Below, one piece after another: positions 1-64,000 of a stretch of DNA of 64,000 bases (its first letter is position 1; the number at the start of each line of letters is the position of its first letter). The position numbers and the translations under genes are program-made. Source of the stretch: Collimonas arenae (GTDB lineage: Bacteria; Pseudomonadota; Gammaproteobacteria; Burkholderiales; Burkholderiaceae_D); assembly GCF_000786695.1 (NCBI RefSeq), contig NZ_CP009962.1:1984001-2048000 (forward strand), written 5' to 3'. The notes under the pieces were generated by a model. That model saw only the letters and a program-made list of their open reading frames with translations. It was not told where the DNA came from and did no database searches.

Positions 1-2
1 TC

Positions 3-254
3 AACTATGTCAGCGAACAGTTCTGGGCGGCTTACCGCAATGGCGGCGCCGGCGTGCGCACGCGTCCGGCCACTACCACCTTCGATCTGGGCACTTCCTA
101 TGTCGTCAACAAGATGCTGACGCTGAATGCCTCGCTGTTGAACGTGACCGACAAGGTGGTCGATGTCGACCGCAGGCCGCGCGCCACCATCAAGGGTAAC
201 TGGCTGGTGGACGAAGGCCGGCGCCTGTGGCTGGGCATGAACGCGCGTTTCTGA
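3..254 (+). CDS. TonB-dependent outer-membrane receptor, C-terminal fragment
   Basis: The window opens inside this gene; only the last 83 codons are present. The tail shows the alternating strand pattern of a TonB-dependent beta-barrel: a YVV...LTLNASLLNVTDK strand pair, then a final strand ending in an aromatic residue (LWLGMNARF). A C-terminal Phe is the usual signal for BAM-dependent outer-membrane insertion. TonB-dependent receptors take up siderophores, vitamins, sugars or other ligands, but the plug and ligand-binding loops lie outside the window, so the substrate cannot be named. A strong hairpin terminator follows about 60 bases after the stop, so this looks like the end of its transcription unit. 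Confidence 0.8.
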   Translation, partial: NYVSEQFWAAYRNGGAGVRTRPATTTFDLGTSYVVNKMLTLNASLLNVTDKVVDVDRRPRATIKGNWLVDEGRRLWLGMNARF

Positions 255-313
255 TGGCCGCCAGACAGGCATCGGCGCGATGATAGCTGTTGCCGTGATC
301 TGCGCTGTAAGGG

Positions 314-351
314 CATCCCCATGGGCTGGACGACATGGGGATGTTTTTTTT
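314..351 (+). terminator. Rho-independent terminator after the TonB receptor
   Basis: A perfect 10-bp stem, CATCCCCATG at 314-323 paired with CATGGGGATG at 334-343, has a 10-base loop and is followed by eight T residues (344-351). It is well placed to end transcription of the receptor gene. Confidence 0.9.
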
Positions 352-412
352 GAGCCTCCTGAGCCGAGCAGCGGCTCTAATATTCCCTTTGTCGCATCGC
401 AACTTTCGGTTT

Positions 413-452
413 TAAATAAGACCCCATCAAAACAGGTTTGTTGTCTTATTTA
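413..452 (+). promoter_or_regulatory. Inverted repeat overlapping a start codon
   Basis: TAAATAAGAC at 413-422 and GTCTTATTTA at 443-452 are perfect 10-base arms around a 20-base loop. The right arm runs into the A of the hydrolase start codon at 452, and no convincing Shine-Dalgarno sequence lies between. It could be a protein operator or an mRNA hairpin that hides the start; the sequence does not decide. Confidence 0.45.
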
Positions 453-1288
453 TGACTGATCCGATTCACCCGATTTTGCACTTTGTTCACGGCAACAGTT
501 TCCCCGCAGGTACTTATCGCCAGTTCCTGGACTTTCTGCGGCGCGACTACGACGTTCGTTCGCTCGATATTCATGCCCACAATCCCAAATATCCAGTCAC
601 CGACGGTTGGCCGGCGCTGGTGCAGGAACTGATCGACGAGCTGGCGGCGCGTTATTCGCAACCGGTGATCCTGGTCGGTCATTCGATGGGCGGTGGCTTG
701 GCCTTGCTGGCGGCGCAACGGCGGCCAGATCTCGTGAGTTGCGTGGTGATGCTGGACACGCCGGTAGTGGTCGGCTGGCGAGCCACCTTGCTGCGTGGCG
801 CCAAAGCACTGGGGTTGGATAATCAGGTGTCGCAGGCAAAATTTTCAGTCAAACGACGCAACCTCTGGCCTAGTGCCGAAGCGGCTTATCAGCACTTCGC
901 AGGCAAGCAGGTGTTTGCCAACTGGGCGCCGGAAGTCTTGCGCGACTACATCACTTACGGGCTGGAAGAAGAGCAGGGCAATATGGTGCTGCGCTTCCGG
1001 CGCGATATCGAAACCGCGGTCTACCGCACCCTGCCACACAACATGGGCAGCGTGCTCAAAAGCGGCTTTCCGGTGCCGATCGGCTTTGTCGGCGGCGTCG
1101 ATTCGGTCGAATGCCGCCAGGCCGGGCTGGATGCGACCAAGCGCCTGGTCGGAAAGTATTTCAAGCAAATCCCGGGCGGCCACCTGTTTCCGATGGAGTC
1201 GCCGGAACTTGCTGCGGCCACCACGCGTCAGATGATTGAATCCCTGTTAACCTCCGGTACTGTACGAAACCGGCGTCACCAGAAGTAG
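452..1288 (+). CDS. Alpha/beta hydrolase
   Basis: A 278-residue single-domain alpha/beta hydrolase with no signal peptide, so probably cytoplasmic. The oxyanion-hole region is HFVHGNSFPAG near residues 10-20. The nucleophile elbow is GHSMGG with Ser78 as the likely catalytic serine. A late GGHLFPMESPE segment supplies the likely catalytic His244. These are hallmarks of esterase, lipase or C-C hydrolase enzymes; the substrate cannot be read from the motifs. It stands alone between a terminator and the penicillin-binding protein gene. The start at 452 keeps the N-terminal beta-strand intact, although the ribosome-binding site is poor and overlaps an inverted repeat. Confidence 0.85.
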   Translation: MTDPIHPILHFVHGNSFPAGTYRQFLDFLRRDYDVRSLDIHAHNPKYPVTDGWPALVQELIDELAARYSQPVILVGHSMGGGLALLAAQRRPDLVSCVVMLDTPVVVGWRATLLRGAKALGLDNQVSQAKFSVKRRNLWPSAEAAYQHFAGKQVFANWAPEVLRDYITYGLEEEQGNMVLRFRRDIETAVYRTLPHNMGSVLKSGFPVPIGFVGGVDSVECRQAGLDATKRLVGKYFKQIPGGHLFPMESPELAAATTRQMIESLLTSGTVRNRRHQK

Positions 1289-1406
1289 CCTGCAAGAGCG
1301 CAATCAGTGGTCTGTTAGCTGCAATTTGTTAGCCGACTTTCTGCAGATTCGAGGTTTCAGGCTCAGCTTGTTGTAGGATACAGGGCTATTTCCATCGAAT
1401 ATTGCT

Positions 1407-3854
1407 ATGTCATCAACAAACAGAACCAAGCAAGAACCAAACAACTCCCGCTCCGGCAATACCAGGCAAAACGGCAAGGGCAGCGTAGCGAATGCGCTGC
1501 TGCTTACTTTGGGCGGCCTGTTCCTGGCGGGCGTGGTCATCGGCGGGCTGTTGCTGACGTACGCGCTGGTGGTCATGACGCCGCAACTGCCGGACCTGGG
1601 CGCCATCACAGACTATCAGCCCAAGGTGCCGTTACGCATCTACACCTCCGACCATGTCCTGATCGGCGAATTCGGCGAAGAGCGACGCAGCCTGGTCAAA
1701 CTGGACGACATTCCTGCCGACATGAAGAATGCCGTGCTGGCGATCGAAGATGCGCGTTTCTACCAGCATGGCGGTATCGATGTCATCGGTATCTTGCGCG
1801 CCGGCCTGACCGACATCATGCATGGCGGCGCTTCGCAAGGCGCCAGCACCATCACCATGCAGGTGGCGCGCAATGTGTTCCTGTCCAGCGAAAAAACCTA
1901 TTCCCGCAAGATCTATGAAATCCTGCTGGCCTACAAAATCGAGACAGCGCTGACCAAGGACCAGATCCTTGAGGTCTATATGAACCAGATTTATCTGGGG
2001 CAGCGCTCGTTTGGTTTTGCGGCAGCTGCGCGTACTTATTTTGGCAAGGACCTGAAGGACATCACGCTGGCGCAAGCTGCGATGCTGGCCGGTTTGCCGA
2101 AAGCGCCTTCTGCCTATAATCCGGTGGTCAATCCGAAGCGTGCGCACATACGCCAGCAATACATCCTCAAGCGCATGCTCGATCTGCAATTCATCACCCA
2201 GCAGCAATACGATCAAGCCGTCGCGGAAGATATCCAGGTCAAGACCAAGGGTAACAACTACAGCGTGCACGCCGAATATGCCATCGAAATGGTGCGCCAG
2301 ATGTTGTACGCGCAGTACAAGGACGATACCTACACCCGCGGCCTGAACGTGATTACCACGTTGAATTCAGCCGACCAGACCGCTGCCTATGATGCGGTAC
2401 GCAAGGGCGTTATGGATTACGACCGGCGTCACGGATATCGCGGTCCTGAAGCGACTATCGATCTGCCGGCTCCCGGCGACGAGCGCGACCAGGCGATCGA
2501 CGATGCTTTGCAAGACAAGCCCGACAATGACGATATCCTGCCAGCCGTGGTGCTGAGCGCCGATCCTAAACAGGTGCAGGCGATGCTGCGCAATGACAGC
2601 ACCGTCACTATCAGCAGCGAGGGCCTGCGTCTCGCGGCTGCTGGCTTGAGCCCGAAAGCCAGCAAAAATTTGAAGATCCAGAAGGGTTCGGTGATCCGCG
2701 TTATCAACACAGCCAAGGGTTGGCAGATCACGCAGTTGCCGCAAGTCGAAGCGACCATGGTGTCGATGACGCCGCAAAGCGGAGCAATCCGCTCGCTGGT
2801 GGGCGGCTTCGATTTCAACCAGAACAAATTCAACCACGTGACGCAAGCCTGGCGCCAGCCGGGTTCGACCTTCAAACCGTTCATCTATTCCTCCGCCCTG
2901 GAAAAGGGTTTCGGTCCGGCTACGATCATCAACGATGCGCCGGTATCCTTTCCCGGCGGTCCCGGTCAGCCTATGTGGGAACCTAAGGATGACGACCAGC
3001 CTGACGGCCCGATGCCGATGCGCACCGGCTTGCAGCGCTCCAAGAACCTGGTGTCGATCCGCATCCTGGATTCGATCGGCGTGAAATATGCACAGGAATT
3101 CGTCACCAGCCATTTCGGCTTCGACGTCGACAAAACCCCGCCTTATCTGCCTCTGGCATTGGGAGCGGGGCAGGTTACACCGTTGCAACTGGTGGGTGCC
3201 TATGCGGTGCTGGCGAACGGCGGCTATCGCGTCAATCCTTATCTGATCTCGCAAGTGACCGATGCCCGCGGCACCGTGCTATCCAAGGTCGAGCCGCAAA
3301 TCGCCGGCCAGAATGCGACGCGGGTGCTGGATCCGCGTAACAGCTTCATCATGACCAGCTTGCTGCAATCGGTGGCGCAGCGCGGTACCGGCGCCGGCAC
3401 CAATGTGCTGCACCGTACCGACCTGGCAGGTAAGACAGGTACCACCAACGATGCGTTTGACGGCTGGTTTGCCGGTTATCAAAATAGCCTGGTTGCGGTG
3501 GCGTGGATGGGTTATGACCAGCCGAAGAGCCTGGGCAGCCGTGAATTCGGCGCACAACTGGCGTTGCCGATCTGGACCGAATACATGGGCCGCGCCTTGC
3601 GTGGCGTACCGGAAACCCAGATGCCGATGCCACCTGGTATCAGCACCATCAACGGTGAGTTCTACTTTGATAATTTCACGCCAGGCAACGGCTTCATCGC
3701 CTCGATAGGCTTGGGCGCCAGCGCAGCGCCGGTGGAGATCGGCCCGGACGGCGTACCGCTGCCTCCGGCGCCAGCCGCACCGCCGGGTGCTGCGCCAACT
3801 ACATCGCAAGAGGATGAGAAGCAAAATATTCTCAAACTGTTTAGCGGACACTGA
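1407..3854 (+). CDS. mrcA: Class A penicillin-binding protein (PBP1a-type bifunctional peptidoglycan synthase)
   Basis: An 815-residue bifunctional glycosyltransferase/transpeptidase that builds and crosslinks peptidoglycan in the periplasm. Residues 26-52 form the single N-terminal membrane anchor. The GT51 domain follows, with the EDARFYQHGG motif (catalytic Glu114) and the ASTITMQVARN motif. An OB-like insert precedes the transpeptidase domain, which has GSTFKPF (acyl-acceptor Ser487, Lys490), the SKN triad in RSKNLVS, and KTGTT (Lys676). The tail is Pro/Ala-rich. All catalytic motifs are intact and the length suits the PBP1a family. A strong terminator follows directly. mrcA/ponA is the family name; strict orthology is an inference. 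Confidence 0.95.
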   Translation: MSSTNRTKQEPNNSRSGNTRQNGKGSVANALLLTLGGLFLAGVVIGGLLLTYALVVMTPQLPDLGAITDYQPKVPLRIYTSDHVLIGEFGEERRSLVKLDDIPADMKNAVLAIEDARFYQHGGIDVIGILRAGLTDIMHGGASQGASTITMQVARNVFLSSEKTYSRKIYEILLAYKIETALTKDQILEVYMNQIYLGQRSFGFAAAARTYFGKDLKDITLAQAAMLAGLPKAPSAYNPVVNPKRAHIRQQYILKRMLDLQFITQQQYDQAVAEDIQVKTKGNNYSVHAEYAIEMVRQMLYAQYKDDTYTRGLNVITTLNSADQTAAYDAVRKGVMDYDRRHGYRGPEATIDLPAPGDERDQAIDDALQDKPDNDDILPAVVLSADPKQVQAMLRNDSTVTISSEGLRLAAAGLSPKASKNLKIQKGSVIRVINTAKGWQITQLPQVEATMVSMTPQSGAIRSLVGGFDFNQNKFNHVTQAWRQPGSTFKPFIYSSALEKGFGPATIINDAPVSFPGGPGQPMWEPKDDDQPDGPMPMRTGLQRSKNLVSIRILDSIGVKYAQEFVTSHFGFDVDKTPPYLPLALGAGQVTPLQLVGAYAVLANGGYRVNPYLISQVTDARGTVLSKVEPQIAGQNATRVLDPRNSFIMTSLLQSVAQRGTGAGTNVLHRTDLAGKTGTTNDAFDGWFAGYQNSLVAVAWMGYDQPKSLGSREFGAQLALPIWTEYMGRALRGVPETQMPMPPGISTINGEFYFDNFTPGNGFIASIGLGASAAPVEIGPDGVPLPPAPAAPPGAAPTTSQEDEKQNILKLFSGH

Positions 3855-3880
3855 CGCTGCATTGAGGGAACGATAAGTAA

Positions 3881-3918
3881 ACCGGCAATACTCCTGGAGG
3901 GTATTGCCGGTTTTTTTT
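3881..3918 (+). terminator. Rho-independent terminator after the PBP gene
   Basis: An 11-bp stem, ACCGGCAATAC at 3881-3891 with GTATTGCCGGT at 3901-3911, is followed by an uninterrupted T tract. It begins 26 bases after the PBP stop codon. Confidence 0.92.
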
Positions 3919-4086
3919 AGGGAAAAATCTATCCTCAAAGAATGCTGGATTTGTTTCTTTGGAGATATAGTGTTTTTTGGAAAAGACAAATACACTACGG
4001 GCAGTTCCGTATTTGCTATCTTTTTATCAAGCGTTTTTTTGCTTGTTCTTGGTTATTCAACAATCGCCAGCCAGAAGGAATGCCTC

Positions 4087-6075
4087 ATGTTTTTCAGCCG
4101 CCTACACCGAATCTGCCGTTTCCCCGTTTTACTGGTGTTGTGTACGTCTATCTTCTGCGGCACGGCTGTTGCACAAGTGGCGGCCGGTTTGCCCGGCATT
4201 GACAATTTCTTTGCCTACCCGACCCTTGTCAGCGCCCAGTTATCGCCGAATGGCCGCTATGTGGCGATGCTGGTGCCGACCAAGAACGGCTATGTACGGC
4301 TGGGCATGATGGATGTCGTCGAGCGTACGCCAAAAGTGATCGCCAGCTTCGAAGGCGCCGACATTCATCAGTTCCGCTGGGTCAACAACGACCGGTTGGT
4401 GTTCGATGCAGGCGACAGGACGATCGCGGTGGGCGAGCGGACCCAAGCCAACGGCTTATACGCGGTCAATCGCGATGGTACGGATTTCCGCCAGCTGGTT
4501 TTGCGTGACCGGCAGCAGCAAAGCAGCACGGTACGCGGAGCCTTGCCGTGGAATACTTTTTTGTACGCGACCATCCGCAATTCCGAGGATATCTATGTCG
4601 GCCAGATCGACGTTCCCAGTAGCGGGAATATCAAGCCCGTGCACCTGCTCCGGCTCAATACTGTCACCGGGCATGCCACCATGGTCGACCGCCCGGGCAT
4701 GACTACCGGCTGGCTCATGGACTGGCAAGGCGAGCCGCGAGTTGTCACCACCCTGGATGGCGATATGGAAGCGGTTTTTTATCGCGATCCGGAACAGAAA
4801 AGCTGGCGCAAGCTGATTGAGTTCAATGCCTATACCGGCCACGGCTTCACACCGTATTTTTTAGGGCCGGACGGCAGTCTGTATGTGACTTCCCGCCAAG
4901 GCACCGACAAAACGTCGCTGTATCGCTACGATTTAAGCAAGAATAGTATTGATCCGGAGCCGCTGGTGTCGCTCAAGGGCTATGATTTTTCCGGCGCCAT
5001 CGTGCATGACGATAAAAAATTCCTGGGCGTGCGTTTTGAAACCGACGCCGACGACACTAAATGGTTCGATCCGCAAATGCAGGCAATGCAGAAGGCGGTG
5101 AATGATTTGCTTCCGTCCACGGTCAACCAGATCAGCGTTGCAGATCATGCCGAGGCGCCGTATGTGCTGGTGCAATCGTTTTCCGATGTGCAGCCGACGG
5201 TGTATTTCCTGTATGACAGCGTGACGAAAAAGCTGACGATGCTGGGCAGTTCCATGCCTCAGATCAATCCGCAGCAGATGTCGGGCAAGGATATGGTGCG
5301 TTATAAGGCGCGCGACGGACTGGAAATCCCTGCGTATCTGACCATGCCTGTCAATGCCGGCAAGAAAAACCTGCCGCTGGTGGTGTTGGTGCATGGCGGT
5401 CCTTACGTCCGCGACGGTGCTTGGCGCTGGAATCGCGAAGTGCAGTTTCTGGCATCGCGTGGATATGCGGTGCTTGAGCCCGAGTATCGCGGCAGCACCG
5501 GTTTTGGCTGGAACCACTTCAGGGCCGGCTGGAAGCAGTGGGGATTAAAGATGCAAGATGACGTCGCCGACGGCACAAAATGGGCGATCACCCAAGGTAT
5601 TGCCGATCCGAAGCGGATTTGCATTGCAGGCGCCAGCTATGGCGGCTACGCCACACTGATGGGACTGATCAATGATCCCGACCTGTATCGCTGCGGCTTT
5701 GAATGGGTGGGGGTGACCGACATCAATCTCATGTACAACGTCAGCTGGAGCGATATGTCCAACGAATATTTGAAGTATGGCATGCCGGTCCTGGTTGGCG
5801 ATCAGCAAAAGGATGCCGCGCAATTGAAGGCAACGTCGCCACTGGAGAATGCGGCGCGCATCAAACAGCCTTTGTTACTTGCCTACGGCGGTTCCGACCA
5901 GCGCGTGCCGATAATACACGGCACCAAATTCCGCGATGCGGTCAAGGCCACCAACCCCAATGTCGAGTGGCTTGAGTATCCGGAAGAAGGACATGGCTGG
6001 CAGCTACAGAAAAACAATGTCGATTTCTGGACTCACGTCGAGAAATTCCTGGGCCAGCAAATCGGCAAGCCGTAA
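4087..6075 (+). CDS. Secreted prolyl oligopeptidase family (S9) peptidase
   Basis: A 662-residue serine peptidase: an N-terminal beta-propeller-like region, then an alpha/beta hydrolase catalytic domain in the last 260 residues. The catalytic set is visible: GASYGGY (Ser517), YGGSDQRVP (Asp) and EEGHGW (His). This resembles S9C acylaminoacyl/dipeptidyl peptidases. The open frame extends back to 3904, but that region overlaps the preceding terminator. The ATG at 4087 has an AAGGAA site eight bases upstream and starts a clear signal peptide (hydrophobic core FPVLLVLCTSIFC, cleavage after TAVAQ), so it is the chosen start. It likely acts in the periplasm on peptides. The stop codon lies eight bases before an inverted-repeat element. 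Confidence 0.9.
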   Translation: MFFSRLHRICRFPVLLVLCTSIFCGTAVAQVAAGLPGIDNFFAYPTLVSAQLSPNGRYVAMLVPTKNGYVRLGMMDVVERTPKVIASFEGADIHQFRWVNNDRLVFDAGDRTIAVGERTQANGLYAVNRDGTDFRQLVLRDRQQQSSTVRGALPWNTFLYATIRNSEDIYVGQIDVPSSGNIKPVHLLRLNTVTGHATMVDRPGMTTGWLMDWQGEPRVVTTLDGDMEAVFYRDPEQKSWRKLIEFNAYTGHGFTPYFLGPDGSLYVTSRQGTDKTSLYRYDLSKNSIDPEPLVSLKGYDFSGAIVHDDKKFLGVRFETDADDTKWFDPQMQAMQKAVNDLLPSTVNQISVADHAEAPYVLVQSFSDVQPTVYFLYDSVTKKLTMLGSSMPQINPQQMSGKDMVRYKARDGLEIPAYLTMPVNAGKKNLPLVVLVHGGPYVRDGAWRWNREVQFLASRGYAVLEPEYRGSTGFGWNHFRAGWKQWGLKMQDDVADGTKWAITQGIADPKRICIAGASYGGYATLMGLINDPDLYRCGFEWVGVTDINLMYNVSWSDMSNEYLKYGMPVLVGDQQKDAAQLKATSPLENAARIKQPLLLAYGGSDQRVPIIHGTKFRDAVKATNPNVEWLEYPEEGHGWQLQKNNVDFWTHVEKFLGQQIGKP

Positions 6076-6083
6076 TCTGCAAT

Positions 6084-6260
6084 CTAGTGGGCTGTCACAG
6101 TGAGATCGAGAGTGCCTGCCACGCATACGCCGCGCATGGCGGCGTTGCACATGCTCACGATAGCCCACTATCGCTGCGCTGTGCCCGGGGCGGCCATCCG
6201 CTTGCCCTGCACGCCGCCTGCGCGTCCTTCACTCTTAATTTCACCGTGACAGCCCACTAG
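6084..6260. repeat. 177-bp inverted-repeat (MITE-like) intergenic element
   Basis: The ends are CTAGTGGGCTGTCACaGTGA (6084-6103) and the reverse complement of CTAGTGGGCTGTCACgGTGA (6241-6260), with one mismatch in 20. Weaker pairing continues inward for about 11 bases. The GC-rich interior has its own hairpin, CGATAG-CCCA-CTATCG, near its centre. No protein is encoded. The right end supplies the TAG stop of the convergent acyl-CoA dehydrogenase gene. The architecture matches the unrelated-sequence element at 13643-13831. The whole could fold as one long hairpin and may end transcription from both sides. Confidence 0.75.
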
Positions 6261-7903
6261 CTTGCCCAGGTACGCTGAAGTATCATTTTCTGCAAATGCG
6301 GCGCCGCCAGGGTGCCGTATACGCGTCCGCCCATCGCTTCGCTGCGGCTGGCGATGAAGGCTTCGGCAATCACCGCTGGCGCGTGTTGTAGCATCAGCGC
6401 TCCTTGCACCGTCAATATCAGGCGCTGGACAAAGCGGCGACCCAGCATTTCACGTTGCTCCACGGGGCTGGCCAGATCCTTCATCAAGTCGTCCAGCATG
6501 GTGCGCAGGCCGGGATGGCTGCTGGCGGTTTCCCCCAGTTGCGCCAGCAGCAGTCCAAAGCCATCCGGCTCACGCTCAATCGCGCGCAGCACGTCCAGGC
6601 ACATCACATTTCCAGAGCCTTCCCAGATCGAGTTGACCGGCGCTTCACGATAGAAGCGCGCCATCGGCCCGGTTTCGACATACCCGTTGCCGCCCCAGAT
6701 TTCCATGCATTCGCCGGTAAACTCCAGCGCCCGTTTACAGACCCAGAATTTGGCGGCGGGCGTGACGATGCGACGCCAGGCGCGTTGCAAGGGATCGTCA
6801 GGATGTTCAAAAGCGCTGGCTAGCTGCAGCATCAGCAAGGTCGCCGCTTCGCTTTCCAGCGCCAGGTCAGACAACACGTTTTGCATCAGCGGCTGTTCCG
6901 CCAGGTTGCGGCCGAAAGCGCTGCGATGGCGTGCATGATGCAGCGCCTGCACCAGCGCCTGGCGCATCAGGCCGGCGGAGCCGATGACGCAATCGAGGCG
7001 GGTATGGTTTGCCATTTCGATAATCGTCGGGATGCCGCGTCCTTCCTCGCCGACCATGATGCCGAAAGCTTCCTGGAATTCGACTTCGCTGCTGGAGTTG
7101 GAGCGGTTGCCAAGCTTGTCTTTCAAGCGCTGGATCTGTACAGCATTTTTGCTGCCGTCCAGCCGCCAGCGCGGTACGAAAAAGCAGCTCAGCCCCATCT
7201 CGGTGCGCGCCAGCACCATGTGCGCATCGCACATCGGCGCCGAGAAAAACCATTTATGGCCGGTCAGCAGATAGCCGGCGCCGCGTCCGCCGCCGCCTTC
7301 AAGCGGGGTGGCGACCGTGGTATTGCTGCGCACATCGGAGCCGCCTTGTTTTTCCGTCATGCCCATGCCGATCAGGATCGAATGCTTGTATTCCAGGGAG
7401 AGATCGCGGCTGTCATGCTCACATGACAACAATTTTGCCTGCAGGGCGGCAAATAGCGCCGGCTCCTGCTGCAGTACCGGGATCGAGGCGAAGGTCATGG
7501 TGGTCGGGCAGAGCGATCCGGCTTCCAACTGGGCGTGCAGGAAATAGCCGGCGGCGCGCGCCACATGGCTGCCGGGTTGCGGTTTGATCCAGGGCAGGGC
7601 GTGCAGCCCCTCGCGCCGCAGCATGCCTAGCAGGGCATGCCAGGCGGGATGGAATTCGACCGAATCAATCCGGTTGCCGGTCCGGTCAAAGGTATGCAGT
7701 TCGGGCTGATGACGGTTGGCCAGCTCAGCCAGTTGCCAGCTTTCCTTGCTGCCCAGCTCGGCGCCGTAGCGAGCCAGTTCTGCGGCTTTCCATTCACCGT
7801 GCAGGCGCTGGACGCCGGTTTGCAGAATGGTATCGTCAAGATAGAGATTGTTGCCATACAGTTCAGCGACCTGATTGGTGACTTCGTGGGTGTGCCCTTG
7901 CAT
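6257..7903 (-). CDS. aidB: Acyl-CoA dehydrogenase, AidB-like
   Basis: A 548-residue FAD-dependent acyl-CoA dehydrogenase of the AidB subfamily, a length typical of AidB and longer than ordinary acyl-CoA dehydrogenases. AidB-like signatures are the FAD-binding segment GMGMTEKQGGSDVRSNT, GHKWFFSAPMCDAHMVLA, LKDKLGNRSNSSSEVEF, and the late YREAPVNSIWEGSGNVMCLD block. In E. coli, AidB belongs to the adaptive response to alkylating agents, binds DNA and has weak isovaleryl-CoA dehydrogenase activity. Whether this homologue does the same or serves acyl-CoA catabolism is not shown. No ada or alkB gene is nearby. The stop codon lies inside the right arm of the inverted-repeat element. Confidence 0.85.
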   Translation of the reverse strand: MQGHTHEVTNQVAELYGNNLYLDDTILQTGVQRLHGEWKAAELARYGAELGSKESWQLAELANRHQPELHTFDRTGNRIDSVEFHPAWHALLGMLRREGLHALPWIKPQPGSHVARAAGYFLHAQLEAGSLCPTTMTFASIPVLQQEPALFAALQAKLLSCEHDSRDLSLEYKHSILIGMGMTEKQGGSDVRSNTTVATPLEGGGGRGAGYLLTGHKWFFSAPMCDAHMVLARTEMGLSCFFVPRWRLDGSKNAVQIQRLKDKLGNRSNSSSEVEFQEAFGIMVGEEGRGIPTIIEMANHTRLDCVIGSAGLMRQALVQALHHARHRSAFGRNLAEQPLMQNVLSDLALESEAATLLMLQLASAFEHPDDPLQRAWRRIVTPAAKFWVCKRALEFTGECMEIWGGNGYVETGPMARFYREAPVNSIWEGSGNVMCLDVLRAIEREPDGFGLLLAQLGETASSHPGLRTMLDDLMKDLASPVEQREMLGRRFVQRLILTVQGALMLQHAPAVIAEAFIASRSEAMGGRVYGTLAAPHLQKMILQRTWAS

Positions 7904-8032
7904 GCCTGATCTCCTGGTTTTAGTGAGGATGTTGCCCCGTATCGCTTGACTTTACCCCTTGCCGAAGCCTGCGGGTAGCTGCTTTTCTGCAATTATTTAG
8001 AGGCTGCGTTCAATCCCTTGGCGGACGGACCG

Positions 8033-8048
8033 GGCAGCGATCGCTGCC
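8033..8048. promoter_or_regulatory. 16-bp perfect palindrome upstream of dnaX
   Basis: GGCAGCGATCGCTGCC is a perfect 16-base palindrome in the 239-base divergent gap between the AidB-like gene and dnaX, about 95 bases before the dnaX start. Its role is unknown. Nothing else in the gap, including a 4.5S RNA gene, could be recognised. Confidence 0.35.
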
Positions 8049-8142
8049 GCCGGCAAGGCGTCAAGTTTAAAAAGCATGTTTACTTCGTCTGTCAGGTAAA
8101 ATGCTGCTTGTACTTCACAACAAGCAGACCTTATTCGCCTCT

Positions 8143-10311
8143 ATGTCCTACCAAGTTCTCGCCCGTAAATATCGCCCCAGAAGTTTCGATACGCTGGTCG
8201 GCCAGGAACACGTCGTAAGGGCCTTGACGCACGCCTTGGAACAACAGCGTCTGCACCACGCCTATCTGTTTACCGGCACGCGCGGCGTAGGTAAGACGAC
8301 CTTGTCGCGGATCCTGGCGAAATCGCTGAATTGCATCGGCGTCGACGGCAAGGGCGGCATTACTGCGGAACCGTGCGGCGTATGCGACGCCTGCGTGGCG
8401 ATCGATGCCGGCCGCTTCGTTGATTATATCGAGATGGATGCCGCTTCGAATCGCGGCGTCGATGAAATGGCGCAGTTGCTGGAACAGGCTGTGTACGCGC
8501 CGTCCAACGCCCGTTTCAAGGTCTACATGATCGACGAAGTCCACATGCTGACCAACCACGCCTTCAATTCGATGCTGAAGACGCTGGAAGAACCGCCTGA
8601 ACATGTCAAGTTCATCCTGGCCACTACCGACCCGCAAAAGATTCCGGTGACGGTGTTGTCGCGCTGCCTGCAGTTCAACCTGAAGCAGATGCCGCCAGGC
8701 CACATCATCAGTCATCTGGATAATATCCTCGGCCAGGAAAAAATCGAATTTGAAACGCCCGCTTTGCGCTTGCTGGCGCAGGGTGCCCAGGGCTCGATGC
8801 GCGATGCGCTGTCGCTGACCGACCAGGCGATTGCCTATGCTGCCGGCAAGGTGACGCTGGAAGCGGTGCAGGGCATGCTTGGTGCGCTGGACCAGTCTTA
8901 TCTGATCCGCGTGCTAGATGCGCTGGCGCAAAAAGACGGCCCCGGCTTGCTGGCGGTTGCCGACGATATGGCCAGCCGCAGCCTGTCATATAGCGCCGCG
9001 CTGCAGGATCTCGGTACCTTGCTGCACAGGATTGCGCTGGCGCAAAGCGTGCCGGCGGCCCTTGCGGAAGATTTGCCTGAACGCGAAGAAGTGATTCGCC
9101 TGGCATCGTTGTTCGATGCCGAAGAAGTGCAGCTGTTTTACCAGATCGCTGTCCACGGCCGCAATGAACTGGGCTTGGCGCCGGACGAATACGCCGGTTT
9201 CTCGATGACCTTGCTGCGCATGCTGGCCTTCCGGCCGCAAGCCGACGGCAGCATCGTGACGCCGCCATCGGCCAGCCGGTCGCGGGTTAGCGCAACGCCT
9301 GCGGCCCAGGTGGCGGCATCCAGGCCGACTGCGATGGCGCAAGCCACGGCGCCGGCGGCTGCGCCTGTAGCCGCACCTGCCGCTACCGCCGCCCGTTTGA
9401 GTAGTGCGCCGCAGACCATCAGCACCAGCGCACCGGCAGTGCGTCCCGACACCAGCGCCATGAGTCCGGCCAGGGCGGCGCTTGAAGCGGCGCGTGCGGC
9501 CGCTTCGTCGCGCAAGGGCGGAACAGCTCGTCCTGCTCCAGCGCAGCCTGCGGTTGCCCCGGCACCTGCAGCATCTGCGCCTGTGGCGACGGCAAGTCCA
9601 CCGGCAGCAGTTGCGCCGCGGCCTGTAGCGCCCGCCTATGAACCGCAAAATTCGTCGGTGCCGCCATGGGAGGAAGAGATCCCGTTGCCTATGGATTTGC
9701 CTGATACCGAATTTTCCAGTTCGGCGGCTGAAAAAAAAACTGAATCGTATTCGCAATCGATGCAAGCGACGTCATCGCGCGCCGCAGCGGGTAATAATGG
9801 TAATGGCGCCGGTAACTCGCGCCAGACGCCGCGTCCGGAACCTGTGGTGCAGCAAGTGGAAACGCCGCCAGCAGAACCTTTACCGCCGCTGGTGCTGCAG
9901 CCCGACGCCAATCTGAATTGGGATGGCGACTGGCCGTTGCTGGCATCAAGTTTGTCGGTGCGCGGCGTGGCGCATCAACTGGCGCAGCAGAGCGAACTGA
10001 TCAAGTGCGACAGCAGCGGCGTCGCCGCGCTGATTTATTTGCGTATTCCTTTCGATACCTTGCGTTCGGCTGGCAGTATTGATAAATTGGCGACCGCGCT
10101 GACCGAACATTTCGGTCGTCCGGTCAAAGTGGAAACCGAGCTAGGCACGGTGCGTCACACTGCCAACGCGCAAGCAATGGCAGCGCAGGCAGAGCGTCAG
10201 CGCCTGGCGGAGCAGACCGCGAAAAACGATCCCTTCATTCAAAGCATGATGCGTGAATTCGGGGCGTCGATTGTGCCGGGATCAATCAAACCATTGGGTG
10301 AAGCGAAGTAG
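8143..10311 (+). CDS. dnaX: DNA polymerase III subunits gamma and tau
   Basis: A 722-residue clamp-loader ATPase that loads the sliding clamp and couples polymerase to helicase. The AAA+ core shows Walker A GTRGVGKTT (Lys51), a zinc site (Cys64, Cys78, Cys81, Cys84), the DEVHML Walker B region and the SRC sensor. A long Ala/Pro-rich linker (about residues 375-520) leads to tau domain V. The ATG at 8143 gives the conserved start MSYQVLARKYRPRSF; the open frame reaches 8101 but those 14 codons are not conserved in the family. A run of nine A residues at 9731-9739 is placed so that a -1 shift would give a 533-residue gamma-like product. It heads the conserved dnaX-ybaB-recR order. Confidence 0.97.
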   Translation: MSYQVLARKYRPRSFDTLVGQEHVVRALTHALEQQRLHHAYLFTGTRGVGKTTLSRILAKSLNCIGVDGKGGITAEPCGVCDACVAIDAGRFVDYIEMDAASNRGVDEMAQLLEQAVYAPSNARFKVYMIDEVHMLTNHAFNSMLKTLEEPPEHVKFILATTDPQKIPVTVLSRCLQFNLKQMPPGHIISHLDNILGQEKIEFETPALRLLAQGAQGSMRDALSLTDQAIAYAAGKVTLEAVQGMLGALDQSYLIRVLDALAQKDGPGLLAVADDMASRSLSYSAALQDLGTLLHRIALAQSVPAALAEDLPEREEVIRLASLFDAEEVQLFYQIAVHGRNELGLAPDEYAGFSMTLLRMLAFRPQADGSIVTPPSASRSRVSATPAAQVAASRPTAMAQATAPAAAPVAAPAATAARLSSAPQTISTSAPAVRPDTSAMSPARAALEAARAAASSRKGGTARPAPAQPAVAPAPAASAPVATASPPAAVAPRPVAPAYEPQNSSVPPWEEEIPLPMDLPDTEFSSSAAEKKTESYSQSMQATSSRAAAGNNGNGAGNSRQTPRPEPVVQQVETPPAEPLPPLVLQPDANLNWDGDWPLLASSLSVRGVAHQLAQQSELIKCDSSGVAALIYLRIPFDTLRSAGSIDKLATALTEHFGRPVKVETELGTVRHTANAQAMAAQAERQRLAEQTAKNDPFIQSMMREFGASIVPGSIKPLGEAK
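9730..9743 (+). promoter_or_regulatory. A9 slippery site in dnaX (candidate programmed frameshift)
   Basis: In-frame codons are GAA-AAA-AAA-ACT-GAA, encoding E530-K-K-T-E. Slipping -1 by the ribosome, or adding one A by RNA polymerase, turns this into AAA-AAC-TGA: one Asn codon then an immediate stop at 9741-9743. The product is 533 residues and lacks domain V. E. coli makes gamma by -1 frameshifting at A-AAA-AAG, and Thermus uses slippage at an A9 run. No strong internal Shine-Dalgarno or downstream stem is evident. Confidence 0.6.
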
Positions 10312-10380
10312 GTTGGATTGGCATGGCCGGCCAGAGTACAGAGTAGCGGCCGCTGTCTTCTTTACAATTAAATTTTTCGT

Positions 10381-10430
10381 CGAATTATTCGTCGAATTAT
10401 TCGTTTTAATTATTCGTTTTAATTATTCGT
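10381..10430 (+). repeat. AT-rich tandem repeat between dnaX and ybaB
   Basis: Four head-to-tail copies: CGAATTATTCGT twice (10381-10404), then TTTAATTATTCGT twice (10405-10430), ending in a T run directly before the AGGAGA ribosome-binding site of ybaB. The units differ slightly in length (12,12,13,13). The 5'-untranslated region is unusually AT-rich for this genome. Confidence 0.85.
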
Positions 10431-10448
10431 TTTTTTAGGAGAAATACC

Positions 10449-10769
10449 ATGATGAAGGGCCAACTGGCAGGGCTGATGAAACAAGCCCAGGCAATGCAAG
10501 ACAATATGAAAAAGATGCAAGACCAACTGGCCTTGATCGAAGTTGAAGGTGAATCGGGCGCAGGCTTGGTGAAAGTCGTGATGACGTGCAAGAACGCCGT
10601 CAAGCGCGTAGCGATCGATGCTTCGCTGCTGGCTGACGACAAGGACATGCTGGAAGACCTAGTGGCTGCTGCTTTCAACGACGCAGTGCGCAAGGCAGAA
10701 GCGCTGTCGGCGGAAAAAATGTCGGGTCTGACCGCTGGCATGCCAGCTGGCTTCAAGCTTCCGTTCTAA
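10449..10769 (+). CDS. ybaB: YbaB/EbfC nucleoid-associated protein
   Basis: A 106-residue small, Met- and Lys-rich protein of the YbaB/EbfC family, which forms a tweezer-like dimer that binds DNA and affects nucleoid structure and expression. The N-terminal amphipathic helix ([17 protein letters not shown]) and the central [19 protein letters not shown] segment are typical. It sits in the conserved dnaX-ybaB-recR order, with an AGGAGA ribosome-binding site six bases before the ATG and an AT-rich tandem repeat just upstream. It probably shares transcripts with dnaX and recR, although the repeat may host a separate promoter. Confidence 0.95.
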
Positions 10770-10834
10770 GCTTCCATTCGAAGCTGCCCTTCTGATCCCC
10801 CCGTTGCCGAGCGCTGTATGAACCAAGGCCATCT

Positions 10835-11431
10835 GTGAAAGCTCCTTCCAGCCTGACTTTACTCACTGAGGCCTTGCGTCACTTGCCCGGCGTCGGTCCC
10901 AAATCGGCGCAGCGCATGGCTTATCACTTGCTGCAGCACGATCGCGACGGCGCCGCCTTGTTGGGACGGGCGCTGACTCAGGCGGTCGACCAGATCCACC
11001 ATTGCGCGTTATGTAATACCTTCACCGAAAACGAGGTCTGCGAAACCTGCCTCGATCCCGAACGCGATCCGACTTTGCTATGTGTGGTCGAGACGCCGAC
11101 TGACCAACTGATGATTGAACAGACCCTGACCTTCAAGGGGCTGTACTTTGTGCTGATGGGACGTTTGTCGCCGCTGGACGGTATCGGCCCCAAAGACATC
11201 CAGCTGGAAAAGCTGGTGGGCCGCGCCACAGACGGTGTCGTGAAAGAGGTCGTGCTGGCCACCAATTTCACCAACGAAGGCGAAGCCACCGCCCACTACA
11301 TCAGTGAAACCATGAAAGCCCGGGGGCTGCAGGTGAGCCGTCTGGCGCGCGGCGTGCCGGTGGGGGGCGAGCTGGAATATGTCGACGCGGGCACCATCGC
11401 CCGCGCCATGCTGGATCGTCGTTCTACGTAA
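10835..11431 (+). CDS. recR: Recombination mediator RecR
   Basis: A 198-residue RecR, which with RecO and RecF helps load RecA at gaps during repair. The helix-hairpin-helix [17 protein letters not shown] is at residues 17-33. The zinc finger uses Cys57, Cys60, Cys69 and Cys72. A Toprim domain ([14 protein letters not shown]...) and a C-terminal [12 protein letters not shown]alker-B-like motif follow. The start is GTG at 10835; no in-frame ATG lies close upstream. It completes the dnaX-ybaB-recR block. Confidence 0.97.
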
Positions 11432-11442
11432 AACCATCGTCT

Positions 11443-11516
11443 ACGAAAAGCACGGAAAGCACGAGAAAAACCCGCAGGTTTCTTTCGTGTATTTCGTGCT
11501 TTCCGTGTCTTTCGTG
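11443..11516. repeat. Imperfect inverted repeat of CACGAAAG-type units
   Basis: Downstream of recR, ACGAAAAGCACGGAAAGCACGA (11443-11464) is mirrored by the TCGTG..TTTCCGTG..TTTCGTGG stretch at 11482-11516. An inner AAACC-GGTTT pairing closes the loop. Both arms are built from short CACGAAA/CACGGAAA units, so the region is both an inverted and a short tandem repeat. It may terminate recR transcription, but no T tract follows. Confidence 0.6.
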
Positions 11517-11647
11517 GAGAATGTTTTCAGGCTGTCAGCATAGTTTGCCCCCGCACAACGAAAATTCTGTTATTTTGCTTGGGTTAGGCGAAAGATATTG
11601 CCAACGCAATTAGCATTGAACCTGAATAAGTATCATGAGGAGACAAC

Positions 11648-12685
11648 ATGAAATTAAGCTGGAAGCAGTTCGCTATTGCACTTTGTTTGTTCCTGGCCGG
11701 TTACCTGACATTCAACAACAATCTTTTTGCGCAGACGCCCGAGAAGACCAAGGTCTCCATCGCAGTCGGCGGCAAGAACCTGTTTTACTACCTGCCTTTG
11801 ACCATCGCCGAGCAGCTCGGCTATTTCAAGGATGAAGGCCTAGATGTACAAATCTCCGATTTCGCCGGTGGCGCCAAGGCCTTGCAGGCTCTGATCGGCG
11901 GCAGCGCCGACGTGGTTTCGGGCGCGTTCGAGCACACTATCAGCATGCAGGCCAAGAACCAGCGCATCACTGCGTTCGTGTTGCAAGGCCGGGCGCCGCA
12001 AATCGTCATGGGCGTCTCCAACAAGACCATGCCTAACTACAAGACGATTGCCGACCTCAAAGGCAAGAAGATCGGCGTTACCGCACCGGGCTCTTCGACC
12101 AGCATGATGTCCAATTTCGTGCTCGCCAAAGGTGGCCTGAAACCAACCGATGTCTCATACATCGGCGTCGGCGCTTCGGCAGGCGCCTTGTCTGCGCTGC
12201 GTTCCGGTTCGATCGACGTGATTGTCAATCTCGATCCGCTGATCACCATGATGCAACAGGATAACGAGATCCGGATCATCTCCGACACACGTACCTTGAA
12301 AGACACCAACGCTGTCTTCGGCGGTCCGATGCCGGCGGCGACCTTGTACGCTTCCGCCGATTTCATCAAGAAATACCCGAACACCACGCAGGCCCTGACC
12401 AATGCCATGGTGCGTGCGTTGAAGTGGCTGCAGAAGGCTGGCCCGGAAGACATTGTTAAAGTCGTGCCGGAAAGCTACCAGCTGGGCGACCGTGCCTTGT
12501 ACATCGATGCGTTCATGAAGGTGCGCGAAGCGCTTTCGCCAGACGGCCTGATCCCGGACGAAGGGGCGAAAGTCGCCTTGCATACGCTGGAGGCATTCGA
12601 TCCTGAACTGGCTGGCAAGAATATCGACCTGTCGCAAACTTATACGAATGAGTTTGTAAAGAAGGCTGACGCCAAATACAAGTAA
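11648..12685 (+). CDS. ABC transporter periplasmic substrate-binding protein (NrtA/SsuA/TauA type)
   Basis: A 345-residue exported binding protein. Residues 1-29 form a signal peptide (core FAIALCLFLAGYLTF, cleavage near LFAQ). The mature part has the type II binding fold of the nitrate/sulfonate/taurine family, with YYLPLTIAEQLGYFKDEGLDV near the N-terminus, GGSADVVSG, and KGKKIGVTAPGSSTSMM. This family delivers sulfonates, taurine, nitrate or thiamine precursors to an inner-membrane importer; the substrate cannot be assigned. An AGGAG site precedes the ATG. It is followed on the same strand by its ATPase and permease, forming a complete importer. Confidence 0.9.
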   Translation: MKLSWKQFAIALCLFLAGYLTFNNNLFAQTPEKTKVSIAVGGKNLFYYLPLTIAEQLGYFKDEGLDVQISDFAGGAKALQALIGGSADVVSGAFEHTISMQAKNQRITAFVLQGRAPQIVMGVSNKTMPNYKTIADLKGKKIGVTAPGSSTSMMSNFVLAKGGLKPTDVSYIGVGASAGALSALRSGSIDVIVNLDPLITMMQQDNEIRIISDTRTLKDTNAVFGGPMPAATLYASADFIKKYPNTTQALTNAMVRALKWLQKAGPEDIVKVVPESYQLGDRALYIDAFMKVREALSPDGLIPDEGAKVALHTLEAFDPELAGKNIDLSQTYTNEFVKKADAKYK

Positions 12686-12802
12686 TCAAGGGTGCTGTGC
12701 GTTTGTCCGTGCGCTAGGTAGCGTGACGGACGGCGTGCAGCGTCGATGTTGCATTGTGAACGGCTCCCGTTGAAATTTTCTTCGGCTCAGGCCGTATCTC
12801 TT

Positions 12803-13648
12803 ATGACTTCCGCTTCAATTCCAAGTCCGATTTCGATTCCGGCTCCGGCTCTTTTCCTCGATAACGTCAGTTGCACGTTCGTCTCCAAGGATGATCGCTC
12901 GCAACGCTATACCGCGGTGGCCGACACCAGCTTGTCGATTGCGCCGGGTGAGTTCGTGTCCGTGGTCGGTCCGACCGGCTGCGGTAAATCGACCTTGCTG
13001 AATGTCGGCGCCGGTTTGTTGCAGCCGTCGTCGGGTAGCGTCAAGGTGTTCGGCGAGCCGTTGGCAGGCATCAATCGCCGCGCCGGCTACATGTTCCAGG
13101 CGGAAGCGCTGATGCCCTGGCGCAGTGCGTTGCAAAACGTCATCGCCGGCTTGCAGTATCGCGAAACCGACGAAGCCAAGGCCCGTCAGCTGGGTGAGGA
13201 GTGGTTGGCGCGGGTTGGTTTGCAGGGCTTCGGCGACCGCTATCCCCATCAGCTTTCGGGGGGCATGCGCAAGCGCGTGGCGCTGGCGCAGACGCTGATC
13301 CTTGATCCCGACATCATTCTCATGGATGAGCCGTTTTCAGCGCTCGATATCCAGACCCGGCAACTGATGGAAAACGAAGTGCTGGAGTTGTGGAGCGCCA
13401 AACGTAAAGCGGTGCTGTTCATTACGCATGATCTCGATGAAGCGATCGCCATGTCGGACCGGGTGATCGTGCTGTCGGCAGGGCCGGGCACCCATCCGAT
13501 AGGGGAGTTCGTGATTGACCTGCCGCGCCCGCGCGATGTGGCTGAGATTCGCAACGAGCCACGCTTTGTCGAGCTGCACCAGCAAATATGGAGCGTGCTG
13601 CGGGATGAAGTGCTAAAGGGTTACCAGCAGCAAAAGAAAATCGCTTAG
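12803..13648 (+). CDS. ABC transporter ATP-binding protein (SsuB/TauB type)
   Basis: The ATPase of the importer, about 281 residues from the ATG at 12803. An alternative ATG at 12746 would add 19 residues that do not look like part of the fold; neither start has a strong ribosome-binding site. Motifs in order are Walker A GPTGCGKST, a Q-loop at MFQAEALMPWR, signature LSGGMRKRVALAQ, Walker B DIILMDEPFSALD and H-loop THD. The MPWR Q-loop is common in the nitrate/sulfonate family. The TAG stop at 13646-13648 lies within the left terminal repeat of the 189-bp inverted-repeat element that separates this gene from its permease. Confidence 0.9.
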   Translation: MTSASIPSPISIPAPALFLDNVSCTFVSKDDRSQRYTAVADTSLSIAPGEFVSVVGPTGCGKSTLLNVGAGLLQPSSGSVKVFGEPLAGINRRAGYMFQAEALMPWRSALQNVIAGLQYRETDEAKARQLGEEWLARVGLQGFGDRYPHQLSGGMRKRVALAQTLILDPDIILMDEPFSALDIQTRQLMENEVLELWSAKRKAVLFITHDLDEAIAMSDRVIVLSAGPGTHPIGEFVIDLPRPRDVAEIRNEPRFVELHQQIWSVLRDEVLKGYQQQKKIA

Positions 13649-13831
13649 AGGCTGTTGCGAACACAGATGGCTAGGCGCGCCGACGAAGACAGTACGAGCA
13701 GTAAGGCCAGGAGGGTGTAGCAGGGATTTCGGACGACACTGTCGTCTGCCTGCGGAACGCCCAGGGCTTGCAAGCCCGGGCGTGCCTAACAAGGGCAACA
13801 ACGCCAGGTGTGTTCGCAACAGCCTCTTAGC
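13643..13831. repeat. 189-bp inverted-repeat (MITE-like) element inside the ABC operon
   Basis: Terminal repeats of 23 bases with one mismatch: the core AGAGGCTGTTGCGAACACA at 13647-13665 is mirrored at 13809-13827. The interior carries a central hairpin, GACGACA-C-TGTCGTC, around 13735. Nothing is coded. The left end supplies the stop codon of the ATPase gene. The size, central hairpin and long arms match the layout of the element at 6084-6260, though the sequences differ. Confidence 0.8.
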
Positions 13832-13859
13832 AATAATAAGGACAAGGATAAGCGCAATC

Positions 13860-14711
13860 ATGTGGAAAGCCCTCAAACCTAGTTACAGGAACCTGCGGAT
13901 CTATCAGTTGCTGGTGCTGCTGCTGTTTTTCGCTCTCTGGCATCTGGCCACGCGCAATCCGCAGACCGCGTTTTTCTTTGGCGAACCGGTCAAGGTTTTG
14001 CAGCGTGTCTGGCAATGGTTTACGGTTGGCAGCGGCACATTGGAAATCGGCTTCGGCGATCACACCTGGTTCACGCTGACTTTTCCCGCCGAGATTTATG
14101 CGCATTTGCTAGTTACCTTGACTGAGACCATGCTGGCCTTCGGCATCGGTACCGTCTTTGGCCTCGCCGTCGGTTTGTGGCTGGCGCTGTCGCCGCTGAC
14201 CTCGGCCATTCTCGATCCCTATATCAAGGCTTCCAACGCCATGCCGCGCGTGATCCTGGCGCCAATTTTTGCGATGTGGTTCGGGCTTGGCATCTGGTCC
14301 AAGGTGGCGCTGGCGGTGACGCTGGTATTTTTCATCGTGTTCTTCAACGTTTATCAAGGCGTCAGGGAAGTCAGCCCGGTGGTGCTGGCCAACGCCCGCA
14401 TGCTGGGCGCTAACCAGCGCCAGCTGCTGCGCACGGTGTACCTGCCTTCGGCCACATCCTGGGTGTTTTCGAGTTTGCACACCTCGGTCGGGCTGGCTTT
14501 TGTCGGTGTGATCGTCGGCGAATACCTGGGCTCCGCACGTGGCGTCGGCTATCTGATCCTGCAGGCGGAGGGGGCGTTTGACATCAACACGGTGTTTGCC
14601 GGCATCCTGGTGCTGACGGCTTTTGCGCTGGTGCTGGATACAGTAGTAGGGATGATCGAGAAGCGCCTGATGAAGTGGCAGCCGAAGAGCGGCGAGACAG
14701 AACGTTTGTAA
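13860..14711 (+). CDS. ABC transporter permease (SsuC/TauC type)
   Basis: A 283-residue inner-membrane permease with about six transmembrane segments, the first being LLVLLLFFALWHLA. The EAA-like coupling loop is at EVSPVVLANARMLGANQRQLLRTVYLPS. The frame is open from 13782, but the first 26 codons would lie inside the inverted-repeat element. The ATG at 13860 has an AGGAT site upstream and gives the normal family start, so it is preferred. Together with the binding protein and ATPase it forms a nitrate/sulfonate/taurine-type importer. The element between ATPase and permease may affect expression balance by hairpin formation. Confidence 0.9.
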   Translation: MWKALKPSYRNLRIYQLLVLLLFFALWHLATRNPQTAFFFGEPVKVLQRVWQWFTVGSGTLEIGFGDHTWFTLTFPAEIYAHLLVTLTETMLAFGIGTVFGLAVGLWLALSPLTSAILDPYIKASNAMPRVILAPIFAMWFGLGIWSKVALAVTLVFFIVFFNVYQGVREVSPVVLANARMLGANQRQLLRTVYLPSATSWVFSSLHTSVGLAFVGVIVGEYLGSARGVGYLILQAEGAFDINTVFAGILVLTAFALVLDTVVGMIEKRLMKWQPKSGETERL

Positions 14712-14763
14712 GTCGGATCCTGTGCAGTCGCTTGGCGGCCGCACACGGAGAAGAAAGGAGCGC

Positions 14764-15888
14764 TCAGCTCCGTTTGAAGCTATCTACCGCAAGCCTGCCG
14801 ATTGCCGGGTCATCGGTAAAAAAGCCGTCTATGCCAGCTTTCAGGTAAGTCTGGATTTCCGTGACCAAGCCATCAGGATTGCGGGTGGCGGGCAAGCCGT
14901 TGCTTTTCAGGTCGGCCGGCAAGAAATTGTTCTCCGGGCGGAAGGTGTAAGGATGCACGCGCAGTCCGGCTTCGTGCGCATTGCTCACCAGCGCGGTAGG
15001 TTTGCCCAGGTTGCCTTTGCTGTCTTGCGGAATGATGCTGAGTTTGTAGGGACCGACGCCATCTGCGTAAGCGGCGACTTCCCACATGCCAGCGGCAGTC
15101 ATCAGGTCGCCATAAGTACGCTTGCTGCCGGCCAGCACAAAGTCTGGCGGTTGTACCTTGGCGTCGTCCATCAATTGAATCAGCTGGTAGTTCGGGTGGC
15201 TCTTTCCGATTTTCGTGCGTATCGATTTCAGATTGGCGGTTTCAAATGATTGGATAAAGATGGTAGCGCGTTTGGCGCTGTAGTCGTCTTGCTCCAGCAC
15301 CGTCAGCAAGCGATCCTCCAGCGGCAGGCCGATCGACTGGAAATAGCTTGGATGCTTGGTTTCCGGATAGAGGTGAATGGTGCGGCCGGTCTTGGCGGAC
15401 ATGCTCTTGGCGAGAGCGATGATCTCCGTCAGGGTAGGAACTTCGAACTGGCCATCGTATTGAGTGTTGTTCGGGCGAATCTGGGGGATTCTTTCCTTGG
15501 CGCGTAATTCCTTGATTTCGGCCAGAGTAAAGTCTTCCGTGAACCATCCTTCCAATGCATTGCCATCTATCATTTTTTTGGTTTTACGGTCGGCAAATTT
15601 GGCAATAGCAGCAACGTTGGTGGTGCCCGAGATTTCGTTCTCATGGCGGGCTATCAGGAAGCCGTCCTTGGTCGCGACCAAGTCCGGTTCGATGACATCG
15701 GCGCCATCTTCTATCGCCTTGGTGTAGGAGGCCAAGGTGTGTTCCGGCCGCAGAGCGCTGGCGCCGCGATGGCCGATCACGAGGATCTGCTTGTTGGACG
15801 ACAGTTCGCCGCCGCCGCTACCGCAGCCCGAGATGGAAAACACGGCGGCTAACGCCAGAGGCAAGCTAAGGATGTGTATTGGGTTCAT
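14764..15888 (-). CDS. glpQ: Glycerophosphodiester phosphodiesterase, lipoprotein
   Basis: A 374-residue GlpQ-type enzyme that hydrolyses glycerophosphodiesters to glycerol-3-phosphate and an alcohol. The frame is open from 15954, but the ATG at 15888 starts a textbook lipoprotein signal (IHILSLPLALAAVFSISGC), with Cys as the lipid-attachment residue, so the mature enzyme is membrane-tethered. Catalytic motifs are GHRGASALRPEHTLASY (His, Arg) and the metal-binding GADVIEPDLVATKDG, followed by ARHENE. A late HPYTFRPEN motif is also typical. It converges on the ABC permease and has no terminator with a T tract between them. Confidence 0.92.
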   Translation of the reverse strand: MNPIHILSLPLALAAVFSISGCGSGGGELSSNKQILVIGHRGASALRPEHTLASYTKAIEDGADVIEPDLVATKDGFLIARHENEISGTTNVAAIAKFADRKTKKMIDGNALEGWFTEDFTLAEIKELRAKERIPQIRPNNTQYDGQFEVPTLTEIIALAKSMSAKTGRTIHLYPETKHPSYFQSIGLPLEDRLLTVLEQDDYSAKRATIFIQSFETANLKSIRTKIGKSHPNYQLIQLMDDAKVQPPDFVLAGSKRTYGDLMTAAGMWEVAAYADGVGPYKLSIIPQDSKGNLGKPTALVSNAHEAGLRVHPYTFRPENNFLPADLKSNGLPATRNPDGLVTEIQTYLKAGIDGFFTDDPAIGRLAVDSFKRS

Positions 15889-16211
15889 GATTGGGCAGAA
15901 TAGGTTGGGAATAATGGCCGATTCTATAAGTAAGTTGTGACAATGAAATGACAATTTTTCAAGCTCTCACAGGTCGCTAAAGTATGTTTTATAACAATTA
16001 AATACAAATCCGATTGCGCATGCCACTAAATGACCTATTCTCATCATGTCATTGTGCTTATGTTGTCTGTTCTCCAATGTAATAAAATGCCGACCCCCAG
16101 ATGAATGCCCGGCAGGGGCTTTTGATGGATCTTATGGACATCCGCGACCGCCGCCAGCGACTAAAACGGCTGTGTTGGTGGGGGTGTTCCCTGGTTTTTG
16201 AGGAGAAATAC
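15889..16211. other. Divergent intergenic region between glpQ and the molybdenum hydroxylase genes
   Basis: This 323-base gap is AT-rich on the glpQ side (around 15950-16085) and presumably holds both divergent promoters. An AGGAGAAAT ribosome-binding site ends it, four bases before the hydroxylase ATG at 16212. I see no gene, repeat or clear operator. Confidence 0.5.
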
Positions 16212-19040
16212 ATGACAAAACTCGACCTTTCGCGTCGTGGTTTTTTGAAGGCCAGCGTGGTGGCCGGGGTATCGGTATATATAGCGCCAATCGGCGGCAA
16301 GGCATTTGCCGCTCTGTTCGAAGAAAAAATCCTGACACCCATCCAGTGGGACAGCGGCAGCGGTCAGGTTAAATTCCGTATCGATGGTATCGCCAAGGTC
16401 ACCGGCGCCAAAGTGTTTGCGCGCGATATACGCGCACGCGACATGCCGCACTGGCCGAACCAGCAGGCGCATGCCTTCATCCTGCGCGCCACCAAGGCCG
16501 ATCGTAGTTTCCTCGGTTTCGATCTCAGCCTGTTGGGCGATGAGCTGAAACCGGACCGCGTGGTCACCGCCGCCGACCTTGCGCGCGACGGCCTGGCGTT
16601 CCCGGCGTTTTATGGCGATGACATGCTGCTGCCGGCCGGCAAGACTCCGGCCTACCTGGGCCATGCCGTGGCCATCCTGATCTATAACGATTTCGCAAGA
16701 TTCCGTTTCGCCAAAGACAAGCTGCAATTCAAGCATGAAGTGATCCAGTACGGTCCGGTTACAGGGCCGCTGGAGCGCGATCCCTGGGGCACATTCCGTT
16801 TTGTGCGGGTGGGCGGCGCCACTTCCTTCGATGACGATGTGTACTCCAGCCTGAAGGATGCGCCGGTATTCCCGAGCATGATGCGTAAGCACCAGCCGGT
16901 CTGGCCGGACGGCAAAGAGCACGGCAAACTGGGCGAGCAGGGCATGTTCCATGCCGCCCAGATCCAGGAGCAGCTTGATCATCCGCCGGCTGACTGGCTT
17001 GTGATGGAGCGCAACTACAACACGCAGTCGGTGGATACTGCAGCGCTTGAGCCGGACAACGCCAACTGCTGGTATGACAGCGCCAATCAGGCCTTGCACA
17101 TGGTGGTGCCGACGCAGTCGCCGGCAGAAGTCGTCGACAGTACTGTCGAGATGCTGAAGAAAGCGAAGTTCCCGCTGAAGAAATTATTCCTGCATCCGTG
17201 CTATACGGTTGGCTACGGTTCCAAGGATCATTACAACTTCCCGTTCTACGGCCTGCTGACTTCGCTGTATGCGGATAGCAAGCCGGTACGGCTGGCCAAC
17301 GACCGCTACGAGCAGTTCCAGACATCGATCAAGCGCCACGCCTTCAAGATGCATTACCGGATTGCGGTCGATCGCAAAACGGGCCTGCTGCAATCGTTCA
17401 AAGGTGAGTTCGAGGCCAACGGCGGCGGCCGCGCCAATTTCTCGCCATCGGTGGCGATGGTGGGTGCCACTGCAGCGCAATCGATTTACTACTTCCCGAA
17501 GAACGACCTGGCCGCTGTCGCCATCGCCAGCCGGGCAATTGACGCCGGTTCGGCACGTGGCTATGGCACCTTGCAAAGCATGGCGGCGACGGAAATGATG
17601 ATCGACGAAATGGCCGAAAAGCTGAATCTCGATCCGATCGATTTCCGTTTGAAAAACGCGCTGCGCTCCGGCATGAAAAACACCCAGGGTGCGATACCTG
17701 CCGGTGCGATCCGGGTCGACGAAGTCCTGCAAAAGGCCAAGATCCATCCTTTGTGGAGCAATCGTGGCAAGAAGAAGGCCGAATACGAGGCGGCTCATCC
17801 GGGCTATCGCTACGGCGTCGGCTTTGCCTGCGTGCAGAAGGATTTCGGCACTGGCGCCGAGGCTTCGTTCGCCAAGGTCGAGATCAGCGCAGACGGCCAG
17901 ATCCACTTGTCGCACAGCGCTGCAGAAATCGGTACCGGCATGTCCACTTCGCAAGCCATCGCTTGCGCCAAATGGCTGGGCAAGCCGGCGCACGAAGTGC
18001 GTACCTCGATCACCGACTGGAGCGATTTGCCGGTTGTCACCAGTGGCGATCCTTACATCATGAGCCAGGCCGATCAAGATAAGCTGTCGGCCAATCCGCG
18101 CTGGTCGCCTAGTTATTCTTCGCCGTCCAGCGCCACCAATTCGGCCTTTTATTTCACCCACAGCACGCGCGAAGCGGCGCGAGTGATCTTCATGCACGGC
18201 TTGTGGCCGGCAGCGATGGCGATCTGGAGCCAGGGTATCGGCGGCGGCCAGGCGGCGCCGCTGGTGATACGGGTTGAGGATGCCCGCTGGGTCGACGGCA
18301 AGTTGTCGGCCGCTGGCCTGGAGGCGCTGCCTTACGAACAACTGGTCAAGAAGGCCCATGAACTGGGGCTGGTGACTGGCGCTACGGTGCACGTTTTCAA
18401 TCGCTGGCAATGGACTGAAGCCGATTTCGAGATTCTCGGCAATGTAGTGCGGGTGCCGCTGGATGGTTTGTCGGTGCGTTACGGCGAGGGCGCCAGCAAG
18501 GAGAAAAAAGCCAGGCAGACGACTGGCGGCGGTTACGACTTACTGAACCGCAAAAAGGTATTCATTCCGCCAACCCAGCGTAACAACGCTGCCGTCACGT
18601 ATTACAGCGCAGTCGGCACGCTGGTCGAACTGGCCGTGCATGAAGCCAGCGGCAAGGTAGAGTTGCTGAGCCACCATTCGATCATGGAATGCGGAAACAT
18701 GCTGTCGCCGCAACTGGTTTCCGGCCAGCTGCAAGGCGGCCTGGCGATGGGAATCGGCCACGCTTTGCATGAGTTTCTGCCGTTATACGAAGATGGTCCC
18801 GGCAATGGCAGCTGGAACTTCAACCGCTACCAGCTGCCGCGCGCCAAGGATGTCGCAGTCTGGACCCAGACCAGCGACATATTGCCGCCGCTGACCGAGA
18901 CCGATCCGCCCAAAGGCATCGCCGAAGTGGTGATGATTCCGGTCGTCGGCGCCATCGTCAACGGCATTGCCCACGCCATCGGCCATCGATTCACCGACCT
19001 GCCGGTAACTCAACAACATATTCAGGAGGCTCTGGCATGA
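16212..19040 (+). CDS. Exported molybdenum hydroxylase, large subunit (isoquinoline 1-oxidoreductase beta-like)
   Basis: A 942-residue molybdopterin-binding subunit of the xanthine dehydrogenase superfamily, closest in layout to isoquinoline 1-oxidoreductase beta and periplasmic aldehyde dehydrogenases. The N-terminus carries a twin-arginine signal (SRRGFLKASVVAGVSV), so the folded complex should be exported. Molybdopterin-contacting segments include GSARGYGTLQSMAATEMMIDEMA, EIGTGMSTSQAIA and a late GGLAMGIGHALHE. The frame is open from 16101, but the ATG at 16212 has an AGGAG site and starts the Tat signal. It overlaps the iron-sulfur subunit by four bases, and a triheme cytochrome and XdhC follow. 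The natural substrate, an aldehyde or N-heterocycle, is unknown. Confidence 0.9.
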   Translation: MTKLDLSRRGFLKASVVAGVSVYIAPIGGKAFAALFEEKILTPIQWDSGSGQVKFRIDGIAKVTGAKVFARDIRARDMPHWPNQQAHAFILRATKADRSFLGFDLSLLGDELKPDRVVTAADLARDGLAFPAFYGDDMLLPAGKTPAYLGHAVAILIYNDFARFRFAKDKLQFKHEVIQYGPVTGPLERDPWGTFRFVRVGGATSFDDDVYSSLKDAPVFPSMMRKHQPVWPDGKEHGKLGEQGMFHAAQIQEQLDHPPADWLVMERNYNTQSVDTAALEPDNANCWYDSANQALHMVVPTQSPAEVVDSTVEMLKKAKFPLKKLFLHPCYTVGYGSKDHYNFPFYGLLTSLYADSKPVRLANDRYEQFQTSIKRHAFKMHYRIAVDRKTGLLQSFKGEFEANGGGRANFSPSVAMVGATAAQSIYYFPKNDLAAVAIASRAIDAGSARGYGTLQSMAATEMMIDEMAEKLNLDPIDFRLKNALRSGMKNTQGAIPAGAIRVDEVLQKAKIHPLWSNRGKKKAEYEAAHPGYRYGVGFACVQKDFGTGAEASFAKVEISADGQIHLSHSAAEIGTGMSTSQAIACAKWLGKPAHEVRTSITDWSDLPVVTSGDPYIMSQADQDKLSANPRWSPSYSSPSSATNSAFYFTHSTREAARVIFMHGLWPAAMAIWSQGIGGGQAAPLVIRVEDARWVDGKLSAAGLEALPYEQLVKKAHELGLVTGATVHVFNRWQWTEADFEILGNVVRVPLDGLSVRYGEGASKEKKARQTTGGGYDLLNRKKVFIPPTQRNNAAVTYYSAVGTLVELAVHEASGKVELLSHHSIMECGNMLSPQLVSGQLQGGLAMGIGHALHEFLPLYEDGPGNGSWNFNRYQLPRAKDVAVWTQTSDILPPLTETDPPKGIAEVVMIPVVGAIVNGIAHAIGHRFTDLPVTQQHIQEALA

Positions 19041-19588
19041 GCATGACCATTCACCCCATCACCATGCATATCAACGGCAAGCCGGTCGGTCCTGTGCCGG
19101 TGCCGGAAGGGATCATGATGATCGACTTTCTGCACGAATACCTGGACCTCACCGGTTCGCGTCTCGGCTGCGGCCAAGGTCTTTGTCGCGCTTGCGTGGT
19201 GATTCTCGATAAACCGGACGGTAGCAGCGAAGAAGTGCGCTCTTGCATCACCGGCGCGCATTTCTTCGAAGGCAAGAAAGTCCGTACTGTGGAAGGCCAT
19301 GCCCAGCGCAACGAACAAGGCGAAGTGGTGGCGCTGTCGCCTATCCAGCAGAAATTTCTGGAACATTACAGCTTCCAGTGCGGCTACTGCACGCCGGGCT
19401 TCGTCAATGCAGCGACAGTATTGATGGAAAAACTCAAACGCCAGCCGGTCGCCAAGGCGCAGCTGGATGAGACCATTACCGAAGAATTGAACGATCATAT
19501 CTGCCGTTGTACCGGTTATGTGCGCTACTTCGACGCTGTGAAGGAAGTGGTGCTCAGCACGCCGGGACTGGTAAAGGATGCCAAGTGA
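19037..19588 (+). CDS. Molybdenum hydroxylase small subunit, 2x[2Fe-2S]
   Basis: A 183-residue iron-sulfur subunit. The N-terminal plant-ferredoxin-like domain has the first cluster in GSRLGCGQGLCRACVV and a later Cys (EEVRSCIT). The C-terminal four-helix domain has the second cluster in CGYCTPGFV and ICRCTGY. It passes electrons from the molybdenum centre. It lacks a signal peptide, so it probably leaves the cell attached to the Tat-carrying large subunit. It begins in a four-base ATGA overlap with the large subunit and ends overlapping the cytochrome start, which implies tight translational coupling. Confidence 0.95.
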   Translation: MSMTIHPITMHINGKPVGPVPVPEGIMMIDFLHEYLDLTGSRLGCGQGLCRACVVILDKPDGSSEEVRSCITGAHFFEGKKVRTVEGHAQRNEQGEVVALSPIQQKFLEHYSFQCGYCTPGFVNAATVLMEKLKRQPVAKAQLDETITEELNDHICRCTGYVRYFDAVKEVVLSTPGLVKDAK

Positions 19589-20871
19589 TGACCAAGGTCC
19601 CATCCTTTCGTAAAGCACTGTTCGGCCTGGCCGCGCCGGTGCTGGCGGCAGCGTTGTTGAGCGCTTGTGACAGCGGGAGCAGTTCAGCCGCTTCGGCAAC
19701 CAGTCAAAGCGCGGTCAAGCCCGGCAGCGCCGACCAGATTGCTCTTGGCCGCTACCTGACCAAGGCAGCGGATTGCGCCGCTTGCCACACTACGGCTACA
19801 GGCGCGCCATTCGCCGGCGGCGTCGAACTGGCTTCGCCGTTCGGTAAGTTCTACGGATCCAATATCACGCCGGACAAGCAGCATGGCATTGGCAACTGGA
19901 GCGCCGATCAGTTCTACAAGGCGCTGCATGATGGCGTCACGCCGGACAAGCATCTGTATCCGGCGATGCCGTACACCTCGTATCGCTCGATGACCCGCGC
20001 CGACAGCGACGCCATCTACGCCTTCCTGATGCAGCAGAAGCCGGTGGCGGTGCCGACCCGTGATCCAGATTTGAAATTTCCTTACAACATGCGCTTTGGC
20101 ATGATGTTCTGGAATGTGCCTTTCCTCAAAGATCAATTGAGCGATGCTTCCAGCGGCCAGTCGGCCATGTGGCTGCGCGGCCAGTATCTGAGCAATGCCT
20201 TAGGCCACTGCGCGGAGTGCCATACGCCACGCGGGAAATTCGGCCAGCTGGATCTGTCGAAATCCTTGACCGGCTCGGCTCTCGGCCGCGTCGCCGCACC
20301 GGATATCACGCCGGCCGGCCTGGCGGTAGTGGGCTGGACTGCAGCAGACTTGCAGACTTTCTTCGCCACCGGCATCGCGCCTCAGGGTTCGGCTTACGGC
20401 GAGATGTTTCCGGTGGTGCATCTGAGTACGCAGTATCTGAGCAAGGAAGACCTGACTGCGGTCACGACTTATTTGATGGGCGACAAGCCGTTGCCGCCGG
20501 AACCGGTCAAGACCATCGCCGCAGACGCCATTGAACTGGACGCCGGCAAGCGTTTGTATACAGCGGTATGCGCCGGCTGCCACGGTTTCCAGGGTGACGG
20601 CAAGCCGCACGTTGCGGTCGCGATGAAGGGCAATTCGACGGTACGCAATGCGAATCCGCATAACCTGATCGTAGCGATGCTGGACGGGATCGAAGCGCAA
20701 AAATTCCCCGGTACGGAAAGCCTGCAGGATATGCCTGGTTTTGGCGGCCAGCTGAGCGACAAGGAACTGGCGCAGCTGTCCAATTTCCTGCGCGCGACCT
20801 GGGGCGGCCAGCCGGCCAACGTCGACGCCGGCCAGATCAAAGCCTTGAGGCTGACTACTGCCGCGCACTAA
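19588..20871 (+). CDS. Triheme c-type cytochrome, lipoprotein
   Basis: A 427-residue cytochrome with three CxxCH heme sites: CAACH at Cys63, CAECH at Cys208 and CAGCH at Cys328. The layout matches the cytochrome subunit of membrane-bound alcohol/aldehyde dehydrogenases. The N-terminus (LAAPVLAAALLSAC) is a lipoprotein signal with Cys in the lipobox, so it is tethered in the periplasm. The ATG at 19588 overlaps the stop of the iron-sulfur subunit by one base; an upstream frame to 19507 lies inside that gene. It is the likely electron acceptor of the hydroxylase, feeding quinone or a terminal oxidase. Confidence 0.93.
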   Translation: MTKVPSFRKALFGLAAPVLAAALLSACDSGSSSAASATSQSAVKPGSADQIALGRYLTKAADCAACHTTATGAPFAGGVELASPFGKFYGSNITPDKQHGIGNWSADQFYKALHDGVTPDKHLYPAMPYTSYRSMTRADSDAIYAFLMQQKPVAVPTRDPDLKFPYNMRFGMMFWNVPFLKDQLSDASSGQSAMWLRGQYLSNALGHCAECHTPRGKFGQLDLSKSLTGSALGRVAAPDITPAGLAVVGWTAADLQTFFATGIAPQGSAYGEMFPVVHLSTQYLSKEDLTAVTTYLMGDKPLPPEPVKTIAADAIELDAGKRLYTAVCAGCHGFQGDGKPHVAVAMKGNSTVRNANPHNLIVAMLDGIEAQKFPGTESLQDMPGFGGQLSDKELAQLSNFLRATWGGQPANVDAGQIKALRLTTAAH

Positions 20872-20966
20872 GCGTTTGCAACTGGTCTTTTGACAGGGTC
20901 TACCGTGCAAGCGGTCGATCCTGTTTTTCATTACACTGATAAGAATTAAAAGAGGAATCCAGCGGT

Positions 20967-21968
20967 ATGAATGCAGTCGACTATCAAGTACTGAAGAGCG
21001 CCGCCGGCTGGCTACAGCAAGGCAAGCGGGTCGCCATGGTGACCGTGGTCCGCAACTGGGGCTCGGCGCCGCGTCCGCTCGGTTCGCTGTTCGCGATTAC
21101 CGACGCCGGCGATTTTACCGGCTCGGTGTCGGGCGGCTGTATCGAAGACGACTTGATGCAACGTTTTAACGCCGCATTTCCAGAAAAAATAGAGCTGGTG
21201 CGCTACGGTATCAGCGCCGAACAGATGCGCCGTTTCGGCCTGCCTTGCGGCGGTACGCTGGAACTGGTGATCGAGCCGCTGGCCGATGCCGCCGCGCTGA
21301 CGCCGTTGCTGGAAGCAGTCAGCGGCCGCCGGCTGGTACAACGCCGCCTCGACATGCGTAGCGGCGCGGTCCATATCGAAGCCACCGACGCCGATTTTGC
21401 GCTACGTTTTGACGAACAGGAACTGGTGCAGGTATTCGGCCCGCGCTGGCGCTTGCTAATCATTGGCGCCGGCCAGGTATCGGAATACCTGGCGCAGATG
21501 GCGCCGGCGCTGGATTTCTCGGTCTACCTGAGCGACCCGCGGGAAGAGCAGCGCCGCAACTGGCAAGCTGACGGCGTCACTTGGCTGGACGGTATGCCGG
21601 ACGATGTCGTGCTGGCGTTCAAGCCGGACCGCCGGACCGTCATCGTCACTCTGAGCCACGATCCCAAAGTGGACGATATGGCGCTGATGGAAGCCCTGAA
21701 AACCGACGCCTTCTACATCGGCGCCATCGGCTCGATGGCAAGCACCGAAGCGCGCAAGGAAAGATTGCTAACGCTGGATGTCAACAGCGAACAGATTGAC
21801 AGGCTGCATGCGCCGATCGGTTTGCAGATCTGGAGCCGCTCACCGGCGGAGATCGCCGTGTCGGTGCTGGCAGAGCTGGTGATGCTGCGCAATCGCGGCA
21901 GCGTGCCGGCCTCGCTTTCCAGCTGCGCGATTGGTGGCAATGATTTACGAATGGTCGACCGGCCTTGA
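20967..21968 (+). CDS. xdhC: XdhC/CoxI-family molybdenum-cofactor maturation protein
   Basis: A 333-residue XdhC/CoxI protein. The N-terminal domain has VVRNWGSAPRPLGSLFAI and TGSVSGGCIEDDL, and a later LPCGGTLELVIEPL. The C-terminal Rossmann domain starts LLIIGAGQVSEYLAQ. Family members bind molybdenum cofactor, help its sulfuration and insert it into xanthine-dehydrogenase-type enzymes. The position 95 bases after the cytochrome, on the same strand, makes it the dedicated maturation factor for the exported hydroxylase. This fits Tat export, since the cofactor must be inserted in the cytoplasm first. An AGAGGA site precedes the ATG. Confidence 0.92.
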   Translation: MNAVDYQVLKSAAGWLQQGKRVAMVTVVRNWGSAPRPLGSLFAITDAGDFTGSVSGGCIEDDLMQRFNAAFPEKIELVRYGISAEQMRRFGLPCGGTLELVIEPLADAAALTPLLEAVSGRRLVQRRLDMRSGAVHIEATDADFALRFDEQELVQVFGPRWRLLIIGAGQVSEYLAQMAPALDFSVYLSDPREEQRRNWQADGVTWLDGMPDDVVLAFKPDRRTVIVTLSHDPKVDDMALMEALKTDAFYIGAIGSMASTEARKERLLTLDVNSEQIDRLHAPIGLQIWSRSPAEIAVSVLAELVMLRNRGSVPASLSSCAIGGNDLRMVDRP

Positions 21969-21989
21969 TTCTGTATCAAAAGGAAAAGC

Positions 21990-22319
21990 ATGAAGATGAC
22001 TGATATCCCGTTCGGTACCACTGACTGGGAAAGCGTTGAACGCACCGAGCACAAGGGCGAAAACGGCATGGCGTATTGGCGGACCCGTCATTTCGGCGGT
22101 ATCCGGGTACGCATGGTGGAATATACACCGGGCTACCTGGCCGATCACTGGTGCGTCAAAGGCCATGTGCTGTTCTGCCTTGAAGGCGAACTGCACACCG
22201 AACTCGAGGACGGCCGCAAATTCCTGCTGAAACCGGGGATGAGCTACCAGGTCGCCGATGGTGCGGAGCCGCATAGGTCTTTTACCGAAACCGGCGCGAA
22301 GCTGTTCGTGGTCGATTGA
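21990..22319 (+). CDS. Small DHCW-motif cupin protein
   Basis: A 109-residue single cupin domain. It contains the ADHWC motif near the first metal-binding strand, followed by KGHVLFCLEGELHTEL and GMSYQVADGAEPHRS, which are typical cupin motifs and probably bind a metal. The gene starts 22 bases after xdhC with an AAGGAAAA site, so it may be the last gene of the hydroxylase operon. The molecular role of this cupin family is unknown; a link to the hydroxylase is inferred only from position. Confidence 0.85.
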   Translation: MKMTDIPFGTTDWESVERTEHKGENGMAYWRTRHFGGIRVRMVEYTPGYLADHWCVKGHVLFCLEGELHTELEDGRKFLLKPGMSYQVADGAEPHRSFTETGAKLFVVD

Positions 22320-22467
22320 CCCGTAATTTTGCGCTGTTTCCTTTACTGTCGCGCCCAAGCTGCTAGTATGAAAGTAGACAATCCGCCATAAGCGGGCGTT
22401 GTCGATGTCTGGGCCCCGTCACCATGGCGAGACAGGGAACGCCAGGCGGACAGATGGGAGTCCTCCA

Positions 22468-23130
22468 ATGGATTTCGCGATGAATCCGGAGCGGCCGACC
22501 AGGAAGCTAGTCGGCTTCAGCGTAGTGCTTCTCATGCATATCGTCGTCGTATATGCATTGGTGACAGGTCTGGCCCGTAAAGTCGTCGAGGTGATCCAGG
22601 AGCCGGTCATCACCACGATCATCCCCGAAATCAAGCCCCCGCCACCTCCGCCACCCGAGAAACCGGCGTCGCCACCGCCAAAATCGGCCGCACCGCCGCC
22701 ACCTTATGTGCCGCCGCCTGAGGTCAAGGTACAGCCGCAGCCACAGGAAAACGTGATTGCCGCTGTCACCAATGTCAAGCCGCCGACCAACGAGCTGCCG
22801 ACTTCCGTCGCCCAGCCTGCTCCGGCAGCGGTGCCCCAAGCTCCCGCAGGACCGGCGCACACCAGTGCGCGCGTCACGGGGAATTGCGAAAAACCTGAAT
22901 ATCCGCGGACGTCCCTGCGTAACGAAGAACAGGGTACGGTAAATGTGAAACTGATCATCGGCGCCGACGGTAGCGTCGTCGACGCTACGATTGAAAAAAG
23001 CAGCGGCTTCAAAGAACTGGATCGGGCTACGCTGAAAGCCTGGAGCCTGTGCCATTTCACTCCCGCCATGGCAGATGGCCAGCCGGTGCAGTCGGCTACC
23101 AGAATGGAATATGTCTGGAAAATGGAATGA
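22468..23130 (+). CDS. tonB: TonB-family energy transducer
   Basis: A 220-residue TonB-like protein. Residues about 16-35 form the N-terminal membrane anchor (VGFSVVLLMHIVVVYALV). A Pro-rich periplasmic spacer (PPPPPPEKPASPPPKS) follows. The C-terminal domain has CEKPEYPRTSLRNEEQGTV and GSVVDATIEKSSGFKELDRA, the usual TonB fold. It transmits proton-motive energy to outer-membrane receptors. The frame opens at 22399, but the ATG at 22468 has GGGAG seven bases upstream and gives the right topology. No exbB or exbD is adjacent, so it must use partners encoded elsewhere. Confidence 0.92.
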   Translation: MDFAMNPERPTRKLVGFSVVLLMHIVVVYALVTGLARKVVEVIQEPVITTIIPEIKPPPPPPPEKPASPPPKSAAPPPPYVPPPEVKVQPQPQENVIAAVTNVKPPTNELPTSVAQPAPAAVPQAPAGPAHTSARVTGNCEKPEYPRTSLRNEEQGTVNVKLIIGADGSVVDATIEKSSGFKELDRATLKAWSLCHFTPAMADGQPVQSATRMEYVWKME

Positions 23131-23236
23131 TCCAAGGGGGCAGGCAAGGAGCGGTTGATCCGGCGACGGCGGGTTGGCGGAACATGCTATTGGAAAATTG
23201 CGGCGCCGAAGCGGTAGTAGCGTTTGCTTTCCGGCT

Positions 23237-24580
23237 TTATCTGCCGGCTTTTTCGGCTGCCTGCAAAATCCTGTCACGCACCACACGGATTGCCTGCTTG
23301 AGCATGTACACATCCCGGAAGTAGCGCTGTGGAATCTGGATCCGGCTGGCGTTGGCGTCGATGTTTTCGATGTCCTCGCGCCATTGCGCGATCTGCTCCG
23401 CTGTCGCCTGCTGGTTCTGCCATATCTCATCTTCCAGCGACTTGATTTCCTGATACCAGACTATCAGCCGGTTTTTCATGCGCGCTTCGAACATGCGTGG
23501 AAGCGCATTCAGAAGGCCGAACAGCAGCGCCATGAAGGGCAGCAGGATCAGCAGGCGCCGCTCGATGAAACTAGCCAGCCAGAACGGCAAGTAGCGCTGC
23601 AGGAAAGGGCGGCCGGATTTGAAGTAGCGCGTGCTTTCGTCGGATATGGGAAAGTCATCCGTGTTCAGATTGGGGAACACGCCACGTGGCGTGAAATAGT
23701 CTTCGCGGGCATGCGCGGAATTGGCCGCTTCCAGCAACAGATAGGCCAGCGCAGGGTGCAGGGTGTCTTTGGAAACCAGCAGTGCGGTGGCAGCCAGCAG
23801 CGTCACGTCGGCTTGCGGCAGGTCATCGGCGACGCTGGTCGAGGCGCGCGGGAAGACGATTTTAGAAAGCGAAGGAAATTTCTGCACCAGCGCGTCGGCC
23901 TGGGCAAAGCTCATCAGCTTCAGATTGCTGTTGAGCAGCGTTTGCTGCATCGGCGCGTCTGGCCTGCCGATAAAGAAGGCGGCATCCAGCTGGCCGTTTT
24001 CAAGGCTCTGATAGGCCTTGTCTGCATCCATTTCCTGCAGGGTAGCGTTATCGCCGTTGACACCGCTGTAGCCAAGCAGCACGCGCGATACCGTCAGCAA
24101 GCCGCTGCCGGGAACGCCGATGGAAATCCGCTTGCCGCGCAGTTGCGCCAACCGGTTGATAGCGACGTCGCCGCGATAAAACACCCAGATCGGTTCGTAC
24201 GACACGGCCGCGATAGTTTGCAGTTGGTCGCTCGGCAACGGCGTGGTGGTGCCGGATTGGATGAAGCCGACTTCATACTCGCTGTCGGGATCCTTCAGCC
24301 GTTGATAATTTTCGACAGACCCCGACGAGCTGCGGATATCCAGGTTGATACCTTCGCGCTTCAGCAGCGGCGCATAGCGTGCGGCAAAACCGCTGTAGAT
24401 ACCCTTGTCGGCGCCGGTGGTGATGACAATCGTGCGCTGGATTGCAGGTTTGAGAACGATGACCAGCCCCCAGCCCGCCACGGCCAGCAAAACGATCGCG
24501 CCGAATATAAGAAAGCGCAGGCGGCGCAGCGTCATAGGCGGTTTATGGATGCGATGCAGCGCTGGATGATGTCTTGGCAT
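23237..24580 (-). CDS. TAXI-family TRAP transporter solute-binding protein, membrane anchored
   Basis: A 447-residue TAXI (TRAP-associated extracytoplasmic immunogenic) binding protein. An N-terminal anchor (LRFLIFGAIVLLAVAGWGLV) precedes the binding domain, which begins TIVITTGADKGIYSGFAARY and continues with SSGSVENYQRL and GVPGSGLLTVSRVLL. Unusually, a second hydrophobic segment (LLILLPFMALLFGLLNAL) near residue 350 and a charged coiled tail follow. Both ends may therefore be membrane-associated. No DctQ/DctM permease gene is adjacent, so it is an orphan component. The start could also be the Met 15 codons downstream. Confidence 0.88.
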   Translation of the reverse strand: MPRHHPALHRIHKPPMTLRRLRFLIFGAIVLLAVAGWGLVIVLKPAIQRTIVITTGADKGIYSGFAARYAPLLKREGINLDIRSSSGSVENYQRLKDPDSEYEVGFIQSGTTTPLPSDQLQTIAAVSYEPIWVFYRGDVAINRLAQLRGKRISIGVPGSGLLTVSRVLLGYSGVNGDNATLQEMDADKAYQSLENGQLDAAFFIGRPDAPMQQTLLNSNLKLMSFAQADALVQKFPSLSKIVFPRASTSVADDLPQADVTLLAATALLVSKDTLHPALAYLLLEAANSAHAREDYFTPRGVFPNLNTDDFPISDESTRYFKSGRPFLQRYLPFWLASFIERRLLILLPFMALLFGLLNALPRMFEARMKNRLIVWYQEIKSLEDEIWQNQQATAEQIAQWREDIENIDANASRIQIPQRYFRDVYMLKQAIRVVRDRILQAAEKAGR

Positions 24581-24647
24581 GGTCGATGGAAAGCGCTTGG
24601 TTGGGCAACTCGGAAAACCAGACTGCGACTTCAGGATTTACGGCAGA

Positions 24648-24668
24648 GAGCCTGAGCAGGCCAGGCTC
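24648..24668. other. Hairpin between the PhnA-like and TAXI genes
   Basis: GAGCCTG (24648-24654) pairs with CAGGCTC (24662-24668) around a seven-base loop. It lies just after the PhnA/YjdM stop on the minus strand. No T tract follows, so a terminator role is uncertain. Confidence 0.35.
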
Positions 24669-24676
24669 CCGTAGCG

Positions 24677-25021
24677 TTATACTTTTTTGACAAATTCCGA
24701 TTTCAGGCTCATCGCCCCAAAACCGTCAATCTTGCAGTCGATGTCGTGATCGCTGTCGACCAGGCGGATGTTCTTTACCTTGGTGCCGACCTTCACCACG
24801 CCGCCTGAACCCTTCAGTTTCAGATCCTTGATGACGGTGACGGTATCGCCGTCTTGCAGGACATTGCCGACCGCGTCGCGGTAAACCTTGGCGCCGTCGC
24901 CGCCTGCATCGGCAGTCGCCTGTGCCGACCACTCATGCGCGCACTCCGGGCAGATATAGAGGCCGCCGTCTTCATAGGTGAATTCGGAGTTGCATTTGGG
25001 ACAGGCTGGCAGAGCGTTCAT
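24677..25021 (-). CDS. yjdM: PhnA/YjdM zinc-ribbon protein
   Basis: A 114-residue protein with an N-terminal zinc ribbon (CPKCNSEF...[11 protein letters not shown], four Cys in two CxxC pairs) and a C-terminal SH3-like domain ([20 protein letters not shown]...). The length and sequence match the PhnA family, renamed YjdM in E. coli. It was once linked to phosphonate use, but no phosphonate genes are nearby and its role is unsettled. The frame extends to 25237, but [10 protein letters not shown] at 25021 is the family's usual start. Confidence 0.93.
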
Positions 25022-25214
25022 GGTGTTGTCTTTCGGGATAAGGCTGAAACCGTAAAAAGGGTTGCCAGTATACCGCCTGCCATCAAAATTGCCTGTTTTT
25101 CCACAGTGGGCGGCACATAAAACAAGGGATTTTTTCTGGCGCACAATGGTCGAAGCTCGGTTGGTTAGAATAATGGCGTCTGCCATTTCATGTTTGAAAG
25201 TGCCAAGAGTCCCT

Positions 25215-25787
25215 ATGAAACGACGCATGTTGATCAAATCGCTACTGGCGCTGGGTGCGCTGAGCTCGCTGAGTATTGCCGCCAGCGCCTGGGCCGGTTA
25301 TAACATCTGGTCCAACGAGTACACGTTTACGCAGCAGCAATTGCAGACCACAATGGCGCGCAAGTTTCCATTGCGCCTGCGCTACGCCGAGGTGTTCAAC
25401 GTCGACCTGAAGAGTCCGCAATTGAGCCTTAACTCTCCGCAGAACCGCGTGGTGACGCTGGTGAATGTCAGCGTGGTCAGTCCGCTGCTATTGCCGACGC
25501 CGTTAAATGGAACGATTACCCTCAGCAGCCGTTTGAAGTACGACCGCGCCGCACGCGCCATCCGCCTCGATAGTCCGACCGTCGACACCATTGATTTCAG
25601 CAGCGTACCGCCACAGTACAAGCAGCAATTGAACCAGATTGGCGCTGTGGTTGCCGAGCAAGTGCTGAAGGATTATCCGATTTATACCTTTACAGCCGAT
25701 GAGCTGCGACTGAACGGCAAAACCTTCGAGCCTGGCGAGATTACCGTGCAGACGGACGGCATCGCGGTGCAGATTAACGAAACCTAG
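25215..25787 (+). CDS. DUF1439 exported protein (YceB-like)
   Basis: A 190-residue protein with a signal peptide ([19 protein letters not shown], ending near ASAWA) and a DUF1439 domain that contains [18 protein letters not shown] and [12 protein letters not shown]. coli YceB is a lipoprotein of this family; this one lacks a lipobox Cys, so it is probably soluble in the periplasm or held by its N-terminal helix. The function of DUF1439 proteins is unknown. The frame opens at 25062 but the ATG at 25215 begins the signal peptide. It is divergent from yjdM. Confidence 0.85.
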
Positions 25788-25841
25788 TGCCAGCACACGT
25801 TTTGGTTTGAACGCATCTCTCAAATCAAATGTGAACAAGCC

Positions 25842-26684
25842 TTAGGATTGATTACTCAAGGGCTTGATAAAAGTCACCTTGGTATAAGCCAGGCTGAAAC
25901 CTGCTCGCTCGGTGTTGCGCGCGCTTGTATTGGCCGGTCGCGCGGTGACGCTGGCGAGCGTGCAACCTGCGTTGCGCGCCGCGGTTAACCTGGCGCGTAA
26001 AAGCGCAAGTTGAATCCCGCGTCCTCTATATGCAGGCAGGGTGCTGGCAATGTACAAATGCGCAAGCAAGCCGGCGGGCGTCTCTATCAGGCTCATTCCT
26101 GCCGTGCCGGCGACCTGCCCATCCAGGGCCGCGGGAAAAAGCAATGTATCGCTGCGGCGTAGTGCAATCTGCGCCAGCGCTTCCAGCAGAATGCGCGGCC
26201 GGTTCACCGTTTGCACTGAAAATCCCGCAACTGAATCCGCGACAAACGTAGCGCCCACCAGCGCTTTATCGCTGCATACCTCGATCCCGGCACTGGCCGT
26301 ATCGGTATCCGCCGGCGTCAGGTATCTTACGTAAGTATTGCTGAAGGCGTTGGCTGCGTAGCCGCGCTCGGCCAGAATCGCTAGCGTGCTGCCGTGGGTG
26401 TGTGGACAAATGTCGATCTGGGTCTCCAGCCCAAGGGCAGCGTACCTGCGTTCGATGTCCTGCAAATCCCCGGCAAGTACTGGCATACCCATGCCAAGTC
26501 CCGTAACGTGATTGAGCTTGCGTCCGAAAGCCGGCTCGGTAATGGCAGCAACTCCGCCCGCGACGACAACGACCTGCGATCCGGCATGTTCGCTCAATGT
26601 GCGATAGGTCTCGACTTGCCTTGTCAAATGGCTCGCTTCGGCTTGCTCAAGTGCGGAAGCGAGTTCAGGTCCAGTTAAGATCAT
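25842..26684 (-). CDS. GNAT-family N-acetyltransferase
   Basis: A 280-residue protein with a C-terminal GNAT fold. The acetyl-CoA pyrophosphate loop is LPAYRGRGIQLALLRARL, followed by AGCTLASVTARPANTSARN and ERAGFSLAYTKVTF. The N-terminal half resembles a degenerate or accessory GNAT-like domain. The ATG at 26684 is preferred over the longer frame from 26852, whose extra 56 residues look uncoded. The acceptor substrate cannot be predicted. Confidence 0.85.
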   Translation of the reverse strand: MILTGPELASALEQAEASHLTRQVETYRTLSEHAGSQVVVVAGGVAAITEPAFGRKLNHVTGLGMGMPVLAGDLQDIERRYAALGLETQIDICPHTHGSTLAILAERGYAANAFSNTYVRYLTPADTDTASAGIEVCSDKALVGATFVADSVAGFSVQTVNRPRILLEALAQIALRRSDTLLFPAALDGQVAGTAGMSLIETPAGLLAHLYIASTLPAYRGRGIQLALLRARLTAARNAGCTLASVTARPANTSARNTERAGFSLAYTKVTFIKPLSNQS

Positions 26685-26875
26685 GGCGGGTACAGGTGGG
26701 AGTCGGGAAAGCCTAAGATGTCTGTGAAGCGATATTACGGTGGGCCGGAATTTCAAGCAAGCGCAGAGAAGACCAAGCTCTCGTGATGGAACCGCACCGT
26801 CGTGGATTGAGCGCCAATCTGATTTATGATTCCATTCAAAATGTCTGGACAACCCATAAAAATGGAATGGAATTC

Positions 26876-27959
26876 ATGTTTTCTACACTGCGCAATCTTG
26901 TTGGTGTTTCCATATTCCTTTGCGCTGGCGGCGTCAGCGCCGGCGTCATGACCGTGCATTTGGACAGGCCGGATTTCTCAGCGGGCAATCCGAATTCATC
27001 GTGGATCATGAATCTTCAGGGAGAAATCGATGTCGGCGCGCCGCAGCGCATCGCCGCCGCTTTGCGGCAGACCGGGTCGGCGGGCGTTGACGTCTACCTG
27101 GATTCAACCGGCGGCGATTTATTGGCGGGCATGGAAATTGGGCAGCTTCTCCGGAAAGCTGGTGCTGCCACGCATATCGGGCGCTATGTGGCGAGCCGCA
27201 ATGGCCAAAACGGCGCGCGTCCGGCATCGCCTGTGATTACCGCCGGGGTTTGCTATAGCGCCTGTTCGCTGGCCTTTCTGGGCGGCGTTTATCGCTATGT
27301 GAGCGAGGGCTCGCAGTACGGCGTGCATCGCGTATCGCGCTCTTCCGGGCCGGTTGCCGGCGATCTCGACACAGGGCAAATCGTTTCGGCCGGGATCGCG
27401 CTACATTCGAGGCATGGGCGTAGGACAGGGCTTGCTTGACCTGCTGGTGCAGAAGGGCGAGCAGGGGATCTACCTGCTGAGCGAGGCGGAGTTGAAGGCG
27501 TTGAATGTCGTCAATAATGGCCGGCAAGCCGCCGATTGGGCGCTCGAAGTGGCCGATGGCGGCGAATATCTACGCGGCACGCAAGACACGGCATATGGAC
27601 GAGGAAGGATTGCGTTCATGTGCGACAAGGACAAAATCCTGATGTTCACCTTTTATCAGGTCGGCGACCAGGCTGCGGGTATGGCGGGCGGCGGCTTGGT
27701 TCATTCGTTGATTGTCGACGGCGATATGATGCCCTTGCAGGATCCTGACAGCGTGGTTGCCAATAAAGGCGAGATTCAAACCTTCTTCACGCTGACGCAA
27801 GCGCAGGCAAGCCGGATAGCCGCTAGCCATGCGATTGGTCACGCGATGAGGACCGCGCGGGATGCACCTGTTTTCATCGGTTTTCCGTTGGATATTCCTG
27901 CCGGCGCTTCGCAAAAAGTGCACGCATTCATCAATAACTGTATTTCCCCGCATCGATAG
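26876..27959 (+). pseudogene. Frameshifted ClpP/crotonase-like exported protein (COG3904 type)
   Basis: Two overlapping frames together give one protein. The first starts at 26876 with a signal peptide (FSTLRNLVGVSIFLCAGGVSA) and carries VYLDSTGGDLLAGMEIG and the CYSACSLAFLGG motif of periplasmic ClpP-like proteins. Homology then stops near 27395 and resumes in the next frame as RYIRGMGVGQGLLDLL and onward to the stop at 27959. A single extra base, or two lost, around 27390-27410 explains this. It may be a pseudogene, a sequencing error or, less likely, recoding; no slippery run is present at the junction. Confidence 0.8.
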
Positions 27960-28010
27960 CGCAATCGTTCTCCACCTGTCTTGCATATGAACATTGCATA
28001 TGAACAGGCA

Positions 28011-28949
28011 CTAATCCGGCTGATAAATCATCTCCCGCGATTCGCCCATCAGGAATGGCCGGTTCGGCTCGATCACCTCGCGCAGATAGCGCCACAGTGC
28101 GGCTACCCGCGCCACGTTGCGGGTTTCGGTCGCCGCCACTAGCCAGAAAGCCCGCTCTATGTCGACCTGTCCATCCAGCACCGGCACCAGATCCTCGCTT
28201 TGCTGGGCCAGGAAGCATGGCAAGATCGCCAGCCCCTGGCCGCTGCGCGCTGCGGTGTATTGGGCGATGACGCTGGTGCTGCGAAAGGCGCGGAAGGCGG
28301 CCGGGGCGACGTTTTCCTTGTAGCGCAGCTCTTCGCTGAACACCAGGTCGTCGACATAGCCGATGAAAGCGTGGCTGTTCAAGTCTTGTAGCGTCTTGAT
28401 AGGCGCATGGGTTTCCAGATAGGAACGGGTGGCGTACAGCTTGAGCAGGTAGTCGGTCAGCTTGGTGACGACGTAGTTGCCGCTTTGCGGGCGTTCGATG
28501 GTGACGCCGATGTCCGCCTCGCGCTTGGACAGGTTGACAAAGCGCGGCACCGGCAGCAAGTCGACGGTAATGTGCGGGTGGCGCGCGCAGAAATGCGCCA
28601 GATGCGGCGCCAGCACAAAGGTGCCGAAACCTTCGGTGGCGCCGAGCCGGACCTGGCCGGAGAGCAGGCGGTTGTGGCCGCTCAGTTCCTCGGCGGCGGC
28701 GTACACGGTGCTTTCCATTTTTTCCGCATATTCGATCAGGCGGTGGCCTTCCGCGGTCAGCGTGTAGCCTTGGTTGTTGCGTTCGAACAGCTGGCTGCCG
28801 ACCTGTTCCTCAAAGCGGCGCATGCGGCGCGATACGGTCGAGTGGTCGATGCCGAGTTTCTTTGCCGCTTCCACCAGCCCCTGGCTACGCGTCAGCTCCA
28901 GAAACACCCGTAGGTTGTCCCAGTCCAGCATGGCATTTGTTGATTTCAT
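28011..28949 (-). CDS. LysR-family transcriptional regulator of the mms locus
   Basis: A 312-residue LysR regulator. The N-terminal winged helix-turn-helix (LEAAKKLGIDHSTVSRRMRRFE type) is followed by a substrate-binding domain (GQVRLGATEGFGTFVLAPHL). The frame is open to 28970. That extension would run through a perfect 20-base palindrome, while the ATG at 28949 has AGGAC eight bases upstream, so it is chosen. It is divergent from a branched-chain amino-acid-type binding protein, mmsA and mmsB, and by usual LysR logic should regulate them in response to a valine-derived or related ligand. Confidence 0.92.
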   Translation of the reverse strand: MKSTNAMLDWDNLRVFLELTRSQGLVEAAKKLGIDHSTVSRRMRRFEEQVGSQLFERNNQGYTLTAEGHRLIEYAEKMESTVYAAAEELSGHNRLLSGQVRLGATEGFGTFVLAPHLAHFCARHPHITVDLLPVPRFVNLSKREADIGVTIERPQSGNYVVTKLTDYLLKLYATRSYLETHAPIKTLQDLNSHAFIGYVDDLVFSEELRYKENVAPAAFRAFRSTSVIAQYTAARSGQGLAILPCFLAQQSEDLVPVLDGQVDIERAFWLVAATETRNVARVAALWRYLREVIEPNRPFLMGESREMIYQPD

Positions 28950-28961
28950 CTGACCGTCCTC

Positions 28962-28981
28962 GCTTTGCATAAATGCAAAGC
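28962..28981. promoter_or_regulatory. 20-bp palindrome at the LysR gene start
   Basis: GCTTTGCAT-AA-ATGCAAAGC is a perfect 9+2+9 dyad 13 bases upstream of the LysR ATG. It embeds a T-N11-A type LysR motif. It is well placed for autorepression and for divergent control of the gene at 29104. Confidence 0.7.
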
Positions 28982-28998
28982 CGTTGTGAATTAATGTC

Positions 28999-29011
28999 TA
29001 TTGTCCCAATA
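28999..29011. promoter_or_regulatory. Second dyad in the LysR/binding-protein divergent promoter
   Basis: TATTG-TCC-CAATA is a perfect 5+3+5 dyad, 18 bases from the first palindrome and about 93 bases upstream of the binding-protein start. LysR regulators commonly use a strong recognition site plus a weaker activation site, and this could be the latter. Confidence 0.4.
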
Positions 29012-29103
29012 ATAATGCACATGCAGAATGTCTCTACAGAAAATTTATAAAAATCGGCATGCGGACCGCCCTGACGGCCTATGCTGAAAAACAGGAGACA
29101 ACG

Positions 29104-30327
29104 ATGACAACGCGTAAGCTGCTTGCAGGTGGTTCGGCTGTGATCTTTTCGTTAATGGCTTTGGCGGCGGCCGGGCATGCCCTGGCGCAGGATAGCGATG
29201 TGTACAAGGTCGGCATCCTGACCGACATGTCGGGCCCGTACTCGGCGATGGGTGGTCCGGGTTCGGTAGTGGCAGCCAAGATGGCCATCGAGGATTGCAT
29301 GAAGGCTGAATGCAAGGGCATGAAAATCGAGTTGCTAACGGCTGATCATCAAAACAAGGCCGATATTGGGGCTTCCAAGGCGCGTGAATGGATAGACCGC
29401 GACAAGGTCGATGCGATTGCCGACCTGACCAACTCTTCGGTGGCGCTGGCAGTGCAACGCCTGATCCGCGACAAAGGCGGCATCGCCATGTACAGCGGCC
29501 CAGCCACGACAGTACTGACCAACGCAGAATGCGCGCCTAACGGTTTCCACTGGATGTTCGACACTTACTCGCAGGCGGCGGGCGCCGCTGCCGCATTAAC
29601 CAAGATGGGCCAGAAGTCATGGTATTTCGTGACCGTTGATTACGCCTTCGGCCAGTCGCTGGAGAAAGATGCGGGCGACGTCGTCAAGAGCCTGGGCGGC
29701 ACCGTGGTCGGTTCGATCCGCCATCCTTTGAACGCCAGCGATCTTTCCTCGTTCCTGCTGCAGGCGCAGAGTTCGAAAGCGCAAGTGATCGGCCTGGCGA
29801 ACGGCGGTCAGGATACGGTCAACGCGATCAAGCAGGCGCGTTCATTTGGCGTTGGCACCAAGAACCAGCGCCTGGCGGCCTTGCTAGTGTTCTTGTCGGA
29901 TGTCCATGCGCTCGGTCTCAACGATGCGCAAGGCTTGATTTATACCGACGGTTTCTACTGGGATTTCGACAACGATACGCGCGCTTTCTCCAAGCGCTTC
30001 GAAGCGCTGGACAAAGGCAACAAGCCAACCATGGTGCATGCCGGCGTCTACTCCAGCGTCTATCACTACCTGAAAGCCGCGGCGGCCACCAAATCGCATG
30101 ACTGGAAAGTGGTTACGCAAAAAATGCGCGAGATCCCGATTCATGACGCAGTCATGCGCAATGCCTCGATCCGTCCGGACGGCCGGGTGATCCATGACAT
30201 GTACTTGTACCAGGTTAAAACGCCGGCCGAATCGAAAGCGCCTTGGGATTACCTCAAGCTGCTGTCGACAATCCCTGCGCAACAAGCGTTCAAGCCAATG
30301 GATGCTTCTTGTTCCTTGGCGAAATAA
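29104..30327 (+). CDS. Branched-chain amino-acid-type ABC substrate-binding protein
   Basis: A 407-residue type I periplasmic binding protein (LivJ-like). The signal peptide spans about residues 1-27, ending ALAQ. The mature protein begins YKVGILTDMSGPYSAMGGPG and contains WYFVTVDYAFGQSLEKDAG and GVYSSVYHYLKAAAA. The ATG at 29104 has AGGAGA eight bases upstream. No Liv permease or ATPase gene is adjacent, so the protein either uses components encoded elsewhere or acts as a sensor. It precedes mmsA and mmsB on the same strand, suggesting that the ligand feeds valine or a related catabolic path. Confidence 0.9.
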   Translation: MTTRKLLAGGSAVIFSLMALAAAGHALAQDSDVYKVGILTDMSGPYSAMGGPGSVVAAKMAIEDCMKAECKGMKIELLTADHQNKADIGASKAREWIDRDKVDAIADLTNSSVALAVQRLIRDKGGIAMYSGPATTVLTNAECAPNGFHWMFDTYSQAAGAAAALTKMGQKSWYFVTVDYAFGQSLEKDAGDVVKSLGGTVVGSIRHPLNASDLSSFLLQAQSSKAQVIGLANGGQDTVNAIKQARSFGVGTKNQRLAALLVFLSDVHALGLNDAQGLIYTDGFYWDFDNDTRAFSKRFEALDKGNKPTMVHAGVYSSVYHYLKAAAATKSHDWKVVTQKMREIPIHDAVMRNASIRPDGRVIHDMYLYQVKTPAESKAPWDYLKLLSTIPAQQAFKPMDASCSLAK

Positions 30328-30382
30328 GGACTCGGCCTTGCCGATTTTATAGATGTTGAATTTTCATTTCTGAGGTTTGATC

Positions 30383-31891
30383 ATGTCCACCGCAACTATC
30401 CCAAACGTCCCGCTGTACATCGGCGGCAAAGCCGTGCAATCCGCCAGCACCGAATGGCGTGACGTTCTCAATCCGGCCACGCAGGAAGTCGTGGCGCGAG
30501 TGCCGTTCGCAACCAAGGCGGAAGTCGACCACGCGGTAGCCAACGCCAAGCAGGCGTTCGCCACCTGGCGCAACACATCGCTGGCGCAGCGCATGCGCAT
30601 CATGCTCAAGTTCCAACAGCTGCTGCGTGAAAACATTGCGCCGCTGGCTGAACTGATCACCCGTGAGCACGGCAAGACCTTGCCGGATGCCGAAGGCGAA
30701 GTCATGCGCGGTCTGGAAGTGGTTGAGCACGCCTGTTCCATCACGTCGCTGCAGTTGGGTGAACTGGCTGAGAATGCAGCCACCGGCGTCGATGTCTATA
30801 CCATCAACCAGCCGCTCGGCGTCGGCGCCGGCATCACCGCGTTCAATTTCCCGGTGATGCTGCCTTGCTTCATGTTCCCGGTGGCGGTCGCTTGTGGCAA
30901 TACCTTTATCCTCAAGCCGTCCGAGCAAGATCCTTCGTCATCGCTGTTCCTGGTCGAACTGGCGCAGCAGGCAGGCTTGCCGCCGGGCGTGTTGAACGTG
31001 GTGCATGGCGGCCCCGATGTGGCCAACATGCTGTGCGACCATCCTGATATCAAGGCAATTTCCTTTATCGGCTCGACCCATGTCGGTACCCATATCTATC
31101 GCCGCGCCGGTGAGGCCGGCAAGCGTGCGCAATGCATGATGGGCGCGAAAAACCATTGCATAGTGTTACCGGATGCGAATAAGGACCAAGCCATCAATAA
31201 TCTGCTGGGTGCGGCGTTTGGCGCGGCCGGCCAGCGTTGCATGGCGAACTCGATGGTGCTGCTGGTCGGCAAGGCACGCTCATGGTTGCCGGAAATCGTC
31301 GAGCGCTCGCGCGGCCTGAAAATCGGTCCGGGCAGCGATCGCAAAGCCGACCTCGGTCCGATGGTTTCGAAAGCCGCCAAGGCGCGCACTGAGCGCCTGA
31401 TCGGTTCCGGCGTGGAACAGGGCGCACAGCTGCTGCTGGACGGCCGCAACTGTCAGGTTGACGGTTACCCCGACGGCAATTTCGTCGGCCCGACGATTTT
31501 CTCCGGCGTCACTGCGGAAATGGATATTTATACGCAAGAGATCTTCGGCCCGGCCATGTGCGTAGTTGAGTTGGAAACGCTAGACGAGGCGATCGCTTTT
31601 ATCAACGCCAATCCGAACGGTAACGGCACGTCGATCTTCACCTCGTCGGGCTGGTCGGCACGCAAGTTCCAGAACGAGATCGACGTTGGCCAGGTTGGCA
31701 TTAACGTACCGATTCCTGTGCCGGTTGCTTATTTCAGTTTCACAGGCTCACGGGCTTCGAAGCTGGGCGATCTCGGTCCGAACGGCAAGCAGGCGGTGCA
31801 ATTCTGGACGCAGACCAAGACAGTGACCGCGCGCTGGTTTGCGCCGGACGCCGATGGCGGTGAAATCAACACGACAATCTCCATGAAATGA
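30383..31891 (+). CDS. mmsA: CoA-acylating methylmalonate-semialdehyde dehydrogenase
   Basis: A 502-residue aldehyde dehydrogenase that converts (methyl)malonate semialdehyde, NAD+ and CoA to propionyl- or acetyl-CoA, CO2 and NADH in valine and thymine breakdown. Diagnostic features are the catalytic Cys286 in [15 protein letters not shown]-binding [12 protein letters not shown], and an MMGAKNH motif specific to this subfamily. The ATG at 30383 has TGAGG seven bases upstream. A 12-bp hairpin separates it from mmsB, with which it should be co-expressed. Confidence 0.96.
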
Positions 31892-31898
31892 TTTCGTA

Positions 31899-31925
31899 GC
31901 CTGGGTTAGCCAAGCTAACCCAGGC
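31899..31925 (+). other. Perfect hairpin between mmsA and mmsB
   Basis: GCCTGGGTTAGC (31899-31910) pairs perfectly with GCTAACCCAGGC (31914-31925) around the three-base loop CAA. No T tract follows. It begins eight bases after the mmsA stop, so it may protect the upstream message from 3' exonucleases or attenuate transcription into mmsB. Confidence 0.7.
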
Positions 31926-31968
31926 AGCTGAACGAAGCGATACAAGATCACTAAAAGAGAGGCATGAC

Positions 31969-32862
31969 ATGAATCACGAAATCGTTTTTATCGGCCTGGG
32001 CAATATGGGCCTGCCAATGGCGCTAAACCTGGTCAAGGCCGGGCATAAAGTCAGCGGCCATGACCTGGTCGCCGCCAGCGTCGAGAAATTTGCCGCTGGC
32101 GGCGGCAGCACAGGCAACGACCTGGCTGCAGCGGTTGGCGCTGCCAAGGTTGTCATCACCATGCTGCCGGCCAGCCGTCACGTCGAATCGGCCTATCTTG
32201 GCGCCAGCGGTATCCTGGCGCAGGCCGCGCCAGACACCTTGTTGATCGACTGTTCCACCATCGCCCCGGATGCTGCGCGCAAGGTCGCGGCAGCGGCCCG
32301 CGACAAGGGGTTCACCATGCTTGATGCGCCGGTTTCCGGCGGCACCGGCGGGGCGCTGGCGGGCACGCTGACCTTCATGGTCGGCGGTTCGGATGAGGGT
32401 TTCGCCGCGGCAAAGCCTTATCTGGAGAAAATGGGCAAGGCGATCTTTCACGCAGGCGACAACGGCAGCGGCCAGACCGTCAAGGTGTGCAACAACATGC
32501 TGCTGGGAATACTGATGATCGGCACCTCGGAAGCGATCCGGCTGGGTATGGCGAACGGCATGGATCCCAAGGTGCTGTCGGAAATCATGGCCAAGAGCTC
32601 GGGGCGTAACTGGGCGCTGGAAGTGTACAACCCTTGTCCCGGCGTGATGGAAAATGCGCCCGCATCGAAAGGCTATAGCGGCGGCTTCGGCGTTGACCTG
32701 ATGCTGAAGGACCTGGGGCTGGCAGTGGAAAACTCCCTGTCCACCGGCAGCAGCGTGCCGCTCGGCGCCATGGCGCGTAACCTGTACGACATTCACAGCA
32801 AGAGCGGCGCCGGCGGCCTGGATTTTTCCAGCATCTTCAATATGCTGGCCAAGGCTGAATGA
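31969..32862 (+). CDS. mmsB: 3-hydroxyisobutyrate dehydrogenase
   Basis: A 297-residue beta-hydroxyacid dehydrogenase that oxidises 3-hydroxyisobutyrate to methylmalonate semialdehyde, the substrate of the upstream mmsA product. It shows the N-terminal NAD motif FIGLGNMGLPMALNLVKAG, the substrate motif DAPVSGGTGGALAGTLTFMVGG, and the catalytic-Lys region GSGQTVKVCNNMLLG. It ends 14 bases before the stop of a convergent helix-hairpin-helix gene. The pair mmsA-mmsB completes the lower valine pathway. Confidence 0.96.
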   Translation: MNHEIVFIGLGNMGLPMALNLVKAGHKVSGHDLVAASVEKFAAGGGSTGNDLAAAVGAAKVVITMLPASRHVESAYLGASGILAQAAPDTLLIDCSTIAPDAARKVAAAARDKGFTMLDAPVSGGTGGALAGTLTFMVGGSDEGFAAAKPYLEKMGKAIFHAGDNGSGQTVKVCNNMLLGILMIGTSEAIRLGMANGMDPKVLSEIMAKSSGRNWALEVYNPCPGVMENAPASKGYSGGFGVDLMLKDLGLAVENSLSTGSSVPLGAMARNLYDIHSKSGAGGLDFSSIFNMLAKAE

Positions 32863-32876
32863 GTTTGAGTCGTTGA

Positions 32877-33164
32877 TCAGCCCGATTTGAGCAGGCGCTT
32901 GCGCTCTGCCGTGTAGGACCACCACGGCAGCGGCTCAGCGCCTTCCATGTAGCGCACCGCCGACATGAAAACATCGATCACGCATGGATCATGGCGGGCG
33001 CCGGTCTTGGCGCACAGCGCCTCATACATCTGTAGCGGCGATTTCCCGATGAGTTGCTCTGGCTGCAGAATCCCGATGCAGCGCAGATCGGCAGCGCCGG
33101 CCTTGCCGATGTTTGGCAAATCCTCCAGCTGCGTTATAGCGTCTCTTTCCAGGTATTTAGGCAT
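32877..33164 (-). CDS. Cdd1-type helix-hairpin-helix protein
   Basis: A 95-residue protein with an N-terminal helix-hairpin-helix (LEDLPNIGKAGAADLRCIGI) and a C-terminal PLPWWSYTAERK motif. This is the layout of the Pathogenicity locus (Cdd1) family, small putative nucleic-acid-binding proteins of unknown function. It is divergent from the Rrf2 regulator and convergent with mmsB. Confidence 0.85.
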   Translation of the reverse strand: MPKYLERDAITQLEDLPNIGKAGAADLRCIGILQPEQLIGKSPLQMYEALCAKTGARHDPCVIDVFMSAVRYMEGAEPLPWWSYTAERKRLLKSG

Positions 33165-33252
33165 GGTGTTTCTGTTAATTGTTTGAATGACATTCCACGC
33201 GCGCCGATACTACTATCATAAACATATGCAAAGATAGTCGTTGCACGATTAT

Positions 33253-33273
33253 CTGTATGGAATATAATTACAG
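33253..33273. promoter_or_regulatory. Candidate Rrf2 operator and promoter at the rrf2 gene
   Basis: CTGTA-N11-TACAG at 33253-33273 matches, with the same spacing, a site upstream of the neighbouring MFS gene. A perfect -10 box, TATAAT (33263-33268), lies inside the spacer, with TTGCAC at 33241-33246 as a weak -35. Transcription would start at about 33275, which is the ATG itself, so a leaderless mRNA is likely. A further dyad, AGATAGTCGT-TGC-ACGATTATCT, overlaps upstream at 33232-33254. Confidence 0.65.
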
Positions 33274-33274
33274 T

Positions 33275-33709
33275 ATGAAGTCCAGTCGATTTGCCGTCGC
33301 GGCGCATATTTTAGTCAGCGTGGAATACGCCACCAGAGGTGGGGAGGTGTATTTCCCGTCCACGGCTATCGCGACCAGCGTCAATACTAATCCTGTTTTC
33401 GTGCGTGAGCTGTTGCGCAAGCTGAGCAAGGCCAGGCTGGTAGTGACTAAGGAAGGCAAAGGCGGCGGCGTGCAACTGGCGCGCCCAGCGTCGGCCATCA
33501 GTCTGGCGGAGATTTACCAGGCGGTGGAAGAGGGGCCGGTGCTTAAGCATAATACGCGTTCGAAGGATCTTTGCTGTCCTGTCAGCTGTGGCATGGACAT
33601 GGTGCTCGATCCGGTAGTGTCGGAAGTTGAAAGCGCCTTGCTGGGAATTCTGCGGGAAAGAAAATTGTCCGAGCTGGTCAACAAGATTGTTGACAAGAGT
33701 AGTAAATAA
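33275..33709 (+). CDS. Rrf2-family transcriptional regulator
   Basis: A 144-residue Rrf2 regulator. The winged helix-turn-helix includes STAIATSVNTNPVFVRELLRKL and the wing VTKEGKGGGVQLARP. A Cys cluster (DLCCPVSCGM) near residue 100 could hold an iron-sulfur centre or act as a thiol sensor, although the spacing is not that of IscR or NsrR. The frame opens with an ATG at 33257, but that codon lies inside the predicted operator. The ATG at 33275, just after it, gives the family start MKSSRFAVAAH. It likely represses itself and the MFS exporter downstream. Confidence 0.9.
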   Translation: MKSSRFAVAAHILVSVEYATRGGEVYFPSTAIATSVNTNPVFVRELLRKLSKARLVVTKEGKGGGVQLARPASAISLAEIYQAVEEGPVLKHNTRSKDLCCPVSCGMDMVLDPVVSEVESALLGILRERKLSELVNKIVDKSSK

Positions 33710-33774
33710 TCTGATTTTTTGTTTTCAAGTGTTCAATTGTTGCGGGGTCATTTCGATCCCATTTTTATATTCTT

Positions 33775-33799
33775 AACTGTATTAAATAATATTACAGTT
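33775..33799. promoter_or_regulatory. Candidate Rrf2 operator upstream of the MFS exporter
   Basis: AACTGTA-N11-TACAGTT (33775-33799) shares the CTGTA-N11-TACAG core and spacing with the site at the rrf2 gene. It lies in an AT-rich patch about 130 bases upstream of the MFS start and between the two genes. Confidence 0.65.
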
Positions 33800-33931
33800 T
33801 AATTGAGGCGGCCCGGCCTTGATGCAAATGCAGTACAGCCGGCAGGCGATGTCATGCCGGCTTTCTGAGATTCAGTTCACGCATTCAGTTAATTTTAGCG
33901 CTGGGTTCAAGTTCAGGCGAAGGGGAAATAC

Positions 33932-35185
33932 ATGGAAAAAAATCTGGCTGCGCTCAGCGCACAAAACGACAGCTTGCTCGATATGCCGCCCGCGCATGTC
34001 ACGACCGGCGAGGCATCGCCGCTACGCGCCTGGTTGTCGGTAGTGTCGGTGGCAATCGGCGCTTTCGCTTTTGTGACGACCGAATTCCTGCCGGTAGGCC
34101 TGCTGCCGCAGATCGCTGCCGATCTTGGCGTTTTGCCAGGCACCGCAGGATTGATGGTCACTACGCCCGGCATTATCGCCGCCATTTCAGCGCCGGGTTT
34201 GATGCTGGGGGCGGGGCGCATCGACCGTCGCATTATTCTGCTGGTGTTATCGATCTTGCTGCTGGCGTCGAACCTGATCTCCGCTTTCGCTCCAAGTTTT
34301 GGTATCATGTTGCTGGGGCGTGCCTTGCTTGGTGCAGCGCTCGGTGGCTTCTGGACATTGGCGCTGGCGACCTCGGGACGGCTGGTGCGGCAAGAGCATG
34401 CGGCCAAGGCGACGGCGATGATACTGAGCGGCGTTACCTTCGCCACCGTGCTAGGCGTGCCGCTCGGAACGTTTATCAGCGGGCTGTATTCCTGGCGCGC
34501 ATCTTTTATCGCGACCGGTATCCTTGCTGCCGTCGCTCTGGCTGCGCAAGCATTGTTGCTGCCGGCCTTGCCGTCCAAAGCCGCAATCCGCTTTAGCGAT
34601 CTGCGGGCTTTGCTGGGGCGTGCTACTGCGCGTAAAAGCCTGTTGATGGTGGCGCTGGTGTTTGGTGCACATTTTTCGTCTTACACCTATATCACGCCGT
34701 TTCTCGTACAAAACAACTTCAGCCTGTCGGCCATCACCACGATTTTGTTAGGTTTCGGTTTTGTCGGATTTGTCTCCAACCTGGCGATCTCGACCACCGT
34801 AACGCGTCATCTCCAGGCTTCGCTGTTCGGCATGGTTGCGATTTTATTGGTGGCTCTGGTAGCGCTGCCGCTGGTGCACACGTCGATCGCCGGGGTCTCG
34901 CTGATGGTGCTGGCGTGGGGCATTGCTTTCGGCGCGATTCCCCTGTGTCTCAGTATCTGGCTGCAACTGTCCTCGCCGGATCTGCCTGAAGCCGGTTCGG
35001 CGCTGTTTGTCAGCATCGTGCAGGTAGCGATTGCGTTGGGGTCGTTCACCGGCGGCGTGGTGGTTGATGCGGTAGGGATTCCAGCCACGCTGTGGCTGGG
35101 CGGTTTCCTGGCGCTGGCAAGCCTGGTAGTGATCGCCAGTTTCGGGATGGGTAACAAGAAGCTGGCCGATATATTGTCTAGATAA
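33932..35185 (+). CDS. MFS exporter (AraJ/DHA1-like)
   Basis: A 417-residue major facilitator transporter with about 12 hydrophobic segments after a 35-residue polar N-terminus. TTEFLPVGLLPQIAADLG in the first helix and loop and GRALLGAALGGFWTLAL in helix four are typical of AraJ/SotB-type drug and sugar efflux proteins. Substrate is unknown. It follows the Rrf2 gene and shares a putative operator with it, so expression is probably induced when that regulator senses its signal. The ATG has AGGGGAAA upstream. Confidence 0.9.
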   Translation: MEKNLAALSAQNDSLLDMPPAHVTTGEASPLRAWLSVVSVAIGAFAFVTTEFLPVGLLPQIAADLGVLPGTAGLMVTTPGIIAAISAPGLMLGAGRIDRRIILLVLSILLLASNLISAFAPSFGIMLLGRALLGAALGGFWTLALATSGRLVRQEHAAKATAMILSGVTFATVLGVPLGTFISGLYSWRASFIATGILAAVALAAQALLLPALPSKAAIRFSDLRALLGRATARKSLLMVALVFGAHFSSYTYITPFLVQNNFSLSAITTILLGFGFVGFVSNLAISTTVTRHLQASLFGMVAILLVALVALPLVHTSIAGVSLMVLAWGIAFGAIPLCLSIWLQLSSPDLPEAGSALFVSIVQVAIALGSFTGGVVVDAVGIPATLWLGGFLALASLVVIASFGMGNKKLADILSR

Positions 35186-35459
35186 GGCAGTGGCGAATCA
35201 ACTACCCGTCATGCTTTGTTGCACGAGCACAGAGGATCAGGGGTGGTTGGCGGGTTTGTTGCGGAAGTTGTTACTGGAGTTCGAGCCATGAGCCTTTCTT
35301 GCTTGCGCTCTTCAGTGAGTCGAGCACTAATTTGTGCGAACGCCCATTCAATTTTTGCGTCAGCCAATTTGTAGTGCCGTGATTTCTTGCAGGAGATTTT
35401 GCTGTGAATTGCGGGTGCCGGTGTAATTGATCGATCGTTCTATATTTCTGTATGGGCGT
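35186..35459. other. Intergenic region between the MFS gene and efp
   Basis: About 270 bases with no supported gene. Several stops occur in all frames and no repeat or homologous fragment was recognised. It ends in a bidirectional terminator. Confidence 0.5.
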
Positions 35460-35460
35460 A

Positions 35461-35496
35461 AAAAAACGCTGCGAATAAATCGGCAGCGTTTTTTTT
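35461..35496. terminator. Bidirectional terminator between the MFS gene and efp
   Basis: AAAAAACGCTGC (35461-35472) pairs with GCAGCGTTTTTT (35483-35494) around a 10-base loop. The stem is flanked by A and T runs, so a T tract follows on both strands. It can serve the MFS gene and the convergent efp. Confidence 0.9.
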
Positions 35497-35512
35497 GCAT
35501 GCGAGGAAGGTA

Positions 35513-36082
35513 TTAGACCCGCTTCTTGAACTCGTTTGTGCGCGTGTCGATTTCGATCGTGTCTTCGGAGCTGACAAACAGTGGCACCATGACGATGTGC
35601 TGATGGGCTTCGATGGCGTTTTCAATCTTGGCTTCTTTCAGGACGTTGCCTGAAGTGTTGCCTTTGACGGCTGGCTCAGAGTAGATCACCTGACGTGCGA
35701 TAGTTGTCGGCAGTTCAACCGAAATGGCCTTGCCGTCATAGAACACGGCTTCGCATTCCATACCGTCTTTCAGGTAGTGCAGGGCGTCGCCCAGGTTTTC
35801 TTCTTCGATTTCGTATTGTTCGTAGTCAGCATCCATGAACACGAACAGCGGGTCGGCGAAGTACGAATAAGTGACTGGCTTCTTGTCGAGCACGACCACG
35901 TCGAACTTGTCGTCGCCGCGGAAAACGTTTTCCTGCGGGCTGTTGGTCAGCAGGTTCTTCATCTTCCACTTGTAGGTGAAGCCCGTGCGGCTCGAGCCGT
36001 TGACGTCAGAGCGCAGGACGATCATAGGCTTGCTGTCAACCATGATAATGTTGCCGACACGAATTTCTTTTGCTGGTTTCAT
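35513..36082 (-). CDS. efp: Elongation factor P, arginine (Arg32) type
   Basis: A 189-residue three-domain EF-P that rescues ribosomes stalled at polyproline. The tip of the domain I loop reads [11 protein letters not shown], with Arg32 at the modified position instead of the Lys of the EpmA-modified type. That is the form rhamnosylated by EarP. The earP gene lies 138 bases upstream on the same strand. A bidirectional terminator follows the gene. Confidence 0.98.
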
Positions 36083-36220
36083 AGCGAATATACGTAAAAA
36101 GTAGGTTGCATAAAAATCATCTGTAGCCTACTGGTAAATAGCACCGCAAGCCCACGTATGATTGAATTTTAGAATGCGTCAAAAATTAGCCCTATATTTT
36201 AACCTATTTTTCAATGCCCC

Positions 36221-37366
36221 TTACCTAACTGTTTCGGCAAACCTTAGTAAATTGGATGCCAGGTCGCCATTTGCCAACATTTTCTGCTGCCAGTCCGTAG
36301 ATAATTCGGCAATTTTCGGCAAATCCGCCTCAAATTGGGGCCAGATTGCGGACCAGTCAACGCTTTCCTTGGCGGCGGCATTCCAGCCTAGCGAGAATGC
36401 GAGCAGGCTCCCGGTTTTGGCCGTCGTCGCTTGCAGGAAGGCGTTCAGTTTGACGTGATGCAAGTTTTCGTCTTGCGGGTAGATGTGCCAGACGAACGGT
36501 TTTCCTGCCCACTGGGCGCGGACAAAGGAGTCTTCGCCCCGCACAAAATTGAGATCGCAGGCCCATAACAATTTGTCGTAGTCCGGCTGCGGCACGAACG
36601 GTAGCACGTGCACGGTCAACGCGCGGTGGGTCGCGCTGATGCCGGCTGCCGCTGCCTGGCCGACGAAGGCTTGGACGGCATCGGCGGCAACCCCTTCCGG
36701 CACAAGGCAGGTGATCGGTTTGGCGTTGCGTTGCCAGACTGCGAACAATTCAGCAACCGGGGCTTGCGGATAACAGAACAGAGAAATCTTCAGGGAAGTC
36801 ATCTCTGCAGGCGTCACGCCGAAGCGGCCAAGAAAGGCTGCCATTGCTGCGGGATCTTGCTGGAACGCCTGGCGCTCTTGTTGCAAACTGGATTCGTGCA
36901 GCAAGCCACCGGTGCGGTTAGTGAAACCGGGAAAGAAAAAATATTTTGTCAAAGACAGCGGTTGAGGCGAGGACAGGGTATGGCAACCTTCTACCCAGGT
37001 TTCCGCGCTCAGGCCTTCCAGGTTGAGCCATACAGGGCGCTGCGTCCGCTGCGACATCGCCTTGATATAGCCGGGGGGGATGTCGCAGGCAAAGAATTCG
37101 ATCACGATATCGGCGACGTCATCGGCGGCAAAGGCGCCATCCTGATCGCGCCAGTGCCTTACCGTCACGGCGTTGACCTGTTGCATTTCATGATCGATGG
37201 CGAGCTCCGGGCAAATACGCCGGAAACTTCGCAGGTCGTCTACCCACAGCGTCACGGCGACGCCATGTTCCTGCTCCAGTTGCCGCGCCAGACGCCAGCA
37301 AATCCCGATATCGCCGTAGTTGTCGACGACTTTGCAAAACAGGGCGAGCGAGGTTTGGGGATGCAT
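36221..37366 (-). CDS. earP: EF-P arginine rhamnosyltransferase EarP
   Basis: A 381-residue GT-B glycosyltransferase of the EarP family, which transfers rhamnose from dTDP-beta-L-rhamnose to Arg32 of EF-P. The diagnostic N-terminal motif FCKVVDNYGDIGICWRLARQ contains the catalytic Asp region. The late RGEDSFVRAQWAGKPFVWHIYPQ block binds the nucleotide sugar. The ATG at 37366 is used; the longer frame would begin with TTG five codons earlier. It immediately precedes efp, the classic arrangement. dTDP-rhamnose must come from genes outside the window. Confidence 0.97.
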   Translation of the reverse strand: MHPQTSLALFCKVVDNYGDIGICWRLARQLEQEHGVAVTLWVDDLRSFRRICPELAIDHEMQQVNAVTVRHWRDQDGAFAADDVADIVIEFFACDIPPGYIKAMSQRTQRPVWLNLEGLSAETWVEGCHTLSSPQPLSLTKYFFFPGFTNRTGGLLHESSLQQERQAFQQDPAAMAAFLGRFGVTPAEMTSLKISLFCYPQAPVAELFAVWQRNAKPITCLVPEGVAADAVQAFVGQAAAAGISATHRALTVHVLPFVPQPDYDKLLWACDLNFVRGEDSFVRAQWAGKPFVWHIYPQDENLHHVKLNAFLQATTAKTGSLLAFSLGWNAAAKESVDWSAIWPQFEADLPKIAELSTDWQQKMLANGDLASNLLRFAETVR

Positions 37367-37492
37367 TTTGAGATGGTTCAAGATTCAGATTTCAACAGTA
37401 GCCGGTTTTTTATTGTCCGGTGGTTTTGCATTTTGCCGGGTAGTGCAATAATGCCGTCCCCGCATGATACCTGACGACGAGGACGATGAAAG

Positions 37493-37732
37493 ATGACTAA
37501 TGAGCGTGACCTGATTGCCGACCTGACGCTGGCGGTCATCGACCTGGCAGGAGCGTTGGCGCAGATAGCGGAAACCATGCCTGCGCATACCAAGGCGCAG
37601 ATCAACGATTCGCTGAACGTAGCGGTGACCAAGCTGGAGCAGGTGGTGATTGCCATCAACGTGGCCGGCGGCGAAGAAGGTGAAGCGGATGCTGCGACCC
37701 CGGCGGACGCAGCCTGCGTAGTGCCTAGCTGA
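37493..37732 (+). CDS. Small hypothetical protein
   Basis: A 79-residue acidic, mostly helical protein (LTLAVIDLAGALAQIAETMP, then a Glu/Asp/Ala-rich tail). I do not recognise a family. It has a plausible GAAAG site before the ATG, starts divergently from earP, and ends in an eight-base overlap with the convergent DUF2867 gene. Its helix pattern and codon use look like a real gene. Confidence 0.6.
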   Translation: MTNERDLIADLTLAVIDLAGALAQIAETMPAHTKAQINDSLNVAVTKLEQVVIAINVAGGEEGEADAATPADAACVVPS

Positions 37733-38219
37733 AACTAGCGTGTTCCAGCAGATGGCGGACGATGATCCGGTGAAACGGCAGAATCGTCGTCAGGTAGGCG
37801 CGTCCCAGCAGATTGTTGGTCTTGACCAAGGTGCAAACGGTCACTAGCGTGGCAGCGCCGCCCGCCGCAAGGACCGTCACGCTGATCCTGAAATCCAGAT
37901 GCTTGTCGTTGAATCCCAGCACCACTTCCCGCGGGGATTGCGCAACGATAGGAAAACCGCCCACTTTGCCCTGCGGCGAACGCGGATCGTCCATAGCCAT
38001 CTCAACCGTCTTTAGCTGAAACAGCCTGACCACCCGGTTGCGCGCCGCCATCAGTTGCTTTATCCAGCCTGGCGGATGCTTGAGAATGGCGTCCGCCGCC
38101 TGCCGTGCCTCCAGGCCGGGAACGTCGGCCCGGACCTGGTAGGCGTCGACAAAGTCATGGCCGGGCAGGAGCGAATCGCAGCCGGGGTCAGGTGCAACGG
38201 CAAGCGCAGTGCCGTTCAT
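37725..38219 (-). CDS. DUF2867 domain protein
   Basis: A 164-residue protein of the DUF2867 family. Characteristic segments are DFVDAYQVRADVP, PPGWIKQLMAARNRVVRLF, and a hydrophobic C-terminal half ending in YLTTILPFHRIIVRHLLEHA. The function of the family is unknown. The start overlaps the cydX stop in an ATGA, so it appears translationally coupled to the cytochrome bd operon. Confidence 0.85.
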   Translation of the reverse strand: MNGTALAVAPDPGCDSLLPGHDFVDAYQVRADVPGLEARQAADAILKHPPGWIKQLMAARNRVVRLFQLKTVEMAMDDPRSPQGKVGGFPIVAQSPREVVLGFNDKHLDFRISVTVLAAGGAATLVTVCTLVKTNNLLGRAYLTTILPFHRIIVRHLLEHASFS

Positions 38220-38389
38220 TTTTTGCGGTTCCGGTTTTGTTCGTACTCGGCCGCCGCGCTTTCAAAGCGCTCGCGGGTGGTTTCTTCGTCGCGGCTGCCG
38301 AAGGCGTAGTTCGCCTCCAGCCACATGACGTTGATGATGCCGAAGGCCAGTGCCAGGCCAACCCCTAGTATCCATGCGAAATACCACAT
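38216..38389 (-). CDS. cydX: Cytochrome bd small subunit CydX
   Basis: A 57-residue protein starting MWYFAWILGVGLALAFGI, the single-helix CydX/YbgT signature, followed by NVMWLEANYAFG and a charged tail. CydX stabilises the heme environment of cytochrome bd-I. The ATG has AGGAGAAAA upstream and lies 35 bases after cydB. The stop overlaps the ATG of the DUF2867 gene by four bases. Confidence 0.93.
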   Translation of the reverse strand: MWYFAWILGVGLALAFGIINVMWLEANYAFGSRDEETTRERFESAAAEYEQNRNRKK

Positions 38390-38424
38390 AATTTTCTCCT
38401 ATTTTTACAGTGCGGCTTACCGGC

Positions 38425-39564
38425 TTAATAAGCGGTGTGTTTGTTATCTTCGATGTGCTGCAAGGTGACCTTGCCGCGCATGACCCGGTAAACCCAGGTG
38501 GTGTAGAGCATGATGATAGGCAGCATGATGACCACTACCCAGAACATGATGCCGAGCGTCTTGTGGCTCGATACCGCGTCCCAGATCGTCAGGCTGCTGT
38601 TCGGGTCCAGCGAAGACGGCATGATGAACGGGAACAATGACGCACCTGCAGTCAGTATGATCGCCGTGACGCAGAAGCCGCTCGACAGGAACGCTGCCAT
38701 GGCTTTGTTGGCGGCGCTGAACAGCACGCATAGCAAGGCGCCGGCGACGGCGATGATCGGCAAGGCCCAGATTGCGGGCCAACGCGCGTAGTTGTCGAAC
38801 CATGCGCCGTTGATGGTGGTCACTGTCTTGACGATCGGCATGAAGGCGCTATTTGCATCCGGCATACCGGTGATGCGATAACCATGGATGCCGAGCGCTA
38901 CCCAGAAACCGCCGGCAACGAACAGCACTATCGTCGCCAGCCCCGCAACCTTGGCGACGCTGCGCGCCCGTTGCGCAATCAAGGCGTCGGTCTTGACCTG
39001 CAGGTAAGCCGCGCCGTGCATCAGCAGCATGGCCACGCTCAGCAAGCCGGCCAGCAAGCCGAACGGGTTCAGCAGCTGGAAGAAGTTGCCGGTGTATTCG
39101 ACCCGCATGGTGTCGTCGTAGTGGAACGGTACGCCGAGGAACAGGTTGCCGAACGCCACGCCGAAAATCAACGGTGGCACGAAGCCGCCGGCGAACAGTC
39201 CCCAATCCCAGGCATTGCGCCAACGCGTGTCGGCTACCTTGCTGCGGTAGTCGAAGCCGACCGGGCGGAAGAATAGCGAGAATAACAAGAGCATCAAGGC
39301 GACATAGAATCCCGAGAACGCTGCGCCGTACACCAGCGGCCAGGCCGCGAAAATCGCACCACCGGCGGTGATGAACCAGGTCTGGTTGCCTTCCCAGGTG
39401 CTGCCGATCGAGTTGATCACGACCCGCCGTTCGGCGTCGGTCTTGCCGATGAAAGGCAGCATCATGCCGACGCCGAAATCGAAGCCGTCGGTCAGGGCGA
39501 AGCCGATCAGCAATACACCGACAAAGCCCCACCAGATGATCTTTAAGGTTTCATAATCAAACAT
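38425..39564 (-). CDS. cydB: Cytochrome bd ubiquinol oxidase subunit II
   Basis: A 379-residue integral membrane subunit with about nine helices. The N-terminus [19 protein letters not shown], the [12 protein letters not shown] motif and the internal [18 protein letters not shown] block are typical of CydB. It forms the quinol oxidase dimer with CydA, reducing oxygen with high affinity. It starts 11 bases after cydA in the cyd operon. Confidence 0.98.
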
Positions 39565-39575
39565 TGTCGCTCCCT

Positions 39576-41168
39576 TTATGCTTTGATAGTGGCGTCGTTA
39601 GCGACGGCCGATTGCTCCAGCCGTTCCCAGTGGTACTTGCCGGTATGCAGGCTGCTCGGGCCGCGGCGGGCGTACTTCACCATCAGTATCATTTCAATGA
39701 TGAACAGGAAGGTATAGAAGCCGAGGAAGCCGGCCAGGCTGAAGTACAAGCTGCCAGGTTGCAGGGTCGAAGCCGACAGGTGGGTCGGCAATACGCCCGA
39801 GATGGTCCATGGCTGGCGGCCGTATTCAGCCAGCAGCCAGCCCAGTTCGATAGCGACCCAGGGCAGGGGAATGCTGTACACCGCCAGGCGCAGCAGCCAG
39901 CGCTGCTTGGCCAGTTGCTTGCGGATCAGGAAGTAGAACGAGCAAGAGAAGATGAACAGGAACAGCATGCCCAGTCCGACCATCAGCCGGAACGACCAGA
40001 ACATCGGCGCGATTTTCGGGAAGGTGTCGTTGACCGCCATGGCGATCTGTTCAGGTGTGGCATCGACGACGTTGGGCGTGTACTTCTTCAGTAGCAAGCC
40101 ATAGCCGAGATCGTCTTTCAGCTTGTCGAAACCGGCAACCGCTTCGGACGACTTGTCGCCGGACTTGAGGCGGGTCAGGGCAGCATAGGCCAGCATGCCG
40201 TTGCGGATGCGTACCTCATGCTCTGTCTTCAGGTCCTTGATGCCGGTGATCTGCTTGTCTGTGGAGCGGGTGCCGATCAAGCCCAGCACATAAGGAATCT
40301 TGATGGCGTAGTCGGTGCGCTGCTCTTTCTCGTTCGGCCAGCCGACAACGGTGATGCCGGCCGGCGCCGGCTCGGTATGCCATTCGGCTTCCATCGCCGC
40401 CAGTTTGACCTTGTTGACTTCGCCAGCGGTATAACCGGATTCATCGCCGAGTACGATCACCGACAGGGTCGAAGCCAGTCCGAAGCCGGCAGCGATGGCG
40501 AACGAGCGCAGGGCGAACGCGGTGTCGCGTCCTCGCAGCAGATAAAAGGCGGAGATGCCAAGTACGAACATGGATGCGGCCACATATCCGGCCGACAGCG
40601 TGTGCACGAACTTGACCTGGGCTACCGGATTGAAGATGACGTCGGCGATGCTGGTCAGTTCCATGCGCATGGTTTCATAGTTGAACTCGGCGCCGACCGG
40701 ATTGTTCATCCAGCCGTTGGCGATCAGGATCCATAGCGCCGACAGGCTGGAGCCTAGCGCCACCAGGAAAGTGATCAGCAAATGCTGGACCCGCGACAGG
40801 CGGTCCCAACCGAAGAAGAACAAGCCGACGAAGGTTGATTCAAGGAAGAACGCCATCATCCCCTCGATCGCCAGCGGCGTGCCGAAGATGTCGCCGACAT
40901 AGTGCGAGTAGTAGGACCAGTTGGTGCCGAACTGGAATTCCAGGGTGATGCCGGTAGCGATCCCCATGGCGAAATTGATGCCGAACAGCTTGCCCCAGAA
41001 ACGTGTCATGTCCTTGTAGATCGGGCTGCCGGTCATCACGTAGACCGACTCCATGATCACCAGGATCCATGCCAGCCCCAATGTGAGCGGTACGAATAGA
41101 AAATGGAACATCGCGGTCGCCGCGAACTGCAGGCGAGAGAGGGCGACGACTTCATCAATAGGAATCAT
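39576..41168 (-). CDS. cydA: Cytochrome bd ubiquinol oxidase subunit I
   Basis: A 530-residue heme-bearing subunit. His22 in [16 protein letters not shown] corresponds to the high-spin heme ligand of E. coli CydA. The quinol-binding Q-loop follows ([19 protein letters not shown]), and the late [18 protein letters not shown] motif is conserved. It oxidises ubiquinol and reduces oxygen without pumping protons. The start overlaps the cydP stop by four bases. Confidence 0.98.
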
Positions 41169-41392
41169 TGGCGGGTCTCCGAAGGGGAAAGGTGGGAAGG
41201 GATCGCGGCAGGCGGAGCGCTGAGGAAGTGTTGCTCCACCAGCTCAGTAGGCATGCGCATTTTTTTTGTTTGCGGTTCAGAGAAGAAGGCCTTCCAGAGC
41301 ACGGTCAGCAGTGCAATCTTGACCGCCAGGATCAGGATGATCTCGACTGCCAGCGGCAAGCGCGTAAAACGTTTGGTTAAGGCGAAAGACAT
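41165..41392 (-). CDS. cydP: Cytochrome oxidase small subunit CydP
   Basis: A 75-residue protein with one transmembrane helix (LAVEIILILAVKIALLTVLW) and a polar C-terminus. Both the sequence and the position directly upstream of cydA match the CydP putative small subunit found with proteobacterial cyd operons. It overlaps cydA by an ATGA. Confidence 0.88.
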   Translation of the reverse strand: MSFALTKRFTRLPLAVEIILILAVKIALLTVLWKAFFSEPQTKKMRMPTELVEQHFLSAPPAAIPSHLSPSETRQ

Positions 41393-41399
41393 AGGGCGT

Positions 41400-42059
41400 C
41401 TACTCCTTCAGCTTTGCGTTCTGGTGCACATCTGGGTGATCGCTGCTGCTCTTGGTCTTGCTGCCTGAGCCAGGCATGCGGAATTTGTCGCGTACATCCA
41501 GCAGCTTCTTGACCTTGGAGCCCATCTTCATCAGCGAAGCCAGGGTTTCCGGGGAGAGGCGCTGTACATCGTCAAACCAGGAGCTGGATAATTCGATCAG
41601 ATTGTACATTTCCCGCATCCGCTGCTGTGCCTGCACGTCGGTTTCGTTTGCAGGATTTTCCAGCAGCGCATCGCGCAACATCGACAAGGTCGGCTCAATT
41701 TCACGACGCCGGCGTTCTTCCAGCAACGTCTTGAAAATGTCCCAGATATCTTTCGGCGGTTCGAAATACTCGCGGCGATCGCCGGGGTGATGCAACAGCT
41801 TGACCAGGCGCCAGGATTGCAGTTCTTTGAGACCCATGCTGACATTAGAGCGCGAGAACGTCAGGTACTCGGCAATCTGGTCTGCGTTCAGCGGTTGCCC
41901 AAGGACGTAAAGTAACGCATAAATCTGGCCAACGGTGCGATTGATGCCCCAGCGGCTGCCCATTTCACCGAAGTGCGAGATGAAGCGCTGGGTCAGCGGC
42001 GTCAGGGGAGTGAGCGGGGCGCTTGCCCCTGCTGTGTTGCCGGGAGGGATGGTATGCAT
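41400..42059 (-). CDS. GbsR/MarR-family transcriptional regulator of the cyd operon
   Basis: A 219-residue winged-helix regulator of the GbsR type. The N-terminal part has FISHFGEMGSRWGINRTVGQIYALLYV, and the recognition helix is YLTFSRSNVSMGLKELQSW. A C-terminal helical extension follows. It is the first gene of the operon, with cydP starting seven bases after its stop. An 18-base perfect palindrome 12 bases upstream of its ATG is the obvious operator, suggesting autoregulation of the whole cyd unit. Confidence 0.92.
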   Translation of the reverse strand: MHTIPPGNTAGASAPLTPLTPLTQRFISHFGEMGSRWGINRTVGQIYALLYVLGQPLNADQIAEYLTFSRSNVSMGLKELQSWRLVKLLHHPGDRREYFEPPKDIWDIFKTLLEERRRREIEPTLSMLRDALLENPANETDVQAQQRMREMYNLIELSSSWFDDVQRLSPETLASLMKMGSKVKKLLDVRDKFRMPGSGSKTKSSSDHPDVHQNAKLKE

Positions 42060-42071
42060 GATATTTTGAAT

Positions 42072-42089
42072 TTTCAGTAATTACTGAAA
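42072..42089. promoter_or_regulatory. Palindromic operator of the cyd operon
   Basis: TTTCAGTAATTACTGAAA is a perfect 18-base palindrome 12 bases before the regulator ATG, in AT-rich promoter DNA. Its length and symmetry suit a MarR/GbsR dimer. Confidence 0.75.
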
Positions 42090-42166
42090 TATAAGATAAA
42101 GCAGGAATATATGCAAGCAAAATGCTGTGCCGCATCATGGCGAAAGCAACCGTAAAGTGACGCCGA

Positions 42167-42380
42167 AGTGGGTCAGTTTTAAACGCAAATCAACACTGCC
42201 ATAACCAGCTCCTGTGGAAGATCCTCCGAGGAGTGTCGGTGCACAGCACGAAGAGAACGCCATTGAGGACACGCTCGTCCTCCAGCCGAGGACAAGCGCT
42301 TCACGCGACCGGTGAGTCTTAGGCAGCAAGGGTTCCATACCCTTGAACAGGGATAAGCGGAGTTCTTGATGTCGGGCCAT
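42167..42380 (-). mobile_element. Chimeric insertion-sequence remnant (IS5-type transposase plus IS21-like end)
   Basis: Read on the minus strand, 42380-42195 carries decayed pieces of an IS5-family transposase N-terminus (LRLSLFKGMEPLLPKTHRSR, then in another frame DERVLNGVLFVLC and EDLPQEL). It runs into a 34-base stretch (42167-42200) similar to the sequence at 50322-50355, which resembles the terminal binding-site repeats of IS21-family elements (GTGGGTCAGTTTT core). Frames are broken, so nothing is functional. It marks the left edge of the mosaic region. Confidence 0.6.
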
Positions 42381-42541
42381 AGAACATCACATGGCTATTA
42401 CCGACCGGACCTCAAGGAATTTTGTTAGCAGCTCTTAAATGGAGCTGCCTTCTCGAAAGCCAGGACGACTCAGTGAATCCTGCGGGACAGGGGTTTTTGC
42501 AACTGACTGCACACACTATTATGAATATAACTAATGATTTT

Positions 42542-42556
42542 ATGAGATCAATTCAT
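42542..42556. promoter_or_regulatory. MetR box upstream of mesX
   Basis: ATGAGATCAATTCAT fits ATGAG-N5-TTCAT, close to the MetR consensus TGAA-N5-TTCA. It lies about 155 bases before the mesX start. Identical-arm sites occur upstream of queH and of the metR-like gene. Confidence 0.75.
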
Positions 42557-42709
42557 TTTTATTCATCAATGGCTCAGCATAGAATTCGCCTTCGTTATCG
42601 ACAATATAAAAACTACTGAGTAAAAAAAACAGAAAAGAAAATTGGGAAGTACTGAAAAAGCAAGAAATAAACGCAGGTTTTATCTTAGAAATTAGGCTGG
42701 CAGATCACC

Positions 42710-43693
42710 ATGAGTAAAGAATTTACATTTGCTATTAAGAGCATTTGTTTCGATGAAGACTATCTCCCTGCAGACAATACGCGTGTCACGACCAACTTTG
42801 CTAATTTAGCCAGAGGAAAGAGTCGCCAGGAGAATTTACGCAACACCTTGAGGATGATTGACAATCGTTTCAATGCCTTGGCGCATTGGGATAACCCCAA
42901 AGGCGACCGTTATACTGTCAAACTTGAAATCATTTCCGTTGAAATGAATATTGATGGTGAAAGCAGTGGTAATGCGCTCCCTCTGATTGAAATATTGAAA
43001 ACGAATATTGTTGATCAAAAAACTAACGAACGCATCGAGGGCATTGTAGGGAATAATTTTTCCTCTTACGTGCGAGATTATGACTTTAGTGTGCGATTGC
43101 TGGAACACGGTAAGAATCAGTCTGAATTCAGCACTCCAGATAATTTTGGAGATCTGCATGGAAAGCTATTTAAGTGCTTCGTGAATTCAAACACTTACAA
43201 AGATCATTTCAATAAACCGCCCGTTATATGCCTAAGTGTTTCGAGTAGTAAGACCTATCAGCGGACTGAAAATCAGCATCCTGTATTGGGTGTCGAATAC
43301 CAGCAAGATGAATATTCCTTGACTGACGAATATTTCAAAAAAATGGGGTTGAAGGTTCGCTATTTCATGCCTCCGAATAGCGTTGCGCCTTTGGCTTTTT
43401 ATTTTGCCGGCGATTTGCTTGGTGATTACACCAATCTTGAACTTATCAGCACCATCAGCACGATGGATACCTTCCAAAAAATTTACCGACCTGAGATTTA
43501 CAACGCGAATTCTGCAGCCGGAAAATCCTATCAACCAAGTTTGAAGCACCAGGATTTTTCATTAACTCGAATTGTTTATGATCGAGAAGAACGTAGCCGG
43601 CTGGCTATTGAGCAGGGAAGGTTTGTTGAGGAGCACTTTATCAAGCCATACCAATCTATTCTTGAGCAGTGGTCCGCTAACTACGCTCTTTGA
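42710..43693 (+). CDS. mesX: DUF1852 protein, MesX-type partner of methionine synthase
   Basis: A 327-residue DUF1852 protein. It starts EFTFAIKSICFDEDYLPAD and includes TTNFANLARGKSRQENLRNTL, typical of the family, and has no signal peptide. Genetic work by Price and colleagues showed that DUF1852 (MesX) is required by the oxygen-dependent core methionine synthase MesD, which it almost always neighbours, as here (27 bases apart). Its biochemical role is unclear. Base composition is clearly more AT-rich than that of surrounding genes, suggesting recent transfer. A MetR box lies upstream. Confidence 0.88.
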   Translation: MSKEFTFAIKSICFDEDYLPADNTRVTTNFANLARGKSRQENLRNTLRMIDNRFNALAHWDNPKGDRYTVKLEIISVEMNIDGESSGNALPLIEILKTNIVDQKTNERIEGIVGNNFSSYVRDYDFSVRLLEHGKNQSEFSTPDNFGDLHGKLFKCFVNSNTYKDHFNKPPVICLSVSSSKTYQRTENQHPVLGVEYQQDEYSLTDEYFKKMGLKVRYFMPPNSVAPLAFYFAGDLLGDYTNLELISTISTMDTFQKIYRPEIYNANSAAGKSYQPSLKHQDFSLTRIVYDREERSRLAIEQGRFVEEHFIKPYQSILEQWSANYAL

Positions 43694-43720
43694 CTAATCA
43701 AAAACACCAGGTCGTCTATT

Positions 43721-44749
43721 GTGAAAAAATTGTTACCCACTTCAACTGCTGGCAGCTTACCTAAACCCTCTTGGCTTGCACAACCCGAGACGCTTTGGTC
43801 ACCTTGGAAATTGCAAGATGAGGGATTGATTGAGGGCAAACAAGATGCTTTACGTTTGTCACTGCAAGAACAACAACACGCAGGTATTGATATCGTCAGT
43901 GATGGTGAACAAACGCGCCAGCATTTTGTAACTACGTTTATTGAGCACCTCAGCGGCGTTGATTTTGAGAGGCGTGAGACCGTTAGAATTCGTGATCGCT
44001 ATGATGCGAGCGTACCGACGGTCGTTGGTGCTGTTTCTCGACAAAAGCCAGTTTTTGTTGAAGATGCCAAGTTCTTACGTCAGCAAACCAAACAACCCAT
44101 CAAATGGGCTCTGCCAGGTCCCATGACGATGATCGATACGCTTTATGACAGCCATTATAAAAGTCGCGAAAAACTGGCTTGGGAATTTGCCAAAATTCTC
44201 AATCAAGAAGCCAGAGAATTAGAGGCTGCTGGTGTCGATATCATTCAATTTGATGAGCCCGCATTTAATGTGTTCTTTGATGAGGTGAATGATTGGGGGG
44301 TTGCCACATTAGAAAAGGCAATTGAAGGGCTCAATTGTGAAACTGCTGTACATATTTGCTATGGCTATGGCATCAAAGCCAATACAGATTGGAAAAAGAC
44401 TCTGGGCTCAGAGTGGCGGCAATATGAAGAAGCTTTTCCCAAGCTGCAAAAATCCGGTATCGATATAGTCTCACTGGAGTGTCACAACTCTCGCGTTCCA
44501 ATGGATCTCATTGAACTCATTCGAGGTAAAAAAGTGATGGTAGGGGCCATTGATGTGGCAACCGATACCATTGAAACACCAGAGGAAGTAGCCAATACCT
44601 TACGAAAAGCACTTCAGTTTGTAGATGCTGACAAGCTCTATCCTTCCACCAACTGTGGCATGGCTCCCTTATCTCGTCGAGTAGCAAGAGGCAAGCTAAA
44701 TGCTTTAAGTGCAGGCGCAGAAATCGTCCGAAGAGAACTCTCGAACTAG
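43721..44749 (+). CDS. mesD: Core methionine synthase, MesD type
   Basis: A 342-residue protein with only the C-terminal catalytic barrel of cobalamin-independent MetE; the N-terminal folate-binding half of MetE is absent. Zinc and homocysteine sites are visible in FDEPAFN, VHICYGYG (HxC), SLECHNSR and PSTNCGMAPL. The start is GTG. The MesX gene directly upstream places it in the MesD group, which makes methionine from homocysteine in an oxygen-dependent manner; its methyl donor is unusual or unknown. Like mesX it is AT-rich. It is followed by a transposase remnant, then a flavin reductase. Confidence 0.9.
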   Translation: MKKLLPTSTAGSLPKPSWLAQPETLWSPWKLQDEGLIEGKQDALRLSLQEQQHAGIDIVSDGEQTRQHFVTTFIEHLSGVDFERRETVRIRDRYDASVPTVVGAVSRQKPVFVEDAKFLRQQTKQPIKWALPGPMTMIDTLYDSHYKSREKLAWEFAKILNQEARELEAAGVDIIQFDEPAFNVFFDEVNDWGVATLEKAIEGLNCETAVHICYGYGIKANTDWKKTLGSEWRQYEEAFPKLQKSGIDIVSLECHNSRVPMDLIELIRGKKVMVGAIDVATDTIETPEEVANTLRKALQFVDADKLYPSTNCGMAPLSRRVARGKLNALSAGAEIVRRELSN

Positions 44750-44885
44750 TTCTGAGCTAATGTCGGAAGTGGTGTACGGGGGATTGACGTGGTAGATGGA
44801 AAGCGGTGGAGGTTTTGAGGAAATTCTTAAAAATACTCCCCGAATCTGTTGAAATACGCCGCCCAGGTTGCCAGAGTATCCGGAT

Positions 44886-45236
44886 GAAGCAAAGACCTTT
44901 ATCGACGCCGAGTACGCAGGCAAGCGTAAGCAGACCCCCTAAGGAATTGTTCCTGATCGAAATGGATCAGGTGGTGCCGTGGAAGGGTTTGCTTGCTCTG
45001 ATCGAGCCGTATACCTAAAGGGCAAGGGGGCGGCCAGTGTATCCAATGATGGCGATGCTGCGCGTGCATCTGATGCAGAACTAGTTCCGCTACAGCGATC
45101 CCGCCATGGAAGAGGCGCTGTACGAGACCACGATCCTGCGTCAATTCTCCGGGTTGAGCCTGGAGCACATTCCTGGCGAAACCATCATCCTCAACTTCCG
45201 TCGGTTGCCGGAGAGGTACGAGCTGTCGGCAGGGTC
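44886..45236 (+). pseudogene. IS5-family transposase remnant
   Basis: The N-terminal part of an IS5-type transposase in broken frames: KELFLIEMDQVVPWKGLLALIEPY (44942-45013), then in another frame YPMMAMLRVHLMQN, an in-frame TAG, and YSDPAMEEALYETTILRQFSGLSLEHI up to about 45230. The catalytic DDE region is missing. It separates mesD from the flavin reductase, so it may have interrupted a former operon. Confidence 0.8.
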
Positions 45237-45353
45237 GGTTTTGATCGATGGCCCGCTTACAAAATTGGCAAAGGCTGAAGTCAGCCAAAATTACCGGGCT
45301 ACTTCAGGCTTTCCTTAACACTTTCGAACTGCACCCAGTATTTAGTACCTACT

Positions 45354-45863
45354 ATGTCACTTTCTAGTACTGCTATCGAGCCATTGAGCCTTCGCGAAGC
45401 GCTCGGGCACTACGCATCCGGTATCACGGTGATTACATCACACATCGATGGCGAGCCAATTGGCTTCACTTGCCAGTCGTTCTATAGCGTGTCGATGAGC
45501 CCGCCGCTGGTGTCATTCAGCGTAATGTCCAGTTCGGCCAGCTATCCCAAAATCCGTCAGGCAGGTCGATTCGCAGTCAATATCCTGTCAGATGAGCAAG
45601 TCAAGATTTCCAACCAATTCGCTCGGCGAGGTACGGACAAGTGGCACGGAGTCGACTGGCAGGAATCGCCGCTGGGTAATCCGATCATTGACGGCAGCCT
45701 GCACTGGCTTGATTGCGAAATTTACGCCGAATACGCCGCAGGTGATCACCTGATCGTGATTGGTGAAGTGAAAGCGTTAAACCTACAAGAAGCTGCTGCT
45801 ACGCAGCCATTGCTGTATTACAAAGGACAATATTGCAACATCGCCGCGCATAGCGCAGTTTGA
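45354..45863 (+). CDS. Flavin reductase family protein
   Basis: A 169-residue flavin reductase/FMN-binding split-barrel protein. The motifs are LGHYASGITVITSHIDGEPIG, GFTCQSFYSVSMSPPLVSFSV and RFAVNILSDEQ. Such enzymes supply reduced flavin to oxygenases. Flavin reductases are frequent neighbours of MesD/MesX, which fits the oxygen dependence of that system. It is now separated from mesD by an IS5 remnant; whether it still shares a promoter is unclear. Confidence 0.88.
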   Translation: MSLSSTAIEPLSLREALGHYASGITVITSHIDGEPIGFTCQSFYSVSMSPPLVSFSVMSSSASYPKIRQAGRFAVNILSDEQVKISNQFARRGTDKWHGVDWQESPLGNPIIDGSLHWLDCEIYAEYAAGDHLIVIGEVKALNLQEAAATQPLLYYKGQYCNIAAHSAV

Positions 45864-45921
45864 GCGTTTACCTCCGCTGCTCTCTTTTACGCTTCAATCA
45901 ATCGAGAGCCTTACCATCTTT

Positions 45922-46080
45922 GTGAATACTTTTGGCACCGGAGCCGAAGCGGCACTACATAAATCCACCAAATGGTGGGACGGGGTGGTGATCACCCTTA
46001 GTATTCCAGTGGCCTTAATTATCGGTCCGGGCTATTCGGCGGGGGCCATTGGTGCCTGGCCAGCTATCATTCTCTGGAGG
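45922..46080 (+). pseudogene. Truncated amino-acid permease fragment
   Basis: From a GTG at 45922, about 50 residues resemble the N-terminus of an APC-type permease (ALHKSTKWWDGVVITLSIPV, then GYSAGAIGAWPAIILW). After about 46080 the similarity ends abruptly where the convergent MTHFR-like gene finishes (46089). It is the stub of a transporter gene cut by recombination; family assignment is moderate. Confidence 0.55.
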
Positions 46081-46088
46081 GGGGCGAT

Positions 46089-47546
46089 TCAACACCCTGG
46101 CGTCGAATCTTCTGGCTCGAACCATTCAGGCCAGGAGCTGCGGTGCCTGCTGCCTGCTTCGATGCAAGGAATCAACGTCTGCGCCAGCACAGGTAACTGA
46201 TTGGCAGATTTGGCAATCCGGTATTTGACACTGTGCACGCACTCCCGGTCGGAAAATTCGCATCGATTGAGCCGGGTACCGCCGCAGGGGCCGTTCGCCA
46301 GGCCTTTGGGGCATGTCTCGGGACATACGTAGAGGGTGTCCTGCAAGCGGCAGCGGCCGCAGGTATCACAGCCGACCAGCGGCCGTTTGACCGTCCGTTC
46401 GACAGCATGTAACGCATTCGCAGCCACCCCGACCTTCCAGATCGGCCGCGTCACGCTCCAGCCAAAGGCTCTGCTGAGCCATCCCGTGCGACTGAAGAGC
46501 TGGCCATGTACCGTAGAGAGCAGCGTGTATCGCAGGCGCTCCCGGCGAGTGGCGGTGACATCGGATTGCCCCATTTCCCAGGCGCCGGTTTCGGGGGCGA
46601 AGCATACCTGGGGCGCCCCAGGCATCCGCCAACTTGCATGCCATCGTTCGACCCAATCGGTCAGTGAGGTGATGCTGTTGTCCTGCTGCTCGGTGATCGC
46701 CTGCTCCAACGACAGCAGTTCGTCCAGCGTATGCACTCCGGACACATGAGCACCGGCATAGCCCATCAATTGCAGGCCCACTATCTGCAGCGCCAGGCGC
46801 TCGAGGCTTCGTGCGCTGGCATAGGCCAGCGATACCTGCTGCTCCCTGCCTAACAGCTCGCGCATGGATTCGGTGATGACGATGCCGGGCACGGCCTGCA
46901 GAACGGCCGCGCGCTTGTCGGTCAGGTTCATCACACAGGCCAGCATGGGTTTCATGCGTTCCTGAGCGCGCATCCAGGTCTGGGCTTCAATATGCTTGGC
47001 GGCGTCGAAACCCAGTTGCAGGGTAAAGAAATCAGCGCCAGCCAGAAGCTTTTTCTGCGCCTTCAGATACTGTGCGCCGCCTTCTTCTTCGCGATATTTG
47101 AACGGGTTCAACGCAGCGCCCAACAGCCAGTCCGGGCAGTGCTCACGGGCAATTTGCAGCGCGGGTACCGACTCCAGATAGTGCACTGGCGCCTGATCAG
47201 GATGGTGGCCTGGCAAGCGATCACCACTGAGCAGCAACAATTGCTCCAGACCACGGGCCTTCATCGACTCAATCTGAAACAGCAAGTCTGCACGCTCGCG
47301 ATCCTTGCCTGAAAAGTGTAGCAAGGATGAGGCAGGATCTGCCAATGCCCCAGCGCCCTCCAAGGGGCTCAAGTCCGAATGCAAGCCGACGCGATCGGCG
47401 AAGGCTGGCAGTAATGGCCAGCCTGCCAGGTGCCCGCGTTGCACGATTTTCTCAAGCGCGGCCAAGCGCGAAGGGGACTGTTGAGGAACGACCTCTAGCA
47501 CGTAGACGAAGCGTCCTTCGTTCAGCGCCTGTTTTAATTTACTCAA
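46089..47546 (-). CDS. Methylenetetrahydrofolate reductase-like protein with C-terminal Cys-rich domain
   Basis: A 485-residue protein. The N-terminal 280 residues form a MetF-like TIM barrel (YVLEVVPQQSPSR, LLLLSGDRLPGHHP, GADFFTLQLGFDAAKH). The C-terminal part has the MTHFR-C Cys pattern CDTCGRCRLQDTLYVCPETCPKGLANGPCGG, probably an iron-sulfur or zinc site. MetF makes methyl-tetrahydrofolate. In this locus it may serve methionine synthesis by MesD, although MesD is not a classic methyl-THF user. It is transcribed from the direction of queH, whose upstream region has a MetR box. Confidence 0.85.
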   Translation of the reverse strand: MSKLKQALNEGRFVYVLEVVPQQSPSRLAALEKIVQRGHLAGWPLLPAFADRVGLHSDLSPLEGAGALADPASSLLHFSGKDRERADLLFQIESMKARGLEQLLLLSGDRLPGHHPDQAPVHYLESVPALQIAREHCPDWLLGAALNPFKYREEEGGAQYLKAQKKLLAGADFFTLQLGFDAAKHIEAQTWMRAQERMKPMLACVMNLTDKRAAVLQAVPGIVITESMRELLGREQQVSLAYASARSLERLALQIVGLQLMGYAGAHVSGVHTLDELLSLEQAITEQQDNSITSLTDWVERWHASWRMPGAPQVCFAPETGAWEMGQSDVTATRRERLRYTLLSTVHGQLFSRTGWLSRAFGWSVTRPIWKVGVAANALHAVERTVKRPLVGCDTCGRCRLQDTLYVCPETCPKGLANGPCGGTRLNRCEFSDRECVHSVKYRIAKSANQLPVLAQTLIPCIEAGSRHRSSWPEWFEPEDSTPGC

Positions 47547-47567
47547 GACAGCTCGATACCTTGTAAA

Positions 47568-47960
47568 TCAGAGGGGCGTCGTTGCCGCGGCCTCTTGGCG
47601 ATAGTGCCGAGCAACGACGGCGATGATAGCCGGCAGCAGGCTGGCGGCATAGAAGAGGAACAATTGCGCGGACGCCCAACTTGCGTCCAGCAGCCAGCCG
47701 GCAACGGTTGGCGACAGCATAGCGCCCACACACTCGACACCCAGCACAAGCCCGACTCCACTGGTTCGCGCGACGACAGGATAGCTTTGAGATACCAACG
47801 TGTACAGGCTAGCCATCGTCCCATTGAGCAGCATACCGATGGCAAAGCCGATGGCCAGCGCCAATGTCTGGGGAGCAGGGGCATCAGCAATGTCGTCAGC
47901 GACAGGAAGCCGATCAACAGGCGTGCTCCATTGAACCGACTGGCTCCCAGCTGCGGCCTG
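47568..47960 (-). pseudogene. MFS transporter C-terminal fragment, frameshifted
   Basis: On the minus strand, one frame reads RLLIGFLSLTTLLMPLLP and then, after a one-base shift near 47870, another continues TLALAIGFAIGMLLNGTMAS and LGVECVGAMLSPTVAGWLLD to the stop at 47568. The whole resembles the last third of an MFS (aromatic-acid symporter-like) transporter. The N-terminal two-thirds are absent. Confidence 0.7.
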
Positions 47961-47980
47961 CATCCACCTCAGCGCGTGGG

Positions 47981-48163
47981 CTAGCAGCACGTGCTCTGTT
48001 TGCGCCGGTGGTACGCATCCTGACGCATCAGCGTGTCCGTGCTGCGCTCATACACATAGGTATGCCCTTCGATAGTTACGCGCCCATAGCGACGTGCAAT
48101 GCTGTAGCGGGTACTTTTGACCTGCTGAATCATTTCCGGACGCTGCGCGGATGGTAAATCCAT
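47981..48163 (-). CDS. Small hypothetical protein
   Basis: A 60-residue basic protein (STRYSIARRYGRVTIEGHTY, YERSTDTLMRQDAYHRRKQS) 39 bases downstream of queH. I recognise no family. The AGGAAAC upstream of the ATG and the compact position after queH support a real small gene, but a decayed fragment is possible. Confidence 0.45.
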   Translation of the reverse strand: MDLPSAQRPEMIQQVKSTRYSIARRYGRVTIEGHTYVYERSTDTLMRQDAYHRRKQSTCC

Positions 48164-48202
48164 TTCGACTATTCAGACGTTTCCTGAGGGCATGGCCGAA
48201 AC

Positions 48203-48874
48203 TCAGTCCTCGGCTGCGGCATCTTCGTCGCCGTAAAACTTCACACCCAACTGGATGCGTTCACGACCGCCCTCCAGACGGTGCCGATTAGTGTCACGCA
48301 AAGAGTAGACGCAACCGCAATACTCCTGCTGATAGAAGTTCTCGCGCTTGCTGATCTCGATCATGCGAGCTGAACCACCGCCTTTGCGCCAGTTGTATTC
48401 CCAGTACAGCATGTCCGGATAGTGCGAGGCCGCGCGCACCCCGCAATCGTTGATCTGCTGCATGTCTTTCCAACGCGAGATGCCCAGCGAGCTGGTGATG
48501 ACGGGGAAACCATGTTCATACGCATACAGTGCGGTGCGCTCGAAACGCATATCGAAGCACATGGTGCAACGAATACCGCGCTCCGGTTCGTTTTCCATTC
48601 CCTTGGCGCGTTCAAACCAATTGTCGCGATCGTAGTCGGCGTCGATGAAGGGAATACCGAATTTCTCTGCAAAGCGAATGTTCTCCTGCTTGCGAAGTTC
48701 GTATTCCTTCAGCGGATGGATGTTGGGATTGTAAAAAAAGATCGTGAAGTCGATGCCGGAGGCCTGTATGGCTTCCATCACCTCGCCCGAGCACGGCGCG
48801 CAGCAGGAATGCAGCAGCACTTTCTTGTGCTCACCAGGCAAGGCCAGCGGCTTGCGTTCAGTTGTGGATGCCAT
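48203..48874 (-). CDS. queH: Epoxyqueuosine reductase QueH
   Basis: A 223-residue QueH (formerly DUF208), which performs the last step of queuosine synthesis in tRNA and replaces the cobalamin-dependent QueG. Metal-binding Cys motifs are [12 protein letters not shown] near residue 22, [10 protein letters not shown], and [11 protein letters not shown] near the C-terminus. A GGAGACTT site precedes the ATG. Three dyads, including a MetR box, lie in its upstream region. Pairing with a cobalamin-independent methionine synthase makes a B12-free set of functions. Confidence 0.93.
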
Positions 48875-48909
48875 GAGAAGTCTCCATGAAGTACGCCCGC
48901 GCTCGCCGG

Positions 48910-48924
48910 ACTGGGTAACCCAGT
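48910..48924. promoter_or_regulatory. 15-bp palindrome upstream of queH
   Basis: ACTGGGT-A-ACCCAGT is a perfect dyad 36-50 bases upstream of the queH ATG. It could be an operator or a leader-RNA hairpin. Confidence 0.4.
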
Positions 48925-48945
48925 ATTGTCGCCCCGGTTTGGCTT

Positions 48946-48969
48946 CATGAAAATGGATATGTTTTCATG
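48946..48969. promoter_or_regulatory. Dyad adjacent to the queH MetR box
   Basis: CATGAAAA-N8-TTTTCATG is a perfect 8+8+8 dyad five bases from the MetR box at 48975. It contains TGAA and TTCA half-sites, so it may be a second, wider-spaced MetR site. Confidence 0.45.
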
Positions 48970-48974
48970 GTTTT

Positions 48975-48989
48975 ATGAGTAATATTCAT
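48975..48989. promoter_or_regulatory. MetR box upstream of queH
   Basis: ATGAGTAATATTCAT fits ATGAG-N5-TTCAT exactly. It lies about 100 bases upstream of queH and 22 bases beyond the metR-like stop codon. Confidence 0.75.
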
Positions 48990-49010
48990 AGAGCTTGCCG
49001 CCAGGACGGA

Positions 49011-49901
49011 TCAAGCGACGACGGGCCTCTTCGCCTGCTCGATGAAAGCCCGCAGATAATCGACGCCCACATCTGCCTCGCGTGCGCCCAGGTAGATGTT
49101 CTTGGCAATGCCGTTCTTGCCGAGCCGTACCGGAACCACATCCATCGTGCCAGCGTATTCCTGCACCAGCCAGCGCGGCAGCGCTGCCACGCCGCGCCCG
49201 CTGGCGACCATCTGCAACATGATGTCGGTGGTCTCGATGGCTTTATGGCGCTTGGGCGTGATGCCGGCCGGCGTGAGAAACATGGTGTAGATGTCAAGGC
49301 GATCGACCGGCACTGGGTAAGTCACCAGTATCTCGTTGGTCAACTGTTTGGGCTTGACGTACTCCTCCTTGGCGAGCTTGTGGCTGCCGGCTACGACCAA
49401 CACTTGCTCGTAGTCGAACACCGGCTCGAACACCAGGCCGGGCTTGTCCAGCGGATCGGGCGTGACCAGCAAATCGATTTCATAGCCGAACAAGGCACCG
49501 ATGCCGCCAAACTGGAATTTCTGCTTCACGTCCACGTCCACATCTGGCCACGCCGCCAGGTAAGGCGACACCACCTTTAGCAACCACTGGTAACAAGGGT
49601 GGCACTCCATGCCAATGCGCAGCGCGCCACGCTCGCCCTGGGCGAACTGGTGCAGCCGTTCTTCCGCTAATGCCAGCTGCGGTAACACCCGGTTGGCCAC
49701 GGCCAGCAGATATTGCCCGGCCTGGGTCAGACGCAGGCTGCGGCCTTCGCGCAGCCAGATGTCGGTGCCCAGCTGCTGCTCCAGCTTCTTCATGCTGTGG
49801 CTTAAAGCCGACTGCGTCACATGGAGCACGCCGGCGGCTGCAGTCAGCGAACCTTGCTTTTCCACCTCTTGCACGATGGATAAATGGATGCGATCAATCA
49901 T
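49011..49901 (-). CDS. metR: LysR-family regulator, MetR type
   Basis: A 296-residue LysR regulator. The helix-turn-helix contains SLTAAAGVLHVTQSALSHSMKKLE. The effector domain has the MetR hallmark IGMECHPCYQWLLKVVSPYL, followed by FDYEQVLVVAGSHKL and YPVPVDRLDIYTMFLTPAGI. E. coli MetR uses homocysteine as co-activator for metE and other methionine genes. The ATG at 49901 is chosen; the longer frame begins with TTG. A dyad matching the mesX and queH sites starts six bases upstream. It is the likely activator of the local methionine genes. Confidence 0.9.
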   Translation of the reverse strand: MIDRIHLSIVQEVEKQGSLTAAAGVLHVTQSALSHSMKKLEQQLGTDIWLREGRSLRLTQAGQYLLAVANRVLPQLALAEERLHQFAQGERGALRIGMECHPCYQWLLKVVSPYLAAWPDVDVDVKQKFQFGGIGALFGYEIDLLVTPDPLDKPGLVFEPVFDYEQVLVVAGSHKLAKEEYVKPKQLTNEILVTYPVPVDRLDIYTMFLTPAGITPKRHKAIETTDIMLQMVASGRGVAALPRWLVQEYAGTMDVVPVRLGKNGIAKNIYLGAREADVGVDYLRAFIEQAKRPVVA

Positions 49902-49906
49902 GATCA

Positions 49907-49921
49907 ATGAGTTAAATTCAT
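49907..49921. promoter_or_regulatory. MetR box at the metR gene
   Basis: ATGAGTTAAATTCAT fits ATGAG-N5-TTCAT. Its closeness to the start codon suggests autorepression. Confidence 0.75.
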
Positions 49922-49984
49922 AATTTGTTGATATAAAACTATTTTACTTCATAATACTGCGCACTTGCGATCCGCCAATTCAAG

Positions 49985-50180
49985 GATTTTTCGGGAGAGA
50001 ACCATGGTCGCCATCCATAACCTCAGCTTGCCCGCCTCCTGCATCAGGCCGGTGGCGCCGCGTACGAACTCGACACGGTCGTAGATGGCCATGTTGTTGC
50101 GCGACAGTGCATCCAGCGGATGGCTTTCGGCGACGCTGGACGCTATGCCGTCGCACTGCAGGTTGGTGAGCCGTGCAGGT
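49985..50180 (-). pseudogene. TonB-dependent siderophore receptor fragment (plug domain)
   Basis: On the minus strand about 65 residues match the plug domain of siderophore receptors: LTNLQCDGIASSVAESHPLD, then MAIYDRVEFVRGATGLMQEAG. This is the family pattern in which the DRVEV(L/F)RGA(T/N)GL loop precedes the barrel. No signal peptide and no barrel follow. It is a remnant next to the IS21-like debris. Confidence 0.7.
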
Positions 50181-50321
50181 TCGTCGCGACACTGCGCTAC
50201 GACTATTGAACGTGCCGCAGTTCTGTCTAACATCGGATGCTTAAGTATGAAGGGCGGCTCTTGGCGGACAGACGCCTACCGCCAACTGTCTCAAATTTTT
50301 AATACGCATATACGTGGGTCA

Positions 50322-50632
50322 GGTGGGTCAGTTTTCGGCGTAAATCAATACTGTCGCTGCATAGAATAACAAGGCTCACCGGTTTAGCGCGCCACGATTT
50401 CGCGATACAGCACCGTGACCGGAATCCACTTGGGCCGGGCCGCCGCCTGTCGCTTGCGCAGATAATCCCTGTGCGTATCAAGTTTGCAAGCACCTTTCAC
50501 ATTGCGTTCGTATTTCGGTACTTCCTCTAGTGCCAGATGCCGCCGCACCGTGTTCACCGTGCGGCCAGCTTCCACCGCGATCTGCAGCATGCTCAATCCA
50601 TGCTTCTTCAATAATTGAATTTCCACATACAC
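50322..50632 (-). mobile_element. Degenerate IS21-like element (IstA N-terminus plus end sequence)
   Basis: Minus-strand 50632-50384 encodes about 82 residues of an IstA-like N-terminus: EIQLLKKHGLSMLQIAVEAG, TVNTVRRHLALEEVPKYERN, then a YLRKRQAAARPKWIPV segment. It stops at IVAR where full-length proteins continue, with no catalytic domain. Beyond it, 50322-50355 resembles the stretch at 42167-42200. It is an internally deleted insertion sequence forming the right edge of the mosaic region. Confidence 0.65.
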
Positions 50633-50735
50633 CTCTTTGGGTATCAAGGACGTTACGAAAAGCAGCCTTCTTCTCAAATTGGTGTGTCAACTTTCAATCG
50701 CTGCGCTGTATCAGTTTTTTGCATCCGCTGCTGAC

Positions 50736-50755
50736 ACCTGTAAAGGTTTACAGGT
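50736..50755. promoter_or_regulatory. lux-box-like operator upstream of the PKS gene
   Basis: ACCTGTAAAGGTTTACAGGT is a perfect 9+2+9 dyad. Its seven-base arms ACCTGTA/TACAGGT are identical to those of the Vibrio fischeri lux box. If LuxR-type activation places the box centre at -42.5, transcription starts near 50788 with a -10 around 50776-50781, where AATACT occurs. The polyketide synthase ATG is at 50910. No luxR or luxI gene is in the window. Confidence 0.7.
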
Positions 50756-50909
50756 TGTTTTCCACTTGGATGAAAAATACTATCTCCCGGCCAAGATAGC
50801 TATGTAACATTTTTTCACATTGAAAGTCATCTGGCGTAATGACCAGAACGTGGCGCTGTCCGCAATAAATTTCATGTCGTAGCGTGATCACTAGATTGGG
50901 GTTCATAGA

Positions 50910-53900
50910 ATGGATGTTGCTGTTATCGGAATCGCGTGCCGGTTTCCCGGCGCCAATGATCACCATATGTTCTGGGCCAATCTGGCCAAACGCAAAGCCA
51001 GTATTTCCGTTGTGCCTTCCAGCCGCTGGGACTGGAAATCCTACTGGGGTGATTCCCGGACCGAGGCCAACAAGAGCCTGAGCAAGTGGGGTGGCTTCAT
51101 CGAGCGTGTGGATGCTTTCGACAACCAGTTCTTCGGCGTGCTGCCCAAGGTCGCCCAGAGCATGGATCCACAGCAGCGCATCATGCTCGAACTGACCTGG
51201 TCATGCCTGGAGGACGCAGGCATTCCGCCATCGCAGCTACGGGGAAGAAAGGTCGGCATCATCGTCGGCGTATTCAATCACGACTACAAGGAATTGCAAG
51301 AGCGCGATGCGCCATCGATCGAGGCGCACAATTCCACCGGCACGGCGACCGCCATGATTGCCAATCGCGTGTCGCACTATTTCGATTTCCGCGGTCCCAG
51401 CATTCCGATCGACACGGCCTGCTCCAGTTCGCTCAACGCCATCCACAGCGCAATCCAGGCAATGGAGTACGGCGATTGCGAGATGGCGCTGGCTGGCGGG
51501 ATCAATCTGCTGCTGACGCCGACACGGCATATCTCGTTTTCCAAGATGGGCATGTTGTCGCCGACCGGGACCTGCAAGACTTTCGACGACAGCGCCGATG
51601 GCTACGTGCGCGGAGAAGGCGCTGGTCTGCTGCTGCTCAAGCCATTGGATAAAGCGCTGTCAGATGGCGACTCTATATATGGTGTAATTAAAGGCAGCGC
51701 CGTCAATCATTGCGGCGCAACCTATACGCTGACCTATCCCAGCCCGCGGGCTCAGGCGGAGGTCATCGTTGCTGCGCATGAACGGGCAGGCATTCCGATC
51801 GGCAGCGTCGGCTATATTGAAGCGCATGGAACGGGAACGCCGAAGGGCGATCCTATCGAATTCGAAGGCTTGCTGACAGCCTTTCAGATCCTGGCCGATA
51901 AGCAAGACATCCGCTTGGATAATGCGTTCTGCGGCTTGAGTTCAGTCAAGACTAATATCGGTCATCTGGAAGCTGCAGCGGGGGTTGCGGGCGCGATCAA
52001 AGTCTTGATGTCATTCAAGCATCGCACCTTGCCGGCGCTGCACGATTTTACAACACTGAATGCGAAGATTTCGATCGACGAAACGCCGTTCTATATTCTC
52101 GGCGAAACGCGCGAGTGGACCCAGGAAGATAAGAATAAGGATCAGCCGCGCCGGGCTGGCGTCAGTTCGTTTGGATTCGGCGGCACCAACGCCCACCTGG
52201 TGCTGGAAGAAGCGCCGCTATCGCAAACTTCGCAGAAAGCGCTGCCGTCGCGGTCCAAGCGTCCGTCGTATCTGATCGCCTTGTCGGCGAAGAGTAACGA
52301 AGCGTTGCAGAAAAAGCAGGAAGATATCCTGGCGTGGCTGCACAATGACGCTGGGCACAGCGATCTGTTGGATATCAGCGCCACCTTGTTGACAAGACGC
52401 GATCACTTTCAGCATCGGTTCTCCTGCATTGCAGCCAATGTTCAGGAATTGATCGAAAAACTCGACCAGTCCATCGCTATCGACGCGGGCGCCAGCGTAA
52501 AGAGCCAGGAGCCGCCCGCACCAGACGCACTTCAGGCGGGACAGAAATTGCTCAAGCAGCTCGGCTCCAAGCCGGGTTTGAAGGGCGCGAAATACCCGGT
52601 GGCGCTGCAACAGTTGGCAGACCTGTATGTCGCAGGCGTCGACCTGCCGTGGATTGCACTGTTCAGAGAGGCTGTTGTAAAGCCAGTTTCGTTACCGACT
52701 TATCCCTTCTCGCGCGACAGCTTCTGGATCGCGGAAAGTGACGGCGCGGATGATATGGACAGGCGGCAAGTGCTGCATCCGGCGCTGCAGCGTAGCGTTT
52801 CCATGATTGGAACGCAGCGCTATGCATCTACCTTTACCGGCAAGGAATTTTTCCTGGCCGACCATGTGATCAGGACCCAGCAGGTGTTGCCGGGCGTGGT
52901 GTACCTGGAGATGGTCCGGGCCGCGATTGTCGATGCATTGGGCGCAGACACCGGGGCGGTACAACTTTCCGATGTGTTGTGGATGCGGCCTCTTGAGGTC
53001 GCAGGCGATCCGGTTTCGGTGCATGTGGAGTTGCGCCCTGAGAGCGCTGATTCTGCCACTGTCGACCAGCAGGGCGTCACCCGCCTGGCGTTCCGGGTGA
53101 CGAGCGCCGAGGCCGGCGCACTCCCGCAGATCTATTGTCGCGGCAGCGTCGACATCGTGCCGGCCGAAAATGCTGCAGCGCTTGATATTGCAGGGCTGAA
53201 GAGTGCCTGTGACGGACCGGTGTATTCCGCAGAGCAGTGCTATCGATCACTGGCAAATCTGGGTTTGAATTACGGCCCTGCCCAGCAGGCAATCGTTCAG
53301 CTTCACAGCGGTACGCATCAGTGCGTCGCGGAGCTGTCCCTTCCTGCGCAACTGGTAGCAGGCAGTGCGCCCTATGTCATTCATCCCAGTACAGCAGATG
53401 CGGCGCTTCAGGCTGCGGTGGCGTTTGTCGACGGCGCCGGGGTTTCCGATGCGTCGGGCACGACGTTTTTACCCTTCGCCCTGGATCGACTGGATGTGTA
53501 CCACCGTTGTACGGCTGCCATGCACGTCTGGGTGCGCTATGCACCGGGGTATTCCGCTGGCGAATCAAACAAAAAGGTCGATATCGATGTGATCGATGCG
53601 GATGGCCGCGTATGCCTGGCGTTTCGAGGGCTCAGCATCCGGCCGATGGCAGCGAATGTGTCATTCGCGCCGTCCATGGCGCAGTCTTCCGAGACACGCC
53701 TGTCGCAAGAGCTCCAGCAGAGCTTGTACACCCCGGTCTGGACCACGCAGCCGATCGCTGGCGCTACGTCCGAGGGGGCCATCGAGCATCTGCTCCTGAT
53801 GGGTGATCCTAGTGACGTAAGCTGGCTGACGCATCAGCTTCGGGCTACTTCGCAGTTTGCGTCGACCCGGATCGAGCATTTATATTTCGGATCCGAGGCT

Positions 53901-56900
53901 GCTGTGGAAGATGCCGGCGCACTGCATGTCAGGCCGGGCCGTCTGGAAGACTACGAGGCGGCTGTCGCGGCACTAGTGGCCAAGGGCGGCAAGCTTGATC
54001 ACGTACTGTTGATTGCACCGCGTTTGACTAGCGATATTGCGCAAACTGCATCGGACAGCCTGGATTCTCAGGTTTGCAAGAGTGCTCAAAACCTGTTTTC
54101 TCTCGTCAAGGCGATGATGCGTGGCACCAAGCGCGCAAAATTCCTTCACCTGGTTTCCAGGCAGCCGCAACGTCCTGAATACCAGGGCCTGAGCGGACTC
54201 TATAAAACTTTGAGAATCGAGAAACCCAGCTATAGCGGCCGGGTCGTACAGTGCGATCTGGCAGAATTGTCCGCGCAGCGCCTGGCAGAGCTGGTTTTTA
54301 AAGAATTTAACACTGCCGATAAATATGTCGATGTCAGCTACAGCGGCGATGTCCGGTCAGTCAGAAAATTTCGCCAGCTCGACGCCAATTCTTTACCGCC
54401 GGCTGTCTCTGCCGACTTGACGGCCAGCTTGCGCAAAGAAGGTGTTTACCTCATTACGGGGGGCATGGGTGCGCTGGGCCTGATTTTTGCGCGCTATTTA
54501 TGTGAGCGCTATCAAGCAACGGTGTTCCTGACCGGTCGTTCCGCCCCGACCGAGCAGCACCGTCTTACGCTCAATGAGCTGTCGTCGCTGGGAGGCCATG
54601 CCTCGTTCCTGACCTGCGATGTCGTCAACCGTGACGATGTGCGTCGCGCGGTCGATAGCATTCATGCGGCAGGCCATCAACTCAACGGCGTGATTCATTC
54701 CGCCGGTGTCATCGAGGATGATTTCATCCTCCGCAAGAGTCCGGAATCGTTTGCCCGTGTGGTCGCGCCAAAGACGCTGGGGACTTGGCATCTTGATGTC
54801 GAAACGCGAGATGAACCGCTGGATTTCTTCGCGCTGTTTTCTTCCGTTACCGGCGTGCTGGGCAATATCGGGCAGTGCGATTACGGTTTCGGCAACGCCT
54901 TCGAGGACTATTTCGCGCACCAGCGCGACGCCTCGCGCCGGCAAGGATCGCGTAACGGCAAAACTCTGTCGGTCAACTGGCCGTACTGGAAAGAAGGTGG
55001 GATGCGGCTGAGCGATAAGGAAGAAGAAAACCTGCATCGCAGCTTCGGCCTGGTCCCTTTGCTGAGCGGACAAGGGATAGAGATATTCGAATACGCTCTC
55101 ACCCGGTTGCATAGCCAGCTGGTAGTGATGCCTGGCGATGCCGCCAAAGTGCAGGAAGTACTGGGTGTCGTTGCCGTGCCAGTGCCGGTTGCAGCTGTCG
55201 TTGCTGCCGCCTTGCCTGCAAAAATACACGCCGCGTCATATGCACACAGTCAACCCCTGCTAACAACGGGTGATCGGAGCGCGGCGGTTTCGCGCTATCT
55301 GGCTGAGCTATTTGCTGCGCAACTGCAGATTTCATCGGATTTTGAACTGGGCCGCTCGTTCCGGGAATACGGCTTCGATTCGATCGTGATGATCGACCTG
55401 GTCAATTTGATGGAGAAAAAATTCGGAAGTTTGCCTAAGACATTGTTCTTCGAACACCAAACCTTGGGCGAACTCACGGCCTTCTTCATCGAGCATCACG
55501 CCGAGTCATGCGGGGTCATCGCGCAAGCGGAGTTGGGCGGCCAATCCACCGCCGAGCTGGTGCGTTCCGAGAGCGCTGCCATGGATGAGCGCACGCCGGC
55601 GACGCTGGCCGCTGCGGGCAGCACGCCTTCAGCCGCTGCCGCACATGACGACATCGCTATCATCGGCTTGTCGGGACGTTATCCCGAGGCTGAAAGCCTG
55701 GAGCAATTCTGGGAAAACCTGAAATTCGGCCGTGACTGCGTGGTCGAGATTCCGTCCGACCGCTGGGATATCGAGACCACGTTCCAGCCTGGACCGGCGG
55801 TGATCGGCAAGACCTACAGCAAATGGGGCGGCTTCCTGAGAGGGGTCGATCAGTTCGATCCACTGTTCTTCAATATTTCGCCCAAAGAGGCGGAGAACAT
55901 GGACCCGAACGAAAGGCTGTTCCTGGAGACGGCTGCGCTCACCATCGAAGACGCGGGTTACACCGCGGATAAGCTGGCTTCACCGGCAGGGGTCCGAGAA
56001 AATCCGGTCGGCGTCTATGTCGGCTTGATGTGGGGCGACTACCAGTTGCATGGCGTGGAAGGACAGCCGCACACCTGGGCCACGCCGCATTCGTTCTACT
56101 GGGCGGCGGCCAATCGGGTTTCGCACTACTTTAATTTCTCCGGTCCCAGCATTACGATCGACACCGCATGCTCATCGTCGCTGACCGCAATTCACCTGGC
56201 GTGCGCGGCAATCCGCTCTGGCGAAATCGGCGTCGCTATCGCCGGCGCGGTCAATCTTTCGCTGCATGTCAACAAATACAATCTGTTGTCGGATATGCAT
56301 TTCCTGTCCACCGACGGTCGCTGCCGCAGCTTCGGCGACGGCGGCGACGGCTATGTGCCGGGCGAGGGCGTCGGTGCAGTGCTGCTCAAGTCGTTGGCGC
56401 AGGCGCGCGCCGACGGCGACCACATCTACGGCATTATTCGTGGCACCTCGGTCAACCACGGCGGCAAGACCTCGGGCTTTACCGTGCCCAATCCGAAACG
56501 ACAGGCCATGCTGGTCCAGGATGCGCTGCAGGTAGCTGGCGTGAACCCGCGTCATGTCAGCTATCTGGAGGCACATGGTACCGGCACCAGCCTTGGCGAT
56601 CCGATCGAGATCGCAGGTTTGAATAAAGCCTTCGCGCAACAGGAGCACCAGTATTGCGCCATCGGCTCGGTGAAGTCGAACATCGGTCACCTGGAGGCGG
56701 CATCCGGGATTGCAGGATTGACCAAGATCCTGCTGCAGATGAAGCACCGTATGCTGGTGCCTTCGATCCAGTCGGACGTGCTCAACCCGTACATTGATTT
56801 CAAAAACTGCCCCTTCTATGTGCAGCGCGAGTTGCAGGAATGGAGCCGTCCGCTGCTCGACGTCACGGATCAGGACGGCAGCATCCGGCGCATGGAGCTG

Positions 56901-59900
56901 CCGCGCATGGCGGGTATCAGTTCATTCGGCGCGGGGGGTAGCAACGCCCACTTGATCGTCGAGGAATACGCAGAACCGGCAGGCTCTAACGATCAGGATC
57001 GCGAGCGTCCGGCGTTGATCGTGCTATCGGCAAGAAAAGAGACTGCGCTGAAGGCGATGGCCGAGAATTTAGCGGCCTTCGTCGAGGTCAACCCGGAATT
57101 ATCGCTGCAAGACGCGGCTTACACCTTGCAGACAGGTCGCGTCGCCATGGAGCACCGGCTGGCAGTGGTGGCCGTGCGTGGCGCAGAACTGGTCGCTGCG
57201 TTGCGGACATACAGTAGCGGTAGCGATGCATACACCGACTTGTTCAGCGGTCATCGTGATCAGGCCAAAGCTGCTGCATCGCCGCTGCCGGTGGCGCAGT
57301 GGCTGGCCCAGGGCGAGCTGCGTCATCTGGCCAAAGCCTGGGTCGGCGGCCATGCCGTCGAATGGACGCAGCTGCACGCGCCACAGGCGCGCAAACGCTT
57401 GTCGCTGCCAGGCTACGTATATCAGCGCCAGCGCTATTGGGTTACCAAGCCTGGCGTTGTCGCTACTAGCGTGGCGTTGCATCCGCTGATCGACAGCAAT
57501 GTCTCGACCCTGGAAGAACAGACATTCCGCAAGACTTTCCGCGCTGAAGAATTCTTCCTGCGCGACCATCAGCTCGGCAGCAATCGCATCCTGCCTGGCG
57601 TAGCCTATCTGGAGATGGCGCTGGCCGCCGGACGGCTCGGCAGCAGCGGTCCGGTGAGCGCCTTGCGCGATGTGCAATGGCTGAAGCCGATCTTCGTCAA
57701 TCAAGGCAGCAATACCTTCGATATCGGCCTGATTCCGGCGACCGACGGCATCCATTTCGAGATCTATCAAACGCATGGCGATGCGCGCCAAATCTATTCG
57801 CAAGGTGTGTTGGAGTTCGAGGTGTCGGCCCCATCGGCCCCTGCGGGCGCAGTTGACCTGCACGCCATCATCGGCCGCTGCCAAATGCAGAGCCGCGAAG
57901 CGATCGCCGCCGCGTTCACTCAGATGGGTTTCAACTTCGGCCCCAGCTTCCAGGTATTCGACATTCTGCATTTCAATGCGGACGAAGCGCTGGCGAAACT
58001 AAACCTGCCGACACAGCTTGATGTCCCGGCTGCTGCGGGCTTTACGCTGCCGCCGTCGCTGTTGGACGGCGCAGTCAGGACCGCATTGGGTATCGGCGGC
58101 CTGGGGACGGCGCTACGCGGTGTGCATGCGCCGGTACGGCTGCAGCGCATTGAAGTGTTGCTGCCGATCGGCGGTAGTTGCTTCGCCCATGCGCGTCGCG
58201 CCGATGCCGGGGCGAGCCACGGCGATCAGCACAGTTACGACATCGACCTGCTGGATGCTTCCGGACAAGTGCTGGCGCGGATTGAACAACTGGTGATCCA
58301 GGCGGCGCCGTCTCTTGGCATCAGCCGATCTCTCGTCAGGGGTAGCGAACCTGTGCGGCGCGTTGCTATGGCAGCTACCACGGGCATCACGGCTATCACG
58401 TCGGTCTCGGTGCAGCCGCGCCTGAGCGCCGCCACCAGCAACGCAGTTAGTCCGGAAACACTGCAAGCCGCCGTGGTGACTCACCTGGTGGAGTTATTGT
58501 CGACGGTGACTAAGGTTCCGGCCGAGCAGATCGACCCGAAAAGCGCGCTGGAAAATTACGGCATCGATTCGGTGATGATTCTTGCGCTCACCGAAAAGCT
58601 GCATCCGACCTTCGGTGAAGTGCCGAAGACCTTGTTTTACGAATATCAGGATCTGCACAGCCTGTCGGAATACTTTCTCGACAGCCATGCAGAGCAGGTA
58701 CGCGGTCTCGCGGCCGCATCGCCAGTCCTCGCTGCGGCGTCGGCACCGCAACTGCAATCGATCGACGTCATGAGCGCCCCAGTCGGTCAGGATGTGCTAC
58801 AAGCCGCCGTGGTTAGTCATCTGGTCGCATTGCTGTCGACGGTGACGAAAGTTCCGGCCGAGCAAATCGACCCGAAAAGCGCACTGGAAAATTACGGCAT
58901 CGATTCGGTGATGATTCTTGCCCTTACCGAAAAGCTTCATCCAACCTTCGGTGAAGTGCCGAAGACTTTGTTTTACGAATATCAGGATCTGCACAGCTTG
59001 TCGGAATACTTCCTCGACAGCCATATGGAGCAGGTGCGTGGTCTCACGGCCGCATCGCCGAACCATGGTGCGGTGCCAAGCCCGCAGGCGAAAGCTGCGG
59101 CGGTGATTGAGGTTGCCGGCGTTGGTCTGGCGGAGATACGCTCACGCATATTAGCCTGCTTGCAGAAAATCATGGGCGAGGAAGCTCGGAATTTCTCAGA
59201 AGCTACGGCATTGACCGAATGGCTGATCGATCCGGTTAGCCATGTCAGGTTGCAGCATGCGTTGCGGCAGGAATTTGGCGGCATCGACATTGGCTCCATG
59301 TACCGCCATGAAAGCCTGGACGATTGGGCTGCAGCGATCCAGGCAGCATCGCCGCAGCACGTCGGTCGCGCCCAGGCAACCGCAGTGGACGTGAGTGCCG
59401 ATGGTGTGCAGGCCGGTGCTGATGCCGAGGCATGGCCGAGCGCGCCGCGCACTAAGTCGAGAACGCCTGATTTGTCGCGATTTTCTCAACGATTCGCGCA
59501 GCCACGCGGTATGGCGATGTCGGCCATGCATCAGGATCAGGAGATTGCCATCATCGGTCTCAGCGGCCGCTATCCGGGTGCCAGCAACGTCGAGGAATTC
59601 TGGCAGAACCTGAGTGCGGGCCGGGACAGCATCAGCGAAATTCCGTTATCGCGCTGGGATCACCAGAAGTACTACCATCCCGACCGCAATGCCAAGGGAC
59701 AGGTATATAGCAAGTGGGGCGGCTTCATCGACGATATCGATCAGTTCGATGCAGGCTTCTTCAGTATTTCCCCGCGCGAAGCGGAGATCACCGATCCGCA
59801 GGAACGCCTGTTCCTGCAGACCGCCTGGGAGTGCCTGGAAGATGCCTGCTATACCCGGCAGGCGCTGAAGGATCGCGACGTCGGCGTATTCGTCGGTGTG

Positions 59901-62900
59901 ATGTGGGGACACTACGAATCCATCGACGTGTCCGAACAGCAGCGCAAGTATGGCCGGCCGGCTGCGTTGTCTTCCTCGATCGCCAATCGGGTGTCTTATT
60001 TCTTGAATCTGAATGGTCCCAGCGTAGCGCTCGATACGATGTGTTCGTCCTCGCTGACCGCCATCCATCTGGCCAGCCAGGCGATCCGCAATGGCGATTG
60101 CCAGATGGCGATTGCCGGCGGCGTGAACCTGATCGTCCATCCGCTCAAGTATCAGTTATTGGCGCAAGGACAATTTCTCTCCACCGACGGACGCTGCCGC
60201 GCATTCGGCGATGGCGGCGACGGCTATGTACCGGGCGAGGGTGTCGGTGCGGTGCTGTTGAAGCCGCTCAGACAGGCGATCGAAGATGGTGACCAGATCC
60301 ACGCTGTCATCAAGGCTTCAGCCGTCAATCACGGCGGCAAGACCAACGGTTATACCGTGCCCAGCCAGGTCGCACAGAGCAATGTGATCGGCAAGGCGCT
60401 GCGTCGCGCCGGCTGGCACCCGAGTTCGATCGACTACATCGAGGCGCACGGCACCGGTACTTCACTGGGCGATCCGATCGAAATTGCCGGTCTGTCGAAA
60501 GCCTTCAACTCTGCCGCACAGGATATGGAAAAACAGGCTGGCGGTGGCGCAGCTGCGATGACGCCGCAGTCCTGCCGCATCGGTTCGGTGAAATCCAATA
60601 TCGGCCACCTGGAATCCGCAGCCGGCATAGCGGCGCTGACCAAGATTCTGTTGCAAATGCGTCATCGGCGTATTGCACCGTCACTGCATTCAGCGTTGTT
60701 GAACACGAATATCGATTTTTCAACGACCCAGTTCCGTGTGGTGCAGGCGCTCGAAGACTGGCATGCGCCAGCTCGTCCGGGCGCTGGCGGCAGGTCGGCA
60801 AGCAGGCGCGCGGGCATCAGCTCATTCGGAGCGGGTGGCGCGAATGCGCACATTCTTATCGAAGAATACGAGGCTGCGACCGCTATTGCGATGCAGCCTG
60901 TTTCGGCATCGCTGCCCCAGCCGTTGTTGTTCGTGCTGTCGGCCGACAGCGAGGAACGTCTGGCGCTATACATCGACCGTGTGCTGGCGTTCCTGGTCCA
61001 GCACCAGCAGGGCGACAGCAGGCTCGATCTGCGCTCCCTGGCCTATTCGTCGCTGATAGGACGCGAGGCGATGAATGAACGGCTCGCTGTCGTGATGTCG
61101 AGCCTCGACGACCTGATCGACGCACTTGTTCAGTACCGGCGGGGCGTTGTCGTGAGCCGGGCGCAACGCGGCAGCGTCAAGAAACACAGCGAAAAACTCG
61201 ATGCCATCCTGGATGACACGCAACGCGACGCGATGGTGCGCTCCTTGTTACAGGATAAACGGCTGCCACAACTCGCCAAAGCCTGGGTGTCGCTGCTTGA
61301 TATCGAATGGAGTCGCTACGCCGATCTGTTGTTCGCCGCCGATCCGGCTTTGTCGGGGCGCACAGCCTCGCTCCGTCGTCTCTCGTTCCCGGTGATGCCG
61401 TTCTTGACAAAACGGCATTGGGTGGAAGAAAAGCCAGTCGCGACCGACGCCAGCCGTCACGATGCACTGCATCCTCTGCTCGACCGCAATGTATCGACAC
61501 TGACACAGCAGCGTTATGCCAAGCTCTTGACCGGTCAGGAGTTCTACCTGCGCGATCACATCGTCGAAGCGGGCCAGAAGCGGGTGATCCTGCCTGGCGT
61601 CGCCTACCTTGAAATGGCGCGCGCCGCCGGTGAGCTGGCGATGGGCGAGGAATGGTCGGTGGACCGGATACGCAATCTGATCTGGATCCAACCGGTCGAG
61701 ATCAAGGACGCTGCCGAAGAAGTGACGGTGACGCTGACGCAAGTCGACGATGCAGTGGAATTCAACATCACCCGCAGCGCGACCCGGGACGCCAGCGTCG
61801 AAGGAGAATTGCATTATCGTCGCCGTGACGAAGCAGCGGTGGCGGATGAGTGGCTCGACCTCGATGCCCTGCGCAACCGCGGCCTCATCGAGGAAGACAA
61901 GCAAGCAATCTATGACAGCTTCCGTCGCATGGGTTTCCACTATGGCAGCAGCTATCAGGTTACCGAGACGCGCTATCGCATGGCAGACGGCGCGCTCAGC
62001 CGCCTCAGACTGCCGGAGTTTTTGCGGCATGACGCCATGGCTTTCTGTCTGCATCCGTCGCTGTTCGATGGCGCGCTGCGCACCTGCCTGGCCATCGGTT
62101 CAGAGTCATTGGATGCAACGGTGCCGCTGGTGCCGTTTGCGCTGGGCGAACTGGAGATCCGGCACCCGCTCACCGAGGAATGCTATGCATACGCGACCGC
62201 AGTGCCCGATGCCGAAATGCAGGCCAATTTGCAGCCCGATCTGCACAGCGGCCTGCGTAAATACAACATCGCCGTTACCGATTGCGATGGGCGTGTGCTG
62301 ATCAAGCTTTGGAACTTCTCCGCTCGTCAGTTAACCAAGGCAGAGCCGCAAGCCTTGCGTACTTTGCAGTACTACGGCTATGACTGGCTGGAGACCCCCG
62401 CACTGCCTGCACTAGCGTCAGCGCTCTCAGACCGCACTGTTTTGGTGATCGCAGACGATACGTCGCTGGCCGAAACATTGGCACTTCGCTTTGCATCATC
62501 CGTCAATGTCGTGCTGGCGCAGTCCGGCGCTGCATTTTCCAGGCTGGGCGAGCGGCGCTATTGCTTCGATCCGGCCAATCCTCACTCCTATACGGAACTG
62601 CTGACCCATCTGGCCAGTCAGGATCTGCGGCCGTCGCATATTACCCATTACTTGCAAGATGTGCAGGACTTCACTACGGCGGTCGATCATGACGACGTGC
62701 AGAGCCTGCGTCGCGGGATGTTGTCGATGCGTCACCTGTTCAATGCACTTGAACAGACGATGCCCGGCCAGAGCATACGTTGCGCCTATGTATTCGAGGC
62801 CGCACGCGAAGCGATCCAGCCGCAGCACGATGCGATCTCCGGCTATGCCAGATCGTTGCTGACCATTAATCATCGCTTCGAATTGTTCACGGTCCGGGCC

Positions 62901-64000
62901 GAGCGCTCTAAAACGGCTGAACTTGCCGCCATGTTGCAGAATGAATTTGAGGCATCCGGGACGCTTGCCGGTCTTGAAATAGCTCTCTGGAACGGGCGCC
63001 GTTACCTGCGCAGCCTGGCGCCTCTCGATCCATCCGGCATGTCGCAGAATGCGCTTCCGCTCAAGTCGCGCGGCGTGTATCTGATCACCGGCGGCGCCGG
63101 CAAGCTTGGCCTGGTGCTGGCTCGTTACCTGGCTACGCACTACCAGGCAAGATTAATACTGAGCGGACGCAGCGAGCGGCTGCACGACGAAGCACTGGCG
63201 CAGATCGAGGCGCTGCGCGCCGCAGGCGCCGATGTGCATTACCACTGCTCCGATATCGCCCAAGCCGGGCAGGCCGATGCTTTGCTTGCTGTCGCCAAAC
63301 AGGTCTATGGCCGGCTCGATGGCATCCTGCATTGCGCGGGGGTGGCCAGCGATAAGCTGATAACGGAGTTGGATGAGGTTGCCTTTGCCGAATTGCTGGC
63401 GCCGAAGATCGACGGCCTGCTGGCGCTGGACCGCGCTACCCGGAGTGAGCCGCTGGATTTTTTCGTCAATTTCTCTTCGGTCTCTGCGATGCTGGGCGAC
63501 CTGGGTTCCGGCGCTTATGCCGTAGCCAATCGCTTCATGGATAGCTACGCCGTATGGCGCGACGCGCTGTGCAAGCAAGGTCAGTGCTTTGGCAAGAGTC
63601 TCTCGATCGGCTGGCCTTTGTGGGCGACCGGGGGCATGAAGATTTCGGCTGAGGATGCATCGCTATTCAGCTTCTCGGGAATGTCAGCACTTACTGAGGC
63701 CGAAGGTATCGAAGCCTTTGAACGTCTGTTGCGTGGAGATATGCAGCAGGTACTGCTAGCCGTGGGTGACGCAGCAAAAATCGGGCGTGCGCTGCGCGTG
63801 CACGTCGAACAGGCGCCAGCCAGTGTTCAGGCGACGCCGCGCGCGCTGCCGTTTAAGACGGTTTCGGCGGCGCGTACGACCAGTGACAGTAACATGACGG
63901 CCTTGCCTTCCGGCGCATCCTCCGATGGACTATCAGATCAACAGCGCCGCGCCGAGCACTATCTCAAGGAACGACTGGGGATTGTGGTGAAAGTGGCGGC
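50910..64000 (+). CDS. Trans-AT modular polyketide synthase (partial, runs off the window)
   Basis: At least 4363 residues; no integrated acyltransferase (no GHSxG), so malonyl units must come from a separate AT. Order with approximate positions: KS1 50910-52215 (Cys171); KS-flanking linker; DH1 52773-53645 (His652, Asp830); KR1 53720-55150 (ITGGMGALG); ACP1 55290-55490 (Ser1491); KS2 55650-56975 (Cys1754); DH2 57479-58310 (His2220, Asp2386); ACP2 (Ser2554); ACP3 (Ser2666); degenerate ACP 59115-59340 (Pro2775 replaces Ser); KS3 59541-60885 (Cys3045); DH3 61470-62335 (His3550, Asp3720); KR3 62370-63790 (ITGGAGKLG); start of ACP at about 63930. All KSs keep HGTGT and NIGHLE. Starting with an elongating KS implies an upstream chain donor elsewhere. 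The product is unknown. Confidence 0.93.
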   Translation, partial: MDVAVIGIACRFPGANDHHMFWANLAKRKASISVVPSSRWDWKSYWGDSRTEANKSLSKWGGFIERVDAFDNQFFGVLPKVAQSMDPQQRIMLELTWSCLEDAGIPPSQLRGRKVGIIVGVFNHDYKELQERDAPSIEAHNSTGTATAMIANRVSHYFDFRGPSIPIDTACSSSLNAIHSAIQAMEYGDCEMALAGGINLLLTPTRHISFSKMGMLSPTGTCKTFDDSADGYVRGEGAGLLLLKPLDKALSDGDSIYGVIKGSAVNHCGATYTLTYPSPRAQAEVIVAAHERAGIPIGSVGYIEAHGTGTPKGDPIEFEGLLTAFQILADKQDIRLDNAFCGLSSVKTNIGHLEAAAGVAGAIKVLMSFKHRTLPALHDFTTLNAKISIDETPFYILGETREWTQEDKNKDQPRRAGVSSFGFGGTNAHLVLEEAPLSQTSQKALPSRSKRPSYLIALSAKSNEALQKKQEDILAWLHNDAGHSDLLDISATLLTRRDHFQHRFSCIAANVQELIEKLDQSIAIDAGASVKSQEPPAPDALQAGQKLLKQLGSKPGLKGAKYPVALQQLADLYVAGVDLPWIALFREAVVKPVSLPTYPFSRDSFWIAESDGADDMDRRQVLHPALQRSVSMIGTQRYASTFTGKEFFLADHVIRTQQVLPGVVYLEMVRAAIVDALGADTGAVQLSDVLWMRPLEVAGDPVSVHVELRPESADSATVDQQGVTRLAFRVTSAEAGALPQIYCRGSVDIVPAENAAALDIAGLKSACDGPVYSAEQCYRSLANLGLNYGPAQQAIVQLHSGTHQCVAELSLPAQLVAGSAPYVIHPSTADAALQAAVAFVDGAGVSDASGTTFLPFALDRLDVYHRCTAAMHVWVRYAPGYSAGESNKKVDIDVIDADGRVCLAFRGLSIRPMAANVSFAPSMAQSSETRLSQELQQSLYTPVWTTQPIAGATSEGAIEHLLLMGDPSDVSWLTHQLRATSQFASTRIEHLYFGSEAAVEDAGALHVRPGRLEDYEAAVAALVAKGGKLDHVLLIAPRLTSDIAQTASDSLDSQVCKSAQNLFSLVKAMMRGTKRAKFLHLVSRQPQRPEYQGLSGLYKTLRIEKPSYSGRVVQCDLAELSAQRLAELVFKEFNTADKYVDVSYSGDVRSVRKFRQLDANSLPPAVSADLTASLRKEGVYLITGGMGALGLIFARYLCERYQATVFLTGRSAPTEQHRLTLNELSSLGGHASFLTCDVVNRDDVRRAVDSIHAAGHQLNGVIHSAGVIEDDFILRKSPESFARVVAPKTLGTWHLDVETRDEPLDFFALFSSVTGVLGNIGQCDYGFGNAFEDYFAHQRDASRRQGSRNGKTLSVNWPYWKEGGMRLSDKEEENLHRSFGLVPLLSGQGIEIFEYALTRLHSQLVVMPGDAAKVQEVLGVVAVPVPVAAVVAAALPAKIHAASYAHSQPLLTTGDRSAAVSRYLAELFAAQLQISSDFELGRSFREYGFDSIVMIDLVNLMEKKFGSLPKTLFFEHQTLGELTAFFIEHHAESCGVIAQAELGGQSTAELVRSESAAMDERTPATLAAAGSTPSAAAAHDDIAIIGLSGRYPEAESLEQFWENLKFGRDCVVEIPSDRWDIETTFQPGPAVIGKTYSKWGGFLRGVDQFDPLFFNISPKEAENMDPNERLFLETAALTIEDAGYTADKLASPAGVRENPVGVYVGLMWGDYQLHGVEGQPHTWATPHSFYWAAANRVSHYFNFSGPSITIDTACSSSLTAIHLACAAIRSGEIGVAIAGAVNLSLHVNKYNLLSDMHFLSTDGRCRSFGDGGDGYVPGEGVGAVLLKSLAQARADGDHIYGIIRGTSVNHGGKTSGFTVPNPKRQAMLVQDALQVAGVNPRHVSYLEAHGTGTSLGDPIEIAGLNKAFAQQEHQYCAIGSVKSNIGHLEAASGIAGLTKILLQMKHRMLVPSIQSDVLNPYIDFKNCPFYVQRELQEWSRPLLDVTDQDGSIRRMELPRMAGISSFGAGGSNAHLIVEEYAEPAGSNDQDRERPALIVLSARKETALKAMAENLAAFVEVNPELSLQDAAYTLQTGRVAMEHRLAVVAVRGAELVAALRTYSSGSDAYTDLFSGHRDQAKAAASPLPVAQWLAQGELRHLAKAWVGGHAVEWTQLHAPQARKRLSLPGYVYQRQRYWVTKPGVVATSVALHPLIDSNVSTLEEQTFRKTFRAEEFFLRDHQLGSNRILPGVAYLEMALAAGRLGSSGPVSALRDVQWLKPIFVNQGSNTFDIGLIPATDGIHFEIYQTHGDARQIYSQGVLEFEVSAPSAPAGAVDLHAIIGRCQMQSREAIAAAFTQMGFNFGPSFQVFDILHFNADEALAKLNLPTQLDVPAAAGFTLPPSLLDGAVRTALGIGGLGTALRGVHAPVRLQRIEVLLPIGGSCFAHARRADAGASHGDQHSYDIDLLDASGQVLARIEQLVIQAAPSLGISRSLVRGSEPVRRVAMAATTGITAITSVSVQPRLSAATSNAVSPETLQAAVVTHLVELLSTVTKVPAEQIDPKSALENYGIDSVMILALTEKLHPTFGEVPKTLFYEYQDLHSLSEYFLDSHAEQVRGLAAASPVLAAASAPQLQSIDVMSAPVGQDVLQAAVVSHLVALLSTVTKVPAEQIDPKSALENYGIDSVMILALTEKLHPTFGEVPKTLFYEYQDLHSLSEYFLDSHMEQVRGLTAASPNHGAVPSPQAKAAAVIEVAGVGLAEIRSRILACLQKIMGEEARNFSEATALTEWLIDPVSHVRLQHALRQEFGGIDIGSMYRHESLDDWAAAIQAASPQHVGRAQATAVDVSADGVQAGADAEAWPSAPRTKSRTPDLSRFSQRFAQPRGMAMSAMHQDQEIAIIGLSGRYPGASNVEEFWQNLSAGRDSISEIPLSRWDHQKYYHPDRNAKGQVYSKWGGFIDDIDQFDAGFFSISPREAEITDPQERLFLQTAWECLEDACYTRQALKDRDVGVFVGVMWGHYESIDVSEQQRKYGRPAALSSSIANRVSYFLNLNGPSVALDTMCSSSLTAIHLASQAIRNGDCQMAIAGGVNLIVHPLKYQLLAQGQFLSTDGRCRAFGDGGDGYVPGEGVGAVLLKPLRQAIEDGDQIHAVIKASAVNHGGKTNGYTVPSQVAQSNVIGKALRRAGWHPSSIDYIEAHGTGTSLGDPIEIAGLSKAFNSAAQDMEKQAGGGAAAMTPQSCRIGSVKSNIGHLESAAGIAALTKILLQMRHRRIAPSLHSALLNTNIDFSTTQFRVVQALEDWHAPARPGAGGRSASRRAGISSFGAGGANAHILIEEYEAATAIAMQPVSASLPQPLLFVLSADSEERLALYIDRVLAFLVQHQQGDSRLDLRSLAYSSLIGREAMNERLAVVMSSLDDLIDALVQYRRGVVVSRAQRGSVKKHSEKLDAILDDTQRDAMVRSLLQDKRLPQLAKAWVSLLDIEWSRYADLLFAADPALSGRTASLRRLSFPVMPFLTKRHWVEEKPVATDASRHDALHPLLDRNVSTLTQQRYAKLLTGQEFYLRDHIVEAGQKRVILPGVAYLEMARAAGELAMGEEWSVDRIRNLIWIQPVEIKDAAEEVTVTLTQVDDAVEFNITRSATRDASVEGELHYRRRDEAAVADEWLDLDALRNRGLIEEDKQAIYDSFRRMGFHYGSSYQVTETRYRMADGALSRLRLPEFLRHDAMAFCLHPSLFDGALRTCLAIGSESLDATVPLVPFALGELEIRHPLTEECYAYATAVPDAEMQANLQPDLHSGLRKYNIAVTDCDGRVLIKLWNFSARQLTKAEPQALRTLQYYGYDWLETPALPALASALSDRTVLVIADDTSLAETLALRFASSVNVVLAQSGAAFSRLGERRYCFDPANPHSYTELLTHLASQDLRPSHITHYLQDVQDFTTAVDHDDVQSLRRGMLSMRHLFNALEQTMPGQSIRCAYVFEAAREAIQPQHDAISGYARSLLTINHRFELFTVRAERSKTAELAAMLQNEFEASGTLAGLEIALWNGRRYLRSLAPLDPSGMSQNALPLKSRGVYLITGGAGKLGLVLARYLATHYQARLILSGRSERLHDEALAQIEALRAAGADVHYHCSDIAQAGQADALLAVAKQVYGRLDGILHCAGVASDKLITELDEVAFAELLAPKIDGLLALDRATRSEPLDFFVNFSSVSAMLGDLGSGAYAVANRFMDSYAVWRDALCKQGQCFGKSLSIGWPLWATGGMKISAEDASLFSFSGMSALTEAEGIEAFERLLRGDMQQVLLAVGDAAKIGRALRVHVEQAPASVQATPRALPFKTVSAARTTSDSNMTALPSGASSDGLSDQQRRAEHYLKERLGIVVKVA
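58459..59060 (+). repeat. Tandem duplication of ACP coding sequence in the PKS
   Basis: Two copies of a 336-base (112-codon) unit encode ACP2 and ACP3. The stretch from PAEQIDPKSALENYGIDSVM through YEYQDLHSLSEYFLDSH is almost identical in protein and differs mainly at third codon positions in DNA. This points to duplication or recent gene conversion. Confidence 0.92.

What the first reader, a model, noticed from the sequence alone, without database searches (positions are those of the whole stretch)
50736..50755. A canonical lux box in front of a giant trans-AT polyketide synthase gene
The dyad ACCTGTAAAGGTTTACAGGT has the same length and the same seven-base arms as the Vibrio fischeri lux box (ACCTGTAGGATCGTACAGGT); only the central six bases differ. 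It lies about 155 bp upstream of the PKS start, with a -10-like AATACT at the distance expected for LuxR-type activation. This predicts that an acyl-homoserine-lactone or orphan LuxR regulator turns on this pathway. No luxR/luxI gene is in the window, so the regulator would be in the rest of the cluster or elsewhere. Chance occurrence of a perfect 9+2+9 dyad of this exact form is low but was not computed.
Basis: partly seen in the sequence, partly recalled or inferred. Interest (0 to 1): 0.85.

Follow-up and report, generated by a model that had tools for sequence, protein, structure and literature searches.

The report
Quorum-sensing switch before solanimycin-type cluster
A 20-base DNA switch in front of a large antifungal-type gene cluster in a soil bacterium is nearly identical to the switch in front of that bacterium's own quorum-sensing signal gene, which predicts that the bacteria make this compound when they are crowded.

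Summary
The dyad ACCTGTAAAGGTTTACAGGT is at 50736-50755, 154 bp before the start codon of a trans-AT polyketide synthase. The genome is Collimonas arenae Cal35: both replicon lengths match the published ones. The box before luxI agrees with the PKS box at 19 of 20 bases; 0.0003 such matches are expected by chance in the genome.

Boxes with the same AAGGTT centre stand before 10 of 10 Collimonas luxI genes. The cluster occurs in 2 of 15 Collimonas genomes, and both carry the identical PKS box. Upstream homology begins four bases before the box, so the box seems to travel with the cluster. Gene and domain order match the solanimycin cluster of Dickeya solani, which is reported to need AHL for transcription.

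Best reading: a LuxR-AHL operator that switches on a solanimycin-type operon, a new member of a known kind. Binding and activation are untested. An unidentified regulator with similar site arms exists in the genus and is the main rival.

The parts
50736..50755 (+). lux-box-like operator ACCTGTAAAGGTTTACAGGT
   Evidence: 20/20 conserved in C. humicola; scores within the range of luxI boxes
50778..50783 (+). -10-like hexamer TACTAT (TATTAT in C. humicola), 22 bp after the box
   Evidence: read; not reported by the consensus scan; no mapped transcription start
50756..50909 (+). leader between box and PKS start codon
   Evidence: 116 of 161 alignment columns identical to C. humicola
50910..63998 (+). 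trans-AT PKS gene, SolA-like; continues beyond the window (5418 aa in all)
50384..50677 (-). N-terminal remnant of an IS21-family transposase, directly left of the box
   Evidence: NCBIfam NF033546, E 2.5e-11, profile positions 1-82 of 294, below the family cut-off

Best explanation
The dyad is an operator of the chromosomal AHL quorum-sensing pair of Collimonas arenae Cal35. LuxI (C1:3000095-3000769) makes an acyl-homoserine lactone. At high cell density the LuxR protein (C1:2999219-2999929) binds AHL, dimerises on the box at 50736-50755 just upstream of a -10-like TACTAT, and recruits RNA polymerase to a co-oriented gene series (PKS, SolB-, SolC-, SolD- and SolE-like genes, a giant NRPS, an ABC transporter) that makes a solanimycin-type product. 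Shown: the box, the pair, the near-identical luxI box, conservation with the cluster, gene and domain order of the solanimycin type. Inferred: LuxR binding, activation rather than repression, a single transcript, the product class.
For: One luxI in the genome, next to a luxR. The luxI box differs from the PKS box at 1 of 20 positions (0.00028 matches that good expected in the genome). Boxes with the AAGGTT/AACCTT centre precede 10 of 10 genus luxI genes at a near-constant distance. Of 39 genus sites with similar arms, 11 have this centre: 9 luxI and 2 PKS. On a matrix of 5 distinct luxI boxes the PKS box scores 28.0, within the leave-one-out luxI range 25.4-30.1; the best of 18 other distinct sites scores 24.2. 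Cluster marker SolE is in 2 of 15 genomes at E <= 1e-60, the same two that have a second zero-mismatch box. Upstream homology to C. humicola starts four bases before the box. LuxR aligns end to end with a Quorum-sensing control repressor and RhlR chains, LuxI with an AHL synthase. PMC11288634 passages: Cal35 and C. humicola make AHL. PMC9765074 section 10: solA of D. solani needs ExpI or added OHHL for transcription.
Against: No binding, expression or transcription-start data. Sites with similar arms exist in 4 luxI-negative Collimonas genomes (6 sites, none with the AAGGTT centre), so a regulator with overlapping specificity probably exists. The Lysobacterales relative L079 (SolA N-terminus 59% identical) has LuxR-type proteins but no CTGT-N10-ACAG site in the 926 bp before its PKS, so such a box is not general in this cluster family. 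Only two independent cluster copies could be compared. No sigma-70 promoter was listed by the scan, and the dyad was listed as terminator-like.
Confidence: 0.83

Rival explanations
1. The box belongs to the unidentified second regulator of Collimonas (perhaps the LuxR solo at C1:148911, perhaps not a LuxR protein) that recognises ACCTGT[ACT]A-N4-T[AGT]ACAGGT sites, and AHL plays no part.
For: 28 of 39 genus sites lack the AAGGTT centre, 6 of them in luxI-negative genomes. PF03472 proteins occur in 14 of 15 genus genomes, several of them solos. The solo is 29% identical to LuxR over 190 residues and has a similar helix-turn-helix by eye.
Against: The PKS box has the AAGGTT centre that 10 of 10 luxI boxes have and 0 of the 28 other sites have.
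Confidence: 0.1
2. LuxR binds the box but represses the operon, with AHL relieving repression.
For: Some LuxR-type regulators repress (recalled); no activation was measured here.
Against: Box position beside a -10-like element with no good -35, and AHL-dependent transcription of the related cluster in Dickeya. The same box before luxI suggests autoinduction (recalled for LuxI/LuxR pairs).
Confidence: 0.1
3. The dyad works as an RNA hairpin or intrinsic terminator rather than as a protein-binding site.
For: Listed as terminator-like: 8 pairs, 3 G-C pairs, then TGTTTTCC. RNA fold -12.1 kcal/mol, 9 of 200 shuffles fold as well.
Against: The scan found 2 such sites where shuffles give 1.7. The luxI box folds weakly (-5.4 kcal/mol) and has no T-run. 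Identity with luxI boxes is unexplained.
Confidence: 0.03
4. The dyad is a chance sequence.
For: Perfect 9+2+9 dyads of any sequence are expected 0.28 times per window; 2 were seen.
Against: This sequence is expected 0.015 times per genome, matches the luxI box 19/20 and is conserved 20/20 in a second species.
Confidence: 0.01

Closest known systems
Vibrio fischeri lux box
   Same: 20-bp dyad with ACCTGTA/TACAGGT arms next to a -10-like element
   Different: the six central bases; the regulator pair lies 0.97 Mb away rather than beside the operon
CepR/CepI-type quorum sensing (PMC4690342, passages: the pair of six other Collimonas genomes is about 40% similar to CepIR)
   Same: luxR next to luxI, box in the luxI promoter, one AHL synthase
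   Different: box centre AAGGTT shared by 10 of 10 genus luxI genes; AHL species of Cal35 not found in the passages read
Solanimycin cluster of Dickeya solani MK10 (PMC9765074: abstract, passages, sections 7, 8 and 10)
   Same: SolA domain order; SolB, SolC, SolD (89 aa), SolE order; NRPS after them; AHL needed for solA transcription in D. solani
   Different: one 6516-aa NRPS instead of SolF, SolG and SolH; a partial condensation domain at the PKS end; ABC transporter and PPTase follow; no P450 among the genes scanned; product unknown; the Dickeya cis site is not given in the text read
Mupirocin cluster (passages of PMC3069032)
   Same: polyketide cluster with lux boxes and quorum regulation (trans-AT type recalled)
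   Different: the mup cluster has its own quorum cassette; here the likely regulator is the chromosomal pair outside the cluster

Membership tests
lux box (operator of a LuxR-AHL regulator) | about 20-bp dyad with a CTGT-N10-ACAG core | tested here: met
lux box (operator of a LuxR-AHL regulator) | LuxR with autoinducer-binding and helix-turn-helix domains in the genome | tested here: met
lux box (operator of a LuxR-AHL regulator) | AHL synthase in the genome | tested here: met
   AHL production reported for the strain
lux box (operator of a LuxR-AHL regulator) | matches the site in the cognate luxI promoter | tested here: met
   19/20
lux box (operator of a LuxR-AHL regulator) | centred about 42 bp before the transcription start (recalled) | tested here: inconclusive
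   TACTAT would put the centre near -44, but no start is mapped and the scan lists no promoter
lux box (operator of a LuxR-AHL regulator) | bound by LuxR and AHL-responsive | not testable with these tools
   needs gel shift and reporter
solanimycin-type cluster | SolA domain order KS-DH-KR-T-KS-DH-T-T-KS-DH-KR-T-KS without AT | tested here: met
   against the order printed; the first T was read by eye, not by Pfam
solanimycin-type cluster | epimerase, aminotransferase, ACP and AT genes in this order after the PKS | tested here: met
   the ACP-like 89-aa protein has no Pfam hit and rests on length, place and reading
solanimycin-type cluster | three NRPS genes SolF, SolG, SolH and a P450 | tested here: not met
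   one 6516-aa NRPS with 5 AMP-binding stretches; no P450 among the 6 genes after the NRPS that were scanned (not every ORF there was scanned)
solanimycin-type cluster | makes solanimycin | not testable with these tools
   product unknown, hence 'solanimycin-type' only

The most novel reading that the evidence does not exclude
A mobile solanimycin-type antifungal cluster was wired into Collimonas quorum sensing by a luxI-like operator at its left edge, independently of the AHL control reported in Dickeya. The same kind of weapon would then have come under density control more than once, here through the host's own core LuxR rather than a cluster-borne regulator.
Probability: 0.4. Interest if true: 0.6.

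Novelty: new member of a known kind. Interest (0 to 1): 0.48.

Why it matters
It turns a biosynthetic cluster of unknown product in an antifungal soil bacterium into a testable prediction: add AHL or delete luxI, and the operon and its product should rise or fall. It names a likely trigger for the cluster. It gives a genus-wide Collimonas lux-box motif tied to luxI. It sets up a comparison of how one family of antifungal clusters comes under quorum control in unrelated hosts.

Tried and rejected
Chance: rejected on sequence, not on symmetry. Terminator: weak. Reading every ACCTGT-N8-ACAGGT site as a quorum target: rejected. Cal35 has 5 exact ones where 0.31 are expected, but sites of that kind without the AAGGTT centre also occur in luxI-negative genomes.

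Search for other SolA promoters: in a class-wide draw of 369 genomes, 6 had a match to the SolA N-terminus at E <= 1e-170, one of them Cal35 itself; at most 2 candidates a genome were scored. The foreign matches were 38-51% identical. The closest, G498, reads as a cis-AT PKS (by eye), and 24 genomes of its family gave matches in 6, at 35-51%. So no Dickeya solA promoter was examined. The Lysobacterales MAG has no such box. Paraherbaspirillum soli has a SolA N-terminus 80% identical, but its DNA was not reached. The paper on carenaemins of Cal35 (PMC8313283) is not held. Literature: searches listed no paper whose title or abstract start reports this box; these are listings (one search shows 20 of 286 papers, one search shows 15 of 18), so a report in a body text could be missed. 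PADLOC scan of the 201-aa ORF at 48975-49580: nothing.

Full report
OBSERVATION. The dyad is present exactly as described at 50736-50755, 154 bp before the ATG at 50910 of a reading frame that leaves the window. It is the only exact ACCTGTA-N6-TACAGGT in the window and in the genome. The base-composition expectation is 0.015 per genome and 0.00017 per 64 kb. The symmetry by itself is unremarkable: 9+2+9 dyads are expected 0.28 times per window, and a second one exists at 28962.

IDENTITY. The genome has contigs of 5,603,532 and 41,440 bases, the lengths published for Collimonas arenae Cal35 (whole text of PMC4290994). PMC9765074 Table 1 lists LT85_1869 of C. arenae as the best match of Dickeya solani SolA; this is presumably the gene in the window, but locus tags were not checked.

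THE REGULATOR. The genome has one PF00765 AHL synthase and three PF03472 LuxR proteins, one directly before luxI. That LuxR has the autoinducer-binding and the GerE domain and aligns nearly end to end with a Quorum-sensing control repressor (3szt) and RhlR chains; LuxI aligns with an AHL synthase (3p2f). [quoted passage not shown] PMC11288634 (passages) reports AHL production by strain Cal35 and by C. humicola.

THE MATCHING BOX. Two sites in the genome have one mismatch to ACCTGTA-N6-TACAGGT. One, ACCTGTAAACCTTTACAGTT at C1:3000015-3000034, lies between luxR and luxI; on the other strand it differs from the PKS box at one base of 20. The second, at 5440455, matches the PKS box at only 16 of 20 and is not near a known quorum gene. 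A 19-of-20 match to the luxI box is expected 0.00028 times in the genome. In the genus, luxI was found in 10 of 15 genomes, and all 10 have a box with the AAGGTT/AACCTT centre 59-63 bp before the luxI ATG (the script prints 56-60 bp to the codon before it). The box of G195 departs most from the rest.

SPECIFICITY OF THE CENTRE. The pattern AMCTGTNANNNNTNACAGKT gives 39 sites in 14 of 15 genomes, against 1 for the reversed-pattern control. Of these, 11 have the AAGGTT/AACCTT centre: 9 are luxI boxes and 2 are the PKS boxes of Cal35 and G175. The other 28 do not; 6 of them are in luxI-negative genomes (G083, G061, G130, G153), so another factor probably recognises similar arms. A matrix from the 5 distinct luxI boxes scores the PKS box 28.0, within the leave-one-out luxI range 25.4-30.1; the best of 18 distinct other sites scores 24.2. 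The matrix is small, so these scores only rank.

CONSERVATION. The marker SolE occurs at E <= 1e-60 in 2 of 15 Collimonas genomes, Cal35 and G175. These are also the only two with a second zero-mismatch match to AMCTGTAAANSTTTACAGKT. G175 and the named C. humicola record read the same in the aligned stretch, so they count once. Between Cal35 and C. humicola the box is 20/20 identical, the leader 116 of 161 columns, the first kilobase of coding sequence 924 of 1000. The 300 bp before the box give 155 of 324 columns, which I judge to be no homology (no shuffle was run); only the four bases next to the box agree. Left of the box, Cal35 has an IS21 transposase remnant and G175 an RNase H-like gene (named by reading). 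The box therefore seems to sit at the left edge of the shared segment.

THE OPERON. After the PKS (5418 aa) come, on the same strand, an epimerase/dehydratase (342 aa), an aminotransferase (423 aa), an 89-aa ACP-like protein, an AT didomain (635 aa), a 6516-aa NRPS with five AMP-binding stretches, two ABC transporter genes and a phosphopantetheinyl transferase. The PKS domain order equals that printed for SolA, plus a partial condensation domain at its end. The fused NRPS and the genes after it differ from solanimycin, so the product may differ.

MECHANISM. TACTAT (50778-50783) begins 22 bp after the box, which would place the box centre near -44, as in LuxR class-II promoters (recalled). I infer activation by LuxR-AHL. 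In D. solani an expI mutant shows no appreciable solA transcription, and OHHL restores it (PMC9765074 section 10); that section gives no cis site. The more distant Lysobacterales copy lacks a box although its genome has LuxR-type proteins, which suggests that the wiring differs by host.

LIMITS. No binding or expression data; two independent cluster copies; a second regulator of unknown identity; the Dickeya and Paraherbaspirillum promoters were not seen.

Noticed in passing
G000:C1:4269416, 2590316, 443446, 5440455 and other genus sites, 28 in all: A second class of palindromes with ACCTGT/ACAGGT-like arms but without the AAGGTT centre occurs across Collimonas, also in luxI-negative genomes. 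Sites lie near a conserved lipoprotein gene and a csgG-like operon (named by reading) and between divergent type VI secretion genes (VasE and VipA families). The regulator is unknown.
   Followed up: partly
G175:C11:926043 (L119): A site identical to the Cal35 type VI site lies before a large Tc/SpvB-like reading frame (named by reading).
   Followed up: no
L010:10092-10769 (C1:3000092-3000769); L031, L032: LuxI of Cal35, G117 and G175 is about 40 residues longer at the C-terminus than LuxI of six other genus members (184-188 residues); G197 matches in two overlapping pieces near that tail.
   Followed up: no
window 28962-28981: Another perfect 9+2+9 dyad, GCTTTGCATAAATGCAAAGC.
   Followed up: no
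window 50384-50677: N-terminal remnant of an IS21-family transposase directly left of the box, consistent with insertion of the cluster here.
   Followed up: yes
L029 (G087:C373:3903-3922): A genome of another genus in the family has ACCTGTTAAGGTTTACAGGT between two divergent reading frames that do not look like PKS genes.
   Followed up: no
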